Shown here: positions 1 through 64,000 of the stretch, piece after piece | Layout of the letters: every line of letters begins with the position of its first letter | How positions within the stretch are numbered: position 1 is the stretch's first letter | DNA from: Phreatobacter stygius | GTDB taxonomy: Bacteria; Pseudomonadota; Alphaproteobacteria; Rhizobiales; Phreatobacteraceae | Assembly (NCBI RefSeq): GCF_005144885.1 | Contig: NZ_CP039690.1 | Span: 372,001 to 436,000 of the forward strand | Direction of reading: 5' to 3' | Length of the DNA stretch: 64,000 nucleotides | The notes under the pieces: model-generated | Seen by the model: the letters and a program-made list of their open reading frames with translations, nothing else | What the model was told of the DNA's origin: nothing | Database searches by the model: none | Translations under genes and position numbers: made by a program

Positions 1-450
1 GACGGCCAAGTGTCGAGCACCAAGCCCCTGTCCTACCAGGGCACGCTGATCGATCAGATCGCCGTGCGTTTCGAGGCCGGCCGCATCGTCGAGGCCAAGG
101 CGGCACGCGGCGAAGCCGTGCTGAACAAGGTGCTCGACACCGACGAGGGCGCGCGCGGGCTCGGCGAAGTGGCGCTGGTGCCGCATTCCTCGCCGATCTC
201 GAAAAGCGGGCTCCTGTTCTTCAACACCCTGTTCGACGAAAACGCCGCCTGCCACATCGCGCTCGGCCAGTGCTATTCGAAATGTTTCGTCGACGGCGCC
301 CGGCTGACACCCGGCCAGATCGCCGCCCAGGGCGGCAACAAGAGCCTCATCCACATCGACTGGATGATCGGCTCGGGCGAGATCGACATCGACGGCGTCC
401 ACAGCGACGGCCGCCGCGTGCCGGTGTTCCGCACGGGCGAATGGGCGTGA
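1..450 (+). CDS. M29-family aminopeptidase, C-terminal part (partial)
   Basis: The reading frame is open from the first base, so the gene starts upstream of the window and only about 149 C-terminal residues are present. The sequence matches the C-terminal half of the M29 metallo-aminopeptidases (AmpS/PepS/thermophilic aminopeptidase T): the stretches VSSTKPLSYQGTLID, EVLNKVLDTDEGAR-like, LGEVALVPHSSPISKSGLLF, NTLFDENAACHIALGQ and NKSLIHIDWMIGS are hallmark segments that carry metal-binding Glu, His and Asp residues. These enzymes are cytoplasmic dimers that release N-terminal residues from peptides using a dinuclear metal centre. The GTG at position 10 is an internal valine, not a start. The stop is followed directly by three tandem heptamers and an IS element, so no downstream partner in the same operon is visible. 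Confidence 0.9.
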   Translation, partial: DGQVSSTKPLSYQGTLIDQIAVRFEAGRIVEAKAARGEAVLNKVLDTDEGARGLGEVALVPHSSPISKSGLLFFNTLFDENAACHIALGQCYSKCFVDGARLTPGQIAAQGGNKSLIHIDWMIGSGEIDIDGVHSDGRRVPVFRTGEWA

Positions 451-466
451 CGGGGAGTGGCGATTA

Positions 467-487
467 GCGAATGGCGAATGGCGAATG
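467..487 (+). repeat. three tandem GCGAATG heptamers
   Basis: Three perfect back-to-back copies of GCGAATG lie just after the aminopeptidase stop codon. An inverted, slightly diverged set (CATTCGC, CACTCGC, CATTCGC) lies at 1930-1950, so the two sets bracket the IS-containing intergenic region. Confidence 0.8.
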
Positions 488-531
488 GGGATGAAGCCGC
501 GAGCGCCGCGCGCGTAAACCCTCGCCCGATT

Positions 532-1603
532 GCGGGAGAGCATCTGTGTTTCGGGTCAAGCCTGTTTTGGAGCGTGAGTGGCCCAAGTGCGGTCCTGAGC
601 GATAAGGGTGTTGGCGAGGACGACGAGCTTTCGAGCCACGGCGATGAGGGCGCATTTGGGCTTCTTGCCCTTGGCGATCAGGCGGTCGTGGAAACTTTTC
701 ATGTCGGCGTTGCAGCGCGTGGCCGAGAGCGCCGCCAGGTAGAGAACGCGGCGCACCCGGGAGCGTCCGCCCCAGATGACGCGGACGCCCTGTCGTTCAC
801 CCGAATCATCGGCGATCGGGGCTAGTCCCGCCAACAGGCTGATCTGTTTGATGTTGCAGGTCCCCAGCTCGGTCAGGGCGGCCACCAGGGTCGTGGCGAC
901 CGCCGGGCCGAACGAAGGGATCGAGATCAGAATGTCGTGGCGTCTGGCCAGGCATGGATCGGCCGCGATGCGTTTGGCGATCTCGCCGGCGATGGCTTCG
1001 ATAGCCTTGGCGATCCGGGTGAGACGGTGAGCGAGATGGCGGATCAGGAACTTGTCGGTGACCGCGTGCCGCTGGTTCTTGAGGGCTGTCTGTTCGTCGA
1101 CGGCCGCATCGCGGGCGCTGACCAACTCATTGAGCGCATCGAGGGCTTCCGGTGCCGGCGGTCGCTGGGCCGGGTTCATGGCCCGCGCGAACAGGGCCAA
1201 CACGCGGGCATCGAGCCGGTCGGTCTTGGCCAAGGTGCCCGTGGCACGCGCGAACATGCGCACGCGATAAGGATCGACCACGGCAACCGGCACGCCCGAG
1301 GCATGCAGGCTTCGGCGAACCTGGCGGTGCCACTTGCCGGTCGCCTCGACCACGACCAGCGCCAGATCAAAGCGCTGAAGCCAGCGCTTCAACTGCCGGA
1401 TGCCCAACTCGGCATTGGCAAAACGGTGGGTCTCCCCGCCGGGCAGAACGTGGATGTCGAGCCAGCTCTTGCTGACGTCGATTCCCACGGTAGACTTGCC
1501 TTCGGTCTCTTGTTTGGACGCTTCCTTGCCTTGCATACGGGACTTCCTCCCCAGCATCTGTTCAGGACAAGAGCCAGAGGACGGCCGGACCATGCTCTCC
1601 CGC
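532..1603. mobile_element. IS110-family insertion sequence (IS1111-like), about 1.07 kb
   Basis: The element carries one minus-strand transposase of the IS110 family. A perfect 12-bp inverted repeat, GCGGGAGAGCAT at 532-543 and ATGCTCTCCCGC at 1592-1603, brackets it. IS1111-subgroup members of the family are known to have short subterminal inverted repeats and to enter palindromic repeats, which fits. The left boundary lies inside an ACCCTC...GGGAGAG palindrome of the type found intact at 1866-1895, so the insertion seems to have split a copy of a dispersed palindrome. No target-site duplication is evident. The true tips may lie a few bases outside the repeats. Confidence 0.65.
556..1536 (-). 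CDS. IS110-family transposase
   Basis: The product is a DEDD-type transposase of 326 residues that moves the surrounding element. N-terminal RuvC-like acidic motifs are visible in VGIDVSKSWLDIHV, VVVEATGKWH and KTDRLDARVLALFA. The C-terminal Transposase_20 region has a helix-hairpin-helix-like SIPSFGPAVATTLVAAL stretch and the GLAPIADDSG segment with the conserved serine. The ATG at 1536 is chosen because GGGGAGG precedes it at good spacing; the upstream in-frame ATG at 1557 has no ribosome site. Length matches complete family members and no stop or frameshift interrupts it, so the element may be active. Confidence 0.9.
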   Translation of the reverse strand: MQGKEASKQETEGKSTVGIDVSKSWLDIHVLPGGETHRFANAELGIRQLKRWLQRFDLALVVVEATGKWHRQVRRSLHASGVPVAVVDPYRVRMFARATGTLAKTDRLDARVLALFARAMNPAQRPPAPEALDALNELVSARDAAVDEQTALKNQRHAVTDKFLIRHLAHRLTRIAKAIEAIAGEIAKRIAADPCLARRHDILISIPSFGPAVATTLVAALTELGTCNIKQISLLAGLAPIADDSGERQGVRVIWGGRSRVRRVLYLAALSATRCNADMKSFHDRLIAKGKKPKCALIAVARKLVVLANTLIAQDRTWATHAPKQA

Positions 1604-2150
1604 GGTGCTGAGCCAAAGGGTGAAACGGTCCCGGACATCCGCGTCGAGGCCGGTGGCCACCGGCCTCGACGCACCTCTCAGCCTGCGCTGAGTCGGTCCC
1701 GCAAACATGCAAGGGTGGCGGCGCATAGCGAGTGCGAACGCATCTCGCGTTCGCTCGATGCTATGAGGCGCCGGGTGAGGGTCTGAAGAGGGCCGGCCCT
1801 TCATTTCGATCGGGAATGCACGTCCAGCACCGACGCAACCACCCTCACCCGGCCGCTCCGCGGCCACCCTCTCCCGCGAAGGCGCGGGAGAGGGTTTGCG
1901 CGCAGCGTTTCGCATCATGCCCTATTCGCCATTCGCCACTCGCCATTCGCCACTTCCCCTCCCGCCATTGACCGGCCGGCCGGACCTGGCTTATGAGCAG
2001 GCCCATGATGAACACCCCGCGCACCACCGGTCTCTATTACGCCCCGCCCTTGTAGCGGGAGGTGTATCGTCATCCTTCAACCGCTGCGTCGCCAGCGGTT
2101 GATCCAGACGGAAGGCCCCTGACCTCGCAGTTTTCTCCCGAGGTCAGACC
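1604..2150. other. intergenic region between IS element and prephenate dehydrogenase-like gene
   Basis: No convincing gene is seen. The region holds a stem GTCGAGGCCGGTGG/CCACCGGCCTCGAC around 1642-1671, a GGCGCCGGGTGAGGG motif around 1768 that recurs near 58655, the strong palindrome at 1866-1895, and the inverted heptamers at 1930-1950. The last 200 bases include the probable promoter of the next gene. Confidence 0.6.
1866..1895. repeat. dispersed ACCCTCTCCC palindrome (13-bp stem)
   Basis: ACCCTCTCCCGCG pairs perfectly with CGCGGGAGAGGGT across a 4-base AAGG loop. The same ACCCTCTCCC core forms both ends of the element at 58618-58786, is related to the hairpin at 62337-62353, and matches the sequence interrupted at the left end of the IS. 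This marks it as a dispersed REP-like repeat of the genome rather than a gene-specific terminator. Confidence 0.75.
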
Positions 2151-3035
2151 ATGTCGCGACATCCCGAAATTTCGTTTCCCCCGCCGCGCCGCCGGAGCCT
2201 CGGCCTGATCGGCTTCGGCGCCTTCGGCCAATTGATGGCGCGCCATCTCAGGCCGCATCTCGACCTGACGGCTTATGACCCGGCCCTGCCGCCGGGGGCC
2301 TCGGCCGAACATCCTGATGTCCGCCTCGGCGGCCTCGCCGCGGCCGCCGGCTGCCCGATCGTCGTGCTCGCCATGCCGGTCAGCCGCATCGCCGAGACCG
2401 TCGCCGCCATCCGCCCGCATTTGCAGCCGGGCGCGCTGGTGCTCGATGTCGGGTCGGTGAAGACCTTGCCGGCCGCCATCATGGCCGAGGGCCTGCCCGG
2501 CGACGTCGACATCGTCGCGACCCATCCGCTGTTCGGGCCGCAGAGCGCGCGTCACGGCATCGCCGGGCTGAAGATCGCTGTCTGCCCGGTCCGCGGCCGG
2601 CGCGGCGGCGAGGTCACCGCCTTCCTGTCGGACGTGCTCGGCCTGACCGTCATCGAGACGACGCCGGAAGCCCATGACCGCGAGCTGGCCGTTGCCCAGG
2701 GCCTGACCCATCTCATCGCCAAGGTGCTGGTGCGCATGGAGCCGCTGCCGTCGGCCATGACCACCCGTTCCTTCGACCTGATCATGCAGGCGGTCGACAT
2801 GGTCCGCCATGACGCCCCGGAAGTGTTCCAGGCGATCGAACAGTCCAATCCTTACGCCGCGGCGCTGCGTCGGCGCTTTTCCGACCTGGTCGCCGAACTC
2901 GATGCCGAGCTCGGCGCGCCTGCCGGCCCGTCGCCCGGGGACGCGACGCGGGGCAGCCCGGCTTTGACAGCGACCGGACCCAGCCGCCACCATTGGCTGA
3001 ACAAGGCCGAAGCCGCAGCGGACGGCACGGCGTGA
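2151..3035 (+). CDS. prephenate/arogenate dehydrogenase-family protein
   Basis: The product has 294 residues. An N-terminal Rossmann fold (residues about 16-45) carries the dinucleotide motif GLIGFGAFGQ, followed by LVLDVGSVKTLPAA and THPLFGPQSA, which are typical of TyrA-type prephenate or arogenate dehydrogenases, including the HP-G substrate motif. The helical C-terminal dimerisation domain follows (AQGLTHLIAKVLVRM, SFDLIMQAVDMV). Family members oxidatively decarboxylate prephenate or arogenate on the way to tyrosine using NAD(P). No chorismate mutase or ACT domain is fused. The tail after residue 250 is Pro/Gly-rich and probably disordered. The downstream NHL gene starts 14 bases after the stop, which suggests co-transcription but gives no functional clue. 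Confidence 0.85.
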   Translation: MSRHPEISFPPPRRRSLGLIGFGAFGQLMARHLRPHLDLTAYDPALPPGASAEHPDVRLGGLAAAAGCPIVVLAMPVSRIAETVAAIRPHLQPGALVLDVGSVKTLPAAIMAEGLPGDVDIVATHPLFGPQSARHGIAGLKIAVCPVRGRRGGEVTAFLSDVLGLTVIETTPEAHDRELAVAQGLTHLIAKVLVRMEPLPSAMTTRSFDLIMQAVDMVRHDAPEVFQAIEQSNPYAAALRRRFSDLVAELDAELGAPAGPSPGDATRGSPALTATGPSRHHWLNKAEAAADGTA

Positions 3036-3049
3036 GGCTGGGGGCGGGC

Positions 3050-4027
3050 ATGGGCGAGATCTTCGGGACCGGTGGGCTCAGCTTCGCAGCGCAAGCCGAT
3101 TGGGCCAGGCTGCCGGACGAGATCCGCCTCGGCGATGTCGCCGGCATCGCCATCGACCGGCGCGACCGGGTCTATCTGTTCAACCGGGGCGACCATCCCG
3201 TCGTCGTGCTCGACCGCCAAGGCAGCCTCGTCGACAGCTGGGGCCAGGACATCTTCTCCAATGCCCACGGCGCCCATATCGGTGCCGACGACTGCCTCTA
3301 CCTGACCGACAATGGCGACCACACGCTCCGCAAGTTCAGCCTCGACGGCAAGCTCCTGCTGACGATCGGCGAGCCGAAGCGGCCCGCGCCTTTCATGAGC
3401 GGCCGGCCATTCTGCCGCTGCACCCATTCGGCGCTGTCGCCCAAAGGCGAGATCTACGTCTCCGACGGTTACGGCAATGCCGCGATCCATAAATTCGCGC
3501 CCGACGGCCGCCACCTCCTGTCCTGGGGGCAGCCGGGCAGCGGCCCCGGCGAGTTCAACCTGCCCCACAATATCTGCTGCGACGCCGACGGCTGGGTCTA
3601 TGTCGCCGACCGCGAGAACCACCGCGTCCAGGTGTTCGACGGCAATGGCCGCTACGAGACGCAGATCAACAACATGCACCGGCCGAGCGGCTTGGCGATC
3701 ACCACAGGCCCCTGCCCGCATTGCATCGTCGGCGAGCTCGCGCCCTATCAGCCGGTCAACCGGCTGACCCCCAATCTCGGGCCGCGCGTCAGCATTCTCG
3801 ACCAGTCCGGCAAGCTCGTCTCGAGGCTCGATCGCGGCGCCGGCGCGGGGCTGGAACCGGGCCAGTTCGTCTCGCCGCACAGCATTGCGCTGGACTCGCT
3901 CGGCGACCTCTATGTCGGCGAGGTCGCGGCGACAGACTGGCTTGCGGTTTTCCCGGATCAGCCCAAGCCGCCGGCACTGCGCCGCTTCCAGAAATTCGCG
4001 CGGGTGGCGGCGGCGGTCAACGCCTAG
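3050..4027 (+). CDS. NHL-repeat six-bladed beta-propeller protein
   Basis: The product has 325 residues and is built of NHL repeats: VAGIAIDRRDRVYLFNRGDH, CLYLTDNGDHTLRKF, GEIYVSDGYGNAAIHKF, GWVYVADRENHRVQVF and IALDSLGDLYVGEVAATDW mark successive blades. The arrangement resembles the lyase domain of peptidylglycine alpha-amidating enzymes and many bacterial proteins of unknown substrate. No signal peptide is evident from the ATG at 3050, chosen because GGGGGCGGG precedes it; an upstream TTG at 2993 would overlap the previous gene. A binding or lyase role is possible, but the sequence does not decide it. Confidence 0.85.
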   Translation: MGEIFGTGGLSFAAQADWARLPDEIRLGDVAGIAIDRRDRVYLFNRGDHPVVVLDRQGSLVDSWGQDIFSNAHGAHIGADDCLYLTDNGDHTLRKFSLDGKLLLTIGEPKRPAPFMSGRPFCRCTHSALSPKGEIYVSDGYGNAAIHKFAPDGRHLLSWGQPGSGPGEFNLPHNICCDADGWVYVADRENHRVQVFDGNGRYETQINNMHRPSGLAITTGPCPHCIVGELAPYQPVNRLTPNLGPRVSILDQSGKLVSRLDRGAGAGLEPGQFVSPHSIALDSLGDLYVGEVAATDWLAVFPDQPKPPALRRFQKFARVAAAVNA

Positions 4028-4507
4028 CGACTTTTGATCGACGTTTCTGCGCCTCGCTCATCGACTGCCCGACCTGCAATGCCATTCGAAGCTTACCCAT
4101 CCCCGGACATGGGCGCGCAGCGCCTTGAACCTGTCGAAGCGCTTGCCCGATGGTCGCCGGAAGGGGGCGGCACACCACCACCACCTGCCGGCCCTGTGAT
4201 GCAGCCCGGGCACAGGCAAGCCCAAAAAGCGCCGCGATCTTCGGATGATTGGCCCCCGGCCTGTCCAGGCCGTCAGGGCGAAGGCGTGGCAGCGGGAGCG
4301 CAATTGTCGGCAAAAAAGACGATTTTGATTCACCCCGGATTAACCAGGCCTGCGTCTTATGGAAGCTGAACGTCATTAGGGCTTCCCTGTACCCAGGATC
4401 GGTCCGGCGGGACGGTTCGCCCTGTTCGTGTCGACGAGCGCGGCGGAACGACGGTCGGCGCGTGCCGGTCGGGGAAAGAGTATCCGAGTATCCCGAGAGC
4501 GCGGCGT
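4028..4507. other. 480-bp intergenic region upstream of the DUF2778 gene
   Basis: Open frames on both strands here have no recognisable family and no consistent start signals. A locally A/T-richer patch (GCAAAAAAGACGATTTTGAT around 4310-4330) could belong to the promoter of the DUF2778 gene. Nothing else is seen. Confidence 0.4.
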
Positions 4508-5764
4508 ATGCGTAACACCACCCGTCAGTCCCCTGGCCTGGCTTCGCGCTCTAGCCGCCACGGACCGCGCCGCCGCTTGCCCGGCATGGTGCTGCTGGCC
4601 GTCGCCATGGGCCTCGCCGGTGTCGCCGGCATTGCTGCCGTTTCCCTCCGCCACCCCGGCCAGCCGACGCTTCTCTCCTCCGGCGTCCCCCTTTTGAACC
4701 TTGGGCAGCCCGGCCTGCTGTCGGCCGGTCTCGATCGTGTCGCGCCGCCCGCGCCGGCGCGGACGGCGGTGGTTCGCTACGACCCGCTGATGGATCCGGG
4801 CGTGACGCTGGCCACCGCTTCGCTCGGCTTTGCCGCCATCCGCCGCCATGATCCGCTGCTCGATTCCGCCGCCGCCTTCGGGCCGCCGCCGCGCCCGATC
4901 GGCCAGAACCTGCCCCTGCAGGCCCATATGCGGCCGGCCACGCCCGCGCCGACCGCGGTGGCCAGCTTGCCCGCCCTGTTCGACGAGCCCGAACTCGCCC
5001 ATGCGCCCACCATCGTCGCGGCGCTGCCCGCCGAACCCGTGGCACCCGAAACCGCCCGGCCGGTGCCGGCGCCGGCGCAGCGGCCGAACGTCGTGCTCGG
5101 CGCGCCCATGCCGATCCCGCGTCCGCCCGAGCTCAGGACGCCGGCCGCGCCCGAACCGCCGCGCATGGCGGCACCGCTCGGATCGCGCCGCACCCGGGCG
5201 GCGGCAGCCGCCGCCCCGGCGGCCCCGGTCGACAACCGCAACTTCTTCGAACGGCTGTTCGGCGCGCAACCCGCGTCGGGGCCGCAACTGGCCTATGCCG
5301 CGACCGGCGACGCCGCGCTCGAGCGTCCCTCCGGCGGCGGGCTGCTCGGCCGCGCCATGCCGGGTCCGGGCCCGGTGGTCGCCCAGGGCACCGCGATCTA
5401 CGACATCAGCGCACGCACGGTCTACCTGCCGAACGGCGAGCGGCTGGAGGCCCATTCCGGCCTCGGCGACAAGATGGACGATCCGCGCCACGCCCATGTC
5501 CGGATGCACGGCCCGACGCCGCCGCATACCTATGCCCTGACCGAACGCGAACGGCTGTTCCACGGCGTCCGCGCGCTGCGCCTCAATCCGGTCGGCGGCA
5601 GCGCCGCCATCCATGGCCGCGCCGGCCTGCTCGCCCACACCTACTTGCTGGGACCCCGCGGCGACTCGAACGGCTGCATCTCGTTCAAGGACTATGACCG
5701 GTTCCTGAAGGCCTATCTCCGGGGCGAGGTCCGCCGCCTGATCGTGGTGGCGAGCCTGCGCTGA
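4508..5764 (+). CDS. membrane-anchored DUF2778 (Tlde1-like) protein
   Basis: The product has 418 residues: a basic N-terminus, one membrane segment at about 27-47 (LPGMVLLAVAMGLAGVAG...), a long Pro/Ala-rich linker to about 290, then a C-terminal DUF2778 domain. That domain shows the pattern HAHVRMHGPTPPHTY, LNPVGG, IHGRAGLLAHTYLLGP and GDSNGCISFKDY, with the probable His (near 369) and Cys (near 390) of an L,D-transpeptidase-like active site. The family includes the Tlde1 peptidoglycan-targeting effectors, and related proteins are common and chromosomal in Rhizobiales. The anchor plus linker suggests a periplasmic cell-wall function for the host rather than secretion. No immunity-like gene or secretion component is adjacent. 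Confidence 0.8.
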   Translation: MRNTTRQSPGLASRSSRHGPRRRLPGMVLLAVAMGLAGVAGIAAVSLRHPGQPTLLSSGVPLLNLGQPGLLSAGLDRVAPPAPARTAVVRYDPLMDPGVTLATASLGFAAIRRHDPLLDSAAAFGPPPRPIGQNLPLQAHMRPATPAPTAVASLPALFDEPELAHAPTIVAALPAEPVAPETARPVPAPAQRPNVVLGAPMPIPRPPELRTPAAPEPPRMAAPLGSRRTRAAAAAAPAAPVDNRNFFERLFGAQPASGPQLAYAATGDAALERPSGGGLLGRAMPGPGPVVAQGTAIYDISARTVYLPNGERLEAHSGLGDKMDDPRHAHVRMHGPTPPHTYALTERERLFHGVRALRLNPVGGSAAIHGRAGLLAHTYLLGPRGDSNGCISFKDYDRFLKAYLRGEVRRLIVVASLR

Positions 5765-5776
5765 GGGCAACGCCAC

Positions 5777-6420
5777 TCACCCCATCTCCAGCACCCTCCT
5801 GACATCAGGTGCCATCGCCTCGCCCACCGCCATGTGCTGGTCCTCGTCGAGATGGATGCCATCGACCAGGCTCGCGCTGGTGACGCCGTTCATGTCGAAG
5901 AAATGGGCCGCCTTGGCTTCCGCCGCCGCCTGGAGCAGGCCGGCAAACCCCTCCGAGCGCCGTGCGGCGCCGACAAACTTGAAGATGTTGTCGCCTTTCG
6001 GTTCTTCGATGCGCGGCGGCGCCACGATCAGGATATCAGGCCGCGGCAGCCCGGGTTCGATCGGCGCCTGCCTGACGATGTCGACGAGCCGGCCGACACC
6101 CTGCGCCGACATCCAGGCGCTGATGTCGTGGGTCGCCTGGAAGTCGTTGGTGCCGAGCGCGATGACGACCAGCGCGAGCGGCGCGTTGAGTTCGATCGCC
6201 TCGGCCAGTCCCCCAGCGCCATTGCGGCCCGGCCGGAACGGATCGTCCCAGACGGTTTTCCGGCCATTGAGGCAGTTCTCGATCACCCGGACTTCGCTCC
6301 CTCGAGCGGTCAGCGCGCGCTCCAGCACCATGGGCCAGCGCTTGTCGAAGGCCAGCCGGTTGCGCGTGCCGGGATGATGCCCCAGGTCACGCTGTCGCCA
6401 TAGACCAGGATCTGTTTCAT
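5777..6420 (-). pseudogene. SGNH/GDSL hydrolase, frameshifted near its N-terminus
   Basis: Joining two frames gives a normal SGNH hydrolase of about 213 residues. The first part, MKQILVYGDSVTWGIIP, carries the GDS nucleophile motif and starts at the ATG at 6420. The rest, GTRNRLAFDKRWPMVLERAL onward, has IENCLNGRKTVWDD, ALGTNDF and the catalytic DGIHLDEDQH. The switch falls at a run of three C (minus strand, about 6371-6373) where a fourth C would restore the frame, so one base appears lost. Without it the first frame ends after about 36 residues. The gene lies 34 bases after the oxoamine synthase gene and is probably last in that operon. It may be a recent pseudogene or a homopolymer sequencing error. 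Confidence 0.8.
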
Positions 6421-6454
6421 CGTCCGGCGGCCCGCGTGGTGGAGAGGTCGGGGC

Positions 6455-7585
6455 TCATGGCGTGCCACCGGCCATGACGATGGCGAGCGCCGCGGCCGCC
6501 TCGTCGAGATCGGCCGTCGCATGGGCCGCACTGACCTGGATGCGAAGCCGCGCCTCGCCGCGCGCCACGATCGGAAAGCCCACCGCCGGCGCATAGACAC
6601 CGGCCAGCAGCAGCGCGTCGGAGACCTGTCGCGCCTGCGCCTCGTCGCCAACCTTCAGCGCGGTGATCGCGCTGTCGCTGTCGAAACAGGCAAGGCCGTA
6701 AAAGCGGAAGGCGGCCCTGAGGTGGTCGAGATTGGCCCAGAGCCGCTCGCGTGGTGCCGGATCGGTCCGGCAGATTTCGAGCGCCGCCAGCGCGGTCGCC
6801 GCATTGGCCGTGGTCAGCCCCATGGTGAAGATCCAGCTCCGGCTCCGCTGCCGGAGTTGCTCGATCAGCGCAAGCGGGCCGGCGACGAAACCGCCGCTGG
6901 CGCCGCCCATCGCCTTGGACAGCGAGCCGGTGAGCACCAGGCCGGGCGCGCCATTGCCGAGCCCGCGCAAGGGCGCCGTGCCCCGGCCTTCGGGACCGAC
7001 GACACCCAGCGCATGGGCCTCGTCGACCACCAGCAGGGCGTCATGCTCCAGGGCCAGCGCATGGATCTCGGCCAAGGGCGCGGCGCCGCCTTCCATGCTG
7101 AAAATGCCGTCGGTGACGATGAGCTTGCGCCGGGCAGGTCCCGCCTTTTTCAGCGCGGCGCGGAGGTCCTCGACGTCGCGGTTGGCATAAGGCAAGACGT
7201 CGGCGCGGCTCAGCCGGCAGCCGTCGATGATGCTGGCGTGATTGAGCCGGTCGGAGATGATGACGTCGCCGGCCTCGGCGAGCGTCGCCAGCACGCCGGC
7301 ATTGGCCGACCCGCCCGACGAGAACAGCGCCACCGCCTCGACGCCGAGGAAGGCGGCGAGCCTTTCGCAGAGCGCCTCGTGCAGCGGCGTGGTGGCGAAG
7401 ACCGGATAGATGCCGGTGCCGGTGCCAAAACGCCCGAGCGCCTCATGGGTTGCCGCCAGCACCCGCTGATCGGTGGAGAGGCCGAGATAGTCGTTCGACC
7501 CGAGCATCAGGATGTCGGCGCCATCCATGATGATGCGGCCGTCGCGACGGCTTTCGATGACCCTCCGGTCCGCGCGGCCGCTCAT
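6455..7585 (-). CDS. alpha-oxoamine synthase (BioF/Kbl-family PLP enzyme)
   Basis: The product has 376 residues and belongs to the fold-type I PLP enzymes that condense an acyl-CoA with an amino acid (8-amino-7-oxononanoate synthase, 2-amino-3-ketobutyrate CoA ligase, serine palmitoyltransferase). Visible are SNDYLGL, GTGTGIYPVFATTPLHEALC, the glycine-rich SSGGSANAGVLATLAE, DRLNHASIIDG, DEAHALGVVGPEGRG and the PLP-lysine motif LTGSLSKAMGG. There are no other biotin genes nearby. It overlaps the upstream M20 gene by four bases (ATGA), so the two are translationally coupled. This points to a role linked to an N-acyl or amino acid substrate rather than to biotin synthesis, which remains an inference. 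Confidence 0.85.
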   Translation of the reverse strand: MSGRADRRVIESRRDGRIIMDGADILMLGSNDYLGLSTDQRVLAATHEALGRFGTGTGIYPVFATTPLHEALCERLAAFLGVEAVALFSSGGSANAGVLATLAEAGDVIISDRLNHASIIDGCRLSRADVLPYANRDVEDLRAALKKAGPARRKLIVTDGIFSMEGGAAPLAEIHALALEHDALLVVDEAHALGVVGPEGRGTAPLRGLGNGAPGLVLTGSLSKAMGGASGGFVAGPLALIEQLRQRSRSWIFTMGLTTANAATALAALEICRTDPAPRERLWANLDHLRAAFRFYGLACFDSDSAITALKVGDEAQARQVSDALLLAGVYAPAVGFPIVARGEARLRIQVSAAHATADLDEAAAALAIVMAGGTP

Positions 7586-8760
7586 GCCGCCGGCGCCTTC
7601 GGCAGGGCGGTCTCGACCAGGCTCGTCCAGTAGCGCAGGACGATCGGCACGATGCCGTCGTTGAATACATAGCGGTCGCCGTGCAGCCCCTCGCCCGGCC
7701 CGACCGCGCCGGCGCCGATCCAGGCATAGGCGCCGCCGGCCGCGCCGATCATATAGGCGAAGTCTTCGCAGCCGAGGCTCGGGCTGAATGCGGTCGAGAC
7801 CTGCTCGCTGCCGACCGCGGCGCCCGCCGCTTGCGCCGCGACAGCCACCGCCCCGGCCGTGTTGATCAGCGGCGGGTAGCCGCGCTTGTAGTCGAGCCGG
7901 CTCGTCACGCCATGGGCGGCGGCGATGCCCTCAGCGATCTCGCCGATCAGCCTCTCGCACGTGTCCGACAAGGCCGGATCGAAGAACCGGCAGGTGCCCT
8001 GCAGCCAGACCTCGCCCGGCACGATATTGCCGACATTGCCGCCATGGATCTGGGTCAGGCTGACCACCAGCGGCACCTGCGGATCGACCGCCCGGCTGAC
8101 GATGCGCTGCACCGCGCCGATGAAGGCGCCGGCCGCCAGGATCGGATCGTCGCCGAGATGCGGCATGGCGACATGGGCGCCGGTGCCGGAGAACCGCAAT
8201 TCGAAATTGTCGACCGCCGCCATTTGGGGCCCGACACGCGTGGCGATCGTGCCGAAGGCGAGCCCCGGCCAATTGTGCACGGCATAAACCGTTTCCACCG
8301 GAAAGCGCCGGAACAGACCGTCCTCGATCATGCGCATGCTGCCGCCTTCGTTTTCCTCCGCCGGCTGGAACAGGAAATAGACCGTGCCGTCGAAATCAGG
8401 CGACTGGCTCAACAGTTTGGCCGCGCCGAGCAGCATGGCGCTATGGCCGTCATGGCCGCAGGCATGCATGACGCCATCGGTTTTCGAGGCATAGGTCAGG
8501 CCGGTCCGTTCGGTCACCGGCAGGGCGTCGAGTTCGGCGCGCAGCCCGATGGCGCGTGGGCCCGAACCGCTGCGCAGGACGCCGACCACGCCGGTGCCGC
8601 CAATGCCCTCATGCACCTCCAGGCCGAAACTACGCAATTGCCCGGCGACGAAACGCGCCGTCTCGTGTTCCCGAAAGCCGAGCTCGGGGTTGGCGTGGAT
8701 CTCGTGGCGCCAGGCGATCACCTCTGGCGTGACGGCGGCGACGGGGTCATTATGGCGCAT
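7582..8760 (-). CDS. M20-family amidohydrolase (hippurate hydrolase-like)
   Basis: The product has 392 residues and shows the M20D metallo-amidohydrolase pattern: WRHEIHANPELGF near the N-terminus, GLRAELDALPV, the metal-binding MHACGHDGHSAMLLGAAK, FQPAEENEGG and the C-terminal SLGCEDFAYM. Such enzymes remove acyl groups from N-acyl amino acids (hippurate, N-acetyl and indole-acyl conjugates) in the cytoplasm. The ATG at 8760 is used because GGAG precedes it; longer versions of the frame run into the divergent AraC gene. It is the first gene of a minus-strand operon with the oxoamine synthase and the SGNH hydrolase. Confidence 0.9.
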   Translation of the reverse strand: MRHNDPVAAVTPEVIAWRHEIHANPELGFREHETARFVAGQLRSFGLEVHEGIGGTGVVGVLRSGSGPRAIGLRAELDALPVTERTGLTYASKTDGVMHACGHDGHSAMLLGAAKLLSQSPDFDGTVYFLFQPAEENEGGSMRMIEDGLFRRFPVETVYAVHNWPGLAFGTIATRVGPQMAAVDNFELRFSGTGAHVAMPHLGDDPILAAGAFIGAVQRIVSRAVDPQVPLVVSLTQIHGGNVGNIVPGEVWLQGTCRFFDPALSDTCERLIGEIAEGIAAAHGVTSRLDYKRGYPPLINTAGAVAVAAQAAGAAVGSEQVSTAFSPSLGCEDFAYMIGAAGGAYAWIGAGAVGPGEGLHGDRYVFNDGIVPIVLRYWTSLVETALPKAPAA

Positions 8761-8865
8761 GGTCGTCTCCTGCCGGGCCCACTCGGCCCGGGCGCTTTTG
8801 GAACTGCTCGCCGCAAACCTAGGCGACTTGACCTGCGGCCGTCTTGAACCAGATTGACCAGGGTG

Positions 8866-9690
8866 ATGACCGACAGGCCAAAGGAAACGACGGAGTTCTG
8901 GCGCCATCCGCGCTTCCGCGACCTTGGCCTGCTCAAGGCGCGCTTCCGCCAGCACCGCTATGACCGCCACACCCACCCGACCTATGTCATCGCGCTGATC
9001 ACCGGGGGCTGCGAGCGCGTCAGCGTCGGAAGAGTAAACCTGGTCGCGCCGGCCGGCACCGTTCTCGTGGTCAATCCCGAGGAATGGCATGACGGCGAGG
9101 CCGGTGCCGACGACGGCTGGGCCTACCGCACGTTTTACCCCTCGTTACAGCTGATGACCGAGGTTGCCGGCGAACTCGGCCAGCACGGCCCGCCGCTGTT
9201 CGCCCGCGAGGTGATCGCCGATGCCGGGCTCGCCCGCGCGCTCGCGCTGGCCCACCAGGGCTCGACCGCGGCAGCCGCCGCCAGCGCCGAAACCTCCATG
9301 CTGACAGCCTTGCGCCAGTTGATCCTGCGTCACGGCCAGGGCGATGGCCGGCCGGAGCCTGTCGAGAGCTCCGGCTCGCGCCGCAGGCTGGCGCTCTACC
9401 AAGAGGTCATCGAGCGGAACCTCGCCGCCGATCTCGACCTGCAGCGGCTGGCGCTGGCTGCCGGCGTCACCCGCTTCCAGGTCATCCGGGATTTCAAGAA
9501 GGTCGCCGGCCTGACCCCGGCGGCCTTCATCCGCGACCGCCGGCTGCGCCACGCCAACCACCTGATCGAACAGGGCGCGAGCCTGGCCCAGGCCGCCGCC
9601 GAAGCGGGCTTCGCCGACCAGAGCCATCTCTCGCGCACCTTCCGCGCCATGCATGGCATGACGCCGGGCATGTTCAGGAAAGCCGGATAA
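8866..9690 (+). CDS. AraC-family transcriptional regulator
   Basis: The product has 274 residues. An N-terminal cupin-type sensing domain (HRYDRHTHPTYVIALITGG, NPEEWHDGEA) precedes two helix-turn-helix units near the C-terminus (LDLQRLALAAGVTRFQVIRD and ASLAQAAAEAGFADQSHLSR, ending GMTPGMF). It is divergent from the M20 operon with a 105-base gap, so it is the obvious candidate regulator of that operon. The ATG at 8866 is preferred over GTG at 8863 and TTG at 8854, but the exact start is uncertain by a few codons. Confidence 0.9.
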   Translation: MTDRPKETTEFWRHPRFRDLGLLKARFRQHRYDRHTHPTYVIALITGGCERVSVGRVNLVAPAGTVLVVNPEEWHDGEAGADDGWAYRTFYPSLQLMTEVAGELGQHGPPLFAREVIADAGLARALALAHQGSTAAAAASAETSMLTALRQLILRHGQGDGRPEPVESSGSRRRLALYQEVIERNLAADLDLQRLALAAGVTRFQVIRDFKKVAGLTPAAFIRDRRLRHANHLIEQGASLAQAAAEAGFADQSHLSRTFRAMHGMTPGMFRKAG

Positions 9691-10507
9691 CGGCTGAAGA
9701 TTTTGACGAGCACTGCCCATCGGTCAGCCGTCCTTCGAGGCTTGGTTCAAGCTGCCGAACGATGTGCCTCTGCACGTCGTTTAGCCATCCTTCGAGGCTC
9801 GCAAGAGCTCGCACCTCAGGAAGAGGACGGGAAAGTGCATTGCATCAGCGGTGCTCATGAGGCGCTGGGCATGTTGCGCATCCGGCACCGCCGCCGCTGC
9901 AAATCTCTACAGCCCTCATCCTGAGGTGGGAGCGAAGCGACCCTCGAAGGACGGCCGACCTGACTGCAGCACCATACGAAGCACACACCCGATTGACCGT
10001 CGCCGGCACCCGCCATAATCGCCGGCTGCGCCCGCGCCCTCCTCGACCACGGCATCCCCCGCGCGACGCCGGATGAAGAGGACGCGGACGGCGCGGTGAT
10101 CGCGGGCAAGCGGAAGCGGTTTTCCGACGAGGTGAGCGAAGTGCTGCTGGGGCGGTAGAGGGAGGCCGGTCAGGTGGCTGGCCAGTCCGTGGCAAGCTCA
10201 TCTCAACGCCCGCCAAGGACTGATCGGTTGGCTCCATTCAGACAGGCTCTGATGCGTGAGGCATGAGCCGACAGGCGCAGTGTTTTGGACTTGCGGTCTC
10301 TGAGCACCGCCCCTAGCATATTCGAAACGATGATATTGCCAAGCAATACAGTCAGGCGCAGCCGCAATCGTCAATGCACTGGGTCCAATCCCGCGGTCCC
10401 GGCAAGATTGAGCACAGTTGCCTGTCTGTATTGCGCCTCTCGTCCAGCACTCATGGGCTCTCACTGTGTCCGCTACCCCTAGTCATCTGTGATCGAGGAG
10501 CACCAAC
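9691..10507. other. 818-bp intergenic region with repeat arms
   Basis: The left half holds two facing copies of a dispersed TCCTTCGAGG...CCTCAGGA repeat (separate entry). From 9997 to 10158 a frame of about 54 codons is open to a TAG and reads IIAGCARALLDHGIP ... KRFSDEVSEVLLGR. It has no usable start and an in-frame TGA just upstream, so it could be the 3' relic of a lost gene; its family was not recognised. The remainder has no gene and probably contains the promoter of the solute-binding protein gene. Confidence 0.5.
9786..9954. repeat. inverted pair of a dispersed CCTTCGAGG/CCTCAGGATGAGG repeat
   Basis: The left arm (about 9786-9826) begins CATCCTTCGAGGCTCGC and continues to CTCGCACCTCAGGA. 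The right arm (about 9914-9954) is its reverse complement, from CCTCATCCTGAGGTG to CCCTCGAAGGACG. A further partial copy, CGTCCTTCGAGGCTTG, starts near 9729. A better preserved pair lies at 46238-46403, so this is a genomic repeat family. Confidence 0.75.
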
Positions 10508-12094
10508 ATGATCATGTCCCGCCGACAGGCCATCGCTGCGGCCGCCGCCGTGATGGCTGCGCCGCATCTGGGCCGCGCGCAGTCGCAGCAGCGTCCCTTC
10601 CGCTTTGTCGTGAATGTCGGCCTTCAAAACCTCGACCCCATTGCCGGACCGTCATTTGTGACGCGTAACTTCGGTTACCTCGTCTTTGACACGCTGGTTG
10701 CCCTGGACGGCCAGGGCCAGTACCGGCCTCAGATGCTCGAAGGTTGGGAGGTCAGCGCCGACAAGCTCTCCTGGTCGTTCAAACTGCGCGACGGGCTCGC
10801 ATTCCATGACGGCACCCCGGTGACTTCGGAGGACGTGATTGCCTCGCTGAAACGGTGGGGCGCGCGCGACCCGATCGGCCGCCGCCTGATCGCTGCGACC
10901 GCGGAACTCGTTGCCGACGGCCCGAAAGGCTTCAAGTTGACGTTGTCGCGTCCATTCGGCGGTGTGCTCGAAGCGCTCGGCAAGCCGTCCGTGCACGTGC
11001 CGATGATCATGCCGGCCCGCATCGCCGGTGCGACGCCGCCGACCCAACAGGTATCCGAGATCGTCGGATCCGGCCCGTTCATTTTCCTGCGCAACGAGTG
11101 GGTGCCCGGCGACCGTGCAGCCTTCCGGCGAAACGAGAAATACGTGCCCCGCAATGAGCCGGCTGACGGCCTTGCCGGCGGCAAGATTCCGAAGCTCGAC
11201 CGCGTCGAGATGCTGACCCTGCCCGAAGTCGCGGTGCGCTACGCGGCGCTGACGCGCGGTGAGGTCGACTATCTCGAATATGCTCCCGTCGATCTGATCC
11301 CGCGCATGCAGCGCGACCGCAATCTGACCTTCGCCAAGGCCGGCGGCCGTGCCGAATTGATCTACGCGGTGTCGATCAATCATTTCCAGGCGCCCATGGA
11401 CAACGTTCTCATTCGACGCGCGATCCAACAGTGTCTTGATCGGAACGAGATATTGGCCGGCGCAGGCTTTGGCAACGAACTCGGCCGGCCCGACTGCACG
11501 TCCATGCTGATGTGCGGCGCGCCCTTCGAGAGCACGGCCGGCCGCAACGTCATCGGCAGTCCGAGCATCGAGAAGGCCAAGGCTTTGTTGGCCGAGGCCG
11601 GCTACAAGAACGAGCGGATCGTCCTGCTGCACCCGCTGGACAGTCCGCTGCTCAACCCGTTTGGCAGCGTCCTCATCGAGCGCATGAAACAGGCGGGCTT
11701 CAATGTTGATGTGCAGGGCCTGGAGTGGGCCGCCATCGCCCAGCGTTGGTTTCAGCGAAACCCGCTCGACCAAGGTGGATGGAGCGTCATTCCGGTGGTC
11801 TATACCGGCTTCGATATGTCCGACCCGCTATCCAATATGGGCATCGGCTACAATTGCACTGGCAGCCAGCCTTGGGGCTATTGTGACCAAAGGATCACGC
11901 CGGTTCTCGAGCGCTTCGAATCCGAGAGCGATCCGGACAAGCGCAAGGCACTGGCCGCCGAGTTGCAGAAGCTCGCGACCGAAGACGCCACCTTCCCGAT
12001 CGCCGGTCAGTTCCGCAGCCCGGCCGTTTGGCGCTCCGAGCTCAAAGGGGTCATCGACTTCGGCTTCCCCGTGATCTGGAACATCGAGCGCTGA
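10508..12094 (+). CDS. ABC transporter substrate-binding protein, family 5 (DppA/OppA-like)
   Basis: The product has 528 residues. An N-terminal export signal with twin arginines (MSRRQAIAAAAAVMAAPHLGRAQ) leads to a peptide/nickel-type SBP_bac_5 domain: FDTLVALDGQGQYRPQMLEGW, LRDGLAFHDGTPVTSEDVIASLKRW, VGSGPFIFLRNEW, RNEKYVPRNEPADG and the lid motif LDRNEILAGAG. These periplasmic proteins bind oligopeptides, glutathione, heme or opines for an ABC permease. GAGGAG precedes the ATG at 7 bases. No permease or ATPase gene is adjacent on either side, so it is an orphan receptor that must work with components encoded elsewhere. Confidence 0.9.
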   Translation: MIMSRRQAIAAAAAVMAAPHLGRAQSQQRPFRFVVNVGLQNLDPIAGPSFVTRNFGYLVFDTLVALDGQGQYRPQMLEGWEVSADKLSWSFKLRDGLAFHDGTPVTSEDVIASLKRWGARDPIGRRLIAATAELVADGPKGFKLTLSRPFGGVLEALGKPSVHVPMIMPARIAGATPPTQQVSEIVGSGPFIFLRNEWVPGDRAAFRRNEKYVPRNEPADGLAGGKIPKLDRVEMLTLPEVAVRYAALTRGEVDYLEYAPVDLIPRMQRDRNLTFAKAGGRAELIYAVSINHFQAPMDNVLIRRAIQQCLDRNEILAGAGFGNELGRPDCTSMLMCGAPFESTAGRNVIGSPSIEKAKALLAEAGYKNERIVLLHPLDSPLLNPFGSVLIERMKQAGFNVDVQGLEWAAIAQRWFQRNPLDQGGWSVIPVVYTGFDMSDPLSNMGIGYNCTGSQPWGYCDQRITPVLERFESESDPDKRKALAAELQKLATEDATFPIAGQFRSPAVWRSELKGVIDFGFPVIWNIER

Positions 12095-12120
12095 GAAGAG
12101 CGGCAAGCGCGTCACGCCAA

Positions 12121-12154
12121 AACGCATCGTCCTCAGCATCGAAGACGGTGCGTT
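12121..12154 (+). terminator. hairpin downstream of the solute-binding protein gene
   Basis: AACGCATCGTCCTC pairs with GAAGACGGTGCGTT (12 of 14 positions, allowing no wobble) across a 6-base loop, 26 bases after the stop. No long T-run follows, so intrinsic termination is plausible but unproven. Confidence 0.45.
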
Positions 12155-12186
12155 GACGTCCATTGCCCGCCGGCATCACGACAAGA

Positions 12187-12218
12187 GACGGATGAATCCT
12201 TAGCCGGACTCATCCGTC
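12187..12218. terminator. hairpin between convergent genes
   Basis: A perfect 9-bp stem, GACGGATGA with TCATCCGTC, lies between the plus-strand binding-protein gene and the minus-strand SPW gene and could serve both directions. Confidence 0.5.
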
Positions 12219-12248
12219 AGGTTTGATCCGCTGACATGCTGCAAGCCG

Positions 12249-12608
12249 TCAGGCATGCGCATGCGGATGCTGGCGATTATCCCACAATGCCCATGCCGAC
12301 ACCGCGGCGGCGAGCGCGCCGATGATCAGGTGTGTCCACTGGGCATTGACGTTCGTCGCAAAGCCGAGGACCCAGGGGGCCGCGATCAGCCAGAGGCCGA
12401 GCGCGAGATTCACCCATTCCTCCCATGCGGCGAAGGCCGAGAGCGCCGCGAGCGCCATGGCACCAAGTGCGATGCCGACGATCCAGGCGTTCCAGGTCGG
12501 TGGGGCCATCGTTGCGAAGCCGACGACCCAGGGCGAGATGAACAGAGCAACTGCCAACCCGAGATTCGCCCAATCCGGGGGCCGGCCTTCCATCAAGGTG
12601 TTTGCCAT
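12249..12608 (-). CDS. SPW-repeat integral membrane protein
   Basis: The product has 119 residues and four hydrophobic helices in two tandem units. The first contains WANLGLAVALFISPWVVGFA and the second WVNLALGLWLIAAPWVLGFA; these are the SPW-repeat (PF03779) signature, found in small bacterial membrane proteins of unknown function. The C-terminus ends in a short His-rich tail (HPHAHA). It stands alone on the minus strand between genes of different families. Function is not known. Confidence 0.85.
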   Translation of the reverse strand: MANTLMEGRPPDWANLGLAVALFISPWVVGFATMAPPTWNAWIVGIALGAMALAALSAFAAWEEWVNLALGLWLIAAPWVLGFATNVNAQWTHLIIGALAAAVSAWALWDNRQHPHAHA

Positions 12609-12862
12609 GACCTACCTCCATGACTGAAGATCAACCACAACAATGATGCCCGCGCGCAAGGCACGCGGTTCTATTTGACCTGGGATTACTCTGGGGAAAA
12701 TTCAAGGGGTTGCAGCAAGCTGACGCAGGGCGAGGCCGTCGCCGCCCGTTTTGACCGTGCCGTGGCTGCAAATCACGACGGCGGACGGTCACTCGGGACC
12801 GGCATCAGCCGGCGGGAACGGTCCCGCCGGCCGGGTGCGCCGGGGTGTCGGACAGGACGCCG

Positions 12863-13246
12863 TCAGCCGACCTTCTCGACGTCTCCGCCAGCCTCGGCCC
12901 AGTCCTTGAAGCCGCCGAGGTTGAAGACCTTCTCGTAGCCCATGTCCTTCAAGAGCTTGCCGCTGAGCGCCGAGCGGCCGCCGGAGGCGCAATAGAGAAC
13001 CACCGGCCGGTCCTTGGCGAGCGCCGGGTTGTGGTAGGGCGTTTCGGCATCGGCGCGAAATTCCAGCATGCCCCGGGAAATATTGAGGGCACCCGGCACT
13101 TTTCCGCTGGCCTGCACCTCGTTTGCATCGCGGACGTCGACAACAACCGCATTCTCGTCCGAGACCAATCGGCGAACCTCGTCGGGCGTGATCTTCGGGA
13201 CTACGGCATTCGCGGCCGCCATCATGTCCTTTACACTGATCGCCAT
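12863..13246 (-). CDS. rhodanese-domain sulfurtransferase-like protein
   Basis: The product has 127 residues forming a single rhodanese domain: ITPDEVRRLVSDENAVVVDV, VPGALNISRG, and the active-site loop VVLYCASGGRSAL with the nucleophilic Cys near residue 86, then MGYEKVFNLGGFKDW. Single-domain rhodaneses move sulfane sulfur, for example thiosulfate to cyanide or thiols. The ATG at 13246 is chosen because GGGAG lies 6 bases upstream; the ATG two codons earlier is too close to that site. No signal peptide is seen, so it is probably cytoplasmic. Confidence 0.9.
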   Translation of the reverse strand: MAISVKDMMAAANAVVPKITPDEVRRLVSDENAVVVDVRDANEVQASGKVPGALNISRGMLEFRADAETPYHNPALAKDRPVVLYCASGGRSALSGKLLKDMGYEKVFNLGGFKDWAEAGGDVEKVG

Positions 13247-13375
13247 CGTCATCTCCCTGATTGCGCGCCGGAGACTACAGGCCGGATCAGTCATGGGCGA
13301 ATCGAAAGCGAATGATTTCGGATGTTTTAAATCAATTCCGCTGCGTCATGCCGGCCGGATCGCCGCCGCGCCTCG

Positions 13376-14371
13376 TCAGTCGCCGGCCTGCGCCGGCGGG
13401 CCGTCCGATATCGCCCTGCGATAGTCGTTCGGCGCGCTGCCGGTGATCGTCCTGAAGGTGCGGTAGAAGGTCGCCAGGCTGTCGAAACCGCAGGCAAAGG
13501 CGATCGCCGCGACCGGCCGGTCGGGCGCTGCCGCCAGCAGCCGGCAGGTCTCGGCGATCCGCATGGCGATGACCGTCCGGTGCAGGCTTTCGCCCGTCGG
13601 CTCGAACAGGACATGGACCTGGCGGACCGAGACGCCGAGCGCCGCCGCCACCGTGTCGGCGGACAGATCGGGGCGGTGAAGGCCGTCGCGGATGACCCGC
13701 CGCGCCGCCCGCAGATAGGCGCCTTTCAGTACCCCGCGGCTCTCGGGCGCGCCCGCCCCCGGGGCACCGGCCGCCAGCAGGGCGAGTTCGGCGAGATCGT
13801 CCACCGCCTGGCCGGCCTCGCCGGCCGCGAGGCCGGGAGCGTCGTCGACCAGGCATTGGAACGCCGAGGCCAGCAGCATCGTATAACGATGGCCCGCCAC
13901 CAGCGGGGTCCTGAGCAAGCCGCGCGACCGGCGGGCCAGCCGCGCATCGGCCGACAGCGGGATTTGCAGGACGCGGCAGTGGAAGCGCGATTGCGTGCTC
14001 GGGGTTGCGGCATAGGGCACCTCCGAATAGCCGACGCTCATCGTCCCGGCCTCGACATAGGACCGGCGGTTGCGCGTCTCGCACCAGCCGGGGCCGGCGA
14101 GCTGATGCGAGATCACCAGGCTGTCGGTGGCGACGCGGGCGATGTCGGCTGGCGTACGGCTGACGACATAGGCCGAGGCGCGCATCTCGGCGAGCACCGC
14201 CCGGTCGAGCGGCCGGGTGGCGATCTCGCCACTGAAGGCGGCGCGGCGCTCGGGCGGCAATTCGATGGTGACGCCGGAGAGCCGCCGGCCGCGCTCCTCG
14301 CGCCAGACATCGAAGCGGTCGCGCGCCGGCAGGCTGTCGGTCGACCAGGTCAGAACGGGGGCCATGGGCAT
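13376..14371 (-). CDS. AraC-family regulator with AraC-binding-like N-terminal domain
   Basis: The product has 331 residues. The N-terminal two thirds resemble the AraC_binding_2 domain (sequences such as WREERGRRLSGVTIE and LVISHQLAGPGWCETRNR). The C-terminal AraC DNA-binding domain is clear (LSADTVAAALGVSVRQVHVLF and RPVAAIAFACGFDSLATFYR, ending APNDYRRA). It lies divergent from the P-loop kinase-like gene and downstream of nothing on its strand, so its target cannot be named. The start could also be the ATG two codons in. Confidence 0.85.
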   Translation of the reverse strand: MPMAPVLTWSTDSLPARDRFDVWREERGRRLSGVTIELPPERRAAFSGEIATRPLDRAVLAEMRASAYVVSRTPADIARVATDSLVISHQLAGPGWCETRNRRSYVEAGTMSVGYSEVPYAATPSTQSRFHCRVLQIPLSADARLARRSRGLLRTPLVAGHRYTMLLASAFQCLVDDAPGLAAGEAGQAVDDLAELALLAAGAPGAGAPESRGVLKGAYLRAARRVIRDGLHRPDLSADTVAAALGVSVRQVHVLFEPTGESLHRTVIAMRIAETCRLLAAAPDRPVAAIAFACGFDSLATFYRTFRTITGSAPNDYRRAISDGPPAQAGD

Positions 14372-14604
14372 CCAGGATGGTCGCGCCGGAATCCGGGCAG
14401 CCCTGTTCCGACAGGCCCGAATGGATCACGGCGCTTGCCGTACGGCAACCGGTTCGCGTTGTGTGCGTCCTGTGCATCGGGAGCGGGCCTCCAGGCGAGG
14501 TGGCAGCCGCCGCCGCGAAACTGCTACTCTCGGCCGAGGTCGGCTGCGGAGGTCGTGCCTGGCAGCCTGCGAAATTCAGCCCCGACACAGGGAGGGTCAC
14601 GGCG

Positions 14605-15117
14605 GTGCCTCGGATCAGCATTTTGGGCAACACCGCCGGCGGAAAGTCGACGCTTGCCCGAAACCTCGCGAAGAAGCGGGGGCTACGGCATGTCGAGATC
14701 GACCGGCTCTATTGGCAAGCCGATTGGTCGGTGACGCCAGGCGATGTCTATGAAAAGCAACACGCGGAGTTCATCCAGGGCGATGACTGGGTGATCGATG
14801 GCGGCGGCGCCTTGGCATCGATTCCGGCCCGCATCGAGCGTTCGACCGAGATCATCCTGGTCGATCTGCCCCTCTGGGTTCATTTCTGGCGCGCGGCCGA
14901 ACGCCAGATCGCCTGGGCCAGCGGCAAGCTGGACCATCCGCCCGGTGGCATCAACGAGGTGCCGCCGACAGGCCCACTTTTCGAAATCATCTGGACAATG
15001 GATCGCGATTGGATGCCCGGCTTGCGCAAGCTGTGCGACGACCACGAGGCGAAGGGTAAATCGGTCACACGACTGAAGACGATCGAGGATCTCGACGCAT
15101 TCGCTCAGGCAAGCTGA
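14605..15117 (+). CDS. P-loop AAA/adenylate-kinase-like NTPase (FlaR-like)
   Basis: The product has 170 residues. It begins with a Walker A motif, ISILGNTAGGKSTLARNLAKK, followed by VEIDRLYWQADW and a Walker B-like EIILVDLPLWVHF; the C-terminus has the TRLKTIEDLDAF ending typical of the DNA-topology-modulation/FlaR-like adenylate kinase relatives. These bind and hydrolyse or transfer nucleotide phosphates, but no substrate is established. A GTG start at 14605 is used because GGAGG lies 9 bases upstream; earlier in-frame starts would add a low-complexity leader. It is a single gene, divergent from the AraC gene. Confidence 0.8.
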   Translation: MPRISILGNTAGGKSTLARNLAKKRGLRHVEIDRLYWQADWSVTPGDVYEKQHAEFIQGDDWVIDGGGALASIPARIERSTEIILVDLPLWVHFWRAAERQIAWASGKLDHPPGGINEVPPTGPLFEIIWTMDRDWMPGLRKLCDDHEAKGKSVTRLKTIEDLDAFAQAS

Positions 15118-15273
15118 CCGCGATACGACGCCCCCTCAACGACTCCCTCACCGATTTAGGGAGGCACGCGAAACGTCCCCTGCCGGGGCCACCATTCGTT
15201 CGCCTCTCCCCGCCGGGGCTATCGGATGCACACATCTCACGATGGCCGGTGCAAACGGATGGGCCCTGCATCT

Positions 15274-15527
15274 TTCGAGGCGTCGCACGAGAACCACCAC
15301 CTCCACCTCGCCCCGGCGCCAGCCTCGATCTCACGGCGCTCATCGTGCGAGGCTTGCGAGGTCGGGCCTGGGGCGGATCAATCCCTTCGCGATCAGCCAC
15401 TTGCTATCCGCCCGTGGTCTTCATGTGGCGCTCCAGCGTCGACGAACTCCGGCCTGCCTATGACTTGTGTGAATGCCCGCCCCGGCGGGGCGAGGTGAAG
15501 ATGGTGGTTCTCGTCCGGCGCCTCGAA
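15274..15527. repeat. inverted repeat pair, arms about 45 bp
   Basis: The left arm starts TTCGAGGCGTCGCACGAGAA and ends CACCTCGCCCCGGCG. The right arm is its near-perfect reverse complement, starting CGGCGGGGCGAGGTG and ending CGGCGCCTCGAA, with only a few substitutions. The arms are separated by about 165 bases without a recognisable gene. It resembles a non-autonomous repeat or REP pair; no target duplication was seen. Confidence 0.7.
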
Positions 15528-15571
15528 GGGCGACTGACCAACCTGACGCTTCCCCCCGGACTCTCCCTTCA

Positions 15572-15641
15572 ACACTTAGCTCAAACGGAAAGTTTTTGCT
15601 TGCGTCGCCACGCGGACCATGACACTTAGCTCAAACGGAAA
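15572..15641 (+). promoter_or_regulatory. two 20-bp direct repeats upstream of the GST-ArsR-AHSA1 operon
   Basis: ACACTTAGCTCAAACGGAAA occurs identically at 15572-15591 and 15622-15641, 50 bases apart. The second copy ends 15 bases before the GST start codon. The operon encodes its own ArsR-type regulator, so these are candidate operators, but a duplication by replication slippage would look the same. Confidence 0.5.
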
Positions 15642-15656
15642 CTATTGAGACGTGCC

Positions 15657-16346
15657 ATGACCCTGACGCTGCATTCCCATCCCTTGTCGGCCTATTGCTG
15701 GAAGGTGTTGATCGCGCTCGACGAGAACGGCGCGGCCTTCGAGACGCGCCTGGTCGATCTCGGCGACCCCGAGGCCAGGGCGGCCTTCCAGGCGCTGTGG
15801 CCGACCGCCAAGATCCCACTTCTGGAGGATGCCGGCCGGATCGTGCCCGAGACCTCGATCATGATCGAACATCTCGACCGGCGGCATCCGGGCAAGCTCC
15901 GCCTGCTGCCCGAGGAGCCGGAGGCGCAACTTGAGGTCCGGCTCTGGGACCGGCTGTTCGACTGCCATGTCATGACCCCGATGCAACATTTCATCGCCCA
16001 GCAGCTCCGGCCCGAAGCCGAGCGCGATGCCCGCGCCGAGGCCGAAGCGCTCGCCGCGCTCACCATGGCCTATGCCATGATCGACGACCGGCTCGGCGGC
16101 CGGACCTGGGCCGCCGGCGACAGCTTCACGCTCGCCGACTGCGCCGCCGCGCCGGCGCTGTTCTATGCCGCCATCGTCTTGCCGTTTCCGCCCGGCCTGG
16201 CGACGCTCGCCGGCTATTTCGAGCGGCTGATGGCCAGGCCCTCCGTGCGCCGGGCCATTGCCGGGGCGCGGCCCTATTTTGCCTATTTCCCGCTCCGGCA
16301 CGCCATGCCGGCCCGCTTCCTGGAGGATAGGTCCGATGCGGCCTGA
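15657..16346 (+). CDS. glutathione S-transferase family protein
   Basis: The product has 229 residues. The N-terminal thioredoxin-like domain shows LHSHPLSAYCWKVLIALDEN, NPxxKIPLL-like TAKIPLLEDAGR, and the glutathione-binding ETSIMIEHLDRRHPG. The C-terminal helical domain has GDSFTLADCAAAPALFYA, the usual N-capping motif. Such enzymes conjugate or otherwise process electrophiles with glutathione in the cytoplasm. The ATG at 15657 is preferred over the TTG four codons earlier. It overlaps the ArsR-type gene by 11 bases, forming a three-gene operon. Confidence 0.9.
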   Translation: MTLTLHSHPLSAYCWKVLIALDENGAAFETRLVDLGDPEARAAFQALWPTAKIPLLEDAGRIVPETSIMIEHLDRRHPGKLRLLPEEPEAQLEVRLWDRLFDCHVMTPMQHFIAQQLRPEAERDARAEAEALAALTMAYAMIDDRLGGRTWAAGDSFTLADCAAAPALFYAAIVLPFPPGLATLAGYFERLMARPSVRRAIAGARPYFAYFPLRHAMPARFLEDRSDAA

Positions 16347-16674
16347 GCCACAGCCGGCAGCCCGGCTCGACCGGCTGTTCGTCGCGCTCGCCGACGGCAG
16401 CCGGCGCGCCATGATCGACCAGCTCGGCCACGGGCCGGCATCGGTGTCCGAGCTGGCGCGGCCGCTCGCCATTGCCTTGCCCTCGGCGCTGAAGCACCTC
16501 GCCGTGCTGGAGGCCGGCGGCATCGTCGGATCCGACAAGGTCGGGCGGATCAGGACCTATCGCATGATGCCCGACGCCTTCAGCGGCCTGGAGGCCTGGG
16601 TCGCGCAACGCAAGGCGCAATGGAACCGCCAGTTCGACCGGCTGGAAGCCTATCTCGAGGGAGACACCGCATGA
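16336..16674 (+). CDS. ArsR-type winged-helix regulator
   Basis: The product has 112 residues and the pattern of metal-independent ArsR/SmtB-like regulators that travel with AHSA1 proteins: LFVALADGSRRAMIDQLGHG, VSELARPLAIALPSALKHLAVLEAGGIV (recognition helix) and KVGRIRTYRMMPDA wing. No Cys metal site is visible. It starts inside the end of the GST gene and ends overlapping the AHSA1 gene by four bases (ATGA). It probably represses its own operon, with the direct repeats upstream as candidate sites. Confidence 0.9.
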   Translation: MRPEPQPAARLDRLFVALADGSRRAMIDQLGHGPASVSELARPLAIALPSALKHLAVLEAGGIVGSDKVGRIRTYRMMPDAFSGLEAWVAQRKAQWNRQFDRLEAYLEGDTA

Positions 16675-17144
16675 CCAGGCGTTCCGCCGCCCATACCAGC
16701 TTCGTCCTCGACCGGCGTTTCCCGGCGCCGCCCGCGCGGGTGTTCCGGGCCTGGGCCGATCCCGAGGCGAAGCGCCGCTGGTCCGACTGCCACGCCGAGA
16801 CCGGAACCACCGAATACAGCCTGGATTTCCGGCCCGGCGGCCGCGAGATCCACCGCGCCGTCCTGCCCGACGGCAAGGTCCAGCTGGTCGACAAGACCTT
16901 CCTCGAAATCGTGCCCGAGGCGCGCATCATCTTCGCCTACACGATCGAGGCCGGCGGCCGTCATCTCTCGGCTTCGCTGGTGACGGTGGAGTTCGAGGCG
17001 GAGGGCGCCGTGACGCATCTCAGGCTGACCGAGCAGCTCGCTTATCTCGACGGCCACCACGACCTGGACGAGCGCCGGCGCGGCACCGGCGAAGGGCTCG
17101 ACCGGCTCGCGCTGGACCTGGCGCAGGACCTGCCCTCGGCCTGA
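16671..17144 (+). CDS. SRPBCC/AHSA1-domain protein
   Basis: The product has 157 residues with an AHSA1 (START-like) fold: LDRRFPAPPARVFRAWADPEAKRRW at the start, EYSLDFRPGGREIH, and the C-terminal helix GTGEGLDRLALDLAQDL. Such domains bind hydrophobic ligands; paired with ArsR regulators they are frequent but functionally uncharacterised. The GST-ArsR-AHSA1 arrangement suggests detoxification or sensing of a small hydrophobic or electrophilic compound, as an inference. Confidence 0.85.
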   Translation: MTRRSAAHTSFVLDRRFPAPPARVFRAWADPEAKRRWSDCHAETGTTEYSLDFRPGGREIHRAVLPDGKVQLVDKTFLEIVPEARIIFAYTIEAGGRHLSASLVTVEFEAEGAVTHLRLTEQLAYLDGHHDLDERRRGTGEGLDRLALDLAQDLPSA

Positions 17145-17164
17145 GCGGCGGCCTGAAGCGGCAA

Positions 17165-17191
17165 AGCCGGCGGACCATCGGCCCGCCGGCT
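17165..17191. terminator. bidirectional hairpin between convergent genes
   Basis: A perfect 9-bp stem, AGCCGGCGG with CCGCCGGCT, and a 9-base loop separates the AHSA1 gene (plus) from the His-rich gene (minus). No T-run is obvious. Confidence 0.55.
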
Positions 17192-17203
17192 GTCAATCAT
17201 GCC

Positions 17204-17470
17204 TTACCAGCTGGACCAGCGCCGCCAGCCGCGGCCGGGCGGCGGGCCGTGACGGTGCCGGCGCCGATGTCCCGGCGGCACCCAGCCGCCACCCCATCCG
17301 TGCCGGTGGCCATGCCGATGGCCCTGGCCATGCCCGCGGCCATGTCCGCGTCCGTGGCCATGGCCGTGGCCACCGCGCGCTTCCGCGTCCACGGCGCCGA
17401 CGGTCACGACCGCCAGGCCGCCCACCGCGGCCAGCAACCAGCCCCTGCGGGACAGTGTGTTTTCGCTCAT
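17204..17470 (-). CDS. small exported His/Gly/Arg-rich protein
   Basis: The product has 88 residues. The first 31 form an export signal (RRGWLLAAVGGLAVVTVGAVDAEA, written here only as its span, residues 8-31, with an AEA cleavage-like end). The mature part consists of HGHG/RGHG/RHGH tripeptide-like repeats followed by PPGHRRRHRHGPPPGRGW. GAAGGAA precedes the ATG. The abundance of His suggests metal (Ni, Zn, Cu) binding in the periplasm, but low-complexity composition means no family could be assigned. It stands alone, convergent with the AHSA1 gene. Confidence 0.6.
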   Translation of the reverse strand: MSENTLSRRGWLLAAVGGLAVVTVGAVDAEARGGHGHGHGRGHGRGHGQGHRHGHRHGWGGGWVPPGHRRRHRHGPPPGRGWRRWSSW

Positions 17471-17576
17471 GTCGGTTCCTTCGATTCACTGCGTCGCCCG
17501 GTCCCACTAGGGCGATCTCAGGTGAACCCCGAATGAACTGACGGGACGGGCCGGTCGCGCAGGCCGCCGGCGTCCC

Positions 17577-18215
17577 TCAATAGGCCACGGTGAACCGCGC
17601 GCGGTGATGTCTCGGCCGTTCCGCCTCGTCGAGCAGCGCCACCGCGAGATCTTCCATCTAGATCGCCGAATGACCGGCGGCATCGACCAGCAATTCGTCC
17701 GCGCCCAGGCGATAGCGGCCGGTGCGCGTGCCGGGTTCCAACAGCGCCGGCGGACTGAGATAGGCCCAGTCGACCTTGGTCTCCGCCCGGTAGGTTTCGA
17801 GTTGCCGGGCGCAGGCCAGCGCCAGAGCCCGGATGCTGGCCGGAAAATCGGGATCGTCGACGACGGTCGCGCCGCCGCCGCCCGGCACGGTGAGGCTCGC
17901 CGCGCCGCCAACCGCCAGCAGCCGGACGCCGGTCTGGGCAAGGCCCGCCAGCAGGCCCTTGGTCGCCTGAACCAGCTCGTTCTCGTGGCCCGGTTGCGGC
18001 CGGGTCGCGCTGATCACCAGGTCCTGGCCCTGGCTCAGCCGCACCACGTCGTCAACGCTGGAGGCGTCGCCGACACGGCCCTCGGCGCCGGCCGGCAGCG
18101 CTGCGAGACCCGCCGGTTTGCGGGCGACCGCGATCACCTCATGGCCGCGCGACAGCGCCTCCGCGACCACCCGGGACCCGACGCCGCCGGTCCCTCCGAA
18201 TACTGTCAAGCGCAT
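17577..18215 (-). pseudogene. NAD(P)H-binding reductase (NmrA/SDR-a type) with premature TAG
   Basis: The frame begins MRLTVFGGTGGVGSRVVAEA, a Rossmann GxxGxxG start, and continues through ALSRGHEVIAVARKP and VDWAYLSPPALLEPG, typical of NAD(P)H-binding proteins related to flavin reductase BLVRB and NmrA. After GADELLVDAAGHSAI there is a TAG at 17658-17660. Reading through gives 26 more residues (MEDLAVALLDEAERPRHHRA then RFTVAY) before a TGA, which is the expected conserved C-terminal helix of the family. So a sense codon, probably Ser or Trp/Glu-like by one-base change, became TAG. The truncated 185-residue protein lacks that helix. It could be an early pseudogene, a functional truncation or a sequencing error. 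Confidence 0.8.
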
Positions 18216-18328
18216 GATCCAAAAACTTTCCCTTTGAAGAGTTGAAAAACGGCGCGGCACATCCTGCGGGCGCTTGGCCCGCGACGGTTCACCGCGATGG
18301 CGGAAAGGCGACCCTGGCCGGGGTGTGA

Positions 18329-19153
18329 TCAGGCCAGATCGCCGTGATGGTCCATGGCCACCCCGGGGCCGTTGATGTGCCGCTGGACCGAGCGCTCGAT
18401 TGCCGCCTTGGCGTCCTGCTCGATGTCGCCGCGGCCCCAGAAGGCCGAATGCAGGCCGTCGAAATCGAGCGCCTGCAGACGGCCGCCGATGCGTTCGACC
18501 TCGGCCGCCGGCAGCGGCGCGTAATTCGGATAGGACCACATGAACGACACGTGCCGCCGGTCCCAGGTGACCAGCACCGTGTCGCCGGCCAGCAGGCGGC
18601 GCTGCTCCTGAAGATGCATCACCGTGCTGCCGGGGAAATGACCGCCGATCCGGTGCAGCGAAACACCGGGCAGCACGTCCATGGTCTCGCCCTTCCAGAA
18701 GGTCAGGCAGGGATCGGGTTCCACCACCCACTGCCGGTCGGCCTCGTGCACCAGCACCGGGCAATCGAAAGCCCGGCCCCAGGTTGCCATGGCGCTGTAG
18801 AAATGCGGGTGGGAAATGGCCACCGCCTGGATCCCGCCGAAGGCGCGGATGATCTCTGCTGTCGCCGCGTCCAGGAAGCTGATGCAGTCCCACAACACGT
18901 TGCCATGCGGCGTGATTGCCAGGAAGGCGCGCTGGCCAATGGCGAATTGCGGCATGGTGACGATGCCGTAGAGCCCGGGCGCCACCTTGCGGAAGGCGTT
19001 GAAGCGGCCGACCGCCAGCTCATCCGCCGTGACCCATTCCTGGCCGGCCTTCGGCACGAATTGCCGGTCGTCCTCGCAGATGAAGCAATGCTCCGGCGGC
19101 GTGGCGCTCTCCGGATGCTGGACGCCGCAGGCTTTGCAGAGAAACTTCGGCAT
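18329..19153 (-). CDS. MBL-fold hydrolase-like protein with N-terminal zinc ribbon
   Basis: The product has 274 residues. The N-terminus has paired cysteines, LCKACGVQHP and HCFICEDDRQF, forming a likely zinc ribbon. A metallo-beta-lactamase-like domain follows: VLWDCISFLD, AISHPHFYSAMATWGRAF, LHRIGGHFPGSTVMH and RLLAGDTVLVTWD. The first metal motif is unusual: instead of HxHxDH it reads HPHFYS, so at least part of the dinuclear site is missing, while the later His (GGHFPGS) and Asp (AGDT) remain. It may bind one metal or none. It is a single gene upstream of the NAD(P)H reductase on the same strand, with about 110 bases between. Confidence 0.8.
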   Translation of the reverse strand: MPKFLCKACGVQHPESATPPEHCFICEDDRQFVPKAGQEWVTADELAVGRFNAFRKVAPGLYGIVTMPQFAIGQRAFLAITPHGNVLWDCISFLDAATAEIIRAFGGIQAVAISHPHFYSAMATWGRAFDCPVLVHEADRQWVVEPDPCLTFWKGETMDVLPGVSLHRIGGHFPGSTVMHLQEQRRLLAGDTVLVTWDRRHVSFMWSYPNYAPLPAAEVERIGGRLQALDFDGLHSAFWGRGDIEQDAKAAIERSVQRHINGPGVAMDHHGDLA

Positions 19154-19351
19154 GGTCTTGGCCCCCGGGTGACGGGGCGCAGGCGGCTTGCTCGAAACCG
19201 GTGCCCCGTGAGATGGGCGAAGGTTATTCCTTGGCGGTGGCGAGACAATATAGGATCCGGCGCAGTCACTCTTCACTTGTGGTGAACAATGGCTGCACCG
19301 GCATCATTTCATCACCTTGAAGGCATTGCGCCGCGTTCCGACGAGCGGGCG

Positions 19352-19711
19352 CTATCCCCGCTGCCGCAGAAACGCGCCGGGCAGGCTGCTCGATTTGACC
19401 TCGAACACCTCGACCGCGTCCGGCAGGCCGATCAGGTATTCGGCATCGCGGTCGAGATGGCGGATCCGGGTCGGATCGGCGCCGGCGAAACGCGACATCG
19501 CCGCGACGCTTTCCCAGAACGACATGACCACGAACTCGGTCTCGTCGCCGGCCTCCCGGCGCAACATCTGGACGCCGAGCGCGCGTCGTCCGAGCTCGGC
19601 CACTCCTTCGTCGTAGAGATAGGTCTCGTAGGCGTCCGCGCGATCGCGGCGGGTCCGGCCGCGCCAGAGGCGCGCGACCGCGACGGCGCCGGTTGGGGTC
19701 TCGCTGGTCAT
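19352..19711 (-). CDS. antibiotic-biosynthesis-monooxygenase (ABM)-like protein
   Basis: The product has 119 residues with the dimeric alpha/beta-barrel pattern of ABM proteins: VARLWRGRTRRDRADAYETY at the first strand and helix, VQMLRREAGDETEFVVMSFW in the central strands, and a RHLDRDAEYLIG helix. Members are cofactor-free monooxygenases or binding proteins. The ATG at 19711 follows GGAGAG; an upstream ATG at 19723 is possible. It is 61 bases from the VOC gene stop, separated by a strong hairpin. Confidence 0.75.
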   Translation of the reverse strand: MTSETPTGAVAVARLWRGRTRRDRADAYETYLYDEGVAELGRRALGVQMLRREAGDETEFVVMSFWESVAAMSRFAGADPTRIRHLDRDAEYLIGLPDAVEVFEVKSSSLPGAFLRQRG

Positions 19712-19740
19712 TGGGCTCTCCATCTCGAAGATAAGGAAAC

Positions 19741-19765
19741 GGGCCCGGCCCTGAGGACCGGGCCC
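19741..19765 (-). terminator. GC-rich hairpin downstream of the VOC gene
   Basis: GGGCCCGG pairs perfectly with CCGGGCCC around a 9-base loop, starting 8 bases after the VOC stop on the minus strand. It may uncouple the VOC gene from the ABM-like gene. No T-run follows. Confidence 0.55.
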
Positions 19766-19772
19766 ATGGCGC

Positions 19773-20219
19773 CTACTTGCCGGCGGCCTTTGCGAGCACG
19801 CCGAGGTAATGCGGGTTGTGCATGATGCCGAAGACATTGCCGAAGGGATCGATGACGGTGGCGCCGATGAAGCCCTCGCCGAAATCGCGCGGCGGATGGA
19901 ACGGCCTGGCGCCCATGGCGATCAGCCGGTCGAGCGTCGCTTGCAGGTCGTCGACATGCCAATAGGCAATGGCGCCGCCCGGCACCGGCGCAGCGGCGGC
20001 CTCGCCGCCGCCCAACACCCCGATGAACTTGGCGTCGATGATGCCGAGCTCGTGCTGGTAGTCGCCGAAGCGGAATTCGGCATAACCGGGCTTGTCCAAA
20101 TAGGGCGCGACGCCGACCACCTCGGCATACCATTTCTTCGCGCCGTCGTGGTCCGCCGCCATATAGGCGACCGTGCAAACCCCGCGTGGCGTCGTGGTCG
20201 AAGCTCGGGAAACCGTCAT
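19773..20219 (-). CDS. VOC (glyoxalase/bleomycin-resistance fold) family protein
   Basis: The product has 148 residues with two beta-alpha-beta-beta-beta modules. The first includes VAYMAADHDGAKKWYAEVVG and EFRFGDYQHELGIID; the second includes AIAYWHVDDLQATLDRLIAMGA and ATVIDPFGNVFGIMHNPHY, with the metal-ligand-like His and Glu positions. It may be a metal-dependent lyase, dioxygenase or binding protein. It is divergent from a CGNR regulator across a 100-bp region holding two palindromic operators, so it is the probable target of that regulator. Confidence 0.85.
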   Translation of the reverse strand: MTVSRASTTTPRGVCTVAYMAADHDGAKKWYAEVVGVAPYLDKPGYAEFRFGDYQHELGIIDAKFIGVLGGGEAAAAPVPGGAIAYWHVDDLQATLDRLIAMGARPFHPPRDFGEGFIGATVIDPFGNVFGIMHNPHYLGVLAKAAGK

Positions 20220-20261
20220 TGCGAAAACTCCTTGGTTGGCGAAACCGGCGATGATAGATAT

Positions 20262-20304
20262 CTAATGTGTGTAGCCATTAGTATCTAATGCCTACACCCA
20301 TTAG
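20262..20304. promoter_or_regulatory. two CTAATG-N8-CATTAG palindromes between VOC and CGNR genes
   Basis: CTAATGTGTGTAGCCATTAG (20262-20281) and CTAATGCCTACACCCATTAG (20285-20304) are two 20-bp inverted repeats with identical half-sites, 23 bases centre to centre, i.e. about two helical turns. They lie in the shared promoter of two divergent genes. The adjacent CGNR regulator is the likely binder, supported by a CTAA-N12-TTAG palindrome at the other CGNR gene (38321-38340). Confidence 0.7.
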
Positions 20305-20319
20305 CTCAACGCCGGAAAA

Positions 20320-20994
20320 ATGCAAGAGGTTCCTGTGAAGGCGATGTCCAGCTCCGCCGCGTGGCCGCACCGTTTCGTCGGCGGCGCGCTCTGTCTCGAC
20401 TTCATCAATTCGGTCGATATGCCTGGCACCGCACGCGAACAGGATCTGTTCGTCGATTACGCGGCGATCCTGCGCTGGAGCCTGGCGCGCGGGTCGCTGA
20501 CGGAAGCCGCGCACGACCGGCTGGCGGCCAAGGCGCGGCGATCGGCGGCGGCGGCCGAGGCCGTCTGGCGCGATGCGCTGGCCCTGCGCGCCGATATCCG
20601 GATGCTCGCCCATGCGTTGCGCAGCGGCGACAATCCGGCGCCGCTGATCCCGCGGATGAACGACAAACTGTCGCGTCTGCCGCTCGCCCCGGCCTTGCGC
20701 CTAAGGGCCGCAGGAGCCGGCACCGAGAGCGGCGGCAACCGGGTCGTCTTCGATCTGGCCGGCGTGGACCTGGAGGAACCGCTCTGGCCGGTGCTCTGGA
20801 CCACCGCCGCCCTGCTCGTCTCCGACGACACCGCGAAGCTCGGCGAGTGCCAGGCCAGCGACTGCGACGCGATCTTCATCGACCACACCAACAACCGCTC
20901 GCGCATCTGGTGTTCGACGGAAACCTGCGGCAATCGCGAGCGCGTGCGCCGCGCCTACCAGGCCAAGCGCGCGGTCAAGGCAGCGTCCACGTAA
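20320..20994 (+). CDS. CGNR zinc-finger (ABATE-domain) regulator
   Basis: The product has 224 residues. The N-terminal ABATE (DUF1470) domain begins HRFVGGALCLDFINSVDMPG, a probable ligand-binding region. The C-terminal CGNR zinc finger is clear: CQASDCDAIFIDHTNNRSR followed by WCSTETCGNRERVRRAY, with four cysteines and the CGNR signature. Members are putative stress or ligand-responsive transcription factors. It is divergent from the VOC gene and probably autoregulates through the two palindromes. A second in-frame ATG at 20344 is possible. Confidence 0.9.
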   Translation: MQEVPVKAMSSSAAWPHRFVGGALCLDFINSVDMPGTAREQDLFVDYAAILRWSLARGSLTEAAHDRLAAKARRSAAAAEAVWRDALALRADIRMLAHALRSGDNPAPLIPRMNDKLSRLPLAPALRLRAAGAGTESGGNRVVFDLAGVDLEEPLWPVLWTTAALLVSDDTAKLGECQASDCDAIFIDHTNNRSRIWCSTETCGNRERVRRAYQAKRAVKAAST

Positions 20995-21152
20995 GCGGCC
21001 GCCGCCTCTACCCCGGAAGAGTGATGGAGGGACCACCCGGCCTGATCTACCATTGCAGCCCATGCGCGCAGTCGGCATGACGGCGCAATCGACATTGCCA
21101 TCACGCAATGACGCCGGTGGTGGTCCACTGGCGCAAGGCCTGGAGGTCGCGC

Positions 21153-22115
21153 ATGCGCATTGTCCTGGCCGTCGTGCTCGCGCAGATGCTGATTTTCGCC
21201 GGTGCGGCCCGCGCCGAGACGCCCGAGGACATCGTCCGTGGCATCTATGCCGGCGGCGGCGCCAGAAGCTCGATCGGAAGGTTGCGGGCGCCCGAAAACC
21301 GCGCGCGCTATTTCCAGCCGGCCCTGGTGCGGCTGTTCACGTCCGATGATGCCAGCGAGGGTGTCGAATGCATTGGCTTCGGGCTTCACATCAATGGCCA
21401 GGATTTCGACCAGGCCGAGGTGGCGCGAACGCTGAGGCTCGAACAGCGGATCGACGGGGATAAGGCGAGTGTCGACGCGCGCTTCACCAATTTCGGCAAG
21501 GCGAACCATATCCGTTATGACTTTGTCCGCGTCGGCAATGGCTGGAAGATCGCCGACATTGCCTCCTTTGGCGACGCCCGGTGGCGGCTCTCGTCGATCC
21601 GGTGCAGCAGGACGGGGCAGCGGCTCCCCGATCACGTCGCAGCCGTTCCACAACCGGCCGCCGCCGCTCAGGCCGCGCCGTCAGGCGCCACGTCCGGCGC
21701 AACGGCACAGGCGCCCGCGCAGGTTGCCCAGGCGCGCGCGGAAATCCGACGGGACTGCGGCGCCGGCGCCAGGTTCAGGCCGGGCTTTCAGAGGACGGCG
21801 GATTTCAACGGCGACGGCAGGCCGGACTACGTTCTGGATTTCAGCGCCGTTGAATGTCCAGCAGCGGCGTCGTTTTATTGTGGTTCCGCCGGTTGCACGC
21901 TGATGATCTTCATGTCGGATGGCGAGGCATATCGGCGCGCATATAACGACAACGTCCGCGGCTGGTCGATCGCCCAGGACAGTGGACGCAATGTGCTGGT
22001 CCTGGACCTGCACGGCAGCGCATGTGGACGATCGGGCGCCGACCCCTGTCGCCGGCGTCTGTCCTGGAACGGCAGCGCCTTCACGCCCGAGCGGCCGGCG
22101 CGGCGCAGCCAATAA
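21153..22115 (+). CDS. exported protein with DUF3828-like N-terminal domain
   Basis: The product has 320 residues. Residues 1-21 form a signal peptide (MRIVLAVVLAQMLIFAGAAR ending ARA). Residues about 22-140 resemble DUF3828-type NTF2-like domains (ETPEDIVRGIYAGG, FTNFGKANHIRYDFVRVGNG). A Pro/Ala/Gln-rich linker follows, then a C-terminal FG-GAP-like calcium-loop segment (FNGDGRPDYVLDFSAVEC) with four to six cysteines that could form disulfides in the periplasm. No enzyme motif was recognised. The next gene begins about 180 bases on. Function unknown. Confidence 0.7.
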   Translation: MRIVLAVVLAQMLIFAGAARAETPEDIVRGIYAGGGARSSIGRLRAPENRARYFQPALVRLFTSDDASEGVECIGFGLHINGQDFDQAEVARTLRLEQRIDGDKASVDARFTNFGKANHIRYDFVRVGNGWKIADIASFGDARWRLSSIRCSRTGQRLPDHVAAVPQPAAAAQAAPSGATSGATAQAPAQVAQARAEIRRDCGAGARFRPGFQRTADFNGDGRPDYVLDFSAVECPAAASFYCGSAGCTLMIFMSDGEAYRRAYNDNVRGWSIAQDSGRNVLVLDLHGSACGRSGADPCRRRLSWNGSAFTPERPARRSQ

Positions 22116-22293
22116 TCGGATCGCGCGTCGATGGACAGATCGGCGCCTGCCGGGGCCCGAGGCCTGGTCATCCCGGCATTCAGGAAGCCGACCCGGCGGC
22201 AGCCTCCCGGCCCAAGCTGACGCCGCCGCCGATTTATGGGACAGTTCTTCCGCGTCGGATCTCCCCGTGACATGGAGGCGGCGATTGCAGACG

Positions 22294-24753
22294 ATGGCGC
22301 AACGGCTGCTCTTCTATGCGGGCCTCGGCCTGATCACCGCAGCGACCCTGATGCTGCAGATCGTCGAAACCCGGATCATCTCCGTCACGTCCTGGTATCA
22401 CCTGGCGTTTTTCGTCATCAGCATCGCGATGTTCGGCCTCACCGCCGGAGCTGTCTGGGTCTACCTTCGCTCCGAGACCTATCGTCCCGAGCAATTGTCC
22501 CATCACCTGAGCGTCGCGTCGCTCAGCTTCGCCCTGGCGACCGTCTTTGCGCTGCTGGTGCAACTGACCATCGTCACCAGCTTGCCCGCCTCGGTCATGT
22601 CCTTCGTGGTCTGGGCCGAGTTCGCCGTCGCGCTTTCGCTGCCGTTCTTTTTCTCCGGCATCGTCGTCAGCCTGGCGCTGACGCGCAGCCCCTATCCGAT
22701 CGGCGTCGTCTATGGCGTGGATCTGCTCGGCGCCGCTCTCGGCTGTCTCGGCGCCCTGGTCCTGCTCAATCTGGTCAGCGGTCCCTCGGCGGTGCTCTGG
22801 ATTGCCGTCCTCGGCGCGGTGGGGGGCCTGTTTTTCGCCGGACCGGGCCGCGAGGGGGTTCCGCCTGGGCGACCGATCGCGGCCAGGCTGTTCCGCCACC
22901 GCAGGGTGGTGCTGGGCTGCCTGGCGGCGCTCGCCGCCGCCAACAGCGCAACGGAAAGCATCCGGCCGACGATCGTCAAGGATGGCATCGAGCAGCCGGC
23001 GTTGACCGCCTACGAGCAATGGAACTCGTTCTCGCGCATAACGGTCGGCCAAAGCGAGACGGCGACACCGGTGCTCTGGGGGCCGTCCCCCCGGTTCGCG
23101 TCGCACCAGATCGACCAGCGCTGGATGAACATCGACGGCGGCGCCGGAACGGCGGTCTATCGCTTCACCGGCAATCTCAACGAAGTTGCGTTCCTGCGCT
23201 ACGACGTGACCAACCTCGCCTATGCGCTGCCTGCCCTGCGGACCGGGGCGGTGATCGGCGTCGGCGGCGGCAGGGACATGCTGTCGGCGCGCCTGTTCGG
23301 TCTCTCCGAGGTCGTCGGGGTGGAGATCAACCCGATCTTCATCGACCTGCTGACGCGGCGTTTCGCGAATTACACGGCCATCGGCCGCCTGCCCGGCATC
23401 GGCTTCGAGATCGACGAGGCGCGCAGCTGGTTCGCCCGCACCGATCGCACCTTCGACATCATCCAGATGAGCCTGATCGACACCTGGGCCGCGACCGGCG
23501 CCGGCGCCTTCACCTTGTCGGAGAACGGTCTCTATACCGTCGAGGCCTGGCGGATCTTCCTTGAGCGCCTGACGCCTGAGGGCGTGTTTACCGTCAGCCG
23601 CTGGCATGCCCCCGGCGAGGTCAACGAGACCGGCCGCATGGTGAGCCTCGCGGTTGCCACCCTTCAAGCGCTCGGTGTGGCCGAGCCGAAGCGGCATATG
23701 TTCATGGCCTCGTCGGGCCTGGTTGCGACCCTTGTCATGTCGCGTTCATCCCTGTCGGACCAGGCCCTGGAGGCCCTGAGGACGGCCGCGGCGACCTACG
23801 CCTTTTCCGTCCTGCTGGACCCGCGGGCGCCAGCAGCCTCACCGCTGCTCGAGAGCATCGTCTCGGCGCCCGACGGCGACAGCCTGCAACGCGCCACGCA
23901 GTCGTCTTATCTGGACCTGAGCGCGCCGACCGACGCTCGCCCGTTCTTCTTCAACCAATTGCGGCTCGATCGCCTGCTGGATCAGGACATCCTGGCGGTG
24001 GCGTCCAGACCGGGCGTCTATGGCGGCAACCTGAGCGCCACCCTGACGCTCGCCATGCTGATCGTCATCTCGGCGGTGCTGGTCGCGGCGACGATCATCA
24101 TCCCGCTTCGGTCCACCGTGAGCCGGGCGGCGTCGACGCTGACCATCGCTGGAACAGCCTATTTTGCGCTGATCGGCATCGGCTTCATGATGGTCGAAAT
24201 CGCCCTGCTCCAGCGCATCAGCGTCTTCCTCGGCCACCCGGTCTATGCCCTCAGCGTCGTCCTGTTCAGCCTGATCCTGTCGACCGGCCTCGGCAGCCTG
24301 GCATCCGAGCGCCTTCGGCTCGACGGCAGCCTGCGGCTGATCGGCTGGTCGGCGCTGACAGGCGCCTATCTCCTCGCCCTGCCGTCCTGGCTGCCCGGGG
24401 CCCTGCTCCATCTGGAGAGCGCAAGCCTGATGTCACGGGCCGGGCTGGCCGTTCTGGTTCTGGCACCCGCCGGCTTCCTCATGGGCTTCGGCTTTCCCAC
24501 CGGCATGCGGCTGGTCTCGATGATCGACCAGAGGCCAACCCCGTGGTTCTGGGGCATCAACGGCGCGGCGGGTGTGCTCGCCGCGAGCGTCGCCGTGTTG
24601 ACCAGCATCGAGTTCGGCATCGATACGACGCTCCGGGCAGGCGCGGTCTGCTACCTGCTGCTGCCCGGGCCGGCCCTGCTTCTCGTCAGATGTGTGCGGG
24701 CGGCGCGGAAGGACGCTGCCCCAACACGCCAGGGGCAACCATCCTTGTCCTGA
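22294..24753 (+). CDS. polytopic membrane protein with spermidine-synthase-like methyltransferase fold
   Basis: The product has about 819 residues. The N-terminal 200 residues hold about six hydrophobic helices. A central soluble SAM/dcSAM-binding Rossmann domain shows YEQWNSFSRITVG, IGVGGGRDMLSARLFGLSEV and VVGVEINPIFIDLLTRR, the spermidine-synthase-like motifs. The C-terminal third again has about seven membrane helices (FALIGIGFMMVEIALLQRIS, and GFLMGFGFPTGMRLVS). Such SpeE-like membrane proteins are widespread but their reaction is unproven; an aminopropyl acceptor-site Asp pattern is not evident. A TTG at 22285 with GGAGG six bases upstream may be the true start; the ATG is nine bases further. 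Confidence 0.8.
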   Translation: MAQRLLFYAGLGLITAATLMLQIVETRIISVTSWYHLAFFVISIAMFGLTAGAVWVYLRSETYRPEQLSHHLSVASLSFALATVFALLVQLTIVTSLPASVMSFVVWAEFAVALSLPFFFSGIVVSLALTRSPYPIGVVYGVDLLGAALGCLGALVLLNLVSGPSAVLWIAVLGAVGGLFFAGPGREGVPPGRPIAARLFRHRRVVLGCLAALAAANSATESIRPTIVKDGIEQPALTAYEQWNSFSRITVGQSETATPVLWGPSPRFASHQIDQRWMNIDGGAGTAVYRFTGNLNEVAFLRYDVTNLAYALPALRTGAVIGVGGGRDMLSARLFGLSEVVGVEINPIFIDLLTRRFANYTAIGRLPGIGFEIDEARSWFARTDRTFDIIQMSLIDTWAATGAGAFTLSENGLYTVEAWRIFLERLTPEGVFTVSRWHAPGEVNETGRMVSLAVATLQALGVAEPKRHMFMASSGLVATLVMSRSSLSDQALEALRTAAATYAFSVLLDPRAPAASPLLESIVSAPDGDSLQRATQSSYLDLSAPTDARPFFFNQLRLDRLLDQDILAVASRPGVYGGNLSATLTLAMLIVISAVLVAATIIIPLRSTVSRAASTLTIAGTAYFALIGIGFMMVEIALLQRISVFLGHPVYALSVVLFSLILSTGLGSLASERLRLDGSLRLIGWSALTGAYLLALPSWLPGALLHLESASLMSRAGLAVLVLAPAGFLMGFGFPTGMRLVSMIDQRPTPWFWGINGAAGVLAASVAVLTSIEFGIDTTLRAGAVCYLLLPGPALLLVRCVRAARKDAAPTRQGQPSLS

Positions 24754-24906
24754 CCGGCCGAAGCGCGGCGTGGCACGACGCGGGCACGCTAGCGCATCCA
24801 TGACCTGCTGCCGAAAGACGGCTTGCGGCCGAAGTCAAAATCAAGCAAAAAAGAACAACCAGTTGCTTTTTGCAATCACTTTGGATGAGCCCAGGAGAGC
24901 CCGCCG

Positions 24907-25562
24907 GTGACCAGGCTGCGTGTCGAAAGTTTCACCATCTCGCTTGACGGTTATGGCGCCGGCCCCGGCCAGGACCTCGCCAATCCCTTAGGGGTCGGCG
25001 GCATGGCGTTGCACGCATGGGCGCTCGAAACCCGCACGTTCCGGCAAATGTTCGGCACCGACGGCGGCACCACCGATCTCGACGACCGCTTCGCGGCGCG
25101 CGGCTTCGACACTATCGGCGCCTGGATCCTCGGCGGAACATGTTCGGCCCGATCCGCGGCGACTGGCCTGACGACAGCTGGAAAGGCTGGTGGGGCGACA
25201 ACCCGCCTTATCACGTGCCGGTCTTTGTGCTCACCCATCATCCGCGCGCGCCGATCGCCATGGCCGGCGGCACCACCTTCCATTTCGTCACCGATGGCAT
25301 CCAGTCCGCGCTCCGCCAGGCCAGGGCCGCGGCCGGCGGCCGCGACGTGCGCCTCGGCGGCGGGGTCGAGACAACAAGGCAATATCTGAGCGCCGGGCTC
25401 ATCGACGAGCTGCACCTGGCCATCGCGCCGATCCTGCTCGGGTCCGGCGAAAGCCTGTTCGCCGGCCTCGACGCCGGCAAGCTCGGTTATCATTGCGCCG
25501 AACACGTGCTGACGGCCAACGCCACCCATGTCGTGCTGAAGCGGACGGCGGATGGCGCGTGA
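24907..25562 (+). pseudogene. RibD-C/DHFR-fold reductase, frameshifted
   Basis: Two frames together give a full-length RibD C-terminal/dihydrofolate-reductase-like protein of about 218 residues. The first part has VESFTISLDGYGAGPGQDLA and GFDTIGAWILG; the second continues with RNMFGPIRGDW, TFHFVTDGIQSALRQA, LGGGVETTRQYLSAGLIDEL and LAIAPILLGSGESLF. The switch is at about 25134, where adding one C (GGCCGGAAC) restores the frame. Such proteins reduce unknown substrates with NADPH. The unshifted product ends at 160 residues with a nonsense tail. Upstream, TTGCTTTTTGCAA at 24863-24875 is a small palindrome near the likely promoter. The loss could be real or a sequencing error. Confidence 0.8.
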
Positions 25563-25606
25563 GGCGGCGGAAGAGGGCGCGTTCTGCGAACTCCACGAGG
25601 ACGAAA

Positions 25607-25829
25607 GTTTTGATTCCCCCCGCGAGGGAGCGAGCCCGCGACCAAGCCCTGTTTCTCCGCTCCATCGCGTCTCGATCCACGCCCCCGCAAGGGAGCGACT
25701 GTGGCCGAGCTTCCAGTCCCCGGCCCCGTAGACGTTTCGATCCACGCCCCCGTGAGGGAGCGACTGGACCTGTCGTCGAAAACCATTCGTTTCGGCGTGT
25801 TTCGATCCACGCCCCCGTGAAGGAGCGAC
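25607..25829 (-). CRISPR. orphan CRISPR array, type I-C-like repeat, 4 repeats and 3 spacers
   Basis: On the plus strand three 31-base repeats start at 25669, 25734 and 25799. They begin GTTTCGATCCACGCCCCC and end GGGAGCGAC; the copy at 25669 has GTCTC and the last has GTGAAGGAGCGAC. A degenerate 28-base copy lies at 25607-25634. All three spacers are exactly 34 bases (25635-25668, 25700-25733, 25765-25798). The reverse complement starts GTCGCTCCC and ends GTGGATCGAAAC, the known pattern of type I-C repeats, so transcription is probably on the minus strand. The degenerate repeat is then the leader-distal one, as is usual. No cas gene lies within the window. Confidence 0.85.
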
Positions 25830-25900
25830 TCTCACAGCCCTAACATATTGCTGCGGCGTGATAAAATTGGCCAGTTGCGCGAACCGGACCGTCCGGAGAG
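25830..25900 (-). promoter_or_regulatory. possible CRISPR leader remnant
   Basis: The bases next to the best-preserved end repeat include locally A/T-rich pieces (CCTAACATATTGCTG, GTGATAAAATTGG) in an otherwise very GC-rich region, on the side where a type I-C leader would lie. No promoter consensus is clear. Confidence 0.3.
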
Positions 25901-26046
25901 CCCTACTCTTCCGAAGCCGCGCAGCCCGACCCGGAAAACGTGATTGGGAAGAGTGGTTTGGCAGCAGCGCGAACCACCCGGGCGCGGCATGTGCGCTTCA
26001 GGTTCGCGCAGACCCGACCGGGCGCCCCACAAATGGCATCGCCGGC

Positions 26047-26065
26047 AGGACGAGGGGCTCGTCCT
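26047..26065 (-). terminator. hairpin downstream of the TRAP binding-protein gene
   Basis: AGGACGAG pairs perfectly with CTCGTCCT around a 3-base loop, 12 bases beyond the stop codon on the minus strand. No strong T-run follows. Confidence 0.45.
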
Positions 26066-26077
26066 CGCCGCCTCGCC

Positions 26078-27145
26078 CTACGCCTCCCTTGCCCCCAGCG
26101 CCGCATGCAGCGACACCCGCGTCCAGGGCGTGATGCGCGCCTGGAAGGCGGTGTAGCTGTCCGCCACCTTGCGGGCCATCGGGCTGCGGGTGCCAAGATC
26201 GCGCACGAGGTCGCCGGCGTGGCGGCGGGCGAGCGCCAGCATGTCGGCCGGGAAGCCGCGCAGCTTGACGCCGTGGCTCGTCACCATCAGCGCCAGCGCC
26301 TCCATGTTGAGCCGCTCGATCTCGGCCAGCGCCACCGTCAGCTCGGCGAGGCAGGCGGCCTCGACCACCGCCTTGAGCTCGGGCTCGAGCCCGTCCCAGA
26401 GCGTCCTGTTGACCAGGAATTCGCTGGAACCGTTCGGCTTGTTGAAACCCGGCGTGTAATAGAACGGCGCGATGCGCCACAGCCCCAGCTGGAGATCGGC
26501 GCCGGGCGAGGTGAACTCGGCGGCATCGACCACACCGCGCTCCAGCGCCGGATAGATATCGGCCGGCGGCACGGCCAGCGCGGTCGCACCGAGCCGCTGG
26601 AACAGTTCGGCGCCCAAGCCCACCATACGGATCTTGAGGCCCTTGACGTCCTCGGCCGAGTGCAGCTCGCGGCGGAACCAGCCGCCCATCGACACCCCGG
26701 TATTGCCACCCATCAGCGGCTTGAAGCCGAAGCGCCGGGAGGTCTCGTCCCAGAGCTCCTGGCCGCCGCCCTGCAGGATCCAGGCAGCATGTTCGGGCGG
26801 CGTGAAGCCGAAGGGAATGGCGGTGAAGAAGGCCGAGGCCGGCTCGCGGCCAATGCCGAAGAACGAGGCGGTATGGCCGAGCTCGACGGTGGCATTGCCG
26901 ACCGCCTCCTGCACCGCGAAGGCCGGCACCAGCTCGCCCGCCGCGAAGACCTGAACCTCGATGCGGCCAGCCGACAGGGTGGCGATGCGCTCGGCGATGC
27001 GCTGGGCGGAGAAGCCGGGGCCGGGCAGGTTTTTCGGCCAGGAGGTCACCATGCGCCAGCGCCGCGCGGCTTGCGCGCGCGCTGGCGTTGGTGCGGCGAT
27101 CAGCCCGGCGGCGGCGGCAAGGGTCAGGCGGCGGTCGACGGTCAT
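26078..27145 (-). CDS. TRAP transporter substrate-binding protein (DctP family) in a thiamine-regulated unit
   Basis: The product has 355 residues. A signal peptide (MTVDRRLTLAAAAGLIAAPT, cleaved after ARAQ) precedes a DctP fold: WRMVTSWPKNLPGPGF, LSAGRIEVQVFAAGELVPAF, and the helix-strand MVGLGAELFQRLGATALAVP with the conserved arginine nearby (GLKIRMVG). Residues VPPADIYPALERGVVDAAEF match the substrate-pocket loop of the family, which binds organic acids (TakP-like) for a membrane DctQM pair. No dctQ or dctM gene is nearby. The gene starts 4 bases after thiD and no promoter separates them, so it is probably co-transcribed with thiM and thiD under the TPP riboswitch. A thiamine-related ligand is an inference. 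Confidence 0.85.
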   Translation of the reverse strand: MTVDRRLTLAAAAGLIAAPTPARAQAARRWRMVTSWPKNLPGPGFSAQRIAERIATLSAGRIEVQVFAAGELVPAFAVQEAVGNATVELGHTASFFGIGREPASAFFTAIPFGFTPPEHAAWILQGGGQELWDETSRRFGFKPLMGGNTGVSMGGWFRRELHSAEDVKGLKIRMVGLGAELFQRLGATALAVPPADIYPALERGVVDAAEFTSPGADLQLGLWRIAPFYYTPGFNKPNGSSEFLVNRTLWDGLEPELKAVVEAACLAELTVALAEIERLNMEALALMVTSHGVKLRGFPADMLALARRHAGDLVRDLGTRSPMARKVADSYTAFQARITPWTRVSLHAALGAREA

Positions 27146-27149
27146 CGGA

Positions 27150-27947
27150 TCACCACCAGGCGTGGAAATGATGGGTTGGACCATGGCCATGGCCAACCTC
27201 GAGGCGGTCGGCCGCGGCGATCGCCTTGGTGACGAAATCCTTGGCCTCGGCCACGGCATGGCCGAGTTCGAGACCCTTGGCGAGGCCGGCGGCGATCGCC
27301 GACGACAGCGTGCAGCCGGTGCCGTGGCTGTTCTTGGTGACGATCCGCGGCGCTTCCAGCCGCGCCACCCGGTCGGGCAGCACCAGGAGATCGACACTGG
27401 TCGGCCCGGTGCCGTGGCCGCCCTTCATCAGCACGGCGCGCGCGCCGCGGGCGATCAGCATCCGGCCTTGCGCCAGCATGTCGTCCTCGCCCATGGCGAC
27501 CGGCTGGTCGAGCAGGGCGGCCGCCTCCAGGAGATTGGGCGTGATCAGCATGACCTCGGGGATCAGCACGGTGCTCAGCGCGCTGATCGCCTGGGGGTTG
27601 AGCAGGCGATGGCCGGAGGCCGCCACCATCACCGGGTCGAGCACGACATTCACCGCGTTGTGGCGCTTCAGCCCGGCGGCGACCGTTTCGATCACCTGCG
27701 GCTGCGACAGCATGCCGATCTTCACCGCCCTGACGGCGAGATCGGAAAACACCGAATCGATCTGGGCCGCGATGAAATCCGCTGGCACGTCGAAAATGCC
27801 CTGCACGCCCATGGTGTTCTGGGCGGTCAGCGCGGTGATCACGCTGGCGCCATAGACGCCGAGCGCGGAAAAGGTCTTGAGGTCGGCCTGGATGCCGGCG
27901 CTGCCGCCGGAATCCGAACCCGCAATGGTCACCGCGATCGCCGTCAT
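27150..27947 (-). CDS. thiD: hydroxymethylpyrimidine/phosphomethylpyrimidine kinase
   Basis: The product has 265 residues of the ribokinase-like PfkB superfamily. It shows VTIAGSDSGGSAGIQADLKT at the start, ALTAQNTMGVQGI, VKIGMLSQPQVIE, LDPVMVAASGHRLL, and the anion-hole motif KNSHGTGCTLSSAIAAGLAK with the catalytic Cys. ThiD phosphorylates HMP and then HMP-phosphate to the pyrophosphate, the pyrimidine half of thiamine. It lies between thiM and dctP with a GGGAGG site before the ATG. The presence of thiM and thiD without thiC/thiE/thiG here suggests salvage of thiamine moieties. Confidence 0.95.
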   Translation of the reverse strand: MTAIAVTIAGSDSGGSAGIQADLKTFSALGVYGASVITALTAQNTMGVQGIFDVPADFIAAQIDSVFSDLAVRAVKIGMLSQPQVIETVAAGLKRHNAVNVVLDPVMVAASGHRLLNPQAISALSTVLIPEVMLITPNLLEAAALLDQPVAMGEDDMLAQGRMLIARGARAVLMKGGHGTGPTSVDLLVLPDRVARLEAPRIVTKNSHGTGCTLSSAIAAGLAKGLELGHAVAEAKDFVTKAIAAADRLEVGHGHGPTHHFHAWW

Positions 27948-27987
27948 GGCCGATCCTCCCTTGGACAGTGGTCTTCGCTCCGGCGCG

Positions 27988-28740
27988 TCAGACGACCCGC
28001 GCGCGGGTGGCGAGCTTGCCGGACTCCAGCCCGTGCAGCGCATCGAGATAGGCGACGGCAAAACTGCCGGGGCCGGCTGCCTGTTCCGCCGCGATCTCGC
28101 CGGCGACGCCGACCGCCACCAGGCCGCAGGCGCAGGCCTCGAACGGATCCTCGGCGACCGCCAGGAAGGCCGCGATGATCGCCGCCCCGGCGCAGCCCAT
28201 GGCGGTCACCTTGGCCATCAGCGGATGGCCGTTGGGCGTGCCGGCCACGCGCGCGCCGTCCATCACATGGTCGGTCGCGCCGGTCGCCGCGACGACGGTC
28301 TTCAAGCCCAGCGCAAAAGCGTCGACCGGCCGGCCCTGGCTCAAGGCGGCGATCTCGGCCTCGTTGCCGCGGATGACGGTCGGCCCGGCCGCCGCGATCT
28401 CGCGGGCGAACAGGGCCCGGCTCGGCGAGCGTTCGATGAACACCGGGTCGAGCACCCAGGGCAGCGCCTTGGCTTTGGCCGCCCCGATCGCCAGCCGGAT
28501 CACCTGGCGCCGGCCCTCGTCGAGCGTGCCGAGATTGACCAGGAGCGCGTCGGCGCCGCCGACAAAGGCGCCGATCTCCTCCGGCGAGGTGGTCATCGAG
28601 GGCACCGCACCGATCGCCAGCAGGGCATTGGCGGTGAAGCCCTGGGCAACCCCATTGGTGATGCAGTGGATGCGCGGGCGGCGCGCCCGGATCTTGTCGA
28701 TCAGGGCTGCGGCATTCCAGGCCAGTGCGGCTGCGGCCAT
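27988..28740 (-). CDS. thiM: hydroxyethylthiazole kinase
   Basis: The product has 250 residues. It has the ThiM pattern: PRIHCITNGVAQGFTANALL, AIGAVPSMTTSPEEIGAFV, LLVNLGTLDEGRRQVIRLAI, WVLDPVFIERSPSR, VIRGNEAEIAAL and the C-terminal AKVTAMGCAGAAIIAAFLAV with the catalytic Cys region. ThiM phosphorylates the thiazole alcohol for thiamine salvage. The ATG at 28740 comes 41 bases after the TPP riboswitch core on the minus strand, so it is the first gene controlled by it. thiD follows with a 40-base gap. Confidence 0.95.
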   Translation of the reverse strand: MAAAALAWNAAALIDKIRARRPRIHCITNGVAQGFTANALLAIGAVPSMTTSPEEIGAFVGGADALLVNLGTLDEGRRQVIRLAIGAAKAKALPWVLDPVFIERSPSRALFAREIAAAGPTVIRGNEAEIAALSQGRPVDAFALGLKTVVAATGATDHVMDGARVAGTPNGHPLMAKVTAMGCAGAAIIAAFLAVAEDPFEACACGLVAVGVAGEIAAEQAAGPGSFAVAYLDALHGLESGKLATRARVV

Positions 28741-28780
28741 CACCGCCCCCCGTTCAAGGCGAGCCTGATATCCATCTCGG

Positions 28781-28866
28781 TTTCCTCCGCCGGCATGACC
28801 CGGTTCAGGTACGACGGGTTGACCGTTGAACGGTCTCTCAGCCCTTTGAGGGCACCCCGACGAGAC
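28781..28866 (-). promoter_or_regulatory. TPP riboswitch (THI element)
   Basis: Read on the minus strand, the segment contains the conserved THI-box landmarks in order: TCGGGGTGCCC, GGGCTGAGAGA, ACCCGTCGTACCTGAACCGG with GGTCATGCCGGCGGAGGAAA. This is the thiamine-pyrophosphate aptamer. Thiamine pyrophosphate binding in proteobacteria usually masks the ribosome site of the following gene; here that gene is thiM, and thiD and dctP follow on the same transcript. Confidence 0.95.
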
Positions 28867-28979
28867 AACTCCCGACGTGGTAGGCCAAGCAGAACCCGGG
28901 TGCAAGGGTGGACCACGCACAGCGCCCTTGCGAACATCCCGTCCGTCATGGAATCTCCCTGACCGCAACGAGGCACGCC

Positions 28980-29216
28980 ATGATCCCCTTTTTCGTCCAG
29001 ATCAAATGCCAGCTCGGCAAGTCCTACGAGGTCGCCGCCCAGCTCGCCGACCGCGAGATCGCGTCCGAGATCTATTCGACCGCCGGCAATTTCGACCTGC
29101 TGGTGAAGTTTTATGTCGAGACCGGCGTCGACATCGGCCATTTCGTCAATGAGAAGGTGCAGATCATTCCGGGCATCCAGGACACCCACACGATCATCAC
29201 CTTCAAGGCGTTCTGA
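28980..29216 (+). CDS. standalone Lrp/AsnC ligand-binding (RAM) domain protein
   Basis: The product has 78 residues and consists only of the alpha/beta RAM domain found at the C-terminus of Lrp/AsnC regulators: MIPFFVQIKCQLGKSYEVAA, EIYSTAGNFDLLVKFYVETG and QIIPGIQDTHTIITFKAF. There is no helix-turn-helix. Standalone RAM domains form octamers and bind amino acids or modulate partner proteins. It is divergent from the TPP riboswitch/thiM unit; whether it senses thiamine-related ligands is unknown. The ATG at 28980 is used. Confidence 0.85.
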   Translation: MIPFFVQIKCQLGKSYEVAAQLADREIASEIYSTAGNFDLLVKFYVETGVDIGHFVNEKVQIIPGIQDTHTIITFKAF

Positions 29217-29266
29217 AGCCGCGGGATCGCCGGTCGGCGAAGGCCATGCATCGCCGCGGGCTTGGG

Positions 29267-30112
29267 TCAGGCGCGCGGGTTGGCGGCCAGGAGGTCGGCG
29301 CCGTTGGCGTTGAAGAAGGCCGAGCCCGGCAGCCCCTGGCCGCCGTCGACCGCAAGCGACGTGCCGGTGATATAGGTCGCCAAAGGCGAGGCCAGGAAGA
29401 CCGCCGCCTGGGCGACATCCTCGACCAGGCCCATGCGCCGCAGCGGGATGTGGTCGAGATAACGCGCATGGTCGCCCGGGGCGGAAATGCGCCGCAGCCC
29501 TTCGGTGTCGCCGACCAGGCCCGGAACGACGCTGTTCGACCGGATGCCGAAAGGCCCCCATTCCAGCGCCAGGTTTTTCATCAGCATCTCGACGCCCGCC
29601 TTGGCGGCGCCGACATGGGCCTGATAGGCATGCGCCATGTGGGCCATCGGCGCGGTGATGAAGACCACCGAGCCGCGGCTGCGCTTCAACTGGTCGAAGG
29701 CCAGGCGCGCGGCATTGAACGAGCCGCAGAGGTCGATGTCGACGACGGTGCGAAAGCCGTTCGGTGACAGCGTCTCGGCGGGGCTGAGAAAATTGCCGGC
29801 CGCCCCGCAGACCAGCACGCCGATATCGCCGAGCGTCTCGCCGGCGCCGTCGATGGCGGCCTTCAGCTGGCCGGCATCGCGCACATCGGCGGTCCTGGCG
29901 AAGACCTTTCCGCCGAGCGCTTCGAGGGCGACCCGGGCGCCGTCCAGCCGCTCCGGCGAGCGGCCGCAAATGGCGACCGCCGCGCCGTGCCGCGCGAAGG
30001 CCTGGGCGATGCCGAAATTGATGCCGCTGCCGCCGCCGGTGACGAACACCGTCCGGCGCGCGAACAGATCGCGCGGCAGCAGGTCGCCGTGAACCGCTGC
30101 GTGCTCGGTCAT
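29267..30112 (-). CDS. SDR-family oxidoreductase, 2,4-dienoyl-CoA reductase-like
   Basis: The product has 281 residues. The dinucleotide motif TVFVTGGGSGINFGIAQAF, AICGRSPERLDGARVAL, CGAAGNFLSPAETLSPNGF and SVVFITAPMAHMAHAYQAH place it near the SDR-type 2,4-dienoyl-CoA reductases, which keep the active lysine (VGAAKAGVEML) but not the standard YxxxK tyrosine at that spot. These enzymes reduce dienoyl-CoA from unsaturated fatty acids with NADPH. It overlaps the acyl-CoA ligase gene by four bases and ends the operon, consistent with acyl-CoA metabolism. Confidence 0.8.
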   Translation of the reverse strand: MTEHAAVHGDLLPRDLFARRTVFVTGGGSGINFGIAQAFARHGAAVAICGRSPERLDGARVALEALGGKVFARTADVRDAGQLKAAIDGAGETLGDIGVLVCGAAGNFLSPAETLSPNGFRTVVDIDLCGSFNAARLAFDQLKRSRGSVVFITAPMAHMAHAYQAHVGAAKAGVEMLMKNLALEWGPFGIRSNSVVPGLVGDTEGLRRISAPGDHARYLDHIPLRRMGLVEDVAQAAVFLASPLATYITGTSLAVDGGQGLPGSAFFNANGADLLAANPRA

Positions 30113-31989
30113 TGGGGTTTGGCCGTCTGGTACATGCCGGCAATGAGCTCGGCGAATTTCTCGTGCACGAACTTGCGCTTGAGCTTCATCGTCGGGGTGA
30201 TCTCCTCGTCCTCGGGCGTCAGCACGCGGTCGATGATGCGGAACTGCTTGACCTGCTCGACCCGGGCGAACTGGCCGTTGACGCGGGCGATCTCGGCCTC
30301 GATCAGGGCAACCACCTCGGGCGCCCGCGTCAGGCTGGCGAAGTTCGAGAACGGAATGCTCTTGTCCTGGGCGAACTTGGCGACATTGTCGTGGTCGAGC
30401 ATGACCAGGCAGGTCAGATAGGGCTTGCGGTCGCCGATGACCACGGCATCGGAAATATAGGAGCTGAACTTCAGCTGGTTTTCGATTTCCGACGGGGTGA
30501 TGTTCTTGCCGCCGGCGGTGATGATGATGTCCTTCAGCCGGTCGACGATCCTGAGCAGGCCCTGATCGTCGAAGCGGCCGACATCGCCGGTGCGCAGCCA
30601 GCCATCGACGATGGCCTCGGCGGTCTTGTCCGGCTTGTTCAGATATTCGCGGAAGATGTTGGGGCCGCGGGCGATGATCTCGCCTTCCGGCGACAGCTTG
30701 ATCTCGCAGCCCGGGATGGCCTTGCCGACGGTGCCGGGACGGGCGACATCGGCCGGCGTCACGGTCAGGAAACAGGTCGATTCGGTCTGGCCATAAGCCT
30801 CCTGCATCCTGAAGCCCATGCTGCGATACCAGCGGATCAGGTCGGGCGAGATCGGCGCCGCGCCGGTCAGCAGGCTGCGTGCCCGCGACAGCCCCATCAT
30901 CCGCTTCAGGTTGCGCAGGATCAGCCATTCGCCGGCCGCGAAGACCAGCCGGTCGCCGCGCCCGGCGGGCCGGCCGGCCTCGGCGGCCAGCGCGATCCGT
31001 TCGCCGGCGGCGAGCGGCACCCGATAGAGCCAGCGCTGCAGCCTCACGCCGTCCTTCAGCCCGACCACCACCTGCGAATGCAGCTTCTCCCAGATCCGCG
31101 GCACGGCGAGCACGAAATGCGGCTGCACCTCGCGCAGGTTCTCCGGCACGGTCTCCATGCTCTCGGCGAAGTAGAGCACGTTGCCGCACATGATCTGGAG
31201 GTAGGAGCCGCAGATGCGCTCGGCCATGTGGCAGAGCGGCAGGAACGACAGCAGCGTATGGCCCTCGGCCCGGGTGAAGCACTGGCGCACGCTGTAGCAG
31301 ATGAACAGGAGGCTGCGGTGGGTCACCAGCGCGCCCTTGGCCGGCCCGGTCGTGCCCGAGGTGTAGACGATGATCGCGGGATCGTCGGGTGACTGCCTGG
31401 CCGCGGCCTCGTGCCAGGCGCCGGGATGGGCCGCCCGATGATCGCGCCCGAGCGCCAGGAAGGCCTCGAACGACATGACCATCGGATCGCTGAAATGCGA
31501 CAGGCCCTTCATGTCCGAGACCACGATGGTCTCGAGCTCCGGGCAGTCCGGCCGCCCGGTCAGAACCTTGTCCAGCTGCTCCTCGTCCTCGACGAACACC
31601 ACCCGGGTGCGGGAATCCTTCAGGAGGTAGCCGACCTGGGCCGGGGAATCGGTCGGATAGATGCCGCTGCAGATGCCGCCGAGGCCGAGCGTGCCCATGT
31701 CGACGGTGACCCAGTCGACCGAATTCTGCGCCAGCACGCTGACCACCTCGCCCTTGCCGAGGCCGAGCGCCAGAAGCCCATGGCCGATCTCCGCCGCCCG
31801 CGCCGCATAACCCCGCCAGCTGGTTTCCTGCCACAGCCCCAGGCGTTTCTCGTAGAGCGCCGGGCGATCCGCCGAGGCCTGGGCGCGAGCCAGGAACAGG
31901 TCGGTGAAATTGCGCAGGAACGGCGGCGCCGCGGTCCAGGCGGGATCGTCGAATGCCACCGACGGTTTCTCGTGCACCACTGCGTTCAT
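30109..31989 (-). CDS. AMP-dependent acyl-CoA synthetase (FAA1-type)
   Basis: The product has 626 residues with all ANL-family landmarks: IIVYTSGTTGPAKGALVTHR (P-loop), FLPLCHMAERICGSYL, QEAYGQTESTCFLTVTP, GWLRTGDVGRFDDQGLLRIV and the C-terminal catalytic GGKNITPSEIENQLK. The long insert after GQTE and overall size match long-chain fatty acid or aryl/alkyl acid CoA ligases. It sits 16 bases after livF and overlaps the SDR gene, so the transporter probably delivers the acid it activates. The exact acid is not clear. Confidence 0.9.
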   Translation of the reverse strand: MNAVVHEKPSVAFDDPAWTAAPPFLRNFTDLFLARAQASADRPALYEKRLGLWQETSWRGYAARAAEIGHGLLALGLGKGEVVSVLAQNSVDWVTVDMGTLGLGGICSGIYPTDSPAQVGYLLKDSRTRVVFVEDEEQLDKVLTGRPDCPELETIVVSDMKGLSHFSDPMVMSFEAFLALGRDHRAAHPGAWHEAAARQSPDDPAIIVYTSGTTGPAKGALVTHRSLLFICYSVRQCFTRAEGHTLLSFLPLCHMAERICGSYLQIMCGNVLYFAESMETVPENLREVQPHFVLAVPRIWEKLHSQVVVGLKDGVRLQRWLYRVPLAAGERIALAAEAGRPAGRGDRLVFAAGEWLILRNLKRMMGLSRARSLLTGAAPISPDLIRWYRSMGFRMQEAYGQTESTCFLTVTPADVARPGTVGKAIPGCEIKLSPEGEIIARGPNIFREYLNKPDKTAEAIVDGWLRTGDVGRFDDQGLLRIVDRLKDIIITAGGKNITPSEIENQLKFSSYISDAVVIGDRKPYLTCLVMLDHDNVAKFAQDKSIPFSNFASLTRAPEVVALIEAEIARVNGQFARVEQVKQFRIIDRVLTPEDEEITPTMKLKRKFVHEKFAELIAGMYQTAKPQ

Positions 31990-32005
31990 CGTCGCCGCGC
32001 TCCGC

Positions 32006-32779
32006 TCAATGCCACATCTTCTTGCGCTTCCAGCGCCGCTCGCCGCGCACGCCCTGGTCGGCGAGCCCGAGATAGAACTCCTTGACGTCGGCGTTCTCCA
32101 TGAGCTCGGCCGCCGGGCCCTCCAGCACGATGCGGCCGAGCTCCAGCACATAGGCGAAATGGGCGGTCGCCAGCGCCTGCCGGGCGTTCTGCTCGACCAG
32201 CAGGATGGTCGTGCCGAACCGCCGGTTGATGTCGCCGATGATGGCGAAGATCTGCTTGGTGAGCAGCGGCGACAGGCCGAGCGAGGGTTCGTCCATCAAC
32301 AGCAGCGAGGGCTTGCTCATCATGGCGCGCGCGATGGCGAGCATCTGCTGCTGGCCGCCGGACAACAGCCCGGCCGGCTGGCGCGCCCGTTCGCCGAGGA
32401 TCGGAAAGGTCTCGAACCAGGCGGCGATCTCGCGCTCCACCGCGTCGCGGTCGTGGCGCAAGTAGGCGCCCATCAGGATGTTCTCCTGGACCGTCATGAA
32501 CGGGAAGATCTCGCGGCCCTCGGGCACATGGGAAATGCCGCGGCGAACCACGTCGGCGCCTTCAAGCCCGGTGATCGGCTGGTCCTGGAAGGTGATCGTG
32601 CCCTTGCGCGGCGCCATGATGCCGGAGATCGTCTTGAGGATGGTCGACTTGCCCGCCCCGTTCGATCCGAGAATGGTCACGATGGCGCCTTCCGGCACCG
32701 CCAGGCTGACCCCACGGACGGCCATGATGCGGCCGTAGAAGGTTTCGACATTGGACAGCGACAGCAGGGTTGAGGTCAT
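32006..32779 (-). CDS. livF: branched-chain-type ABC transporter ATP-binding protein
   Basis: The product has 257 residues with Walker A ILGSNGAGKSTILK, Q-loop region FMTVQENILMGAYLR, signature LSGGQQQMLAIARAMM, Walker B LLLMDEPSLGLSP and switch His region. The FYLG(L) C-terminus and the absence of an extra tail fit LivF rather than LivG. It pairs with livG upstream (12-base gap). The C-terminal RRWKRKKMWH is an unusual basic tail. Confidence 0.9.
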   Translation of the reverse strand: MTSTLLSLSNVETFYGRIMAVRGVSLAVPEGAIVTILGSNGAGKSTILKTISGIMAPRKGTITFQDQPITGLEGADVVRRGISHVPEGREIFPFMTVQENILMGAYLRHDRDAVEREIAAWFETFPILGERARQPAGLLSGGQQQMLAIARAMMSKPSLLLMDEPSLGLSPLLTKQIFAIIGDINRRFGTTILLVEQNARQALATAHFAYVLELGRIVLEGPAAELMENADVKEFYLGLADQGVRGERRWKRKKMWH

Positions 32780-32791
32780 CGTCGGTCTCCC

Positions 32792-33547
32792 TCAGTCGCC
32801 GAGATAGGCGCGCACGACCCGCGGGTCGGAGATCACCTGGTCGGCATCGCCGAGCGCCAGCACGCGGCCCGATTCCAGCGCCAGCACACGGTCGGAGACG
32901 CGCCGGACCAGCGTCATGTCGTGCTCGACCATGATCACGGTGACGCCGAGATCGTCGCGGATGTCGCGGATCCAGTGCACCATGTCCTCGGTCTCTTCCG
33001 GGTTGAGGCCCGAGGACGGCTCGTCGAGCAGCAGGAGCTTCGGCCCGAGCGCCAGGGCGCGACCGATCTCCACCACCTTGCGAATGCCGTAGGACAGCGA
33101 GGCGATCGGCGCGTCGCGGTGGTGTTCCAGCTCGAGGAACTCGATGATCTCCTCGACCTTGCGGCGGAACTCCATCTCCTGGCGCCGCACGCCCGGTGTG
33201 AACAGCAGTTCCGACAGGATGCCGCTGCGGACCTTCACGTGGCAGCCGACCAGGATGTTGTCGACCACGGAAGCATGGTCGAACAGCTCGATGTTCTGGA
33301 ACGTCCGGGCGATGCCGAGCCTTGCGACCGCTTGCGGCGCGACGCGGGTGATCGCCTGGCCGCCATAGAAGATGTCGCCGCCGGTCGGATTGTAGATCCG
33401 GCTGACCAGATTGAAGATCGTCGTCTTGCCGGCCCCGTTCGGCCCGATGATGGTGAAGATTTCGCCGGGCGCGACGCCGAAACTCACCTCGTCGACAGCC
33501 TTGATGCCGCCGAAGGCGACAGACAGATTGCGCGCTTCCAGCAGCAT
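32792..33547 (-). CDS. livG: branched-chain-type ABC transporter ATP-binding protein
   Basis: The product has 251 residues: Walker A IIGPNGAGKTTIFNLVS, the LivG-specific insert IARTFQNIELFDHASVVDNI, signature LSYGIRKVVEIGRALA, Walker B LLLLDEPSSGLNPEE and the D-loop/H-loop VTVIMVEHDMTLV. It is the second ATPase of the Liv-type importer. Its ATG overlaps the livM stop (TGATG), which indicates coupling. Confidence 0.92.
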   Translation of the reverse strand: MLLEARNLSVAFGGIKAVDEVSFGVAPGEIFTIIGPNGAGKTTIFNLVSRIYNPTGGDIFYGGQAITRVAPQAVARLGIARTFQNIELFDHASVVDNILVGCHVKVRSGILSELLFTPGVRRQEMEFRRKVEEIIEFLELEHHRDAPIASLSYGIRKVVEIGRALALGPKLLLLDEPSSGLNPEETEDMVHWIRDIRDDLGVTVIMVEHDMTLVRRVSDRVLALESGRVLALGDADQVISDPRVVRAYLGD

Positions 33548-34617
33548 CACCAGCGCTCCGATTTGGCGAAGCTGCGCTGCCGGGCGAACATGCCCTTGCG
33601 ATAGAGCGGGACCAGCTTGACATAGTCCACCGCCTTCTCGACCAGCCCGTTGATGCCGCGCGGCTCGAACAGCATGACCAGGATGAGCAGCAGGCCGAAG
33701 GCGAGCGGCCTGAGCGCCGGCAGGTTGCCGCCGGGCAGCAGCTGTTCGAGCTCGGCCAAAAGCTCCGGCATGGCCACCAGGAAGATGGCGCCGAACACCA
33801 CGCCGCGCAGCGAACCGATGCCGCCGATCAGGATCATGATCAAGAGCTCGATGGAAATGGCCAGGGTGAACTGGTCGGGGCTGATGAAGCTCAGCTTGTG
33901 CGCCATCAGCGCGCCGGCGATGCCGGTGAAGAAGGCGCTGAGCGCGAAGGCCTTGGTCTTGACGCGCGCCGCCTCGACACCCATCGACTGGGCGGCGATC
34001 TGGCTGTCGCGCACCGCCACCATGGCCCGTCCGGTCGGCGAGCGCAGCAGGTTGGCGGCGACCCAGAGCGATGCCAGCAACAGGCCGAGGCAGAGGAAAT
34101 AGAGCGGAACGTCGCTGCCGAGCCGATAACCGAACACCGAGATCGGCGGAACCATCATGCCGGCATTGCCGCCGGTCACCGTCGTCCAGCGGGCGGCGGC
34201 CTCCTCGATGATGAAGCCGAGCGACATGGTCGCCATCGCGAGGTAGAGCCCCTTGAGCCTGAGCACCGGCACGCCCAGCGCCGCGCCGGCGGCGGCCGAG
34301 ATCAGCGCCGCGGCCGGCAGCGCCAGGACGAAGGGCACGCCCCGGCGCTCCAGGAACACGCAGGCATAGGCGCCGATCGCCAGGAACCCCGCCTGCCCCA
34401 GCGATATCAGGCCGCAGAAGCCGAGCATGATCTGGAAGCCGATGCCGGCGATCGCGAAGATCAGGACGAAGGTGAGCTGGCTGACGTGGTGGATGCCGAG
34501 GAAGGCCGGTGCGGCCAGCGCGCATGCCAGCATCGCGAGATACCAGCCATATTGCGGCAGTCCGTCCTTGAACAGGCGCGTGTCCTGGCGATAGCTGGTC
34601 CTGAGGACATAACGCAT
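33547..34617 (-). CDS. livM: branched-chain-type ABC transporter permease
   Basis: The product has 356 residues with about ten membrane helices and the LivM landmarks GIGFQIMLGFCGLISLGQAGF, RLKGLYLAMATMSLGFIIEE and ALSAFFTGIAGALMAHKLSF, ending ILIGGIGSLRGVVFGAIFL. It forms the transmembrane pore with livH. It follows livH by 4 bases. Confidence 0.92.
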   Translation of the reverse strand: MRYVLRTSYRQDTRLFKDGLPQYGWYLAMLACALAAPAFLGIHHVSQLTFVLIFAIAGIGFQIMLGFCGLISLGQAGFLAIGAYACVFLERRGVPFVLALPAAALISAAAGAALGVPVLRLKGLYLAMATMSLGFIIEEAAARWTTVTGGNAGMMVPPISVFGYRLGSDVPLYFLCLGLLLASLWVAANLLRSPTGRAMVAVRDSQIAAQSMGVEAARVKTKAFALSAFFTGIAGALMAHKLSFISPDQFTLAISIELLIMILIGGIGSLRGVVFGAIFLVAMPELLAELEQLLPGGNLPALRPLAFGLLLILVMLFEPRGINGLVEKAVDYVKLVPLYRKGMFARQRSFAKSERW

Positions 34618-34621
34618 TGGC

Positions 34622-35500
34622 TCACACCCGCTTCTGGATCTTTTCGCCGAACAGTCCCTCGGGGCGCAGCGCCAGCACCACCAGGACCAGGATGTAGCCG
34701 GCGATGTCGCTGAAGCCCTCGGGCAGGTAAAAGCCCGCCAGGCTTTCGCAGATGCCGAGCGTGATGCCGCCGACCACCGCCCCGGGCAGGCTGGAGAAGC
34801 CGCCGATGATGGCGGCCGGGACGGCCTTCAGGCCGAGCAGGCCCATATTGACGTGGATGAAGGCGATGGGCGCCAGCAGCAGGCCGGCAATGGCGGTGAT
34901 CGCCCCGGCGATCGCCCAGACCAGGGTCGAGATCGAGCGGGTCCTGACACCCATATAGGTCGCCGCCAGCTGGCTCTGCGACACCGCCTGCATGGCAAGA
35001 CCGGCGCGGGTCCGCCGGAAGAACACGAAGAAGCCGCCGACGATGGCCGCCGTCGCCGCCACGACCGCCAGGTGATCGGCGGAGATGACGATGGATCCGA
35101 CCCGGAGCACCGATCCGCTGAGCGGCGTGGTGATCCTGACCGTCTCGCCCGACCAGGCCGGAACCATCAGCGCCACCGAGCGGATGCACAGGCCGAGCCC
35201 AATGGTGACGACCAGCACCGCAAAGGCCGGCTCGCCGACCATCGGCCTGAGGAAGACGCGCTCCAGCACGGCCGCAAGGCCCGCGGTCGCGGCGATCGCT
35301 ACGATCGCCGCCAGCCAGAGCGGCAGCGCATAGATCGAGACGAAGGTGAAGCCGAGAAAGGCGCCGATCATCATCATCTCGCCAACGGCGAAATTGACGG
35401 TTTCGGTGGCCTTGTAGATCAGCACGAAGGCGAGCGCGATGAGCGCATAGACGCATCCGACCGAGACGCCGGACACGATCTGCTGGAGGAACTGGGCCAA
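34622..35500 (-). CDS. livH: branched-chain-type ABC transporter permease
   Basis: The product has about 292 residues with eight to nine membrane helices and LivH landmarks: QQIVSGVSVGCVYALIALAF, NFAVGEMMMIGAFLG and AIIGGFSSLPGAVVGGITLG. A TTG start at 35500 (LAQFLQQIVSG) gives the family length; longer frames read through a hairpin region. The start is therefore uncertain. Confidence 0.88.
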   Translation of the reverse strand: MAQFLQQIVSGVSVGCVYALIALAFVLIYKATETVNFAVGEMMMIGAFLGFTFVSIYALPLWLAAIVAIAATAGLAAVLERVFLRPMVGEPAFAVLVVTIGLGLCIRSVALMVPAWSGETVRITTPLSGSVLRVGSIVISADHLAVVAATAAIVGGFFVFFRRTRAGLAMQAVSQSQLAATYMGVRTRSISTLVWAIAGAITAIAGLLLAPIAFIHVNMGLLGLKAVPAAIIGGFSSLPGAVVGGITLGICESLAGFYLPEGFSDIAGYILVLVVLALRPEGLFGEKIQKRV

Positions 35501-35550
35501 GGGGCACCGCCTGCCGGTTGGATCAAGGGGCTGGGGATGGCATGGTGGGA

Positions 35551-35568
35551 GCCCGGCCCATGCCGGGC
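35551..35568 (-). terminator. hairpin between livK and livH
   Basis: GCCCGGC and GCCGGGC form a perfect 7-bp stem around CCAT, between the binding-protein gene and the permease gene. In this position it could lower expression of the membrane parts relative to the receptor, as seen for other ABC importers. No T-run follows. Confidence 0.45.
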
Positions 35569-35592
35569 CGGACTTCAAGTCTCGGCCGCCGG

Positions 35593-36777
35593 TCAGTTCA
35601 TCTGCCGGATCAAGGTCCAGGCGCCGTTGCGCACCTGCAGCGCGAAGGTCGCGCTGGAGCCGAGGCGCTGCTGCGGCGTGAAGGTCATGCGTCCGAAGCC
35701 GGGCCCGACCGAGACGTCGCGCACCTGCTCCATGCCCGCGACGAAACTGTCGACGGTCAATTGCCGGCCGGCATTGCGCGCACCTTCGGCGAACAGCATC
35801 ATCGCGGCATAGCTGACCAGGAAGAAGTCGTCGGGATTGTCGGTCCGTCCGGTCCGCTCCTTGAACCGCCGGATCGCCTCGGCGATCTTCGGATCATCCG
35901 CCACCAGCGGGATCGGCAGCGACGGGGTGAAGCCGTAAAGCCCCTCCACCGCCTTGCCGCCGAGCGCGATCACCGACCGCGACACGCCGCCCTGCGGCGC
36001 GAACAGCGGCACGTCCCAGCCGATCTTTTCGCGCTCGAGGGCAGCACCGGCCGTCTCGCGGGTGATGGTGCCCAGCATGACGACGTCGCAATTGGCGGCG
36101 CGCATCCTGGCGAACTGCGCGCTGAAATCGGTCGCGCCGCGCTTGTAGGTGGTCTTCTCGACCAGGGCGAGCTTCAGCTCGGCAAGCTTGCGCTCGACGC
36201 CGACAAGCGCCTGCTCACCGGACTCGTCATCCTGGTACATCATGCAGAAGCGCCGCCTGCCCAGCACATCATGGGCATAGCTCGTCGCCGCGCTCATCTG
36301 GATGTCGTAGCCGGTGACCAGGCCGAACGCCAGGCGTTGCGGCGGGTCATAGACCACCCGGATCGGCGCGCCGGGAAACAGCATCGGCAGGCCGCGCTCG
36401 GCGGTGATCGGCAAGGCCACCTGGGTAATCGCCGAGCCGAGCAGGCCAATAATGCCGAAGACGCGGTCGCGGGTCGCCAGCTTCTGCACCGCCAGGATGG
36501 CCCGGCGGGGGTCGTAGCCATTGTCCTCGACGATCACCCGGACCCGGCGGCCATGAATGCCGCCCGCCTCGTTGATCATTTCGGCGGCGATTTCGAAACC
36601 GGCCTTCATGGGCACGCCGATGGCCGCGACCGGGCCGGTGAGATCGACCGAGGAGCCGAGCAGGATCTCGGTTTCGGTCACGCCGGCGGTCTGCGCCGCG
36701 GCGGGACCGGCGGCCAATGCCAAGGCGGCGACAAGCGCGGTTCGTGCCAAGCGTGATGTCGCCAAACGTGATGTCAT
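35593..36777 (-). CDS. branched-chain-type ABC transporter substrate-binding protein
   Basis: The product has 394 residues. A signal peptide (residues 1-29, ending PAAAQ) leads to a type I periplasmic fold: VTETEILLGSSVDLTGPVAA, INEAGGIHGRRVRVIVEDNG, VFGIIGLLGSAITQVALPI and ATDFSAQFARMRAANCDVVM. This is the LivK/Peripla_BP_6 family, which binds branched-chain amino acids, amides, or aromatic and short-chain acids. It is the first gene of the operon and is divergent from the TetR gene. The coupling to an acyl-CoA ligase argues for an organic acid ligand. Confidence 0.9.
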   Translation of the reverse strand: MTSRLATSRLARTALVAALALAAGPAAAQTAGVTETEILLGSSVDLTGPVAAIGVPMKAGFEIAAEMINEAGGIHGRRVRVIVEDNGYDPRRAILAVQKLATRDRVFGIIGLLGSAITQVALPITAERGLPMLFPGAPIRVVYDPPQRLAFGLVTGYDIQMSAATSYAHDVLGRRRFCMMYQDDESGEQALVGVERKLAELKLALVEKTTYKRGATDFSAQFARMRAANCDVVMLGTITRETAGAALEREKIGWDVPLFAPQGGVSRSVIALGGKAVEGLYGFTPSLPIPLVADDPKIAEAIRRFKERTGRTDNPDDFFLVSYAAMMLFAEGARNAGRQLTVDSFVAGMEQVRDVSVGPGFGRMTFTPQQRLGSSATFALQVRNGAWTLIRQMN

Positions 36778-36825
36778 GACGTCCTCCCTCTGTTATTTTT
36801 TTGAAACCTACCAATGGATCAGTCT

Positions 36826-36847
36826 CTTTACTAGCGGGTAAGTTAAG
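36826..36847. promoter_or_regulatory. 22-bp imperfect palindrome, candidate TetR operator
   Basis: The 22 bases starting CTTTACTAGCGGG and ending TAAGTTAAG are symmetric at 14 positions (CTTnACT ... AGTnAAG). They lie 49 bases upstream of the livK-like start and 75 bases upstream of the tetR start in a 144-base divergent promoter region, which is a good place for a TetR-family repressor to act on both. Confidence 0.55.
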
Positions 36848-36921
36848 CTAAGAAGGGTAGCCATTCGACAGAGGAGCCGCTAGGCAGGCGCGCTGCCTGC
36901 CGCGGTCCGAGGAGCTGTTTC

Positions 36922-37563
36922 GTGGGGACGTCGACATTGCCGATGCGGGCCTCGCCCTTCCTGTCCGCCGAGGACAAGGACCGCGAGCGCCGGCAGAAGA
37001 AGGAGGCGGTGCTGCGCGAGGCCGCCCGGCTGTTTTGCCACAAGGGCTATAACGAGACGCAGATGAGCGACGTGGCGAGCCAGCTCGGCGTCACCAAGCC
37101 GACCATCTACTATTACTTCAAGAACAAGGAAGAGGTGCTCGTCGGCTGTTTCGAGGTCGGCTTCGAGATGATCGAGGCAACCCTGAAGGCCGCCGAGACG
37201 ACCACCCGCAGCGGCGCCGAACGGCTGCGCAACGCGCTTCAGGCCTATGCCGAGATCATGACCCAGGACTTCGGCAAATGCGCCGTCCGGGTCTCGATCA
37301 ACGGGCTCAGCCAGCCGAGCCGCGAGAGCATCGATTTCCATCGCCGCAGGATCGACGCGCGGATCCGTGCGCTGGTCGCAGACGCCGTCAAGGACGGCTC
37401 GATCCGCCCCTGCGATCCGAAGATCGCGACATTCACCATGCTCGGCAGCCTCAACGGCATCGGCCGCTGGCACCGGGCGGATGGCGAGCTTGCCCCTGCC
37501 GAACTGGCCAAGGCCGTGGTCGCGCAGGTCTTCGCCGGGCTGGAGCCGCAGCCCCGGCCGTGA
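36922..37563 (+). CDS. TetR/AcrR-family transcriptional regulator
   Basis: The product has 213 residues. The N-terminal DNA-binding domain is clear: AVLREAARLFCHKGYNETQM, SDVASQLGVTKPTIYYYFKN. The C-terminal domain (WHRADGELAPAELAKAV) resembles TetR_C_17-like acyl-CoA or fatty-acid-responsive members. A GTG start at 36922 follows GAGGAG at 7 bases. It is divergent from the LivKHMGF-ligase-SDR operon and is its likely repressor, perhaps responding to the acyl-CoA product. Confidence 0.9.
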   Translation: MGTSTLPMRASPFLSAEDKDRERRQKKEAVLREAARLFCHKGYNETQMSDVASQLGVTKPTIYYYFKNKEEVLVGCFEVGFEMIEATLKAAETTTRSGAERLRNALQAYAEIMTQDFGKCAVRVSINGLSQPSRESIDFHRRRIDARIRALVADAVKDGSIRPCDPKIATFTMLGSLNGIGRWHRADGELAPAELAKAVVAQVFAGLEPQPRP

Positions 37564-37605
37564 CGCGGCACGCCTGCAGCCGGCCGATCCGGCGTCACTG
37601 TCGTG

Positions 37606-38307
37606 TCAGCGCGCGGCGCGCTTTGTTCCGGCCGGCTTTTCCGTGCGAGCGGCGCGGCCGCCTCCGGCGACCTCTTCGTCGCGGGCCCGGTGATAGTGCC
37701 GGCGCGCCTTGGCGCGGTTGCCGCAGTCGCCCATCGAGCACCAGCGCCGGGTTCCCGTGCGGCTGTCATCGACGAACAGCCAGCCACAGCCTTTCGGGTC
37801 TTCGCACTGCTTGACCCGCTCGGCGCGCGGCCCGCTCAAGAGGTCGGCGGCCGACCAGACCAGGGGTGCCAGAATATCCAGCGCCGTCGCCGGCCGGGTC
37901 GCGTCGCGCCAGCCCAGGCCATCCCGGTCCGGCACCAGGGCCAGGCGTTGCGGCATCAGGGCGATCACCGCGTTGAGCGCCTGGACATCGGCCGGCGGCG
38001 CCGGCCGGCCGTCGACGCGCGCACGGAACAGCCCATAGGCCGCTTCGCGAAAGGTCAGCGCGGTCAGATGCACCGCGCTGGCCTTGTCCGGCGAACCGCT
38101 AAGATTGCGCGCCGCGGCCGCCGCGCCCGCGGCATCGAGGACGCCGGCCTTGGCGCACCACTCCACCAGGGCCTCGGCCGATGGCAGCCGCTCCTCGGGC
38201 TTGCCGGAGTTTCGCCAGGCGACCGTGTTGACGAAGTCCAGGCAGAGCTTCGCATCCGCGCCGCGGCGGGCCGAAGGTTCCGCCGATGGGGTCGGGAGCA
38301 CTGGCAT
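37606..38307 (-). CDS. CGNR zinc-finger (ABATE-domain) regulator
   Basis: The product has 233 residues, homologous in layout to the regulator at 20320-20994. The ABATE domain begins DAKLCLDFVNTVAWRNSG; the zinc finger reads CEDPKGCGWLFVDDSRTGTR then RWCSMGDCGNRAKARRHY. A basic tail (RAARTEKPAGTKRAAR) follows. A CTAA-N12-TTAG palindrome lies 14 bases upstream of its start, and no divergent partner with a known family is adjacent, so autoregulation is the simplest expectation. Confidence 0.9.
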   Translation of the reverse strand: MPVLPTPSAEPSARRGADAKLCLDFVNTVAWRNSGKPEERLPSAEALVEWCAKAGVLDAAGAAAAARNLSGSPDKASAVHLTALTFREAAYGLFRARVDGRPAPPADVQALNAVIALMPQRLALVPDRDGLGWRDATRPATALDILAPLVWSAADLLSGPRAERVKQCEDPKGCGWLFVDDSRTGTRRWCSMGDCGNRAKARRHYHRARDEEVAGGGRAARTEKPAGTKRAAR

Positions 38308-38320
38308 GGGGCAGAACTTA

Positions 38321-38340
38321 CTAACCCGCTAGAGAGTTAG
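38321..38340. promoter_or_regulatory. CTAAC-N10-GTTAG palindrome at the second CGNR gene
   Basis: CTAACCCGCTAGAGAGTTAG is a 20-bp inverted repeat ending 14 bases upstream of the minus-strand CGNR start. Its outer CTAA...TTAG and its 20-bp span match the two elements at 20262-20304. Confidence 0.65.
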
Positions 38341-38498
38341 CAACTCGTCCGATGGCGCTCGCTCGGCCCCCGGCGCGGGCCCGGGCGCCGAACCGGGTCT
38401 GGCCGCCTCCCTCCAAGCCGTTGAATTCGCAGGCAGGAATGGAACCGGAAGCCATGATCAGGTGTTTCAGGTGAGACAACCCCTCGAGGAAACGCGCC

Positions 38499-38663
38499 AT
38501 GAGTGTCGGAACAATCCTGCTGATCCTTCTGATCATCGCGCTCCTGGGCGGCTTCAGCGGCCTGGGCGGCGGTTCGTTCTACGGTACCGGCGTTTATGGC
38601 GGCGGCGGCATCGGCCTCGTGCTGATCATCGTGCTGATCCTGGTCCTGACGGGCCGGCTCTAG
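38499..38663 (+). CDS. DUF3309-family small membrane protein
   Basis: The product has 54 residues, too short for many gene finders: MSVGTILLILLIIALLGGFS, then a Gly/Tyr-rich GGGSFYGTGVYGGGGIG segment and a second hydrophobic helix GLVLIIVLILVLTGRL. This pattern (helix, glycine-rich loop, helix) is the DUF3309 family, common in Alphaproteobacteria, of unknown function. GAGGAAACGCGCC precedes the ATG. It lies just upstream of another small exported protein gene. Confidence 0.8.
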   Translation: MSVGTILLILLIIALLGGFSGLGGGSFYGTGVYGGGGIGLVLIIVLILVLTGRL

Positions 38664-38687
38664 GCCCTCGATCCCGTGGAGCATCAG

Positions 38688-38939
38688 ATGTTTGACCGGC
38701 GTTCCCTGTTTTTGGCCCTTGCGGCGGCGGCCCTGGCCGTGGCCTCGCCGGCCGCCGCCCAATATCCCGGCTATCGCAATGACGAGCGCTCGCCGCGCCG
38801 GCGGCGTGGCTGGCGGCGTGAGGCGTGGAGCCGCCGTGATTCCTGGGGTCGTCGCCCGGCGGTGTCGGCGCGCGACCGCATGCTGATCGACCGCCAGCAG
38901 GTGCCAAGCTCTTATGGCCCGCCAAGTCCCTGGAACTGA
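38688..38939 (+). CDS. small exported Arg-rich protein
   Basis: The product has 83 residues. A signal peptide (MFDRRSLFLALAAAALAVAS, cleaved after AAA) precedes a basic mature part rich in Arg, Trp and Tyr (SPRRRRGWRREAWSRRDSWG) and a short C-terminal SSYGPPSPWN. GGAG lies 8 bases before the ATG; a GTG four codons earlier is less likely. The stop codon lies inside the first copy of a 17-bp tandem repeat. No family was recognised. Confidence 0.6.
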   Translation: MFDRRSLFLALAAAALAVASPAAAQYPGYRNDERSPRRRRGWRREAWSRRDSWGRRPAVSARDRMLIDRQQVPSSYGPPSPWN

Positions 38940-39025
38940 CAAGTCCCTGGAACTGACAAGTCCCTGGAACTGACAGGTCCCTGGAACTGACAGGTCCCTG
39001 GAACTGACAGGCCCCTCGAACTGCG
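38924..39025 (+). repeat. six tandem 17-bp repeats overlapping a stop codon
   Basis: Copies start at 38924, 38941, 38958, 38975, 38992 and 39009. The first three read AAGTCCCTGGAACTGAC, the next two AGGTCCCTGGAACTGAC, and the last is degenerate (AGGCCCCTCGAACTGCG). The first copy supplies the last codons and TGA stop of the exported Arg-rich protein. The period is not a multiple of three. Confidence 0.9.
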
Positions 39026-39226
39026 GCGCGAGCTGATCGCCGCCGCCCGTTGCGCAGGAACCGTAGGAGCTCGCCCATCGCGGCGTGGCGACCAGGCCCC
39101 TGCCCTATGGCTTGGCCTTGTGCCGCCGGTCGCCGGTCTCAGCGAGACGCGCCGTGGAGACGATCCTCAACAATCCCTGGTGTCCACTCGCCCCGGAATG
39201 CGACGCGTGTCATCGTGCCGGACAGG

Positions 39227-40630
39227 TCAGGCGGCTCCCGACCATCGTGGCCTCGCGGCGATCCAGCCGACCAGCCGCTCGCCGGTCAGCACGACGATCA
39301 GCGATGCGCCGGCAAGCGGAAACACCAGGCCGAGTGCCAGGATGATCAGGGCGACGCTGCGCATGCCGGCGGGCGCCAGCGCCCGGGGCGCGCCGAGCTT
39401 GCCCTTGGGCCGCCGTCGCCACCACATGATCGGGCCGGTCACCGACAGGACGATGATGCCGAGGCACGGGATCAGCATGACGATCTGGTTGAGCCGCCCG
39501 AAATAATTGCCCATGTGGATCTGGACGCCGAGCTCGACCGCTTTCGCCGCCCAGCCATAATCGGCAAAGCCGACATCGCCGAGGATCCGGCCGGAATATT
39601 GGTCGATCGAGATCGTGCGCTGGGTCTCCGGCTGGTCCGGATAGGTGAAGGCGACGAAGGCGCCCCTGGCATCCCGCGGCAGGCTCAGCCGGTAAGGGCT
39701 CATCATGCCTTCGCGGGCGAGAATGGCCACTGCGGCGTCGATGCCGATGGCAGCGGTTGTCGCCGCCTCGGCGGGCGCGCCATGGCCGCCGTGATGCGCG
39801 TGCGGGTCCGACTGCGGCATCGGCGCATGGGCGATCGTCCATGGCGCGGCGCCGGTGCTTGCCTGCTTGACGGTGGCCGCGCTGCCGGGCAGCGCTCCGT
39901 GCAGGCGATGGCTGACGGGATAGCCGATGCCGGCGAGATCGGTGCCGCGGCGCAGGAGATCGCCCCAGACGGTTGCCCAGGGCAGCCCGGTGAGGATCAG
40001 GAACATGACCAGCAGCGCCGTCCACATGCCGATGACCGCGTGCCAGTCTTTCCAGAAGCGCCGTCCGCCGAGGCGCCAGCGCGGAAAGACCACGCCGCCG
40101 AGCCGGCGCTGGCCGCGCGGCCACCAGAGATAGAGCCCGGTCACCATCAGGATGAAGCCCCAGCAGGCCGCCAGTTCGACGATGCCGTCGCCGAAATCGC
40201 CGAGCAGCAGCGAGCCATGGGCAAGGTCGGCGAAGCCCACCAGGGTTCGCGCATAGACATAGGAACCGAGCACCTGCCCGGTGCCGGGATCGACGAACAC
40301 CCGCCGGGGCGCGCCGGTCGCCGGCGTGACGAAGACCTCGGCGCTGCGGCCGGCTTCGCGCGGGGTATCGATCCGTGTCGCCCTGGCTTCGGGATCGTCG
40401 GCCAGCGCGGCGGTGATCATCTGGCTGAGCGGCACCGATTGGGTGGATGGCGGCACGAGGCGCTGCTGCCGGTAGACGATATCGTTGATCTCGTCGTTGA
40501 ACAGATAGATCGCCCCGGTCACCGCCAGGATCAGCATGAACGGCGCGACGACGAGCCCGGCATAGAAATGCCAGCGCCAGACGGTGCGGTAGAGGGCGGC
40601 GGACGACGAGACAGCTTGCGTCATGGCCAT
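39227..40630 (-). CDS. PepSY-associated TM-helix protein (siderophore uptake-linked)
   Basis: The product has 467 residues. It has the PepSY-TM architecture: RTVWRWHFYAGLVVAPFMLI first helix, WKDWHAVIGMWTALLVMFLI, an intervening His-rich stretch (HAHHGGHGAP), GNYFGRLNQIVMLIPCLGII and a final helix. Such inner-membrane proteins are thought to reduce or release iron from siderophores or to protect the periplasm. It follows the TonB-dependent receptor gene on the same strand with a 74-base gap, so they probably act together. Confidence 0.85.
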   Translation of the reverse strand: MAMTQAVSSSAALYRTVWRWHFYAGLVVAPFMLILAVTGAIYLFNDEINDIVYRQQRLVPPSTQSVPLSQMITAALADDPEARATRIDTPREAGRSAEVFVTPATGAPRRVFVDPGTGQVLGSYVYARTLVGFADLAHGSLLLGDFGDGIVELAACWGFILMVTGLYLWWPRGQRRLGGVVFPRWRLGGRRFWKDWHAVIGMWTALLVMFLILTGLPWATVWGDLLRRGTDLAGIGYPVSHRLHGALPGSAATVKQASTGAAPWTIAHAPMPQSDPHAHHGGHGAPAEAATTAAIGIDAAVAILAREGMMSPYRLSLPRDARGAFVAFTYPDQPETQRTISIDQYSGRILGDVGFADYGWAAKAVELGVQIHMGNYFGRLNQIVMLIPCLGIIVLSVTGPIMWWRRRPKGKLGAPRALAPAGMRSVALIILALGLVFPLAGASLIVVLTGERLVGWIAARPRWSGAA

Positions 40631-40704
40631 GGGATCCCGAGATCGGCGTCGGACGGATGAGGCGGCTGGCTGGCGATTGCGCGCCGGCCGCCCCGATCCG
40701 GTCC

Positions 40705-42945
40705 TCAGAATTTGACGGTGTAGGAAACGTCGACGCTGCGCGGCGCGCCGATATAGACCTGGGTGGCGCTATAGCCGGACCAGTCGGCATAAAATTCATT
40801 GGTCAGGTTGCGGCCGCGCACCCGCAAGGTGCCGCGCCCGACGTCATAAGCGAGCCAGGCGTCGAACAGCGTGCGGCCTTTGACCAGGATCGTATTGGCG
40901 GTGTCGGTATAGAATGATCCGACATGCTGGGCCGAGGCGCCGACCGTCAGCGGCACGGTCTCGAAGCGGTAGCTGGTCGAGACCGTGAACGACTGCGCCG
41001 GCACATTGGTCGGCCGGTTGCCGGTGAGGTCGCGCGCCACACTCCTCAGTTCGGTGAAGCGCGCGTCGATGAACGACGCATTGGCCGCCAGCTTCCACTG
41101 ATCGGTCAGTGCCACCGAAACATCGAGCTCGATGCCACGCGACCGCTGGCTGCCACCCTGCACGGTCAGCGCCGGGTTGGCCGCATCGCGGGTCAGGATA
41201 TTGTTCTGCTCGATCTGGTAGACCGAGGCGGTCGCGACGATACGGCCGTTCCACAAGGTCGATTTGATGCCGGCTTCGAGCGAACGTCCGGTCGAGAGCT
41301 CGAAACGGCCATTGACCGTATTGCTCAACAGCAATGTCGCGACCGGCACCGCCGCCTCGTTGTACTGGGCGAACAGCGCCGTGCCGCTGGTCAGATCATA
41401 GACCGTGCCGATCCGCCAGGAGAGGTTCTGGAAGCTGTTGTTGAAGCGGGTGGTGACGCCCGTGTTCAGATCGTCGATCCGGCGGTCCAGCCGCATCGTC
41501 TCGTAGCGGATGCTGGCAAGCGCCAGCCAGTCCGGCGTCAGATTGATGGCGTTCTCGGCAAAGCCGGCGATCGTCCTGAGGTGGCTGTCATAATTCTGCC
41601 GGGTGGCGAAGTTTGCCGCGGTGTCGGCCGGGAACAGTCCGCGGTTCGGATTGAACGGATCGACCGAACTGGTCGTGCCGAACCGCCGCTGCGAACCCAA
41701 GGTCGTATCGATATATTCGAAGCCTGCGGCGAAGCGGTTGCGAAAGCCGCCGACCTGACCGTCAAACGCGGCGGCCACACGGTCCGACCAGAATTGATGG
41801 GCGTGGGTAATCTTGGTCGTGCTGCGATCGAGCCATCCGGTGCCGGCGTTGAAGGTGAAGTCCTCCGAATTCGCCCAGTAGCGATCCGCCCGGAACAACC
41901 CCACCTCGTTCTTGATCGTCCAGTTGTCGGTCAGCCGGTATTCGACACCGCCGCGCAGCCACAGCGTATCCGACCGCATCAAGCCGTCATGGACATTGTA
42001 GTTCTGGTTGCGCAGCGACCTGTCGATAACGAGCCCGTTGGGCGCCGAAACCAGATCCGAGGGATTGCGCGCCACCGAACGCCCGATCAGCGGCATGCCC
42101 TGATAGGGCGTTCTGAATTCGTCGTGGAAATAATTGACCGAGCCGGAAAAGGTCAGCCGGTCGGTCGGCGTGAAGATGCCGCTCGAGGTGAAGCCGAGAT
42201 TGCGCGACGGGGTGTCGTTGATATAGCCGTCGGACTGGCCGTAACTGAGCGTGGTTCGCACCGCTGCATTGGGCCCGACCGGCGTGTTGAAGCCGATGCC
42301 GGCGCGCAGCGAATTGAAACTGCCATAGCTCATCATGCCTTCGGCGCCAGTGTCTCCGAGCCTTGGCTGTTTGGTCACCAGGTTGACCGAACCGGCCAGC
42401 GCCCCGGTGCCGTGGATCACCGATGCCGGGCCCTTGAGAATCTCGACACGCTCGAAATTGAAGGTGTCGTAATTGCGCGAAACCACCAGCGGGTCGACCG
42501 CCCGCATGCCGTCGATGGAATAACCGGTGGCGGCGCGCGAGAAGCCGCGCATCGAGATCACGGCCGGTTCGCCCGGCAGGTTTCCGGCGGTGACGCCGGG
42601 CACGCTGTTGAAGGTCTCGACCAGGCTTCGAAGCCCTTTCTCCTGCATGTCGTTCTGGGTGACGATATTGACCGTGGCGGGCGTCTCGCGCGGCGTCAGG
42701 CCGACAAGGCTGCCCGCGCCGTTCCTGACGTCGAGATGCGACGGATCGGCCGCGCCCTCGACCGTAATGGTCTGCAGCTCGATGACGCCGCTGGCCGCCG
42801 CGTCGCGGCCGGTGCCGGCCTGGACGGGGTTCGGGCGGTCCTGGGCTAGTGCTGGAATCATGGCTGATGGGGCGAACAAGGTCGCGAGCAAGGTCGCGAC
42901 GCGAAAGCGCCGCGCCGCGCGAGCCGGCGGCAAAGACAGATGCAT
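40705..42945 (-). CDS. TonB-dependent siderophore receptor
   Basis: The product has 746 residues. A signal peptide (ending PALAQ near residue 35) precedes a plug domain (RNGAGSLVGLTPRETPATVN, LVETFNSVPGVTAGNL, VISMRGFSRAATGYSIDGMR, VEILKGPASVIHGTGALAG) and a 22-strand barrel ending in the terminal aromatic (DVSYTVKF). It resembles FhuA/FcuA-type ferrichrome and hydroxamate receptors. A DUF2946 gene precedes it and the PepSY gene follows. The siderophore cannot be named. No Fur-box was identified. Confidence 0.9.
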   Translation of the reverse strand: MHLSLPPARAARRFRVATLLATLFAPSAMIPALAQDRPNPVQAGTGRDAAASGVIELQTITVEGAADPSHLDVRNGAGSLVGLTPRETPATVNIVTQNDMQEKGLRSLVETFNSVPGVTAGNLPGEPAVISMRGFSRAATGYSIDGMRAVDPLVVSRNYDTFNFERVEILKGPASVIHGTGALAGSVNLVTKQPRLGDTGAEGMMSYGSFNSLRAGIGFNTPVGPNAAVRTTLSYGQSDGYINDTPSRNLGFTSSGIFTPTDRLTFSGSVNYFHDEFRTPYQGMPLIGRSVARNPSDLVSAPNGLVIDRSLRNQNYNVHDGLMRSDTLWLRGGVEYRLTDNWTIKNEVGLFRADRYWANSEDFTFNAGTGWLDRSTTKITHAHQFWSDRVAAAFDGQVGGFRNRFAAGFEYIDTTLGSQRRFGTTSSVDPFNPNRGLFPADTAANFATRQNYDSHLRTIAGFAENAINLTPDWLALASIRYETMRLDRRIDDLNTGVTTRFNNSFQNLSWRIGTVYDLTSGTALFAQYNEAAVPVATLLLSNTVNGRFELSTGRSLEAGIKSTLWNGRIVATASVYQIEQNNILTRDAANPALTVQGGSQRSRGIELDVSVALTDQWKLAANASFIDARFTELRSVARDLTGNRPTNVPAQSFTVSTSYRFETVPLTVGASAQHVGSFYTDTANTILVKGRTLFDAWLAYDVGRGTLRVRGRNLTNEFYADWSGYSATQVYIGAPRSVDVSYTVKF

Positions 42946-43037
42946 GACGGGATCTCTTCACTGAAGACGTGGCGATGCGGCAGACGCGAGCCCCCGCCCG
43001 CGAGGGGACAGGCACCGGCGTCGGCCTTGGCGTCGTT

Positions 43038-43421
43038 TCAGATGAAGATCGGGGGCGCGCGGGCGCGGTGATTGCCGGGCAGCGACGGCGGCTTGAACGG
43101 GTCGGAGGCCGCCGCCAGCACGACCAAGCCGGAAAAGGCGGCGGCCGGAGGCAAGATCGCTCCGCCGCCGGGCTGGGCGAAACCGCAATGCCCGAGGCCG
43201 CAGAGCGCGCAATGGGTTGGCGGATGATGATGATGATCGGCCGGCGCGGGAGCCTCGGCGTCGGCATGCGACGAACAGAGGATCAATGGGCCGGCAAACA
43301 GATCGCCCTGGACGAGCGGGCGCGGCACCACTGCCAGCGCCATGAGGAAACTGTGAGCGACAAGCGCGTAGATCGCGATATTCGCGACCAAAAACCGCCT
43401 GATGGCTTTCCAGTCCGTCAT
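43038..43421 (-). CDS. DUF2946-family membrane protein
   Basis: The product has 127 residues. After one hydrophobic helix (RRFLVANIAIYALVAHSFLM) it has a His/Cys-rich loop (CSSHADAEAPAPADHHHHPP then THCALCGLGHCGF), then a second helix. This pattern matches DUF2946, commonly found beside TonB receptors and copper or iron genes. The cluster of His and Cys suggests metal binding in the periplasm. It precedes the TonB receptor by 92 bases on the same strand. The ATG at 43421 (MTDWKAIRR) is preferred. Confidence 0.75.
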   Translation of the reverse strand: MTDWKAIRRFLVANIAIYALVAHSFLMALAVVPRPLVQGDLFAGPLILCSSHADAEAPAPADHHHHPPTHCALCGLGHCGFAQPGGGAILPPAAAFSGLVVLAAASDPFKPPSLPGNHRARAPPIFI

Positions 43422-43536
43422 CCCTGCCCCCAAAGGGCGTCCTAGCCGAGCTTTGGTCTGCGTGCAATGCGGCACTGGGCCAAGGCGCGCGATCGGCGGC
43501 GCCGCATCGCGGTCCCGCCGGCCCTGCGCGGCTCGA

Positions 43537-43959
43537 TCACCTGATCTCGGGCAGGTCCAGCGCCTGCACCTCGAGCGCGGTCATCTCGCCGGGAAACCGG
43601 GTCTGGCTGATGATGATCCGGCGCCGCAGGGTGAACACCGCGCGGCCCTCCACCCATTCGACGGTTTCCCCGGTTGCCGGCGGCAGCGCTTGCATGGAGG
43701 CATCGAACCAGCTGGCGGTCGCCGGGGCGGCGAGGTCGTTGCAGCCCGGCGCCTGGCCCGCCTCGCGCCTGAACACCGCCCCGACCAGGCGCTGGGCGGA
43801 GGGGTCGCTCGGGTTGCGACAAGTCATCAGCACGGCCTCGCGCTGGCCGTCGGGCGACGGCTTGCGCAGCAGCACCGCCTCGGACGCCCAGGGCGAACAC
43901 GCGGCCAGGAGGCTGGCCGTCGCCACGATGAAGACGCCGGCGATGCCACGGCCGATCAT
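43537..43959 (-). CDS. small putative lipoprotein
   Basis: The product has 140 residues. The N-terminus shows a lipobox (FIVATASLLAACSPWA, Cys near residue 21), so it is probably lipidated. The rest (PSPDGQREAVLMTCRNPSDP, EWVEGRAVFTLRRRIIISQ) has no recognised family. It lies 26 bases downstream of the EamA gene on the same strand and may share its transcript. Confidence 0.65.
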   Translation of the reverse strand: MIGRGIAGVFIVATASLLAACSPWASEAVLLRKPSPDGQREAVLMTCRNPSDPSAQRLVGAVFRREAGQAPGCNDLAAPATASWFDASMQALPPATGETVEWVEGRAVFTLRRRIIISQTRFPGEMTALEVQALDLPEIR

Positions 43960-43985
43960 GCACTGCTCCCCAGCCTCCGACACCC

Positions 43986-44942
43986 CTATCCCTGCGGCGT
44001 CGAGACCTTGCGCTGGCGCGCCCGTTCCAGCCCCAATTGGTGCTCGCGCCAGATGACGAAAATGCCCGAGGCGACGACGATCGCGCCGCCGGCCAGCACA
44101 TAGACGCTGGGCACGTCGCGGAACACGAAATAGCCGATGACGATGGCCCAGATCATCGAGAAATATTCGAACGGCGCGATCAGCGAGGTATCGGCGTGGC
44201 GATAGCTCACCGTCAGCAGGATCTGGCCGAGCCCGCCGAACACGCCGACCGCCACCAGGATGACCGCCTGCCAGACGCTGGGCACGATCCATTGGCCGAT
44301 CGGCAGCACATGGGCCAGCGGCCAGGTCAAAAGCGCCAGCACGGCGCAGAGCATCATGAAGGTGAAGACGATGGCCGCGGTCGTCTCGGTCGAGACCAGC
44401 TTGCGCACCTGGATGGTGGCAAAGGCCGCGCAGACCGCGCCGCCGAGCGCGAACATGGCGCCGACCGTCTGGCCATCCGACATGGCGCGGAGCGCCTCGA
44501 TGTCGAGATGCGGCCAGAGGATGACCACCACGCCGATGAAACCGATGGCGACCGCCGACCAGCGATAGATGCGCACCCGCTCGCCCAGGATGATGGCGGC
44601 CAAGGGCACCACCATCAGGGGCGCCGCATAGCTGATCGCGGTGGAATCGGCGAGCGGCAGCAAGGTCAGCCCGACGAAACCGGAAAACATGCCGGTGGCG
44701 CCGATGACGCCGCGCTTGATATGCGAGGAGACGCTGGTGACCCGGAACGCATCCATGATCTCGTCGCGCCAGGCCAGCATGATGAACAGCGGGATCAGCG
44801 CGAAAAACGACCGGCAGAACACCACCTGGCCGACCGGCACCTCCTTGCCCGCCACGCGCACGAGCGTCGACATGCAGGTAAACGCCATGGTCGACAGGAC
44901 TTTGAGCAGAATTCCCGTGACGGCGCGGGAGAGAACAGGCAT
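43986..44942 (-). CDS. EamA/DMT-family transporter
   Basis: The product has about 318 residues with ten predicted helices in two EamA repeats: GILLKVLSTMAFTCMSTLVR, GFVGLTLLPLADSTAISYAA and GERVRIYRWSAVAIGFIGVV in the first, LTVSYRHADTSLIAPFEYFS and VFRDVPSVYVLAGGAIVVAS in the second. Members export amino acids, metabolites or drugs. Start is either the ATG at 44942 or a TTG 13 codons earlier; GAAGGAGG sits near the latter. Confidence 0.85.
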   Translation of the reverse strand: MPVLSRAVTGILLKVLSTMAFTCMSTLVRVAGKEVPVGQVVFCRSFFALIPLFIMLAWRDEIMDAFRVTSVSSHIKRGVIGATGMFSGFVGLTLLPLADSTAISYAAPLMVVPLAAIILGERVRIYRWSAVAIGFIGVVVILWPHLDIEALRAMSDGQTVGAMFALGGAVCAAFATIQVRKLVSTETTAAIVFTFMMLCAVLALLTWPLAHVLPIGQWIVPSVWQAVILVAVGVFGGLGQILLTVSYRHADTSLIAPFEYFSMIWAIVIGYFVFRDVPSVYVLAGGAIVVASGIFVIWREHQLGLERARQRKVSTPQG

Positions 44943-45115
44943 GGCGGGGGGAAGGCCGATCGGTGAGCGGACCTCCTTCAACCATGTTCGCTCGGCGATG
45001 AGGAGCGTTTTATCCGCAGCATTGCCCTGCGGAGACTATTTTTCGCTTTGATCCCGCCAACGCTTCGCGCGCGGCCCCGCTGGGACATTGCCGGCCCGCC
45101 TGCTATCCTCCGCCC

Positions 45116-45586
45116 ATGGGCGATCTGGCGAGCACAACGGTGTCGAGACTGATCAACGCGCCGCGCGAGGCGGTGTACCGGGCCTATCTCGACCCGGAGG
45201 CGCTGGCGCGCTGGCTGCCGCCGGGCACCATGACCGGCGTGGTCCACGTCTTCGATCCGCGTGAAGGCGGCGCCTTCAGCATGTCGCTGGTCTATTCCGG
45301 GGGTGAGCCGGCCGTGCGCGGCAAGACCTCTGACACCACCGACCGGTTCCAGGGCCGCTTTGCCAGGCTGGTTCCGGGCGAGCAGGTGGTCTGGGCGGTC
45401 GAGTTCGTTTCACCGGACCCGTCATTTGCCGGCGAGATGATCGTCGAGACGCAGCTCACGCCCGAGGCCGGCGGCACCCGGGTGACCATTCGCTGCGACA
45501 ATATTCCGCGCGGCATCAGGCCCGAAGACAATGAGGCGGACTGCCGCTCGACCCTGGACAAACTCGCCGCCTTCCTCAACGGCTGA
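45116..45586 (+). CDS. SRPBCC/AHSA1-domain protein
   Basis: The product has 156 residues: SRLINAPREAVYRAYLDPEA, LARWLPPGTMTGVVHVFDPR, GGAFSMSLVYSGGEPAVRGK and a C-terminal helix STLDKLAAFL. It is an AHSA1-like ligand-binding protein, a paralogue in fold of the one at 16671. No ArsR gene accompanies it. It is divergent from the EamA gene and 133 bases upstream of the DoxX gene. Confidence 0.85.
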   Translation: MGDLASTTVSRLINAPREAVYRAYLDPEALARWLPPGTMTGVVHVFDPREGGAFSMSLVYSGGEPAVRGKTSDTTDRFQGRFARLVPGEQVVWAVEFVSPDPSFAGEMIVETQLTPEAGGTRVTIRCDNIPRGIRPEDNEADCRSTLDKLAAFLNG

Positions 45587-45718
45587 ACGGCTCTTGGCCG
45601 TCGCGTTGCTTTCGCTCGGGCTCAGGCTAAGGTCTTCGAGAGATCGCCAATGGCGATCGATTCTGCGTCGAGCCAGACAAATCAAAGTCAAACCGGAAAC
45701 CAACCCAAGAGATCGACC

Positions 45719-46123
45719 ATGGACCGACTGACCTCGACCCTCAATTCCTGGGCCCCCACTGTCCTGAGCCTGCTCCGGATCGTCGTCGGCCTGTTGTTCC
45801 TGCAGCACGGCCTGGTCAAGCTGCTCGGCTTCCCGATGGCGCCGCCGAGCGCCCCGTCGCTGTTCTCGCTGATCTGGTTTGCCGGCGCGCTCGAGATCGT
45901 CGGCGGCATCCTTTTGATCCTCGGCCTGTTCACCCGGCCGGTCGCGTTCATCGTCGCCGGCGAAATGGCCTTCGCCTATTTCATCGGCCATCACCCGCGC
46001 TCGTTCTTTCCGATCCAGAACGCCGGCAACCTGGCCATCCTCTACTGTTTCGTCTTCTTCTACCTGACCTTCGCCGGTCCTGGGCCGATCAGCCTCGACG
46101 CCCAGCGTTCGCGCAATGCATGA
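45719..46123 (+). CDS. DoxX-family membrane protein
   Basis: The product has 134 residues with four helices. LLRIVVGLLFLQHGLVKLLG and GALEIVGGILLILGLFTRPV, MAFAYFIGHHPRSFFPIQNA are typical of the DoxX family (quinol-oxidase-associated or integrity determinants of the membrane). Such proteins often support oxidative-stress resistance. The ATG at 45719 follows AAGAGA. Confidence 0.85.
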   Translation: MDRLTSTLNSWAPTVLSLLRIVVGLLFLQHGLVKLLGFPMAPPSAPSLFSLIWFAGALEIVGGILLILGLFTRPVAFIVAGEMAFAYFIGHHPRSFFPIQNAGNLAILYCFVFFYLTFAGPGPISLDAQRSRNA

Positions 46124-46481
46124 CGGCCTGGCGGCAGCCGGGCCATTTGCTTCGAACAAAACGGCCCGCGTGCGACGCGCGCGGGTCGTCCTGATGCGTA
46201 ATGGCTGCAGGTTGAAGCGCTCTGCACAAAGGTTTGTCGTCCTTCGAGGCTCGCTTCGCTCGCACCTCAGGATGAGGAATGTGGGATATCGCGGCAATGA
46301 CGGCGCCAAATGCTCGAAGAGGTGCAGGTTTCGTCAGCGCGATTGGTGCAATTCACTTACTACCCTCATCCTGAGGTGCGAGCGAAGCGAGCCTCGAAGG
46401 ACGACGGAGCTTTGTGCAGGGCGTTTCAGCTTGATACGATAACACTATAGTTGAGCCCGGCCCTGTGGATTGACCGTCGCC
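46124..46481. other. intergenic region with a repeat pair before the autotransporter
   Basis: About 358 bases, dominated by the inverted repeat described separately. No gene is supported. Confidence 0.6.
46238..46403. repeat. inverted repeat pair with 40-bp arms, dispersed family
   Basis: CGTCCTTCGAGGCTCGCTTC ... CTCAGGATGAGG at 46238-46277 is reverse-complementary, perfectly or nearly so, to CCTCATCCTGAGGTGCGAGC ... TCGAAGGACG at 46364-46403. The similarity extends outward with CTCTGCACAAAGG-like and CTTTGTGCAGGG-like flanks, so the element is about 200 bp. A diverged relative lies at 9786-9954. Confidence 0.8.
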
Positions 46482-49400
46482 TCACCAGACGAAGCGCAGC
46501 GTCCCGCTGCCGCCATAGGACAGCGACCGGTTGGCGAATTCGCCGGAGAATTTGGCTCTGACCGACCAGCCATTGGCGAAGCGCCATTCCGAACCGATCG
46601 AGGCCGCCAGCACGTCGCGCGGCAGGGCCACGCCGCTGACCACGAAGCCGGTGCCGGGCAGGCTGTCGAAGCTCGCGTTGAGCGCCGGCGCGCCGGAGAA
46701 TTCGTGGCGCCAGGCGAGGTGGCCGCGCAGCAGCAGGATCGACTGCTCCGAAACCGCCAGGCGCGTGTCGAAACGCAGGCCGAGTTCGCTGCGGATCGTG
46801 TTGAAGCGGCGCGCGCCATAGCTCAGCGCGAAGGCGCTGGCGCCCGCCGTGCCGGTCTCGCTATAGCCGGCCAGGCGGAAGCTTTGCGCCTGCAGCGCGG
46901 CAAACGGCGTGATGCCGGCCGAGGCGGTCGCCGCGATGCGGTAGCCGGCTTCGAGCCGGCCGGCAAAACTGTCGGCGCCGACATGGCCGGTGAGGTCGCC
47001 GCTGACACCGGTGAGCGGCACCGAGCGGCTGGTCGACAGCGCATAGTGGCCATAAGCGGCGGATGCCGAGACATAGCCGTCGCCGAACCGGGTCGAGCCA
47101 TAGAAGCCGGCCTTGAAGGCCTCGCCCTTGCCCGAGCCGAAGCCGCCGCCGAGGTTGTAGTTCAGCGAAGACCCGGAGATCGCGAAGCCGAGCAGCGTGC
47201 CGCCATCGAGCCGATAGTCGGCGCCGGCGGCGACGCCTGCCGTGCGGGCGCTGAGATCGGAGGTGCCGAGCCCGGCATTGCCGGCGAACGAACCGGCCGC
47301 CGCATAGGCCGTGCCCCAGCTCGACCAGCGCCGGTCCTCGGGCCGCGCCGGGCCGCGGCCCGGCAAGCTCGCATAGGCCGTCATCAGCGCAAACGAGCTC
47401 GCCGCCTGGCTCGCCGCGAAGGCCAGCGCCGGCCCGCTGGCGCTCGGCGCGGCCTCGGCCCGGCTCTCCACCGACGGGTCGAGCATCAGGTCGAGGAACT
47501 GCCCCATGTCCTGCGCGCCGGCCACCGCCGCGCTGGTGCCGATCTGCCCGGAAAGCTGCGACAGGCCGGCGGCAAGGCCCGCCGCCGACAGGTTGAACAG
47601 GCCGACGAAGGGTGCCGGGGCAAGGCCTGAGCCAAACGCCGTATCGATCGCGCCCGCGACATTGCGCGAATTGCCCGCCGCATGACCCGGCAGGAACGGC
47701 GAGATCGAATTGGGGGCAAGTTCCAGATAGACGTTATTGGCGTCATAGATCAGCTTCGGCTTGATGGTCAGCCCGAAACCGCTGGTGAAATCGGCCGCAT
47801 TGAACGTGCCCGAGATGCCGCTGCCGGCATTGAGAATGAGGTAGCGTGCGTTGATCGTGTAGGAGCCGGCCTGAGGCAGGAAGGTCGCCGTGCCGGCCAG
47901 TGTCGCGGTGCCGGTGACATTGGTCCGGTCGGCACTGGTGGGCGAAACCTCGACGCGATAACCGCCGCCGGCGGCAAAGCTGAGATTGCCCGATACCGTG
48001 ATCGTGCCGATGGAATTGCCGGGAGCGAGAATCCCGCCGGCGTTCACCCGTGTCGTCGGCAGCGTGCCGGCGCCGCCGATCACCCCGCCATTGTTGATGT
48101 CGAGCCCGCTCGACGCGATCAGCGTCCCGTTGACCGTGACCAGGCCATTGCTCGTGAAGGCTCCGCCGACCGTGTAGTGGCCACCGGCGGCGACGCTGAG
48201 CGTGGCGCCCGAGGCATTGGCAAAGGCATCGTTGCTGGTGACGGTGCCGGTGACCTGGAACAGGCCGGCGCTGTTGACGATCGCCCCGTTGATGGCGCCG
48301 TCGACGGCGTAGACGGAGCCGCTATTGGTCAGGCCAGCGGCCAGCGTTCCGCTCGACGTCAGCGTGCCCGCATTGTTGAAGCCGGCAGCACCGGTCAGCA
48401 GGCCGCCGGCGGCGATCGTGACATTGCCGTTATTGGTGACAAGCCCGGTGACCGCATAGGCCCCGGCGGCGGCGATCGCCAAGGTCGCGGCCGATGCATT
48501 GGCGAAGGTCGCGTTGCTGGTCACCAGGCCGCCAATGGCGAACAGGCCGGCGCTGTTGACGATCGCGCCATTGATGGCGCCGCCATTGGCCTGGACGGTG
48601 GCACTGTTGGTCAGGCCGCCGGCGACCGAACCGCCGGTCTGGGTGAAGGTGCCGCCCGTGACGACCACCCCGCCGCCGAGGGCGCCGGCATTGGTCGCCG
48701 TTCCCGCGCTGTTGGTCACCAGCCCGGAGACCGAGCCGCCGGCCTTGTTGTCGAAGCTGGCGGCATTGTTGACCGCGCCCGATATCGTCGCGTTGTTGGT
48801 GAGCGTGCCGGTGCCCGACACCGTCGCCGTACCGGCAATCAGGCTGGAATTGGTCAGCATGCCGCCGGTGACGGTCACGCCGCCATTCAATTGGCCGGCA
48901 TTGCTCGCGGTGCCCGCCGTATTGGTGAAAAGTCCCGACACCGTGCCGGTGGCGCCATTGGTGAAGGTCCCGGCGTTCGACACGCTACCGGTCCAGGTTC
49001 CGTCATTGGCGAGCGTGCCGGCGCCATTGCCGGCATTGCCGGTCCAGGTCGCGCCGGCCTGGTTGGTGATCGTGCCGGCATTGGCCAGGACATTGCCGTT
49101 CCACGACCCGGCATTGGTGATGCTGTTGGCATTGGCGGTCACCTGGCCGGTCCAGGTGCCCGTGGTCGAATTGCTGATCGTCCCGCTATTGGTGTCGACG
49201 ATCGCGTTGGTCGTCAGGGTATTGGTGAAGCTGCCGCTATTGCCGAGAGCGCCCGCCAGCGTGCCGTTATTGATCACCGTCCCGGCATTGGCGAGGCCGC
49301 CGGTCGTGTAGTTGCCGCCGGCATTGATCGTCAGCGTGCCCAGGGCATTGTTGGTGAAGCTGTTGGCGCTGGTCACCGTGCCCGAGACATGAAACGCGGC

Positions 49401-52400
49401 GCTGTTGACGATCACGCCGTCGATCGACCCGCCGATGGCGTTGACCGTGCCGCTATTGGTCAGCCCGCCCGACACCGAGCCGCCGGTCTGGGTGAAGGTG
49501 CCGCCGGTGATGGCGAGACCGCCGTTGAGCTGGCCGGCATTGGTGGTGATGCCTGCGCTGGTGGTGACGAGCCCGGAGACCGTGCCGCCGGCATGGTTGT
49601 CGAAGGTCGCGGCATTGTTCACCGCTCCCGTGATCGTGGCGCTGTTGCCGACCGTGCCGGTGCCCGACACGGTGACGGTGCCGGCGATCAGGTTGGTGTT
49701 GGTCAGCGTGCCGCCGGAAATGCTGGCGCCGCCGTTCAACTGGCCGGCATTGGTCGCGGTGCCGGCCGTGTTGGTCAAAAGCCCCGACACCGTTCCGCCG
49801 GCCCTGTTGTCGAAGGTCGCGGCATTGGCGACGGTGCCCGAAATCGTAGCGTTGTTGGTGAGCGTGCCGGTGCCCGACACGGTCACCGTGCCGGCGACCA
49901 GGTTGTTATTGGTCAGCGTGCCGCCGGAGACGCTGGCGCCGCCGTTGAGTTGCCCGGCATTGGTCGTGGTGCCCGCCGTGTTGGTCAAAAGCCCCGACAC
50001 CGTGCCGCCGGCATTGTTGTCGAAAGTCGCGGCGTTGTTGACCGCGCCCGATATCGTGGCGTTGTTGGCGACCGTGCCGGTACCCGACACGGTCACCGTG
50101 CCGGCGATCAGGTTGGTGTTGGTCAGCGTGCCGCCGGAGACGCTGGCGCCGCCGTTGAGCTCACCGGCATTGGTCGTGGTGCCCGCCGTATTGGCCAAAA
50201 GCCCCGACACCGTGCCGCCGGCATTGTTGTCGAAGGTCGCGGCGTTGTTGACCGCGCCGGATATCGTGGCGTTGTTGGCAACCCTGCCGGTGCCCGACAC
50301 GGTCACCGTGCCGGCGATCAGATTGCTGTTGGTCAACGTGCCGCCGGAGACGCTGGCCCCGCCGTTCAGCTGCCCGGCATTGGTCGCGGTGCCCGCCATA
50401 TTGCTGAACAGCCCGGACACCGTGCCGGTGGCGCTGTTGGTGAAATTCGCCGCGTTCGACACCGCCCCGGTCCAGGTGCCGTCATTGGTCAGCGTGCCGG
50501 CGCTGTTGGTGGCGTTGCCGGTCCAGGTCGCCCCGGCCTGGTTGGTGATCGTGCCCGTATTGGCCAGGATGTTGCCGGTCCAGGACCCGGCATTGGTGAT
50601 GATATTGGCGTTGCTGGTGACCTGGCCGGTCCAGGTGCCGGTGACGCTGTTGGTGATCGTGCCGGTATTGGTGTTGACGATCGCATTGGTCGTCAGGTTG
50701 TTGGTGAAACTGCCGGTATTGTCGAGGTCATCGGTCAGCGTGCCGTTATTGACGACCGTGCCGGCATTGTTGAGCGACCCGATCGTGTAATGGCCGCCGG
50801 CATTGACCGTCAGCGTGGCCCCGATAGCGTTGGTGAAACCGTTGGCGCTGGTCACCGTGCCGCCGACGATGAAGCTCGCGCTGTTGACGATGGCGCCGTT
50901 GATGGCGCCGCCATTGGCATTGACCGTGCCGCTATTGGTCAACCCGCCCGACAGCGTGCCGCTGGTGGTGAGCGTTCCCGTATTGCCGATGCCGGCGCTG
51001 CCGGTCAGCGCGCCGCCCGAAGCGACCGTCGTGGTGCCATTGTTGGTGACGAGCCCCGACACGGTGTAGGCGCCGGCCGCGCCCACCGCGAGCGTCGCGC
51101 CCACGGCATTGGTGAACGTGTTGTTGCTGGTGACCGTGCCGCCGACGCTGAAGGTGCCGGCATTGTTGGCGATGACACCGTTGATCGCGCCGCCATTGGC
51201 GTTGACCGTGCCGATATTGGTCAACCCGCCGGCGACCATCCCGCTCGAGGTCAGCATGCCCGAATTGCTGATGCCGGCGCTGCCGGTCAGCGTGCCGCCC
51301 GCGGCGACCGTCGTCGTGCCGTTGTTGGTGACGAGGCCAGACACCGTGTAATTGCCGGCAGCGCCGACGGCGAGCGTCGCGCCGGAGGCATTGGTGAAGG
51401 TGTTGTTGCTGGTCACCGTGCCGCCGACATTAAACGTCCCGGCATTGTTGGCGATGACACCGTTGACGGCGCCGCCATTGGCATTGACCGTGCCGGTATT
51501 GGTCAACCCGCCGGCGACCGTGCCGCTCGAGGTCAGCGTGCCGACATTCCGGATGCCGGCGCTGCCGGTCAGCGCGCCGCCCGAAGCGACCGTCGTGGTG
51601 CCGTTATTGGTGACCAGCCCCGACACCGTGTAATTGCCGGTCGCGCCGACCGCCAGCGTCGCCCCCGCGGCATTGGTGAAGGTGTTGTCGCTGGTCACCG
51701 TGCCGCCGACATTGAATGTCCCGGCATTGTTGGCGATGACGCCGTTGATCGCGCCGCCATTGGCATTGACCGTGCCGGTATTGATCAGCCCGCCGGCCAC
51801 CGTGCCGCTCGAGGTCAGCGTGCCGACATTCCGGATGCCGGCATTGCCGGTCAGCACGCCGCCCGCGGCAACCGTGGTGGTGCCGTTATTGGTGACGAGG
51901 CCGGCGACCGTGTAATTGCCGGCTGCGCCAACCGCGAGCGTTGCCCCGGCGGCGTTGGCGAAGGTCTGGTCGCTGGTCACCGTGCCGCCGACATTAAACG
52001 TGCCGCCGGCATTGTTGGCGATCGCGCCGTTGATGAAGCCTCCATTGGTGTTGACCGTGGCGCTGTTGATCAGGCCGCCGCCGACCCCGCCGGCGGTCTG
52101 GGTGAAGCTGCCGCCGGTGACGGTGACGCCGCCGCTGAGCGTGCCGCTATTGGTGCTCGTGCCGGCCGACTGGGTGAGCCGGCCCTGGACCCAGCCGCTA
52201 TTGTCGAAAGTGCCGCTATTGCCGACGGTGCCGGTCATCGTTCCGGCATTGATCAGCGTGCCGCCGGCACTGTTGACGGCATTGCCGGTCCAGCCGGAAT
52301 TGTTGGTGATGGTGCCGGTATTGCCCAGGATGTTGCCGGTCCAGTCGCGCGAATTGGTGATCGTCCCGCTGTTGGAATTCACCTGCGAATTCATGGTGCC

Positions 52401-53879
52401 GTTATTGGTGACCGTACCGCTATTGGCGATGCGGCCGGAAAAGGAGCCGCCATTCTGGATCGAGCCGGCATTGGTGGTGATGCCCGTGACCGAGATCGAG
52501 CTCGCCACCTGGGTCGTGACCGTGCCGCTATTGTTCAAGGTGTTGGTGAGGTTGAGCGTGAGGCCGGTCGCCGTCTGCAGGCCGCCGCCCGCATTGACCG
52601 ACCAGGCCAGCGAATTGGTGCCGTAGACGAACCAGGTCCCCGTGCCGTTGACCTGCACCGAGCTGAAGCCGGTGAATTGCGAGCCGATCGCGTTCGAATT
52701 GAACTGCCCGTTGTCGGCGCCGCCGAGCCGGAGCTGGTCATTGCCGTCGCCGGCGACCTGGCCGGAGAACGAGTAGCCGTTCCGCAGTTCCAGCGCATTG
52801 TTGCCGCCGGCAAAAGTCACCGCATTGGCCTGGCCGGTGCTGCCATAACCGCCATTGATCGCGCCTGACGTGATGATGGTCAGGTTGGAGCCATAGACGC
52901 CCTCGCCGCCCTGCCCCTGGGCGCCGGCGACGGACGAATAGAGCGACGATTGGCCGGACCCGCCGGCGCCGCCACTGCCGCCATTGCCCCCCTGAACGGT
53001 GCCACTGTTGACGAAGGTGAAATTGGAGCCATAGACGCCGATGCCGCCGTCGCCGCCGGTGCCGCCATTGCCCCCGACGATCCTGAACGCCGCCTCCGGC
53101 TGAGTGTTCGAGGCGTTGCCGCCATTGCCGCCGGTGCCGCCATTGCCGCCCTGCACGATCGTGGTCGAGGTGACCACCGCCCCCGCGCCGCCGACGAGGC
53201 CATAACCACCGGCGCCACCACCGCCGCCACCGCCGCCGCCCGTGGCTCCGGTGGATGCGCTGGTACCGGCGATATGGCCGCCGCGCCCGCCAGTGCCGCC
53301 ATTGCCGGCGACCGTCGGTGACCACAGGTCGGCGGCGCCGCCGCTGATGACCGAGCCATGCCACCCGCCATTGCCGCCACCGCCACCGCCCGGCGCAAAC
53401 TGCACGCTGTCGCCGCCGGCATTGCCGGCCGTGCCGCCGGGAATGATGACATCCGGGGCGCCCGGGCTCGGCGATCCGGCATTGGTGAAGCCGCCGGTGC
53501 CGCCGATGCCGCCGCCGGCACCGCCGCCACCGCCGCCGCCGCTGCCGAGAAACAGGACTACGGCGCCGGGGGCATACCAGTTGGCGCCGTTTCCGGTGAC
53601 GCCCGCCGCGCCCGGTGTCCCGCCGGCGCCGCCGAGCGTGTAAGCTCCACCGGTCGCTCCAGCGTCATAACGCCCTCCCGCGCCGGAGCCGCCAGTGCCG
53701 CCGGTGGTCTGCGCGAAAGCCGGGGCGGCACCGAGCAGGACGGCCGAGCCAAGGGCGACCGTCAGCGGGCCGAGTGCCCGGCCAGCCGCTGTCGACGGGG
53801 CCGGCTTGCCGCGGCCCCCCCGAGATTTCCCACGCTTCGAACCCACGCCCGGTATGCCCTGTCCGCGTCCACCGCCCAT
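46482..53879 (-). CDS. giant repeat-rich autotransporter (type V secretion)
   Basis: The product has 2465 residues. Residues 1-57 form a long signal region with a basic start and an AFAQ cleavage end. Residues about 58-340 are Gly-rich with GGNGGTGGNGG-like runs. The passenger up to about 2000 is built from Asn/Thr/Gly repeats such as NAGTFNVGGTVTS, GTTTVASGGALTGSAG and NNATISGAVNNAATFDN, including exact-length 70-residue and 94-residue units (separate entries). A PGNSIGTITVSGNLSFAAGG segment is a typical autotransporter-associated strand. The last 280 residues are the beta-barrel (WSSWGTAYAAAGSFAGNAGL, VAAGADYRLDGG) ending TLRFVW. It should be exposed on the cell surface and may act as adhesin or biofilm factor. 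Confidence 0.88.
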   Translation of the reverse strand: MGGGRGQGIPGVGSKRGKSRGGRGKPAPSTAAGRALGPLTVALGSAVLLGAAPAFAQTTGGTGGSGAGGRYDAGATGGAYTLGGAGGTPGAAGVTGNGANWYAPGAVVLFLGSGGGGGGGAGGGIGGTGGFTNAGSPSPGAPDVIIPGGTAGNAGGDSVQFAPGGGGGGNGGWHGSVISGGAADLWSPTVAGNGGTGGRGGHIAGTSASTGATGGGGGGGGGAGGYGLVGGAGAVVTSTTIVQGGNGGTGGNGGNASNTQPEAAFRIVGGNGGTGGDGGIGVYGSNFTFVNSGTVQGGNGGSGGAGGSGQSSLYSSVAGAQGQGGEGVYGSNLTIITSGAINGGYGSTGQANAVTFAGGNNALELRNGYSFSGQVAGDGNDQLRLGGADNGQFNSNAIGSQFTGFSSVQVNGTGTWFVYGTNSLAWSVNAGGGLQTATGLTLNLTNTLNNSGTVTTQVASSISVTGITTNAGSIQNGGSFSGRIANSGTVTNNGTMNSQVNSNSGTITNSRDWTGNILGNTGTITNNSGWTGNAVNSAGGTLINAGTMTGTVGNSGTFDNSGWVQGRLTQSAGTSTNSGTLSGGVTVTGGSFTQTAGGVGGGLINSATVNTNGGFINGAIANNAGGTFNVGGTVTSDQTFANAAGATLAVGAAGNYTVAGLVTNNGTTTVAAGGVLTGNAGIRNVGTLTSSGTVAGGLINTGTVNANGGAINGVIANNAGTFNVGGTVTSDNTFTNAAGATLAVGATGNYTVSGLVTNNGTTTVASGGALTGSAGIRNVGTLTSSGTVAGGLTNTGTVNANGGAVNGVIANNAGTFNVGGTVTSNNTFTNASGATLAVGAAGNYTVSGLVTNNGTTTVAAGGTLTGSAGISNSGMLTSSGMVAGGLTNIGTVNANGGAINGVIANNAGTFSVGGTVTSNNTFTNAVGATLAVGAAGAYTVSGLVTNNGTTTVASGGALTGSAGIGNTGTLTTSGTLSGGLTNSGTVNANGGAINGAIVNSASFIVGGTVTSANGFTNAIGATLTVNAGGHYTIGSLNNAGTVVNNGTLTDDLDNTGSFTNNLTTNAIVNTNTGTITNSVTGTWTGQVTSNANIITNAGSWTGNILANTGTITNQAGATWTGNATNSAGTLTNDGTWTGAVSNAANFTNSATGTVSGLFSNMAGTATNAGQLNGGASVSGGTLTNSNLIAGTVTVSGTGRVANNATISGAVNNAATFDNNAGGTVSGLLANTAGTTTNAGELNGGASVSGGTLTNTNLIAGTVTVSGTGTVANNATISGAVNNAATFDNNAGGTVSGLLTNTAGTTTNAGQLNGGASVSGGTLTNNNLVAGTVTVSGTGTLTNNATISGTVANAATFDNRAGGTVSGLLTNTAGTATNAGQLNGGASISGGTLTNTNLIAGTVTVSGTGTVGNSATITGAVNNAATFDNHAGGTVSGLVTTSAGITTNAGQLNGGLAITGGTFTQTGGSVSGGLTNSGTVNAIGGSIDGVIVNSAAFHVSGTVTSANSFTNNALGTLTINAGGNYTTGGLANAGTVINNGTLAGALGNSGSFTNTLTTNAIVDTNSGTISNSTTGTWTGQVTANANSITNAGSWNGNVLANAGTITNQAGATWTGNAGNGAGTLANDGTWTGSVSNAGTFTNGATGTVSGLFTNTAGTASNAGQLNGGVTVTGGMLTNSSLIAGTATVSGTGTLTNNATISGAVNNAASFDNKAGGSVSGLVTNSAGTATNAGALGGGVVVTGGTFTQTGGSVAGGLTNSATVQANGGAINGAIVNSAGLFAIGGLVTSNATFANASAATLAIAAAGAYAVTGLVTNNGNVTIAAGGLLTGAAGFNNAGTLTSSGTLAAGLTNSGSVYAVDGAINGAIVNSAGLFQVTGTVTSNDAFANASGATLSVAAGGHYTVGGAFTSNGLVTVNGTLIASSGLDINNGGVIGGAGTLPTTRVNAGGILAPGNSIGTITVSGNLSFAAGGGYRVEVSPTSADRTNVTGTATLAGTATFLPQAGSYTINARYLILNAGSGISGTFNAADFTSGFGLTIKPKLIYDANNVYLELAPNSISPFLPGHAAGNSRNVAGAIDTAFGSGLAPAPFVGLFNLSAAGLAAGLSQLSGQIGTSAAVAGAQDMGQFLDLMLDPSVESRAEAAPSASGPALAFAASQAASSFALMTAYASLPGRGPARPEDRRWSSWGTAYAAAGSFAGNAGLGTSDLSARTAGVAAGADYRLDGGTLLGFAISGSSLNYNLGGGFGSGKGEAFKAGFYGSTRFGDGYVSASAAYGHYALSTSRSVPLTGVSGDLTGHVGADSFAGRLEAGYRIAATASAGITPFAALQAQSFRLAGYSETGTAGASAFALSYGARRFNTIRSELGLRFDTRLAVSEQSILLLRGHLAWRHEFSGAPALNASFDSLPGTGFVVSGVALPRDVLAASIGSEWRFANGWSVRAKFSGEFANRSLSYGGSGTLRFVW
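49561..50420 (-). repeat. 210-bp in-frame tandem repeats in the autotransporter
   Basis: The motif (G)TTGGTCAAAAGCCCCGACAC and its variants recur at 49561, 49771, 49981, 50191 and 50401, i.e. every 210 bases. This equals 70 residues, with units like NAGQLNGGASVSGGTLTN. The exact spacing and high identity imply recent duplication or gene conversion. Confidence 0.9.
50889..52030 (-). repeat. 282-bp in-frame tandem repeats in the autotransporter
   Basis: The motif GATGACACCG/GATGGCGCCG recurs at 50889, 51171, 51453 and 51735, i.e. exactly 282 bases (94 residues) apart; the next copy at about 52020 has one extra codon. Units contain GTFNVGGTVTSDNTFTNAAG and VSGLVTNNGTTTVASGG. Confidence 0.9.
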
Positions 53880-54268
53880 TGATTGCCGGTGACGCTAGGG
53901 CACTCCGGCGCGCCAGGTCTTCTCACCCAGCGCAAGGGCTGCACCGCCCTCGGGCAAAAATGTCGTGAGCCCTGCCGGTCCGCGCGCATGATCGCCCGGG
54001 ATCCCGAGCCGATCCCGCCGAGAGGGGCGCCGCGCCGGGGACGCCGTGCCGGGGACTTGGCGCTTCGATGCGCAAGCCTTCAGGCGATTACCGCCCGTCT
54101 GCGCGCCCATCGAACAATTCGGCGGCCATCGGGCGCGCCAGCTAAGCCCATCCGATCATTCACATTTGTCGTTCCGGGTTCATATTCGATTCAGGAGGAG
54201 GTTTACAGATACCGCCATTTGCGCCAGCATATCGTTGTTTCGCGTAAGCCAGTGAGTGAGGGAAGACG
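53880..54268. other. divergent promoter region of the autotransporter and response regulator
   Basis: About 389 bases with no gene. The last 120 bases before the regulator are locally A/T-richer (TTCACATTTGTCGTTCCGGG, GGTTCATATTCGATTCAGGA) and likely hold a promoter. The arrangement would allow the regulator to act on the autotransporter. Confidence 0.5.
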
Positions 54269-54964
54269 ATGGTGGAGATCGCAATTGCGGTCGTCGACGA
54301 CCACCCTCTTCTGCGGGAAGGCATTGCCGCCCTGATACACCGCCGCGATGGTTTTTCGCTTGCCGCAACCGGCTCGTCCGCAGACGACATCCGCACGATC
54401 ATCGCCACCAGCCGGCCCGACGCCATGATCGTCGATCTCAATATGCCGGGCGACGCCTACCAGGCCATCGCCGAGGCCGCCAAGGCCGCGCCCGAGATGA
54501 AGATCATCGTCTTCACGGCATCGACCAGCACCGACCATGCCCTCAAGGCGCTGGACGCCGGCGCCAGGGGTTATGTCCTGAAGGGCAGTTCCGCCGACGA
54601 CCTGATGGAGGCGATTGCCGCGGCCTGCCGGGGCGAGATTTTCATCACGCCCTATTTCGCCGCGAAAGTGATCGGCGCCTTGCAGACCCGGGCGGTGGAA
54701 AAGACCGCGCACCAGAACAACAAGTTCAGCGTCCGCGAGGACCAGATCGTCAAGCTGCTGCTTTGCGGCAAGCAGAACCGGGAGATCGCCTCCGCCCTGT
54801 CGCTCAGCGAGAAGACGGTCAAGGCCTATATGACCAACCTGATGCTCAAGCTGCACGCCCGCAACCGCGTCGAGGTTGTCATCGCGGCGCAGAAGCTCCG
54901 TCCCGCGGCCCTCGACAACGGCAACCTGCCGCCGGCGCACGGGCAGGATCACGCCGCTGACTAG
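54269..54964 (+). CDS. NarL/LuxR-family response regulator
   Basis: The product has 231 residues. The receiver domain has IAIAVVDDHPLLREGIAALI, the phosphorylation Asp at 56 (AMIVDLNMPG) and the lysine in GYVLKGSS. The C-terminal LuxR HTH is VREDQIVKLLLCGKQNREIA, SEKTVKAYMTNLMLKLHARN. It is transcribed toward the histidine kinase gene; the two stop codons overlap in a CTAG. GAGGGAAG precedes the ATG. It is the expected partner of that kinase. Confidence 0.92.
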   Translation: MVEIAIAVVDDHPLLREGIAALIHRRDGFSLAATGSSADDIRTIIATSRPDAMIVDLNMPGDAYQAIAEAAKAAPEMKIIVFTASTSTDHALKALDAGARGYVLKGSSADDLMEAIAAACRGEIFITPYFAAKVIGALQTRAVEKTAHQNNKFSVREDQIVKLLLCGKQNREIASALSLSEKTVKAYMTNLMLKLHARNRVEVVIAAQKLRPAALDNGNLPPAHGQDHAAD

Positions 54965-56439
54965 ACCCGCACCGGCAAGCTCGCCAGGATCTCGGTTCCA
55001 CCGCCCGCCAGCCTGCGGACGACGAGGCTGCCGCGCAGCGCCTTGATGCGGTTCTTCATGCCGCGCAACCCGAGCTTGGCGGCCGCCGGCGACGACAAGG
55101 GCCGCGGCGGCGGCGCCGAGCCGCTGTCGCCGACCACGATCTCGAGCATGCCGGCCTGGAGCCGCGCCGAGACCCTTTGACCGTGGCCGCCGGCATGCTT
55201 GTAGGCATTGGTCAGTCCCTCCTGCACGATCCGATAGGCGCAGACCCGGATCGCGCGCGGCACATTCAGCGGCATGTCCGCGACATCACGCATCACCGTC
55301 GTGCCGGTCTGATGCTCGTGACGCGTGATCGCCAGCCGGACCGTCTCCGCGGCAGACAGATTTTCGACTTCGGGAAGCACCAGGCCGGCCGACAGGTTGC
55401 GCAGGTCGGCCAGCGTCTGCTGAATCAGGGGCTCGAGATCCGCCCGGACGCTGGCTGTGGTACGGCCCGCCGCGCCCGGCTCTTCCGCCTGAACGCCGGT
55501 ATCGGGCAATTTCAGCATCATCAGGCTCAGCATCTGGATCGGGCCGTCGTGAATGTCCGCGCCGATGCTGGCGAGATAGGCTTCGTTCAGGACCGTGGCG
55601 TTCAGCCGTGCGCGATCGGCGGCGCGCCGCAGGATATTGTTGCGCTCCGCCAGCGCGCCCGCACGCGCCAGATTTGCCCTGAGCAGATCCTGCTGGGCAC
55701 TGATAAGGTAACTCGCCCGCTTGATCATCAGTTGCAACAAAATCACGATGACGAATGAAGCAAGAAATATGACGAGCCACGTAGCGTATTTGACGTCCTT
55801 GATTTCTTGATCGAGAAAATTACTATATTCATAGAACTCGCCAATGGCGATGATCTCTCCCGTGACCTCTTTGCGCAATGGCGCATAGATTCCAATATAG
55901 CTGGAACTGCCGGTGACTTCATCATAATAGGGATGAACCACGACCTGGCCGGCCTTGACCCGCTCGATGGTTCTGGCGCCGAGCTCCGAATGCGTATCGG
56001 ACGCCCGGGTGCTGAAGATCAGGCTGCCGTCGAGCCCCCAGATCTTGATGATGGCGACGCCGGTGCCCAGGCTGGTGCGGGACAGCAGGGACTGGATCTC
56101 GTCGCGGCTCTCTTGCGGAAGGACACGCGACGTGTCGAGCATCTGAACGTGGCGCGCCAGATAGCCCTGCACCGACAGGGCCCCGATCTGCGCCATGCCC
56201 TGCACCCAGCTCGACCGGACACGCTGTTCCACCCAATAGCCCAGGCTCGCCATCGACAGGCCGACAGCCAGAGTGGCGGCAATCAGGAACTGATGCTCCA
56301 GACCGAGCGCATTCCAGGGTTGGAGGGCGGCCTTCAGGAGCGACCAAAGTCCGTACTCGGCCCGATCAGAACTGCGCGCCGAACCGCCGCCTCCCGATGC
56401 GGTTTCGTTGGCGATGTCAGCATCTCTCGGCTCGCTCAT
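54961..56439 (-). CDS. NarX/DegS-type sensor histidine kinase
   Basis: The product has 492 residues. Two membrane helices (about 51-70 and 220-240) enclose a periplasmic sensing region that includes SYIGIYAPLRKEVTGEIIAI. The cytoplasmic part has a HisKA_3 domain, YLASIGADIHDGPIQMLSLM with the phospho-His near 297, and an HATPase domain with QEGLTNAYKHAGGHG and GLRGMKNRIKALRGSL. It would phosphorylate the convergently transcribed regulator. The ATG at 56439 is the first that does not lengthen the protein into the neighbouring region. Confidence 0.9.
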   Translation of the reverse strand: MSEPRDADIANETASGGGGSARSSDRAEYGLWSLLKAALQPWNALGLEHQFLIAATLAVGLSMASLGYWVEQRVRSSWVQGMAQIGALSVQGYLARHVQMLDTSRVLPQESRDEIQSLLSRTSLGTGVAIIKIWGLDGSLIFSTRASDTHSELGARTIERVKAGQVVVHPYYDEVTGSSSYIGIYAPLRKEVTGEIIAIGEFYEYSNFLDQEIKDVKYATWLVIFLASFVIVILLQLMIKRASYLISAQQDLLRANLARAGALAERNNILRRAADRARLNATVLNEAYLASIGADIHDGPIQMLSLMMLKLPDTGVQAEEPGAAGRTTASVRADLEPLIQQTLADLRNLSAGLVLPEVENLSAAETVRLAITRHEHQTGTTVMRDVADMPLNVPRAIRVCAYRIVQEGLTNAYKHAGGHGQRVSARLQAGMLEIVVGDSGSAPPPRPLSSPAAAKLGLRGMKNRIKALRGSLVVRRLAGGGTEILASLPVRV

Positions 56440-56814
56440 GTGAGATCCGCCAAAAGCCGCAGAATTCGGAAATCGCGAATACGAGACGAGGCGACATAGT
56501 CTCTCGTATTCGATACTCGCTCTTCTAGGCGGCCGACGCCAGTCCTTGAACCCGAGTTTTGGAAAACATTCGGCGCCCCGCCAACGCTTGAGGCTTCCGC
56601 CGCCTCGGCCGGCCGGGCTCGGCCCGGCGCGCACCCGCCGCCCGGTCGGCTCAGACCAAGGTCGATGCGACCGGAACCGTAAGTCGCGGTTCCGGCCGAC
56701 CCCAAGGTCTGCTGGTGCCAGGCAACGCGCGTCGAGATCACGCAAGCCAGGCAAATGGGCAAGACAACGCTCGCACCCTGTCCCCGCGCCCAAAGGTCCG
56801 CAGCGCCCGAGCGT
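56440..56814. other. 375-bp intergenic region
   Basis: No recognisable gene. A perfect GCCGGGC/GCCCGGC hairpin lies at 56612-56628, about 190 bases beyond the SDR stop. The kinase promoter is probably here. Confidence 0.4.
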
Positions 56815-57516
56815 TCAGATCGCCCGGGTGATGCCGCCATCGACGCGAATGTTCTGGCCGGTGATATAGCCGGCATCCGCCGAGACCAGGAAAGCGATGG
56901 TGCCGGCGATCTCGTCGCTTTTGCCATAACGTTGCAGCGGCACGCCCCGGCGCCGCTCCTCGGTGGCCGGCAGGCTGTCGATCCAGCCGGGCAGCACGTT
57001 GTTCATGCGGATATTGTCCGCCGCATAGGTGTCGACGAAGATCTTGGTGAAGGCGGCAAGGCCAGCTCGCGACACCGCCGAGGTCGGGAACATGGCATCC
57101 GGCTCGAAGGCCCAGGCGGTCGAGATATTGACGATGGAGCCGCCGCCCTGGGCCTGCATGATCGGTGTCACCAGCCGGGTCGGTCGGACCGCGCTCAGGA
57201 AATAGACCTCCATGCCCCGGTGCCAGTCTTCATCCGACAGGTCGAGGATCGGCGCGCGCGGCCCGTGGCCGGCACTGTTGACCAGAACGTCGACACGCCC
57301 CCAGCGGTCGACGGTGGCCTCGACCAGGCGCTTCAGATCGTCGTTCGACTGGTTGGACCCGGTGACGCCGATGCCGCCCAACTCCTTGGCCAACGCCTCG
57401 CCCTTGCCCGATGACGAGAGGATCGCGACCTCGAAACCATCCCTGGCGAGGCGGCGCGCGGTCGCAGCCCCCATGCCGCTGCCGCCCGCGGTGACGATGG
57501 CAACCTTTTTTGTCAT
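56815..57516 (-). CDS. SDR-family oxidoreductase
   Basis: The product has 233 residues: KKVAIVTAGGSGMGAATARR (cofactor-binding glycine motif), VDVLVNSAGHGPRAPILDLS, SIVNISTAWAFEPDAMFPTS, AVSRAGLAAFTKIFVDTYAA and YITGQNIRVDGGITRAI. The usual YxxxK tyrosine spot reads FPTSAVSRAG: Ser and Arg occupy the usual YxxxK positions, so the standard active site is altered. It is divergent from a LysR gene, which probably controls it. Confidence 0.82.
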   Translation of the reverse strand: MTKKVAIVTAGGSGMGAATARRLARDGFEVAILSSSGKGEALAKELGGIGVTGSNQSNDDLKRLVEATVDRWGRVDVLVNSAGHGPRAPILDLSDEDWHRGMEVYFLSAVRPTRLVTPIMQAQGGGSIVNISTAWAFEPDAMFPTSAVSRAGLAAFTKIFVDTYAADNIRMNNVLPGWIDSLPATEERRRGVPLQRYGKSDEIAGTIAFLVSADAGYITGQNIRVDGGITRAI

Positions 57517-57656
57517 GGCCGATCCTGTCCTGGTCGTTGTGTTTTCTGGGCGTGATGTTTTCTGGTCGTTATGCCCTTGGGTCTTAGCCGCCGGCGGCCG
57601 CCCGCACCATGGATTCCTCGTGCAGCGAGACTGTAGCACTGCTACAGGCTTAAGCC

Positions 57657-58562
57657 ATGTCGCGAATGCCGCCTCTCGCTACCCTGCGCGCCTTCGATGC
57701 CGCCGCGCGCCATCTCAATATCCGCCTTGCCGCGGAAGAGCTCGGCGTGACCCATGGCGCCGTGGCGCAACAGGTGCGCGCGCTGGAGGCAAGCCTCGGC
57801 GTGGCGCTGTTCGAGCGCGAGCCGAGAGGCCTTGCGCTGACCCCGGCGGGACGCGCCTTCCATCCGCAGATCCGGCGCGCCTTCGTGCTGATCGGCGGCG
57901 CGATGGCCGCGATCGAGCCGGCGCGGCAGCACGAGCGGCGCGGCGTGACGGTGACGGTGACGCCGTCCTTCGCCGCCCGCTGGCTCATTCCACGGCTCGG
58001 GCGTTTCGCCGCCATCGCCCCCGACGTCGAGGTGCGCGTCCTGGCCTCGGAGGTGACCGAGCGGCTCGGCGCCGCGGGCCTGCCCGACATGGCCGTGCGT
58101 CTCGCCGCCCCGCCATTCGACCGGACGCTGGAGGTCGAGCGCCTGCTCGCCGACGATCTCTTTCCGGTCTGCAGCCCGGTCGTCGGCGCGACATTGGCGA
58201 CCACGGACGCTCTCGCCGACGCCATGCTGCTGCACGACGCCCATGATTCATGGCCGCTGTGGCTGGAGCTTGCGAATGCCCCGGCGCCGCGCGCGGTCGG
58301 GCGCCGCTTCAACCAGACCGCTCTCGCTTTGGCGGCGGCGCTCGACGGCCAGGGCGTGGCGCTGGCGCCGGCAGCCCTCGTCGCCGACGACCTGCACTTC
58401 GGCCGGCTCGTCGCGCCTTTCGGCATGGATATCCGGGTCGCCTCGGAACGCGCCTTCTATCTGCTGGTGCCGCGCCTTGCCCGCATGCGGCCGGAGGTCG
58501 CGAGCTTTCGCCGCTGGCTGATCGCGGAATGCCGGGGCGATGCGGCGGAAATGGAAGAATAG
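57657..58562 (+). CDS. LysR-family transcriptional regulator (GcvA-like)
   Basis: The product has 301 residues. The N-terminal HTH is MPPLATLRAFDAAARHLNIR, LAAEELGVTHGAVAQQVRAL, followed by LGVALFEREPRGLALTPAGR, typical of GcvA/AmpR-like LysR regulators. The C-terminal substrate-binding fold follows. It is divergent from the SDR gene across 140 bases and likely autoregulatory as well. Confidence 0.9.
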   Translation: MSRMPPLATLRAFDAAARHLNIRLAAEELGVTHGAVAQQVRALEASLGVALFEREPRGLALTPAGRAFHPQIRRAFVLIGGAMAAIEPARQHERRGVTVTVTPSFAARWLIPRLGRFAAIAPDVEVRVLASEVTERLGAAGLPDMAVRLAAPPFDRTLEVERLLADDLFPVCSPVVGATLATTDALADAMLLHDAHDSWPLWLELANAPAPRAVGRRFNQTALALAAALDGQGVALAPAALVADDLHFGRLVAPFGMDIRVASERAFYLLVPRLARMRPEVASFRRWLIAECRGDAAEMEE

Positions 58563-58617
58563 GCCATTGTCACGATCGATCTCCAGGATCGTTTCCGGCG
58601 CGAAAAGCGCAACCGAA

Positions 58618-58786
58618 TCAACCCTCTCCCAAAGGGAGAGGGTGGCGCCGTCAGGCGCCGGGTGAGGGGTCGTCCATCTCCGGATAAGGCGACATGCTCG
58701 CCCCACCGTGGCGTCAGTTCGGGGCGCTTACGCCCCGCACCCGCCCGCTGACGCGGGCACCCTCTCCCAAAGGGAGAGGGTTGATT
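58618..58786. repeat. 169-bp element with palindromic inverted ends
   Basis: The left end (27 bases from TCAACCCTCTCCC to GAGAGGGTG) and the right end (27 bases from CACCCTCTCCC to GAGAGGGTTGA) are reverse complements except for the central AAA, and each is itself a hairpin, ACCCTCTCCC-AAA-GGGAGAGGGT. Between them are GGCGCC and CCGCTGACGCGGGC pieces. It sits between two convergent genes, looks like a REP pair or MITE, and shares its core with the palindromes at 1866-1895 and near the IS. Confidence 0.85.
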
Positions 58787-58803
58787 TAGCCTCGCCAACC
58801 CCC

Positions 58804-61122
58804 TCAGGCAGCCCGGGTCTTGGCCGTCGCGTCCTGGATGGTCGACCAGACCAGCTGAGGGGTTGCCGGCATGTCGATCTCCTTGATGCCATAGGCGCGC
58901 CAGAGCGCATCGACCATCGCGTTCATGACCGCCGGACAGGCGCCGATGGTGCCGGCCTCGCCGGCGCCTTTGACCCCGAGGAGATTGGTCACGCAGGGCA
59001 CGTTGCGGGTCTCGAAGTGGAAGTTCGGGATATGGTCGGCGCGCGGCATGGCATAGTCCATGAACGAGGCGGTCAGGAGCTGGCCGCTCTCCTTGTCATA
59101 GACCGTGCGCTCCAGGAGCGCCTGGCCGATGCCCTGGACGATGCCGCCATGGACCTGGCCGGCCAGCATGGTCGGGTTGATGGTCACGCCGAAATCGTCG
59201 ACCACCGTATAGGCGATGACTTGCGTTTGGCCGGTCTCCGGATCGATCTCGACCTCGGCGATATGGGTGCCGTTCGGAAAGGTCGGTTCCGGCGGCGTCC
59301 AGGTGCCGTGGGTCTTCAGCTTGTCCCCGGCGCCGGGCAGATTGGCGATCTTGTCATAGGCGAGCGCCTTGTCGGTGCCGACCACCCGCACCTCGCCGCC
59401 CGAGATTTCGAGGTCGCCGATGCCAACCTCCATCTCGGCCGCCGCCAGCTCCTTGATGACGTCGACGAGCTTGCGCGCGCCGACATCGACGGCGGCGCCG
59501 CCGACCGGCAGCGAACGCGAGCCGCCGGTGCCGGTGCCGGTCGGGATCAGCGCGGTGTCGCCCTGGATCACGGTGATCCGGTCGATCGGAATATCGAGAT
59601 GCTGGGAGGTGAGCTGGGCATAAGCGGTCTTGTGGCCCTGGCCGTTCGACTGGGTGCCGATCAAGAGCGTCACGCCGCCGTCCTTTTCCAGCGTCAGCCA
59701 GGCATTTTCCGGGTTTCCGCCGCCGCAGGCCTCGATATAGGTGGCCATGCCGATGCCACGCACCTTGCCGGCCTTCTTCGCGGCCTTGACCCGGTCCTTG
59801 ATGGTGTCCCAGCCGGCGACGTCCATGGCGCGTGTCATGTGGCCGTCGAACTCGCCGGAATCATAGGTCCGGCCAACCGGCGTCTTCCACGGGAACTGGT
59901 CGGGCGTGATGAAATTGCGCCGGCGCACCTCGGCCGGCGTCAGGCCGGTTTCCAGTGCGATCCGATCCATCAGCCGCTCGATCAGATAGGCCGCTTCCGG
60001 CCGGCCGGCGCCCCGATAGGCGTCCACCGGCACGGTGTTGGTATAGGCATAGGTCAGGTGCACATACATGGCCGGAATGGCGTAGACGCCAGCCAGCATC
60101 AGCGCCCCGACATAGGGGATGAAGGTCGAATATTGCGAGAGATAGGCGCCCATGTCGGCAATGGTGTCGACCTTGACGGCCAGGATCTTGCCGCGCTTGT
60201 CGAGCGCTGCGGTGGCGGTCGAGACATTGTCGCGGCCCTGCGAGCAGGCCATGAAATGTTCGGCGCGGTCCTGCACCCAGGCGACCGGCTTTTTCAGCTT
60301 CTGCGCCGCCAGCATGCACAGGGGATATTCGCGGAACATGAAGGTCTTGGTGCCGAAGCCGCCGCCGACGTCAGGCGTGATGACCCGGATCCGGTCCTTC
60401 GGGATCTTGAAGATCTTGTCGGCCAGGATCGCCTGCACGCCATGCGAACCCTGGCTGCCCATGGTCAGCGTATAGCTCTTGGCCTTGGCGTCATATTCGA
60501 CCAGGCAGCCGCGGGTCTCCATGTAATTGGTGACCAGGCGGTTGTTGACGATGGTCAGGCTGACCGTGCGCGCCGCCTTGGCGAAGGCCTTTTCCGTTGC
60601 CGCCTCGTCGCCCAGCACCACTTCGGCCGCCAGATTGCCCGGGATGTCCGGCCAGACCTGCGGCGCACCCGGCTTCAAGGCGTCGACCGCGTCGATCGCC
60701 GGCGCCCGCGGACTATAGTCGACCTCGATCGCCTCGGCCGCGTCCTTCGCCCGCTCCAGCGTATCGGCGACCACGAAGGCGATGCCGTCGCCGCCATGGC
60801 GCACGGTCTTCGAGCAGAGCACCTCCCAGGGCGGCGCGACGATCGGCTTGCGGTTCTTGGTCGGCACGACCGACATCAGCGGCAGCAGGCCGATCTCGGT
60901 CAGGTCCTCGGCCGTGAAGATCGCCTTGACGCCCTTCATGGCGCGCGCGGCCGAGGTATCGGTGATGGTGAAATCGGCAAAGGCATAAGGCGCACGCACG
61001 ACATAACCGACCAGGGCGCCTTCCGGCACGAGGTCGGCGACATAACGCCCCTCGCCTTTCAGCAGCGGCGCATCCTCGAGGCGGGTCAGCGCCTGACCCA
61101 TTCCGAATTTCGTCGGCGTCAT
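58804..61122 (-). CDS. xanthine dehydrogenase/CoxL-family molybdopterin hydroxylase, large subunit
   Basis: The product has 772 residues. N-terminal KFGMGQALTRLEDAPLLKGE and VVRAPYAFADFTI belong to the Ald_Xan_dh_C2 beginning. Later GGGFGTKTFMFREYPLCMLA, VDAYRGAGRPEAAYLIERLM and GVKGAGEAGTIGACPAVMNA with the catalytic Glu are typical of the molybdopterin-binding subunit. The AYRGAGRPE loop differs from the AYRCSFR loop of true CO dehydrogenases, so another substrate (aldehyde, N-heterocycle) is likely. Neither the 2Fe-2S nor the FAD subunit gene lies next to it. A divergent protease gene follows; the ATG at 61122 is chosen. Confidence 0.9.
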   Translation of the reverse strand: MTPTKFGMGQALTRLEDAPLLKGEGRYVADLVPEGALVGYVVRAPYAFADFTITDTSAARAMKGVKAIFTAEDLTEIGLLPLMSVVPTKNRKPIVAPPWEVLCSKTVRHGGDGIAFVVADTLERAKDAAEAIEVDYSPRAPAIDAVDALKPGAPQVWPDIPGNLAAEVVLGDEAATEKAFAKAARTVSLTIVNNRLVTNYMETRGCLVEYDAKAKSYTLTMGSQGSHGVQAILADKIFKIPKDRIRVITPDVGGGFGTKTFMFREYPLCMLAAQKLKKPVAWVQDRAEHFMACSQGRDNVSTATAALDKRGKILAVKVDTIADMGAYLSQYSTFIPYVGALMLAGVYAIPAMYVHLTYAYTNTVPVDAYRGAGRPEAAYLIERLMDRIALETGLTPAEVRRRNFITPDQFPWKTPVGRTYDSGEFDGHMTRAMDVAGWDTIKDRVKAAKKAGKVRGIGMATYIEACGGGNPENAWLTLEKDGGVTLLIGTQSNGQGHKTAYAQLTSQHLDIPIDRITVIQGDTALIPTGTGTGGSRSLPVGGAAVDVGARKLVDVIKELAAAEMEVGIGDLEISGGEVRVVGTDKALAYDKIANLPGAGDKLKTHGTWTPPEPTFPNGTHIAEVEIDPETGQTQVIAYTVVDDFGVTINPTMLAGQVHGGIVQGIGQALLERTVYDKESGQLLTASFMDYAMPRADHIPNFHFETRNVPCVTNLLGVKGAGEAGTIGACPAVMNAMVDALWRAYGIKEIDMPATPQLVWSTIQDATAKTRAA

Positions 61123-61292
61123 GAATAAGCTCCGGGAGGTAGGCGTCCAGGATGGAACGGCAATGCTGCATCGCGCAAGGCCTGCCTGACGCAACGGCGC
61201 AATGCACGCGTGGTCCTCCTCGCCCCCGGCCCCTCTCGCAACCGCGCCCCGGCTTTCCTATGTGATTGCGCAACCCCTTCAGGAGAGCCCCG

Positions 61293-62303
61293 ATGCTCGC
61301 TGTTTCCCCTCGTTTCGTCCTCGACGACGACGCTCCGGGCGTTTCGTCACCACCTGCCGCCGCGATCGACGACGGCGCCCTGCTCGACGCCTATTCCAAT
61401 GCCGTGATCAAGGTGGTCGACGATGTCGGCCCGGCGGTGGTCAAGCTGACCGTCACCGGCCGGGATGGTCGCCGCCCCGGCACCGGTTCGGGCGTCATCA
61501 TCGCGCCCGACGGCCTTTTGCTCACCAACAGCCATGTCGCCGGCGGCGCCCGCGCCATCAAGGTCGCGACCCAGGACGGCCGCGAATTGTCGGCGCGCCT
61601 GGTCGGCGACGATCCCGACACCGACCTCGCCTTGGTCCGGGTCGACGACCCGGCTCTGCTGCCGGCCGCCCGGCTCGGCGATTCCAAGGCCTTGAAGCGC
61701 GGCCAGCTGGTGGTCGCCATCGGCAACCCCTTAGGGTTCGAATCGACGGTCACGACCGGCGTCATCTCGGCGCTCGGCCGGTCGCTCAGGGCCCAGACCG
61801 GCCGGCTGATCGACGACGTCATCCAGACCGACGCGGCGCTCAACCCGGGCAATTCCGGCGGGCCGCTGGTCGCCTCGACCGGTGAGGTCGTCGGCATCAA
61901 CACCGCCGTCATCATGGGCGCCCAGGGCATCTGTTTCGCGGTCGCCTCCAACACGGCGCAGGTCGTGCTCGGCGAGCTGATCCGCCACGGCCATGTCCGG
62001 CGCGCCTATCTCGGCGTCGGCGCCCAGCAGGTGGCGATCCCGCGCCGCGTCGCGCTGGCGCTCAATCTCGCGGTCGAGAGCGGCGCGATGATCGCTTCCG
62101 TCGACACTGGCGGCCCGGCGGCCAAGGCGGGCCTGCGCGACGGCGACGTGGTGCTGTTTCTCGACGGCACGCCGGTGACCGGCGCCGACGACGTGATCCG
62201 GCTGATGGTCTCGGCGCGTATCGGTCGGCCGCTCGAGGTCACCTATCTGCGCGGCGGCAAGATCGGTTATGCCAGCGTCACCCCGACCGAGCGGAAGCGG
62301 TAG
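61293..62303 (+). CDS. HtrA/DegP-like trypsin-fold protease with PDZ domain
   Basis: The product has 336 residues. The catalytic triad is visible: His81 in LLTNSHVAGGA, Asp111 in DDPDTDLALVRV, Ser188 in LNPGNSGGPLVAS. A PDZ domain follows from about 235 to 325 (GVGAQQVAIPRRVALALNLA, GPAAKAGLRDGDVVLFLDG). GGAGAG precedes the ATG. No signal peptide is seen at this start (MLAVSPRFVLDDDAPG), unlike classical DegP, so it may be cytoplasmic or depend on another start. It is divergent from the CoxL-like gene. Confidence 0.9.
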   Translation: MLAVSPRFVLDDDAPGVSSPPAAAIDDGALLDAYSNAVIKVVDDVGPAVVKLTVTGRDGRRPGTGSGVIIAPDGLLLTNSHVAGGARAIKVATQDGRELSARLVGDDPDTDLALVRVDDPALLPAARLGDSKALKRGQLVVAIGNPLGFESTVTTGVISALGRSLRAQTGRLIDDVIQTDAALNPGNSGGPLVASTGEVVGINTAVIMGAQGICFAVASNTAQVVLGELIRHGHVRRAYLGVGAQQVAIPRRVALALNLAVESGAMIASVDTGGPAAKAGLRDGDVVLFLDGTPVTGADDVIRLMVSARIGRPLEVTYLRGGKIGYASVTPTERKR

Positions 62304-62336
62304 GGGCGGATCGCAAAAAGCACCGACAAATCAACT

Positions 62337-62353
62337 CTCTCCCTTTCGGAGAG
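62337..62353. terminator. hairpin between convergent genes
   Basis: CTCTCC pairs with GGAGAG over a CTTTC loop, between the protease gene and the small exported protein gene. It resembles the CCCTCTCCC repeat family as well. Confidence 0.4.
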
Positions 62354-62408
62354 GGCTCGTTGCCCCTGCCCCACGGGCGCACCCACGCCGCGCCTGAGCC
62401 ACTTCAGC

Positions 62409-62930
62409 TCAGCGCTGCGTCGCCGGTCGCGCGGCCGCAGCTGTATTCTGCCGCGCCGGCGCCACGGCGCTGCGCGGGGCCGGCCCCGGCGTGCAGCTGA
62501 TCGTGCCGATCGTGTTCGACCCATATTGGACGAAGCCGCCGCCGACCGGCGGCGAATGCGCGGCGGTGATCGGCAGATAGATGTAGCAGATCGAGCCGTC
62601 GGCCGGATCGCGCCAGCGCTGGATGACGGTGTCGCGCAGCGGCCCGGCGAACTGGCGCTCGAGCTGCATGCGCGGCATCTGCCCCCATTGGGGATTGGGC
62701 TGGACCTGCGGCGTCGGTTGCTGGGCGACGGGCACCGGAGGCGGGAAGCCCGGCTGCGGCGCTTGCAGCGGCGGCATGGCCTGCTGAGCGACGGCGGGCC
62801 CGGCGGCGAAACCGGCAAGAGCGAGGGCGCAGCCGGCAGCCGTTAGCCACTTTTTCCAAGGTATCCCGTTTTTCCGAGGCGTCCTGTTTTTCCAAAGTGT
62901 CCTGTTTTTCCAAAGTGTCCTGGCGTCCAT
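62409..62930 (-). CDS. small exported protein with repeated N-terminal extension
   Basis: The product has 173 residues. Residues 4-27 are four hexapeptide repeats (RTLWKN, RTLWKN, RTPRKN, GIPWKK). A hydrophobic signal (WLTAAGCALALAGFAAGPAV, then AQQA) follows, then a Pro/Gln-rich linker and a compact region with two Cys (DTVIQRWRDPADGSICYIYL, GSNTIGTISCTPGPAP). The repeat-bearing extension before the signal is odd; no alternative ATG exists between them. No family was recognised. It is 15 bases from the adhesin stop on the same strand. Confidence 0.65.
   Translation of the reverse strand: MDARTLWKNRTLWKNRTPRKNGIPWKKWLTAAGCALALAGFAAGPAVAQQAMPPLQAPQPGFPPPVPVAQQPTPQVQPNPQWGQMPRMQLERQFAGPLRDTVIQRWRDPADGSICYIYLPITAAHSPPVGGGFVQYGSNTIGTISCTPGPAPRSAVAPARQNTAAAARPATQR
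62850..62921 (-). repeat. four 18-bp in-frame tandem repeats
   Basis: On the minus strand, AGGACACTTTGGAAAAAC occurs twice exactly, followed by two diverged copies (AGGACGCCTCGGAAAAAC, GGGATACCTTGGAAAAAG). They encode the hexapeptide repeats at the N-terminus of the small exported protein. Confidence 0.9.
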
Positions 62931-62945
62931 GGGAGCTCTCCGGGA

Positions 62946-64000
62946 TCAGAATTCGAGGGCGGCGCCGACGCGGCCGATATGGGTGTTGCCGCCGCCATTG
63001 GCGTAGCTGCCATGGATGATCGTCTTGTAGGGTAAATCGAGATTGAGCCGATGGGCCACGGCAAGCCCGATGCCGGTCTCGCCACGGAAGAAGCCGACAT
63101 TCATGGTGATGGTGGTCTTGCCGGGCGCCGAAGGCGTCATGGCAACGGCCAATGCCGAGGCCGCGGCGATGCCGCGCCGTGCTTCGGTCCGGTTGGTGGC
63201 GATCTGATCCTGCATGCCGCTGATCTGCGACTGGAGGCCCGAGGTCGCGGCATTGAGCTGGCTGACATTCACCGCATCGGTGGCGGTAACCCCGGCGGCC
63301 ACATGGGTGATGCGCCGCTCATTGCCGGAGGAGCCGACCGAGACCGTATTCGCCGCGCTGGCGACGGAGCCGGCGCCGAGCGCCACGGCATTGGCCGCGG
63401 TCACGCTCGCGCCGGAACCGAGCGCCGTGCCGTTGGTCACCGCCGCCGAGGCGCTGCGGCCGATCGCCGTCGCGCCGGTGGCGGTGGCCGTCGCATAGTC
63501 GCCATAAGCGGAACCGCCATTGGCCGCGCTCGCCTGCACGCCGACCGCGACCGAACCCGTGGCCGAGGCGCCGGCGCCGATGGCGATGGCGTTGGTACCC
63601 GTCGACGAAGCGGAAAGGCCGATGGCGACGGCGCCGGCCTCGGTTGCCTGGGCGCCGGTGCCCAGCGCCAGCGCATGGTCGCCGCTGGCAAGGGCGCCGG
63701 AGCCGCCGGCGAAGGCCGCCCCGCCAGAGGCCGTCGCGCCGGTGCCGAGCGCGGTGGCGTTGAGGCCGGATGCCGAGGCCGAAGCACCGAAGGCGGAGGC
63801 ATTGACGCCGCTCGCCGTGCTGTTGGCGCCGACCGCGGTGGCGGCATTGCCGGCCGCGCGCGCGCCGCCACCCATCGCCACCGCCTCACTGCCCGAGGCA
63901 ACGGCCGCTGCTGCCGAGGAATTGACCCGCACATAGGCGGCGAGCGCCGTCAGGGAACTCACCGTGCTCTGCAGGCTGGAGATCGAGGTGCCGTGGCTCG
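62946..64000 (-). CDS. YadA-like trimeric autotransporter adhesin, C-terminal part (partial)
   Basis: The frame runs off the right end of the window; about 351 residues are visible. They contain YadA-head repeats such as ALGTGATASGGAAFAGG, AVAIGLSASSTGTNAIAIGA and TALGSGASVTAANAVALGAG, a neck/stalk segment (ITHVAAGVTATDAVNVSQLN, GLQSQISGMQDQIATNRTEA) and the YadA membrane anchor ending GRVGAALEF. The protein would form trimers on the outer surface and mediate adhesion. The stop is 15 bases upstream of the small exported protein gene's start. Confidence 0.92.
   Translation of the reverse strand, partial: SHGTSISSLQSTVSSLTALAAYVRVNSSAAAAVASGSEAVAMGGGARAAGNAATAVGANSTASGVNASAFGASASASGLNATALGTGATASGGAAFAGGSGALASGDHALALGTGAQATEAGAVAIGLSASSTGTNAIAIGAGASATGSVAVGVQASAANGGSAYGDYATATATGATAIGRSASAAVTNGTALGSGASVTAANAVALGAGSVASAANTVSVGSSGNERRITHVAAGVTATDAVNVSQLNAATSGLQSQISGMQDQIATNRTEARRGIAAASALAVAMTPSAPGKTTITMNVGFFRGETGIGLAVAHRLNLDLPYKTIIHGSYANGGGNTHIGRVGAALEF

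Follow-up and report, generated by a model that had tools for sequence, protein, structure and literature searches.

What does a TRAP-type receptor bind when its gene stands behind a TPP riboswitch and two kinase genes of thiamine salvage? Organic acids are the ligands with which TRAP receptors are mainly associated, and few importers are known that take up the thiazole half of vitamin B1. The question is raised by a locus of Phreatobacter stygius, located in a stretch of 64,000 nucleotides that was analysed as a whole and is called the window here.

Organization of the locus

From the sequence alone, the initial annotation had read a TPP riboswitch followed by thiM, thiD and an exported DctP receptor whose gene starts 4 bases after thiD; this order was confirmed by Rfam and Pfam matches and by the coordinates (Table 1). 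The stop codon of thiD occupies positions 27152-27150 and the ATG of the receptor gene positions 27145-27143, with 4 bases between them; for thiM, a GTG at 28743 is an alternative start. The N-terminus of the receptor consists of RR, a hydrophobic stretch and ARAQA, and was judged by eye to be an export signal. The aptamer is located upstream of the receptor gene on the same strand, which would place the latter in a TPP-riboswitch regulon, and thiM, thiD and the receptor gene are probably co-transcribed behind it. The receptor scores 138.6 bits against PF03480 (cut-off 23.4), 51.4 against NF037995 (cut-off 50) and 66.1 against TIGR00787, the last being under the cut-off of 175.05. Pfam and NCBIfam searches (E <= 0.001) returned only DctP/TRAP families and no homology to components of ThiBPQ, ThiXYZ, ThiT, ThiV, CytX or ThiW.

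Table 1. Features of the thi-receptor locus in the window
Feature	Position	Strand	Evidence
TPP riboswitch aptamer	28764..28869	(-)	Rfam RF00059, 71.2 bits vs gathering score 54.3, full model 1-105
thiM, hydroxyethylthiazole kinase	27988..28740	(-)	Pfam PF02110 (HK) 8.3e-58; NCBIfam NF006830 above cut-off
thiD, HMP/HMP-P kinase	27150..27947	(-)	Pfam PF08543 (Phos_pyr_kin) 3e-93; TIGR00097 above cut-off
thi-linked DctP/TakP-type TRAP receptor of 355 aa with export signal, without adjacent dctQM	26078..27145	(-)	Pfam PF03480 3.3e-40; NF037995 above cut-off; AlphaFold model

Recurrence of the arrangement

The receptor falls into a separate clade, whose members carry 16 family labels within the window's order; some loci with titles from other orders have it as well. 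Synteny of thiM, thiD and dctP in relatives, proposed earlier as a check, is present: thiM or thiD adjoins the receptor gene in 25/25 relative loci, thiD being located upstream in all 25 and thiM in the 24 of 24 that are not cut by a contig end. A TPP riboswitch was found in 24/24 complete relative loci; Rfam detected none in the short versions of the relative loci, whose flanks of 1.5 kb end before it, and the wider stretches show it. Among the public loci, which are the best 80 of at least 575 and thus weighted toward the clade, thiM or thiD stands beside the receptor gene in 73 and a riboswitch was detected in 71; two of them (L089 and L135) are identical in sequence to relative loci L043 and L057, so that two loci are common to both sets. 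Seven of these best 80 of at least 575 are without both thiM and thiD, and two of the seven (L093 and L164) are also without the riboswitch. The riboswitch directly precedes the receptor gene alone in L157 and L159, whereas thiM accompanies it without thiD in three loci, in the order riboswitch-thiM-receptor in L113 and L117 and as thiM-receptor in L144. The nearest cousins examined are mostly located beside dctM, without thiM and thiD.

Behind the receptor gene, no cluster of open reading frames within 2.5 kb covers more than 19 of the best 80 of at least 575 public loci. In eight of these best 80, thiX and thiY follow on the same strand, thiZ and thiX follow in a ninth, and tenA is found behind the receptor gene in four of the nine thiX-bearing loci. 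Furthermore, thiC directly precedes the receptor gene in L146, L166 and L168 and directly follows it in L054. Because some operons hold ThiXYZ or thiC, the pyrimidine half of the vitamin is already covered there.

Vitamin B1 gene content of the carriers

The relatives comprise 61 genomes, namely 26 carriers of the receptor and 35 others. ThiM (E < 1e-15) is present in 26/26 carriers versus 6/35 others. ThiG or a full Thi4 occurs in 5/26 carriers (one ThiG partial) versus 28/35 others (p = 2.6e-6), and receptor carriage has no link with ThiC (p = 0.79; Fisher's test with genomes treated as independent in both cases). Thi4 was considered as a general stand-in for ThiG and rejected, given that only genome G032 matches strongly (1.7e-64, whole profile) and the best matches of the other 60 genomes are no stronger than 1.6e-9. 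The receptor was found in 11 of 12 thiazole-only auxotrophs, eight of these 11 belonging to one genus and the genomes therefore not being independent, and in 0/6 pyrimidine-only auxotrophs. Across the order, ThiG is present in 14 of 80 carriers versus 179 of 317 others, the carriers being 77 genomes at E <= 1.2e-157, a cut that we set ourselves, plus three added ones, with the neighbourhood seen in 35 of the 80 and the remainder classed by score. Of the 15 genomes just under the cut, 11 were examined and yielded three thi-linked receptors (those added), two solo ones and six dctM-linked paralogues. The genome of the window itself has thiC, thiO, thiG and thiE and therefore needs no imported thiazole.

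These patterns speak against two of the ligands named in the initial annotation. HMP was rejected on the auxotrophy pattern together with the operons that carry thiXYZ or thiC. A pyrimidine vitamer in the wider sense (HMP, FAMP or similar) would suit thiD, the pyrimidine kinase, which directly precedes the receptor gene in the window and, in the relative loci, also lies upstream of it; however, none of the six genomes with a thiazole synthase but without ThiC carries the receptor, operons with thiXYZ-tenA or thiC supply pyrimidine already, and thiM adjoins the receptor gene without thiD in the three loci mentioned above, which makes such a ligand extremely improbable. Whole thiamine requires neither ThiM nor ThiE in the established pathway, which speaks against thiamine as well. 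A receptor for the whole vitamin, whether as thiamine, as one of its phosphates or as some other derivative, would agree with the TPP riboswitch control, and the phosphates of TMP and TPP could meet the arginine described below, comparable to the glycerol 3-phosphate observed in one TRAP receptor (PMC4646407). It would, however, leave ThiM, ThiD and ThiE, the usual neighbours of the receptor, unneeded and the link with thiazole synthase but not with ThiC unexplained, and we regard it as very unlikely.

Fold and binding pocket

The AlphaFold model of the receptor (pLDDT 86.7) matches TakP-type structures: the ten PDB entries that match best, with a TM of 0.84-0.89 to the query, are all solute receptors, either TRAP or keto-acid. 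TRAP receptors bind acids via a conserved arginine, while a TRAP receptor without that residue binds ethanolamine (PMC4646407). The carboxylate-binding arginine (TakP Arg177, Arg173 in the window) is invariant in 106/106 clade sequences, a set that includes two duplicates, and Glu214 is kept in all of them too. In contrast, the sites of TakP Ile47, Tyr99, Trp215, Pro243 and Val245 are unlike TakP in 106/106. Tyrosine occupies position 99 in 17/18 comparison sequences and in none of the clade, and the cation ligands Gln156 and Glu240, present in 18/18 comparison sequences, occur together in just 34 of 106 clade members. Since these are kept in only 34, and Tyr100 in 38 of 106, it is not certain that one ligand holds for the whole clade. 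The cation-pyruvate site of TakP is formed by Tyr100, Gln156, Arg177, Glu214, Trp215 (main chain) and Glu240 (PMC1839085), positions at which the window receptor has Phe, Ser, Arg, Glu, Phe and Lys. The carboxylate-binding arginine is invariant while the keto-acid pocket of TakP is rebuilt across the clade. Phenylalanine at the Trp215 site is not specific to the clade, as the keto-acid receptor 7UG8 has it too.

An alpha-keto acid or lactate receptor captured by a thi operon, which perhaps manages pyruvate when TPP enzymes idle, would be in line with several of the closest solved relatives that bind these compounds, some with a cation according to their PDB titles, and with the retention of Arg177 and Glu214 in all members and of both cation ligands in some. 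However, the changes at the five sites, the loss of Tyr99 and the rarity of the paired cation ligands relative to the comparison sequences argue against this, and the recurrent riboswitch link would be left unexplained. We consider it distinctly unlikely.

Membrane partner

Matches to DctP, DctM and DctQ number 21, 17 and 13, respectively, in the genome of the window, some of the DctM matches representing half a gene each. That no dctQ or dctM accompanies the receptor gene, as noted before, proved correct: DctQ and DctM are not encoded with the receptor, and the nearest are more than 500 kb away. DctM was rejected as a nearby operon partner in general, since it is found in 0/25 relative thi-linked loci and in one of the best 80 of at least 575 public loci (L108, opposite strand). 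This scarcity would suit a periplasmic buffer or a sensor partner for a B1 vitamer that feeds no transporter. However, DctM genes are present elsewhere in the genome in 26/26 carriers and a shared membrane pair is therefore available, so that we give very little credence to a protein of this kind.

Proposed function

The core of the initial proposal, a thiamine-related TRAP receptor, is well supported by the operon, the riboswitch, the clade and the phyletic pattern. Among the ligands, the thiazole half of vitamin B1 fits best, and we consider it likely that the receptor binds this half in one form or another. With regard to the form, we lean towards the carboxythiazole 5-(2-hydroxyethyl)-4-methylthiazole-2-carboxylate (cHET), the receptor being the periplasmic part of a TPP-regulated importer; cHET, which the initial annotation does not mention, seems to fit better than the three candidates given there, thiamine, HMP and the neutral thiazole alcohol (HET). 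At low TPP, the riboswitch would permit the joint production of ThiM, ThiD and the receptor, which, after export, would clamp the carboxylate of cHET through Arg173 and pass the ligand to a DctQM/TakQM-type pair presumably encoded elsewhere. ThiM would then phosphorylate the hydroxyethyl group of the imported thiazole, and ThiE would couple the product to HMP-PP, itself made through ThiD. According to the accessible part of PMC5899164, sub-picomolar cHET suffices for E. coli without thiG, which needs HET at micromolar concentration, and phosphorylated cHET is accepted by ThiE as a substrate; that part names no uptake route for cHET.

The alcohol proposed earlier shares the thiazole half and, as HET, is the textbook substrate of ThiM. 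If the receptor bound neutral HET instead of cHET, the rest of the mechanism would be unchanged, and the genomic evidence for a thiazole ligand holds equally for both. However, HET has no acid group, yet the acid-clamping arginine is invariant in the clade and a TRAP receptor without it binds ethanolamine (PMC4646407), so that HET appears rather unlikely. With cHET as the preferred ligand, we tentatively propose, as one possibility, that the clade is a dedicated high-affinity cHET receptor in which Lys replaces, in many members including that of the window, a ligand of the cation that keto-acid TRAP receptors bind, and that the membrane pair is borrowed from keto-acid paralogues, one TakQM serving several receptors.

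If true, control by TPP and binding of a precursor of the vitamin would give a TRAP receptor a new role. It would provide an import step for cHET, an under-recognised currency of vitamin B1, a candidate importer for auxotrophs that need thiazole but synthesize pyrimidine themselves, and a gene marker for carboxythiazole use. The clade would also offer a direct test of whether cells take up cHET or HET and, as the receptor lacks a membrane pair of its own, a way to test whether several receptors share one TRAP pump.

Comparison with known systems

TakP of Rhodobacter sphaeroides, an alpha-keto acid receptor (PDB 2HZK/2HZL), shares fold and subfamily with the window receptor (32% identity over 327 structure-match columns). 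Arg177 and Glu214 are kept, whereas Gln156 is replaced by Ser, Glu240 by Lys, Tyr99, Tyr100 and Trp215 by Phe, Ile47 by Pro, Pro243 by Gly and Val245 by Ser; unlike TakP, the window receptor has no QM genes beside it and stands behind a TPP riboswitch. The top structure and sequence match (36% identity) is the BB0280 receptor of Bordetella bronchiseptica (PDB 4YIC/4YZZ), whose ligand we take to be picolinate; a literature search on 4YIC found no paper. Its own pocket positions 99 and 100 are also unlike TakP, but it keeps Gln156 and Glu240, unlike the window receptor. The proposed role, thiazole uptake for ThiM, is shared with ThiW and ThiU, which the available text of PMC6593275 lists as HET transporters, with ThiW present in only 64% of the HET auxotrophs surveyed; the word TRAP is absent from that text, and PMC3687685, in its accessible part, deals with an unrelated TRAP system. 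ThiXYZ, found in the same gene run at some loci, likewise imports one half of vitamin B1, but it is an ABC importer with an NMT1/THI5-type receptor and serves the other half, the pyrimidine vitamers.

Organization of the receptor locus

On the minus strand, a TPP riboswitch aptamer is followed by thiM, thiD and, four bases further on, the gene of a DctP-family TRAP receptor, as the initial annotation had read the locus. Its statement that no dctQ or dctM gene accompanies the receptor also held, as no DctM or DctQ match of the genome lies near the locus. A consensus scan of the minus strand from 25800 to 29100 found no promoter-like site, but because it takes in one promoter type only, its evidence for a single transcript is weak. 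The short open reading frame MDIRLALNGGR begins eight bases past a GGAGG within the aptamer and ends with a stop codon that overlaps the ATG of thiM. In four relative loci (L043, L047, L057, L061), a thiM-like open frame begins near the start of this frame, which suggests that the aptamer may itself hide a ribosome site.

Features at the receptor locus (window positions)
Feature	Position	Strand	Details
TPP riboswitch aptamer	28869-28764	-	71.2 bits
Open reading frame	28775-28740	-	11 codons
DctP-family receptor gene	26078-27145	-	355 aa
CRISPR-like repeats	25668-25831		three 34-base direct repeats, spacing 65, just behind the receptor gene

Conservation of the link to thiamine salvage genes

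The receptor belongs to a conserved clade of orphan TRAP receptors that is linked with thiM and with the TPP riboswitch. A close thi-linked receptor was present in 26 of 61 relative genomes, the window's own counted, with 46-90% identity to the window receptor in the other 25 carriers. The thiM-thiD-dctP synteny that the initial annotation wished to see examined is indeed conserved: in wider stretches around the relatives' receptors, thiD lies upstream in 25/25 and thiM in all 24 that are not truncated by a contig end. A TPP riboswitch precedes thiM in each of these 24. Of the 19 put through Rfam, 18 reach its gathering score and L059 falls short; L059 and the remaining five were recovered with a model derived from the other loci. 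Among the best 80 of 575 public loci, thiM or thiD is located on the receptor strand in 73 (thiM 68, thiD 70) and a riboswitch was detected in 71; seven of the nine without one (L094, L122, L126, L139, L144, L156, L166) have little or no contig ahead of the first gene. Locus titles name genera of the Hyphomicrobiales (Pseudolabrys, Microvirga, Roseibium, Pseudovibrio and others) together with Geminicoccaceae, Rhodospirillales, Azospirillaceae, Sneathiella, Pacificispira, Curvivirga and a single gammaproteobacterial MAG.

In a FastTree analysis of 124 sequences (106 clade members including two duplicates, 14 homologues from searched genomes and four solved structures), the clade grouped without outsider at a support of 0.80; since most members were chosen by similarity, the tree shows the split from paralogues and not a full family tree. 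Eight paralogue stretches (L067-L074) contained dctM in six cases and thiM/thiD or a riboswitch in none. Twenty stretches at the score boundary were inspected for thi genes, riboswitch and dctM. All nine at 38-44% identity (L174-L182) adjoin dctM and have neither thi genes nor riboswitch, three (L170, L171, L173) are thi-linked with riboswitch and lack dctM, and the six carriers are all thi-linked, five with a riboswitch and the sixth ending at a contig edge. L169 and L172 showed none of the three features; their receptors (45-46% identity), hosted by genomes with ThiG (G153, G179), are perhaps relics or have an altered ligand.

The loci departing from the standard order are informative. Both thiM and thiD are absent from seven of the 80 public loci: thiC precedes the receptor in L146, L166 and L168, in L157 and L159 a lone receptor gene comes straight after a riboswitch, and L093 and L164 have neither thiC before the receptor nor a riboswitch, although the contig ahead of the first gene is not short. 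In L113, L117 and L144, thiM directly precedes the receptor and thiD is absent; thiM identity was confirmed by a further check for L113 and L117, both with riboswitch, and none was found in the approximately 360 bases of contig ahead of the thiM match in L144. Behind the receptor, thiX and thiY follow on the same strand in L109, L110, L112, L114, L122, L126, L141 and L162, and thiZ and thiX in L115. TenA is encoded among these genes in L114, L122, L141 and L162, and Pfam confirmed an ABC ATPase, a permease, an NMT1/THI5 receptor and TenA in L141. The relative locus L054 (genome G032) reads riboswitch-thiM-thiE-thiD-receptor-thiC; its genome has a Thi4 match over the whole profile and lacks a full ThiG.

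Thiamine gene content of the carriers

Among the 61 genomes, ThiM (E < 1e-15, a cut-off of our choice) was present in 26/26 carriers versus 6/35 non-carriers. A thiazole synthase (ThiG, a partial match in G009, or Thi4 in G032) occurred in 5/26 carriers versus 28/35 non-carriers (p = 2.6e-6; Fisher, genomes treated as independent throughout), and ThiC, fragmented in G004 and G048, in 16/26 versus 23/35 (p = 0.79). Of the 12 genomes that have ThiC but lack a thiazole synthase, 11 carry the receptor (exception G057; eight of the 11 belong to one genus) versus none of the six with thiazole synthase and no ThiC (p = 0.0004; 0.015 with one genome per genus); with neither enzyme, ten of 16 do. Across 397 genomes of the order, with carriers set by score (E <= 1.2e-157), ThiG was found in 14/77 carriers versus 179/320 non-carriers, in 14/80 versus 179/317 once three thi-linked genomes were added (p = 1.6e-10), and in 10/51 versus 151/285 without the first 61 genomes (p = 7.7e-6). 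Of the 77 carriers set by score, all lack ThiG in 12 of 16 families, the remaining four families holding the 14 with ThiG. The ligand is thus quite probably the thiazole half of the vitamin. The window's genome has two other TPP riboswitches, before thiC and before thiO-thiG-thiE, and looks like a full prototroph, for which the receptor would be an optional means of saving cost.

Membrane partner, binding pocket and candidate ligand

DctM genes occur somewhere in the genome of 26/26 carriers, which makes it plausible that the receptor shares a keto-acid TakQM as its putative membrane pair. In the window's genome, the profile search matched 21 DctP, outnumbering 17 DctM (some of them halves) and 13 DctQ, and several further DctP receptors seem to have no membrane pair.

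The alpha-keto acid receptor TakP binds pyruvate via a cation, using Tyr100, Gln156, Arg177, Glu214, the Trp215 main chain and Glu240 (PMC1839085). All 106 clade members retain Arg177 and Glu214 together with Asn238, Gly239 and Glu242 (window numbering), the last three of which occur in 0, 0 and 2 of 18 comparison sequences. The Trp215 site is Phe, Leu or Ile throughout, the Tyr99 site is never Tyr, and the Ile47 site is Pro in 102/106. Position 240 is Lys in 65/106, and the window receptor has Ser152 and Lys236 at Gln156 and Glu240; we infer from these residues that a lysine would often replace the cation. Counter to this simple story, a third of the clade (34/106) jointly retains Gln156 and Glu240, Tyr100 is retained in 38/106, and Phe likewise occupies the Trp215 site of the keto-acid receptor 7UG8.

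A carboxylate is absent from thiazole alcohol (HET), the pyrimidine HMP and thiamine, and carboxythiazole (cHET) carries one beside the ring nitrogen. Of the earlier proposal of a receptor for thiamine or a breakdown product, the thiazole half is probably right; thiamine, HMP and HET, which lack the carboxylate, fit less well, and cHET is the ligand that we would favour, with moderate confidence. Across a set of about 30 TRAP receptors whose ligand has been solved, the conserved Arg contacts a carboxylate or, in rare cases, a sulfonate or phosphate, and a receptor that lacks this Arg binds ethanolamine (PMC4646407). Sub-picomolar cHET suffices for thiG-less E. coli, which needs HET at micromolar levels; cHET use requires ThiM in Ostreococcus, and ThiE accepts cHET-P as substrate (PMC5899164). 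Among the matches listed in searches of openly available papers, none linked TRAP or DctP proteins to thiamine, thiM, thiD or thiazole, and an earlier mention may exist. One table of B1 genes contains no thiazole transporter (PMC10881298); another study lists ThiW and ThiU as such, ThiW occurring in only 64% of its HET auxotrophs (PMC6593275).
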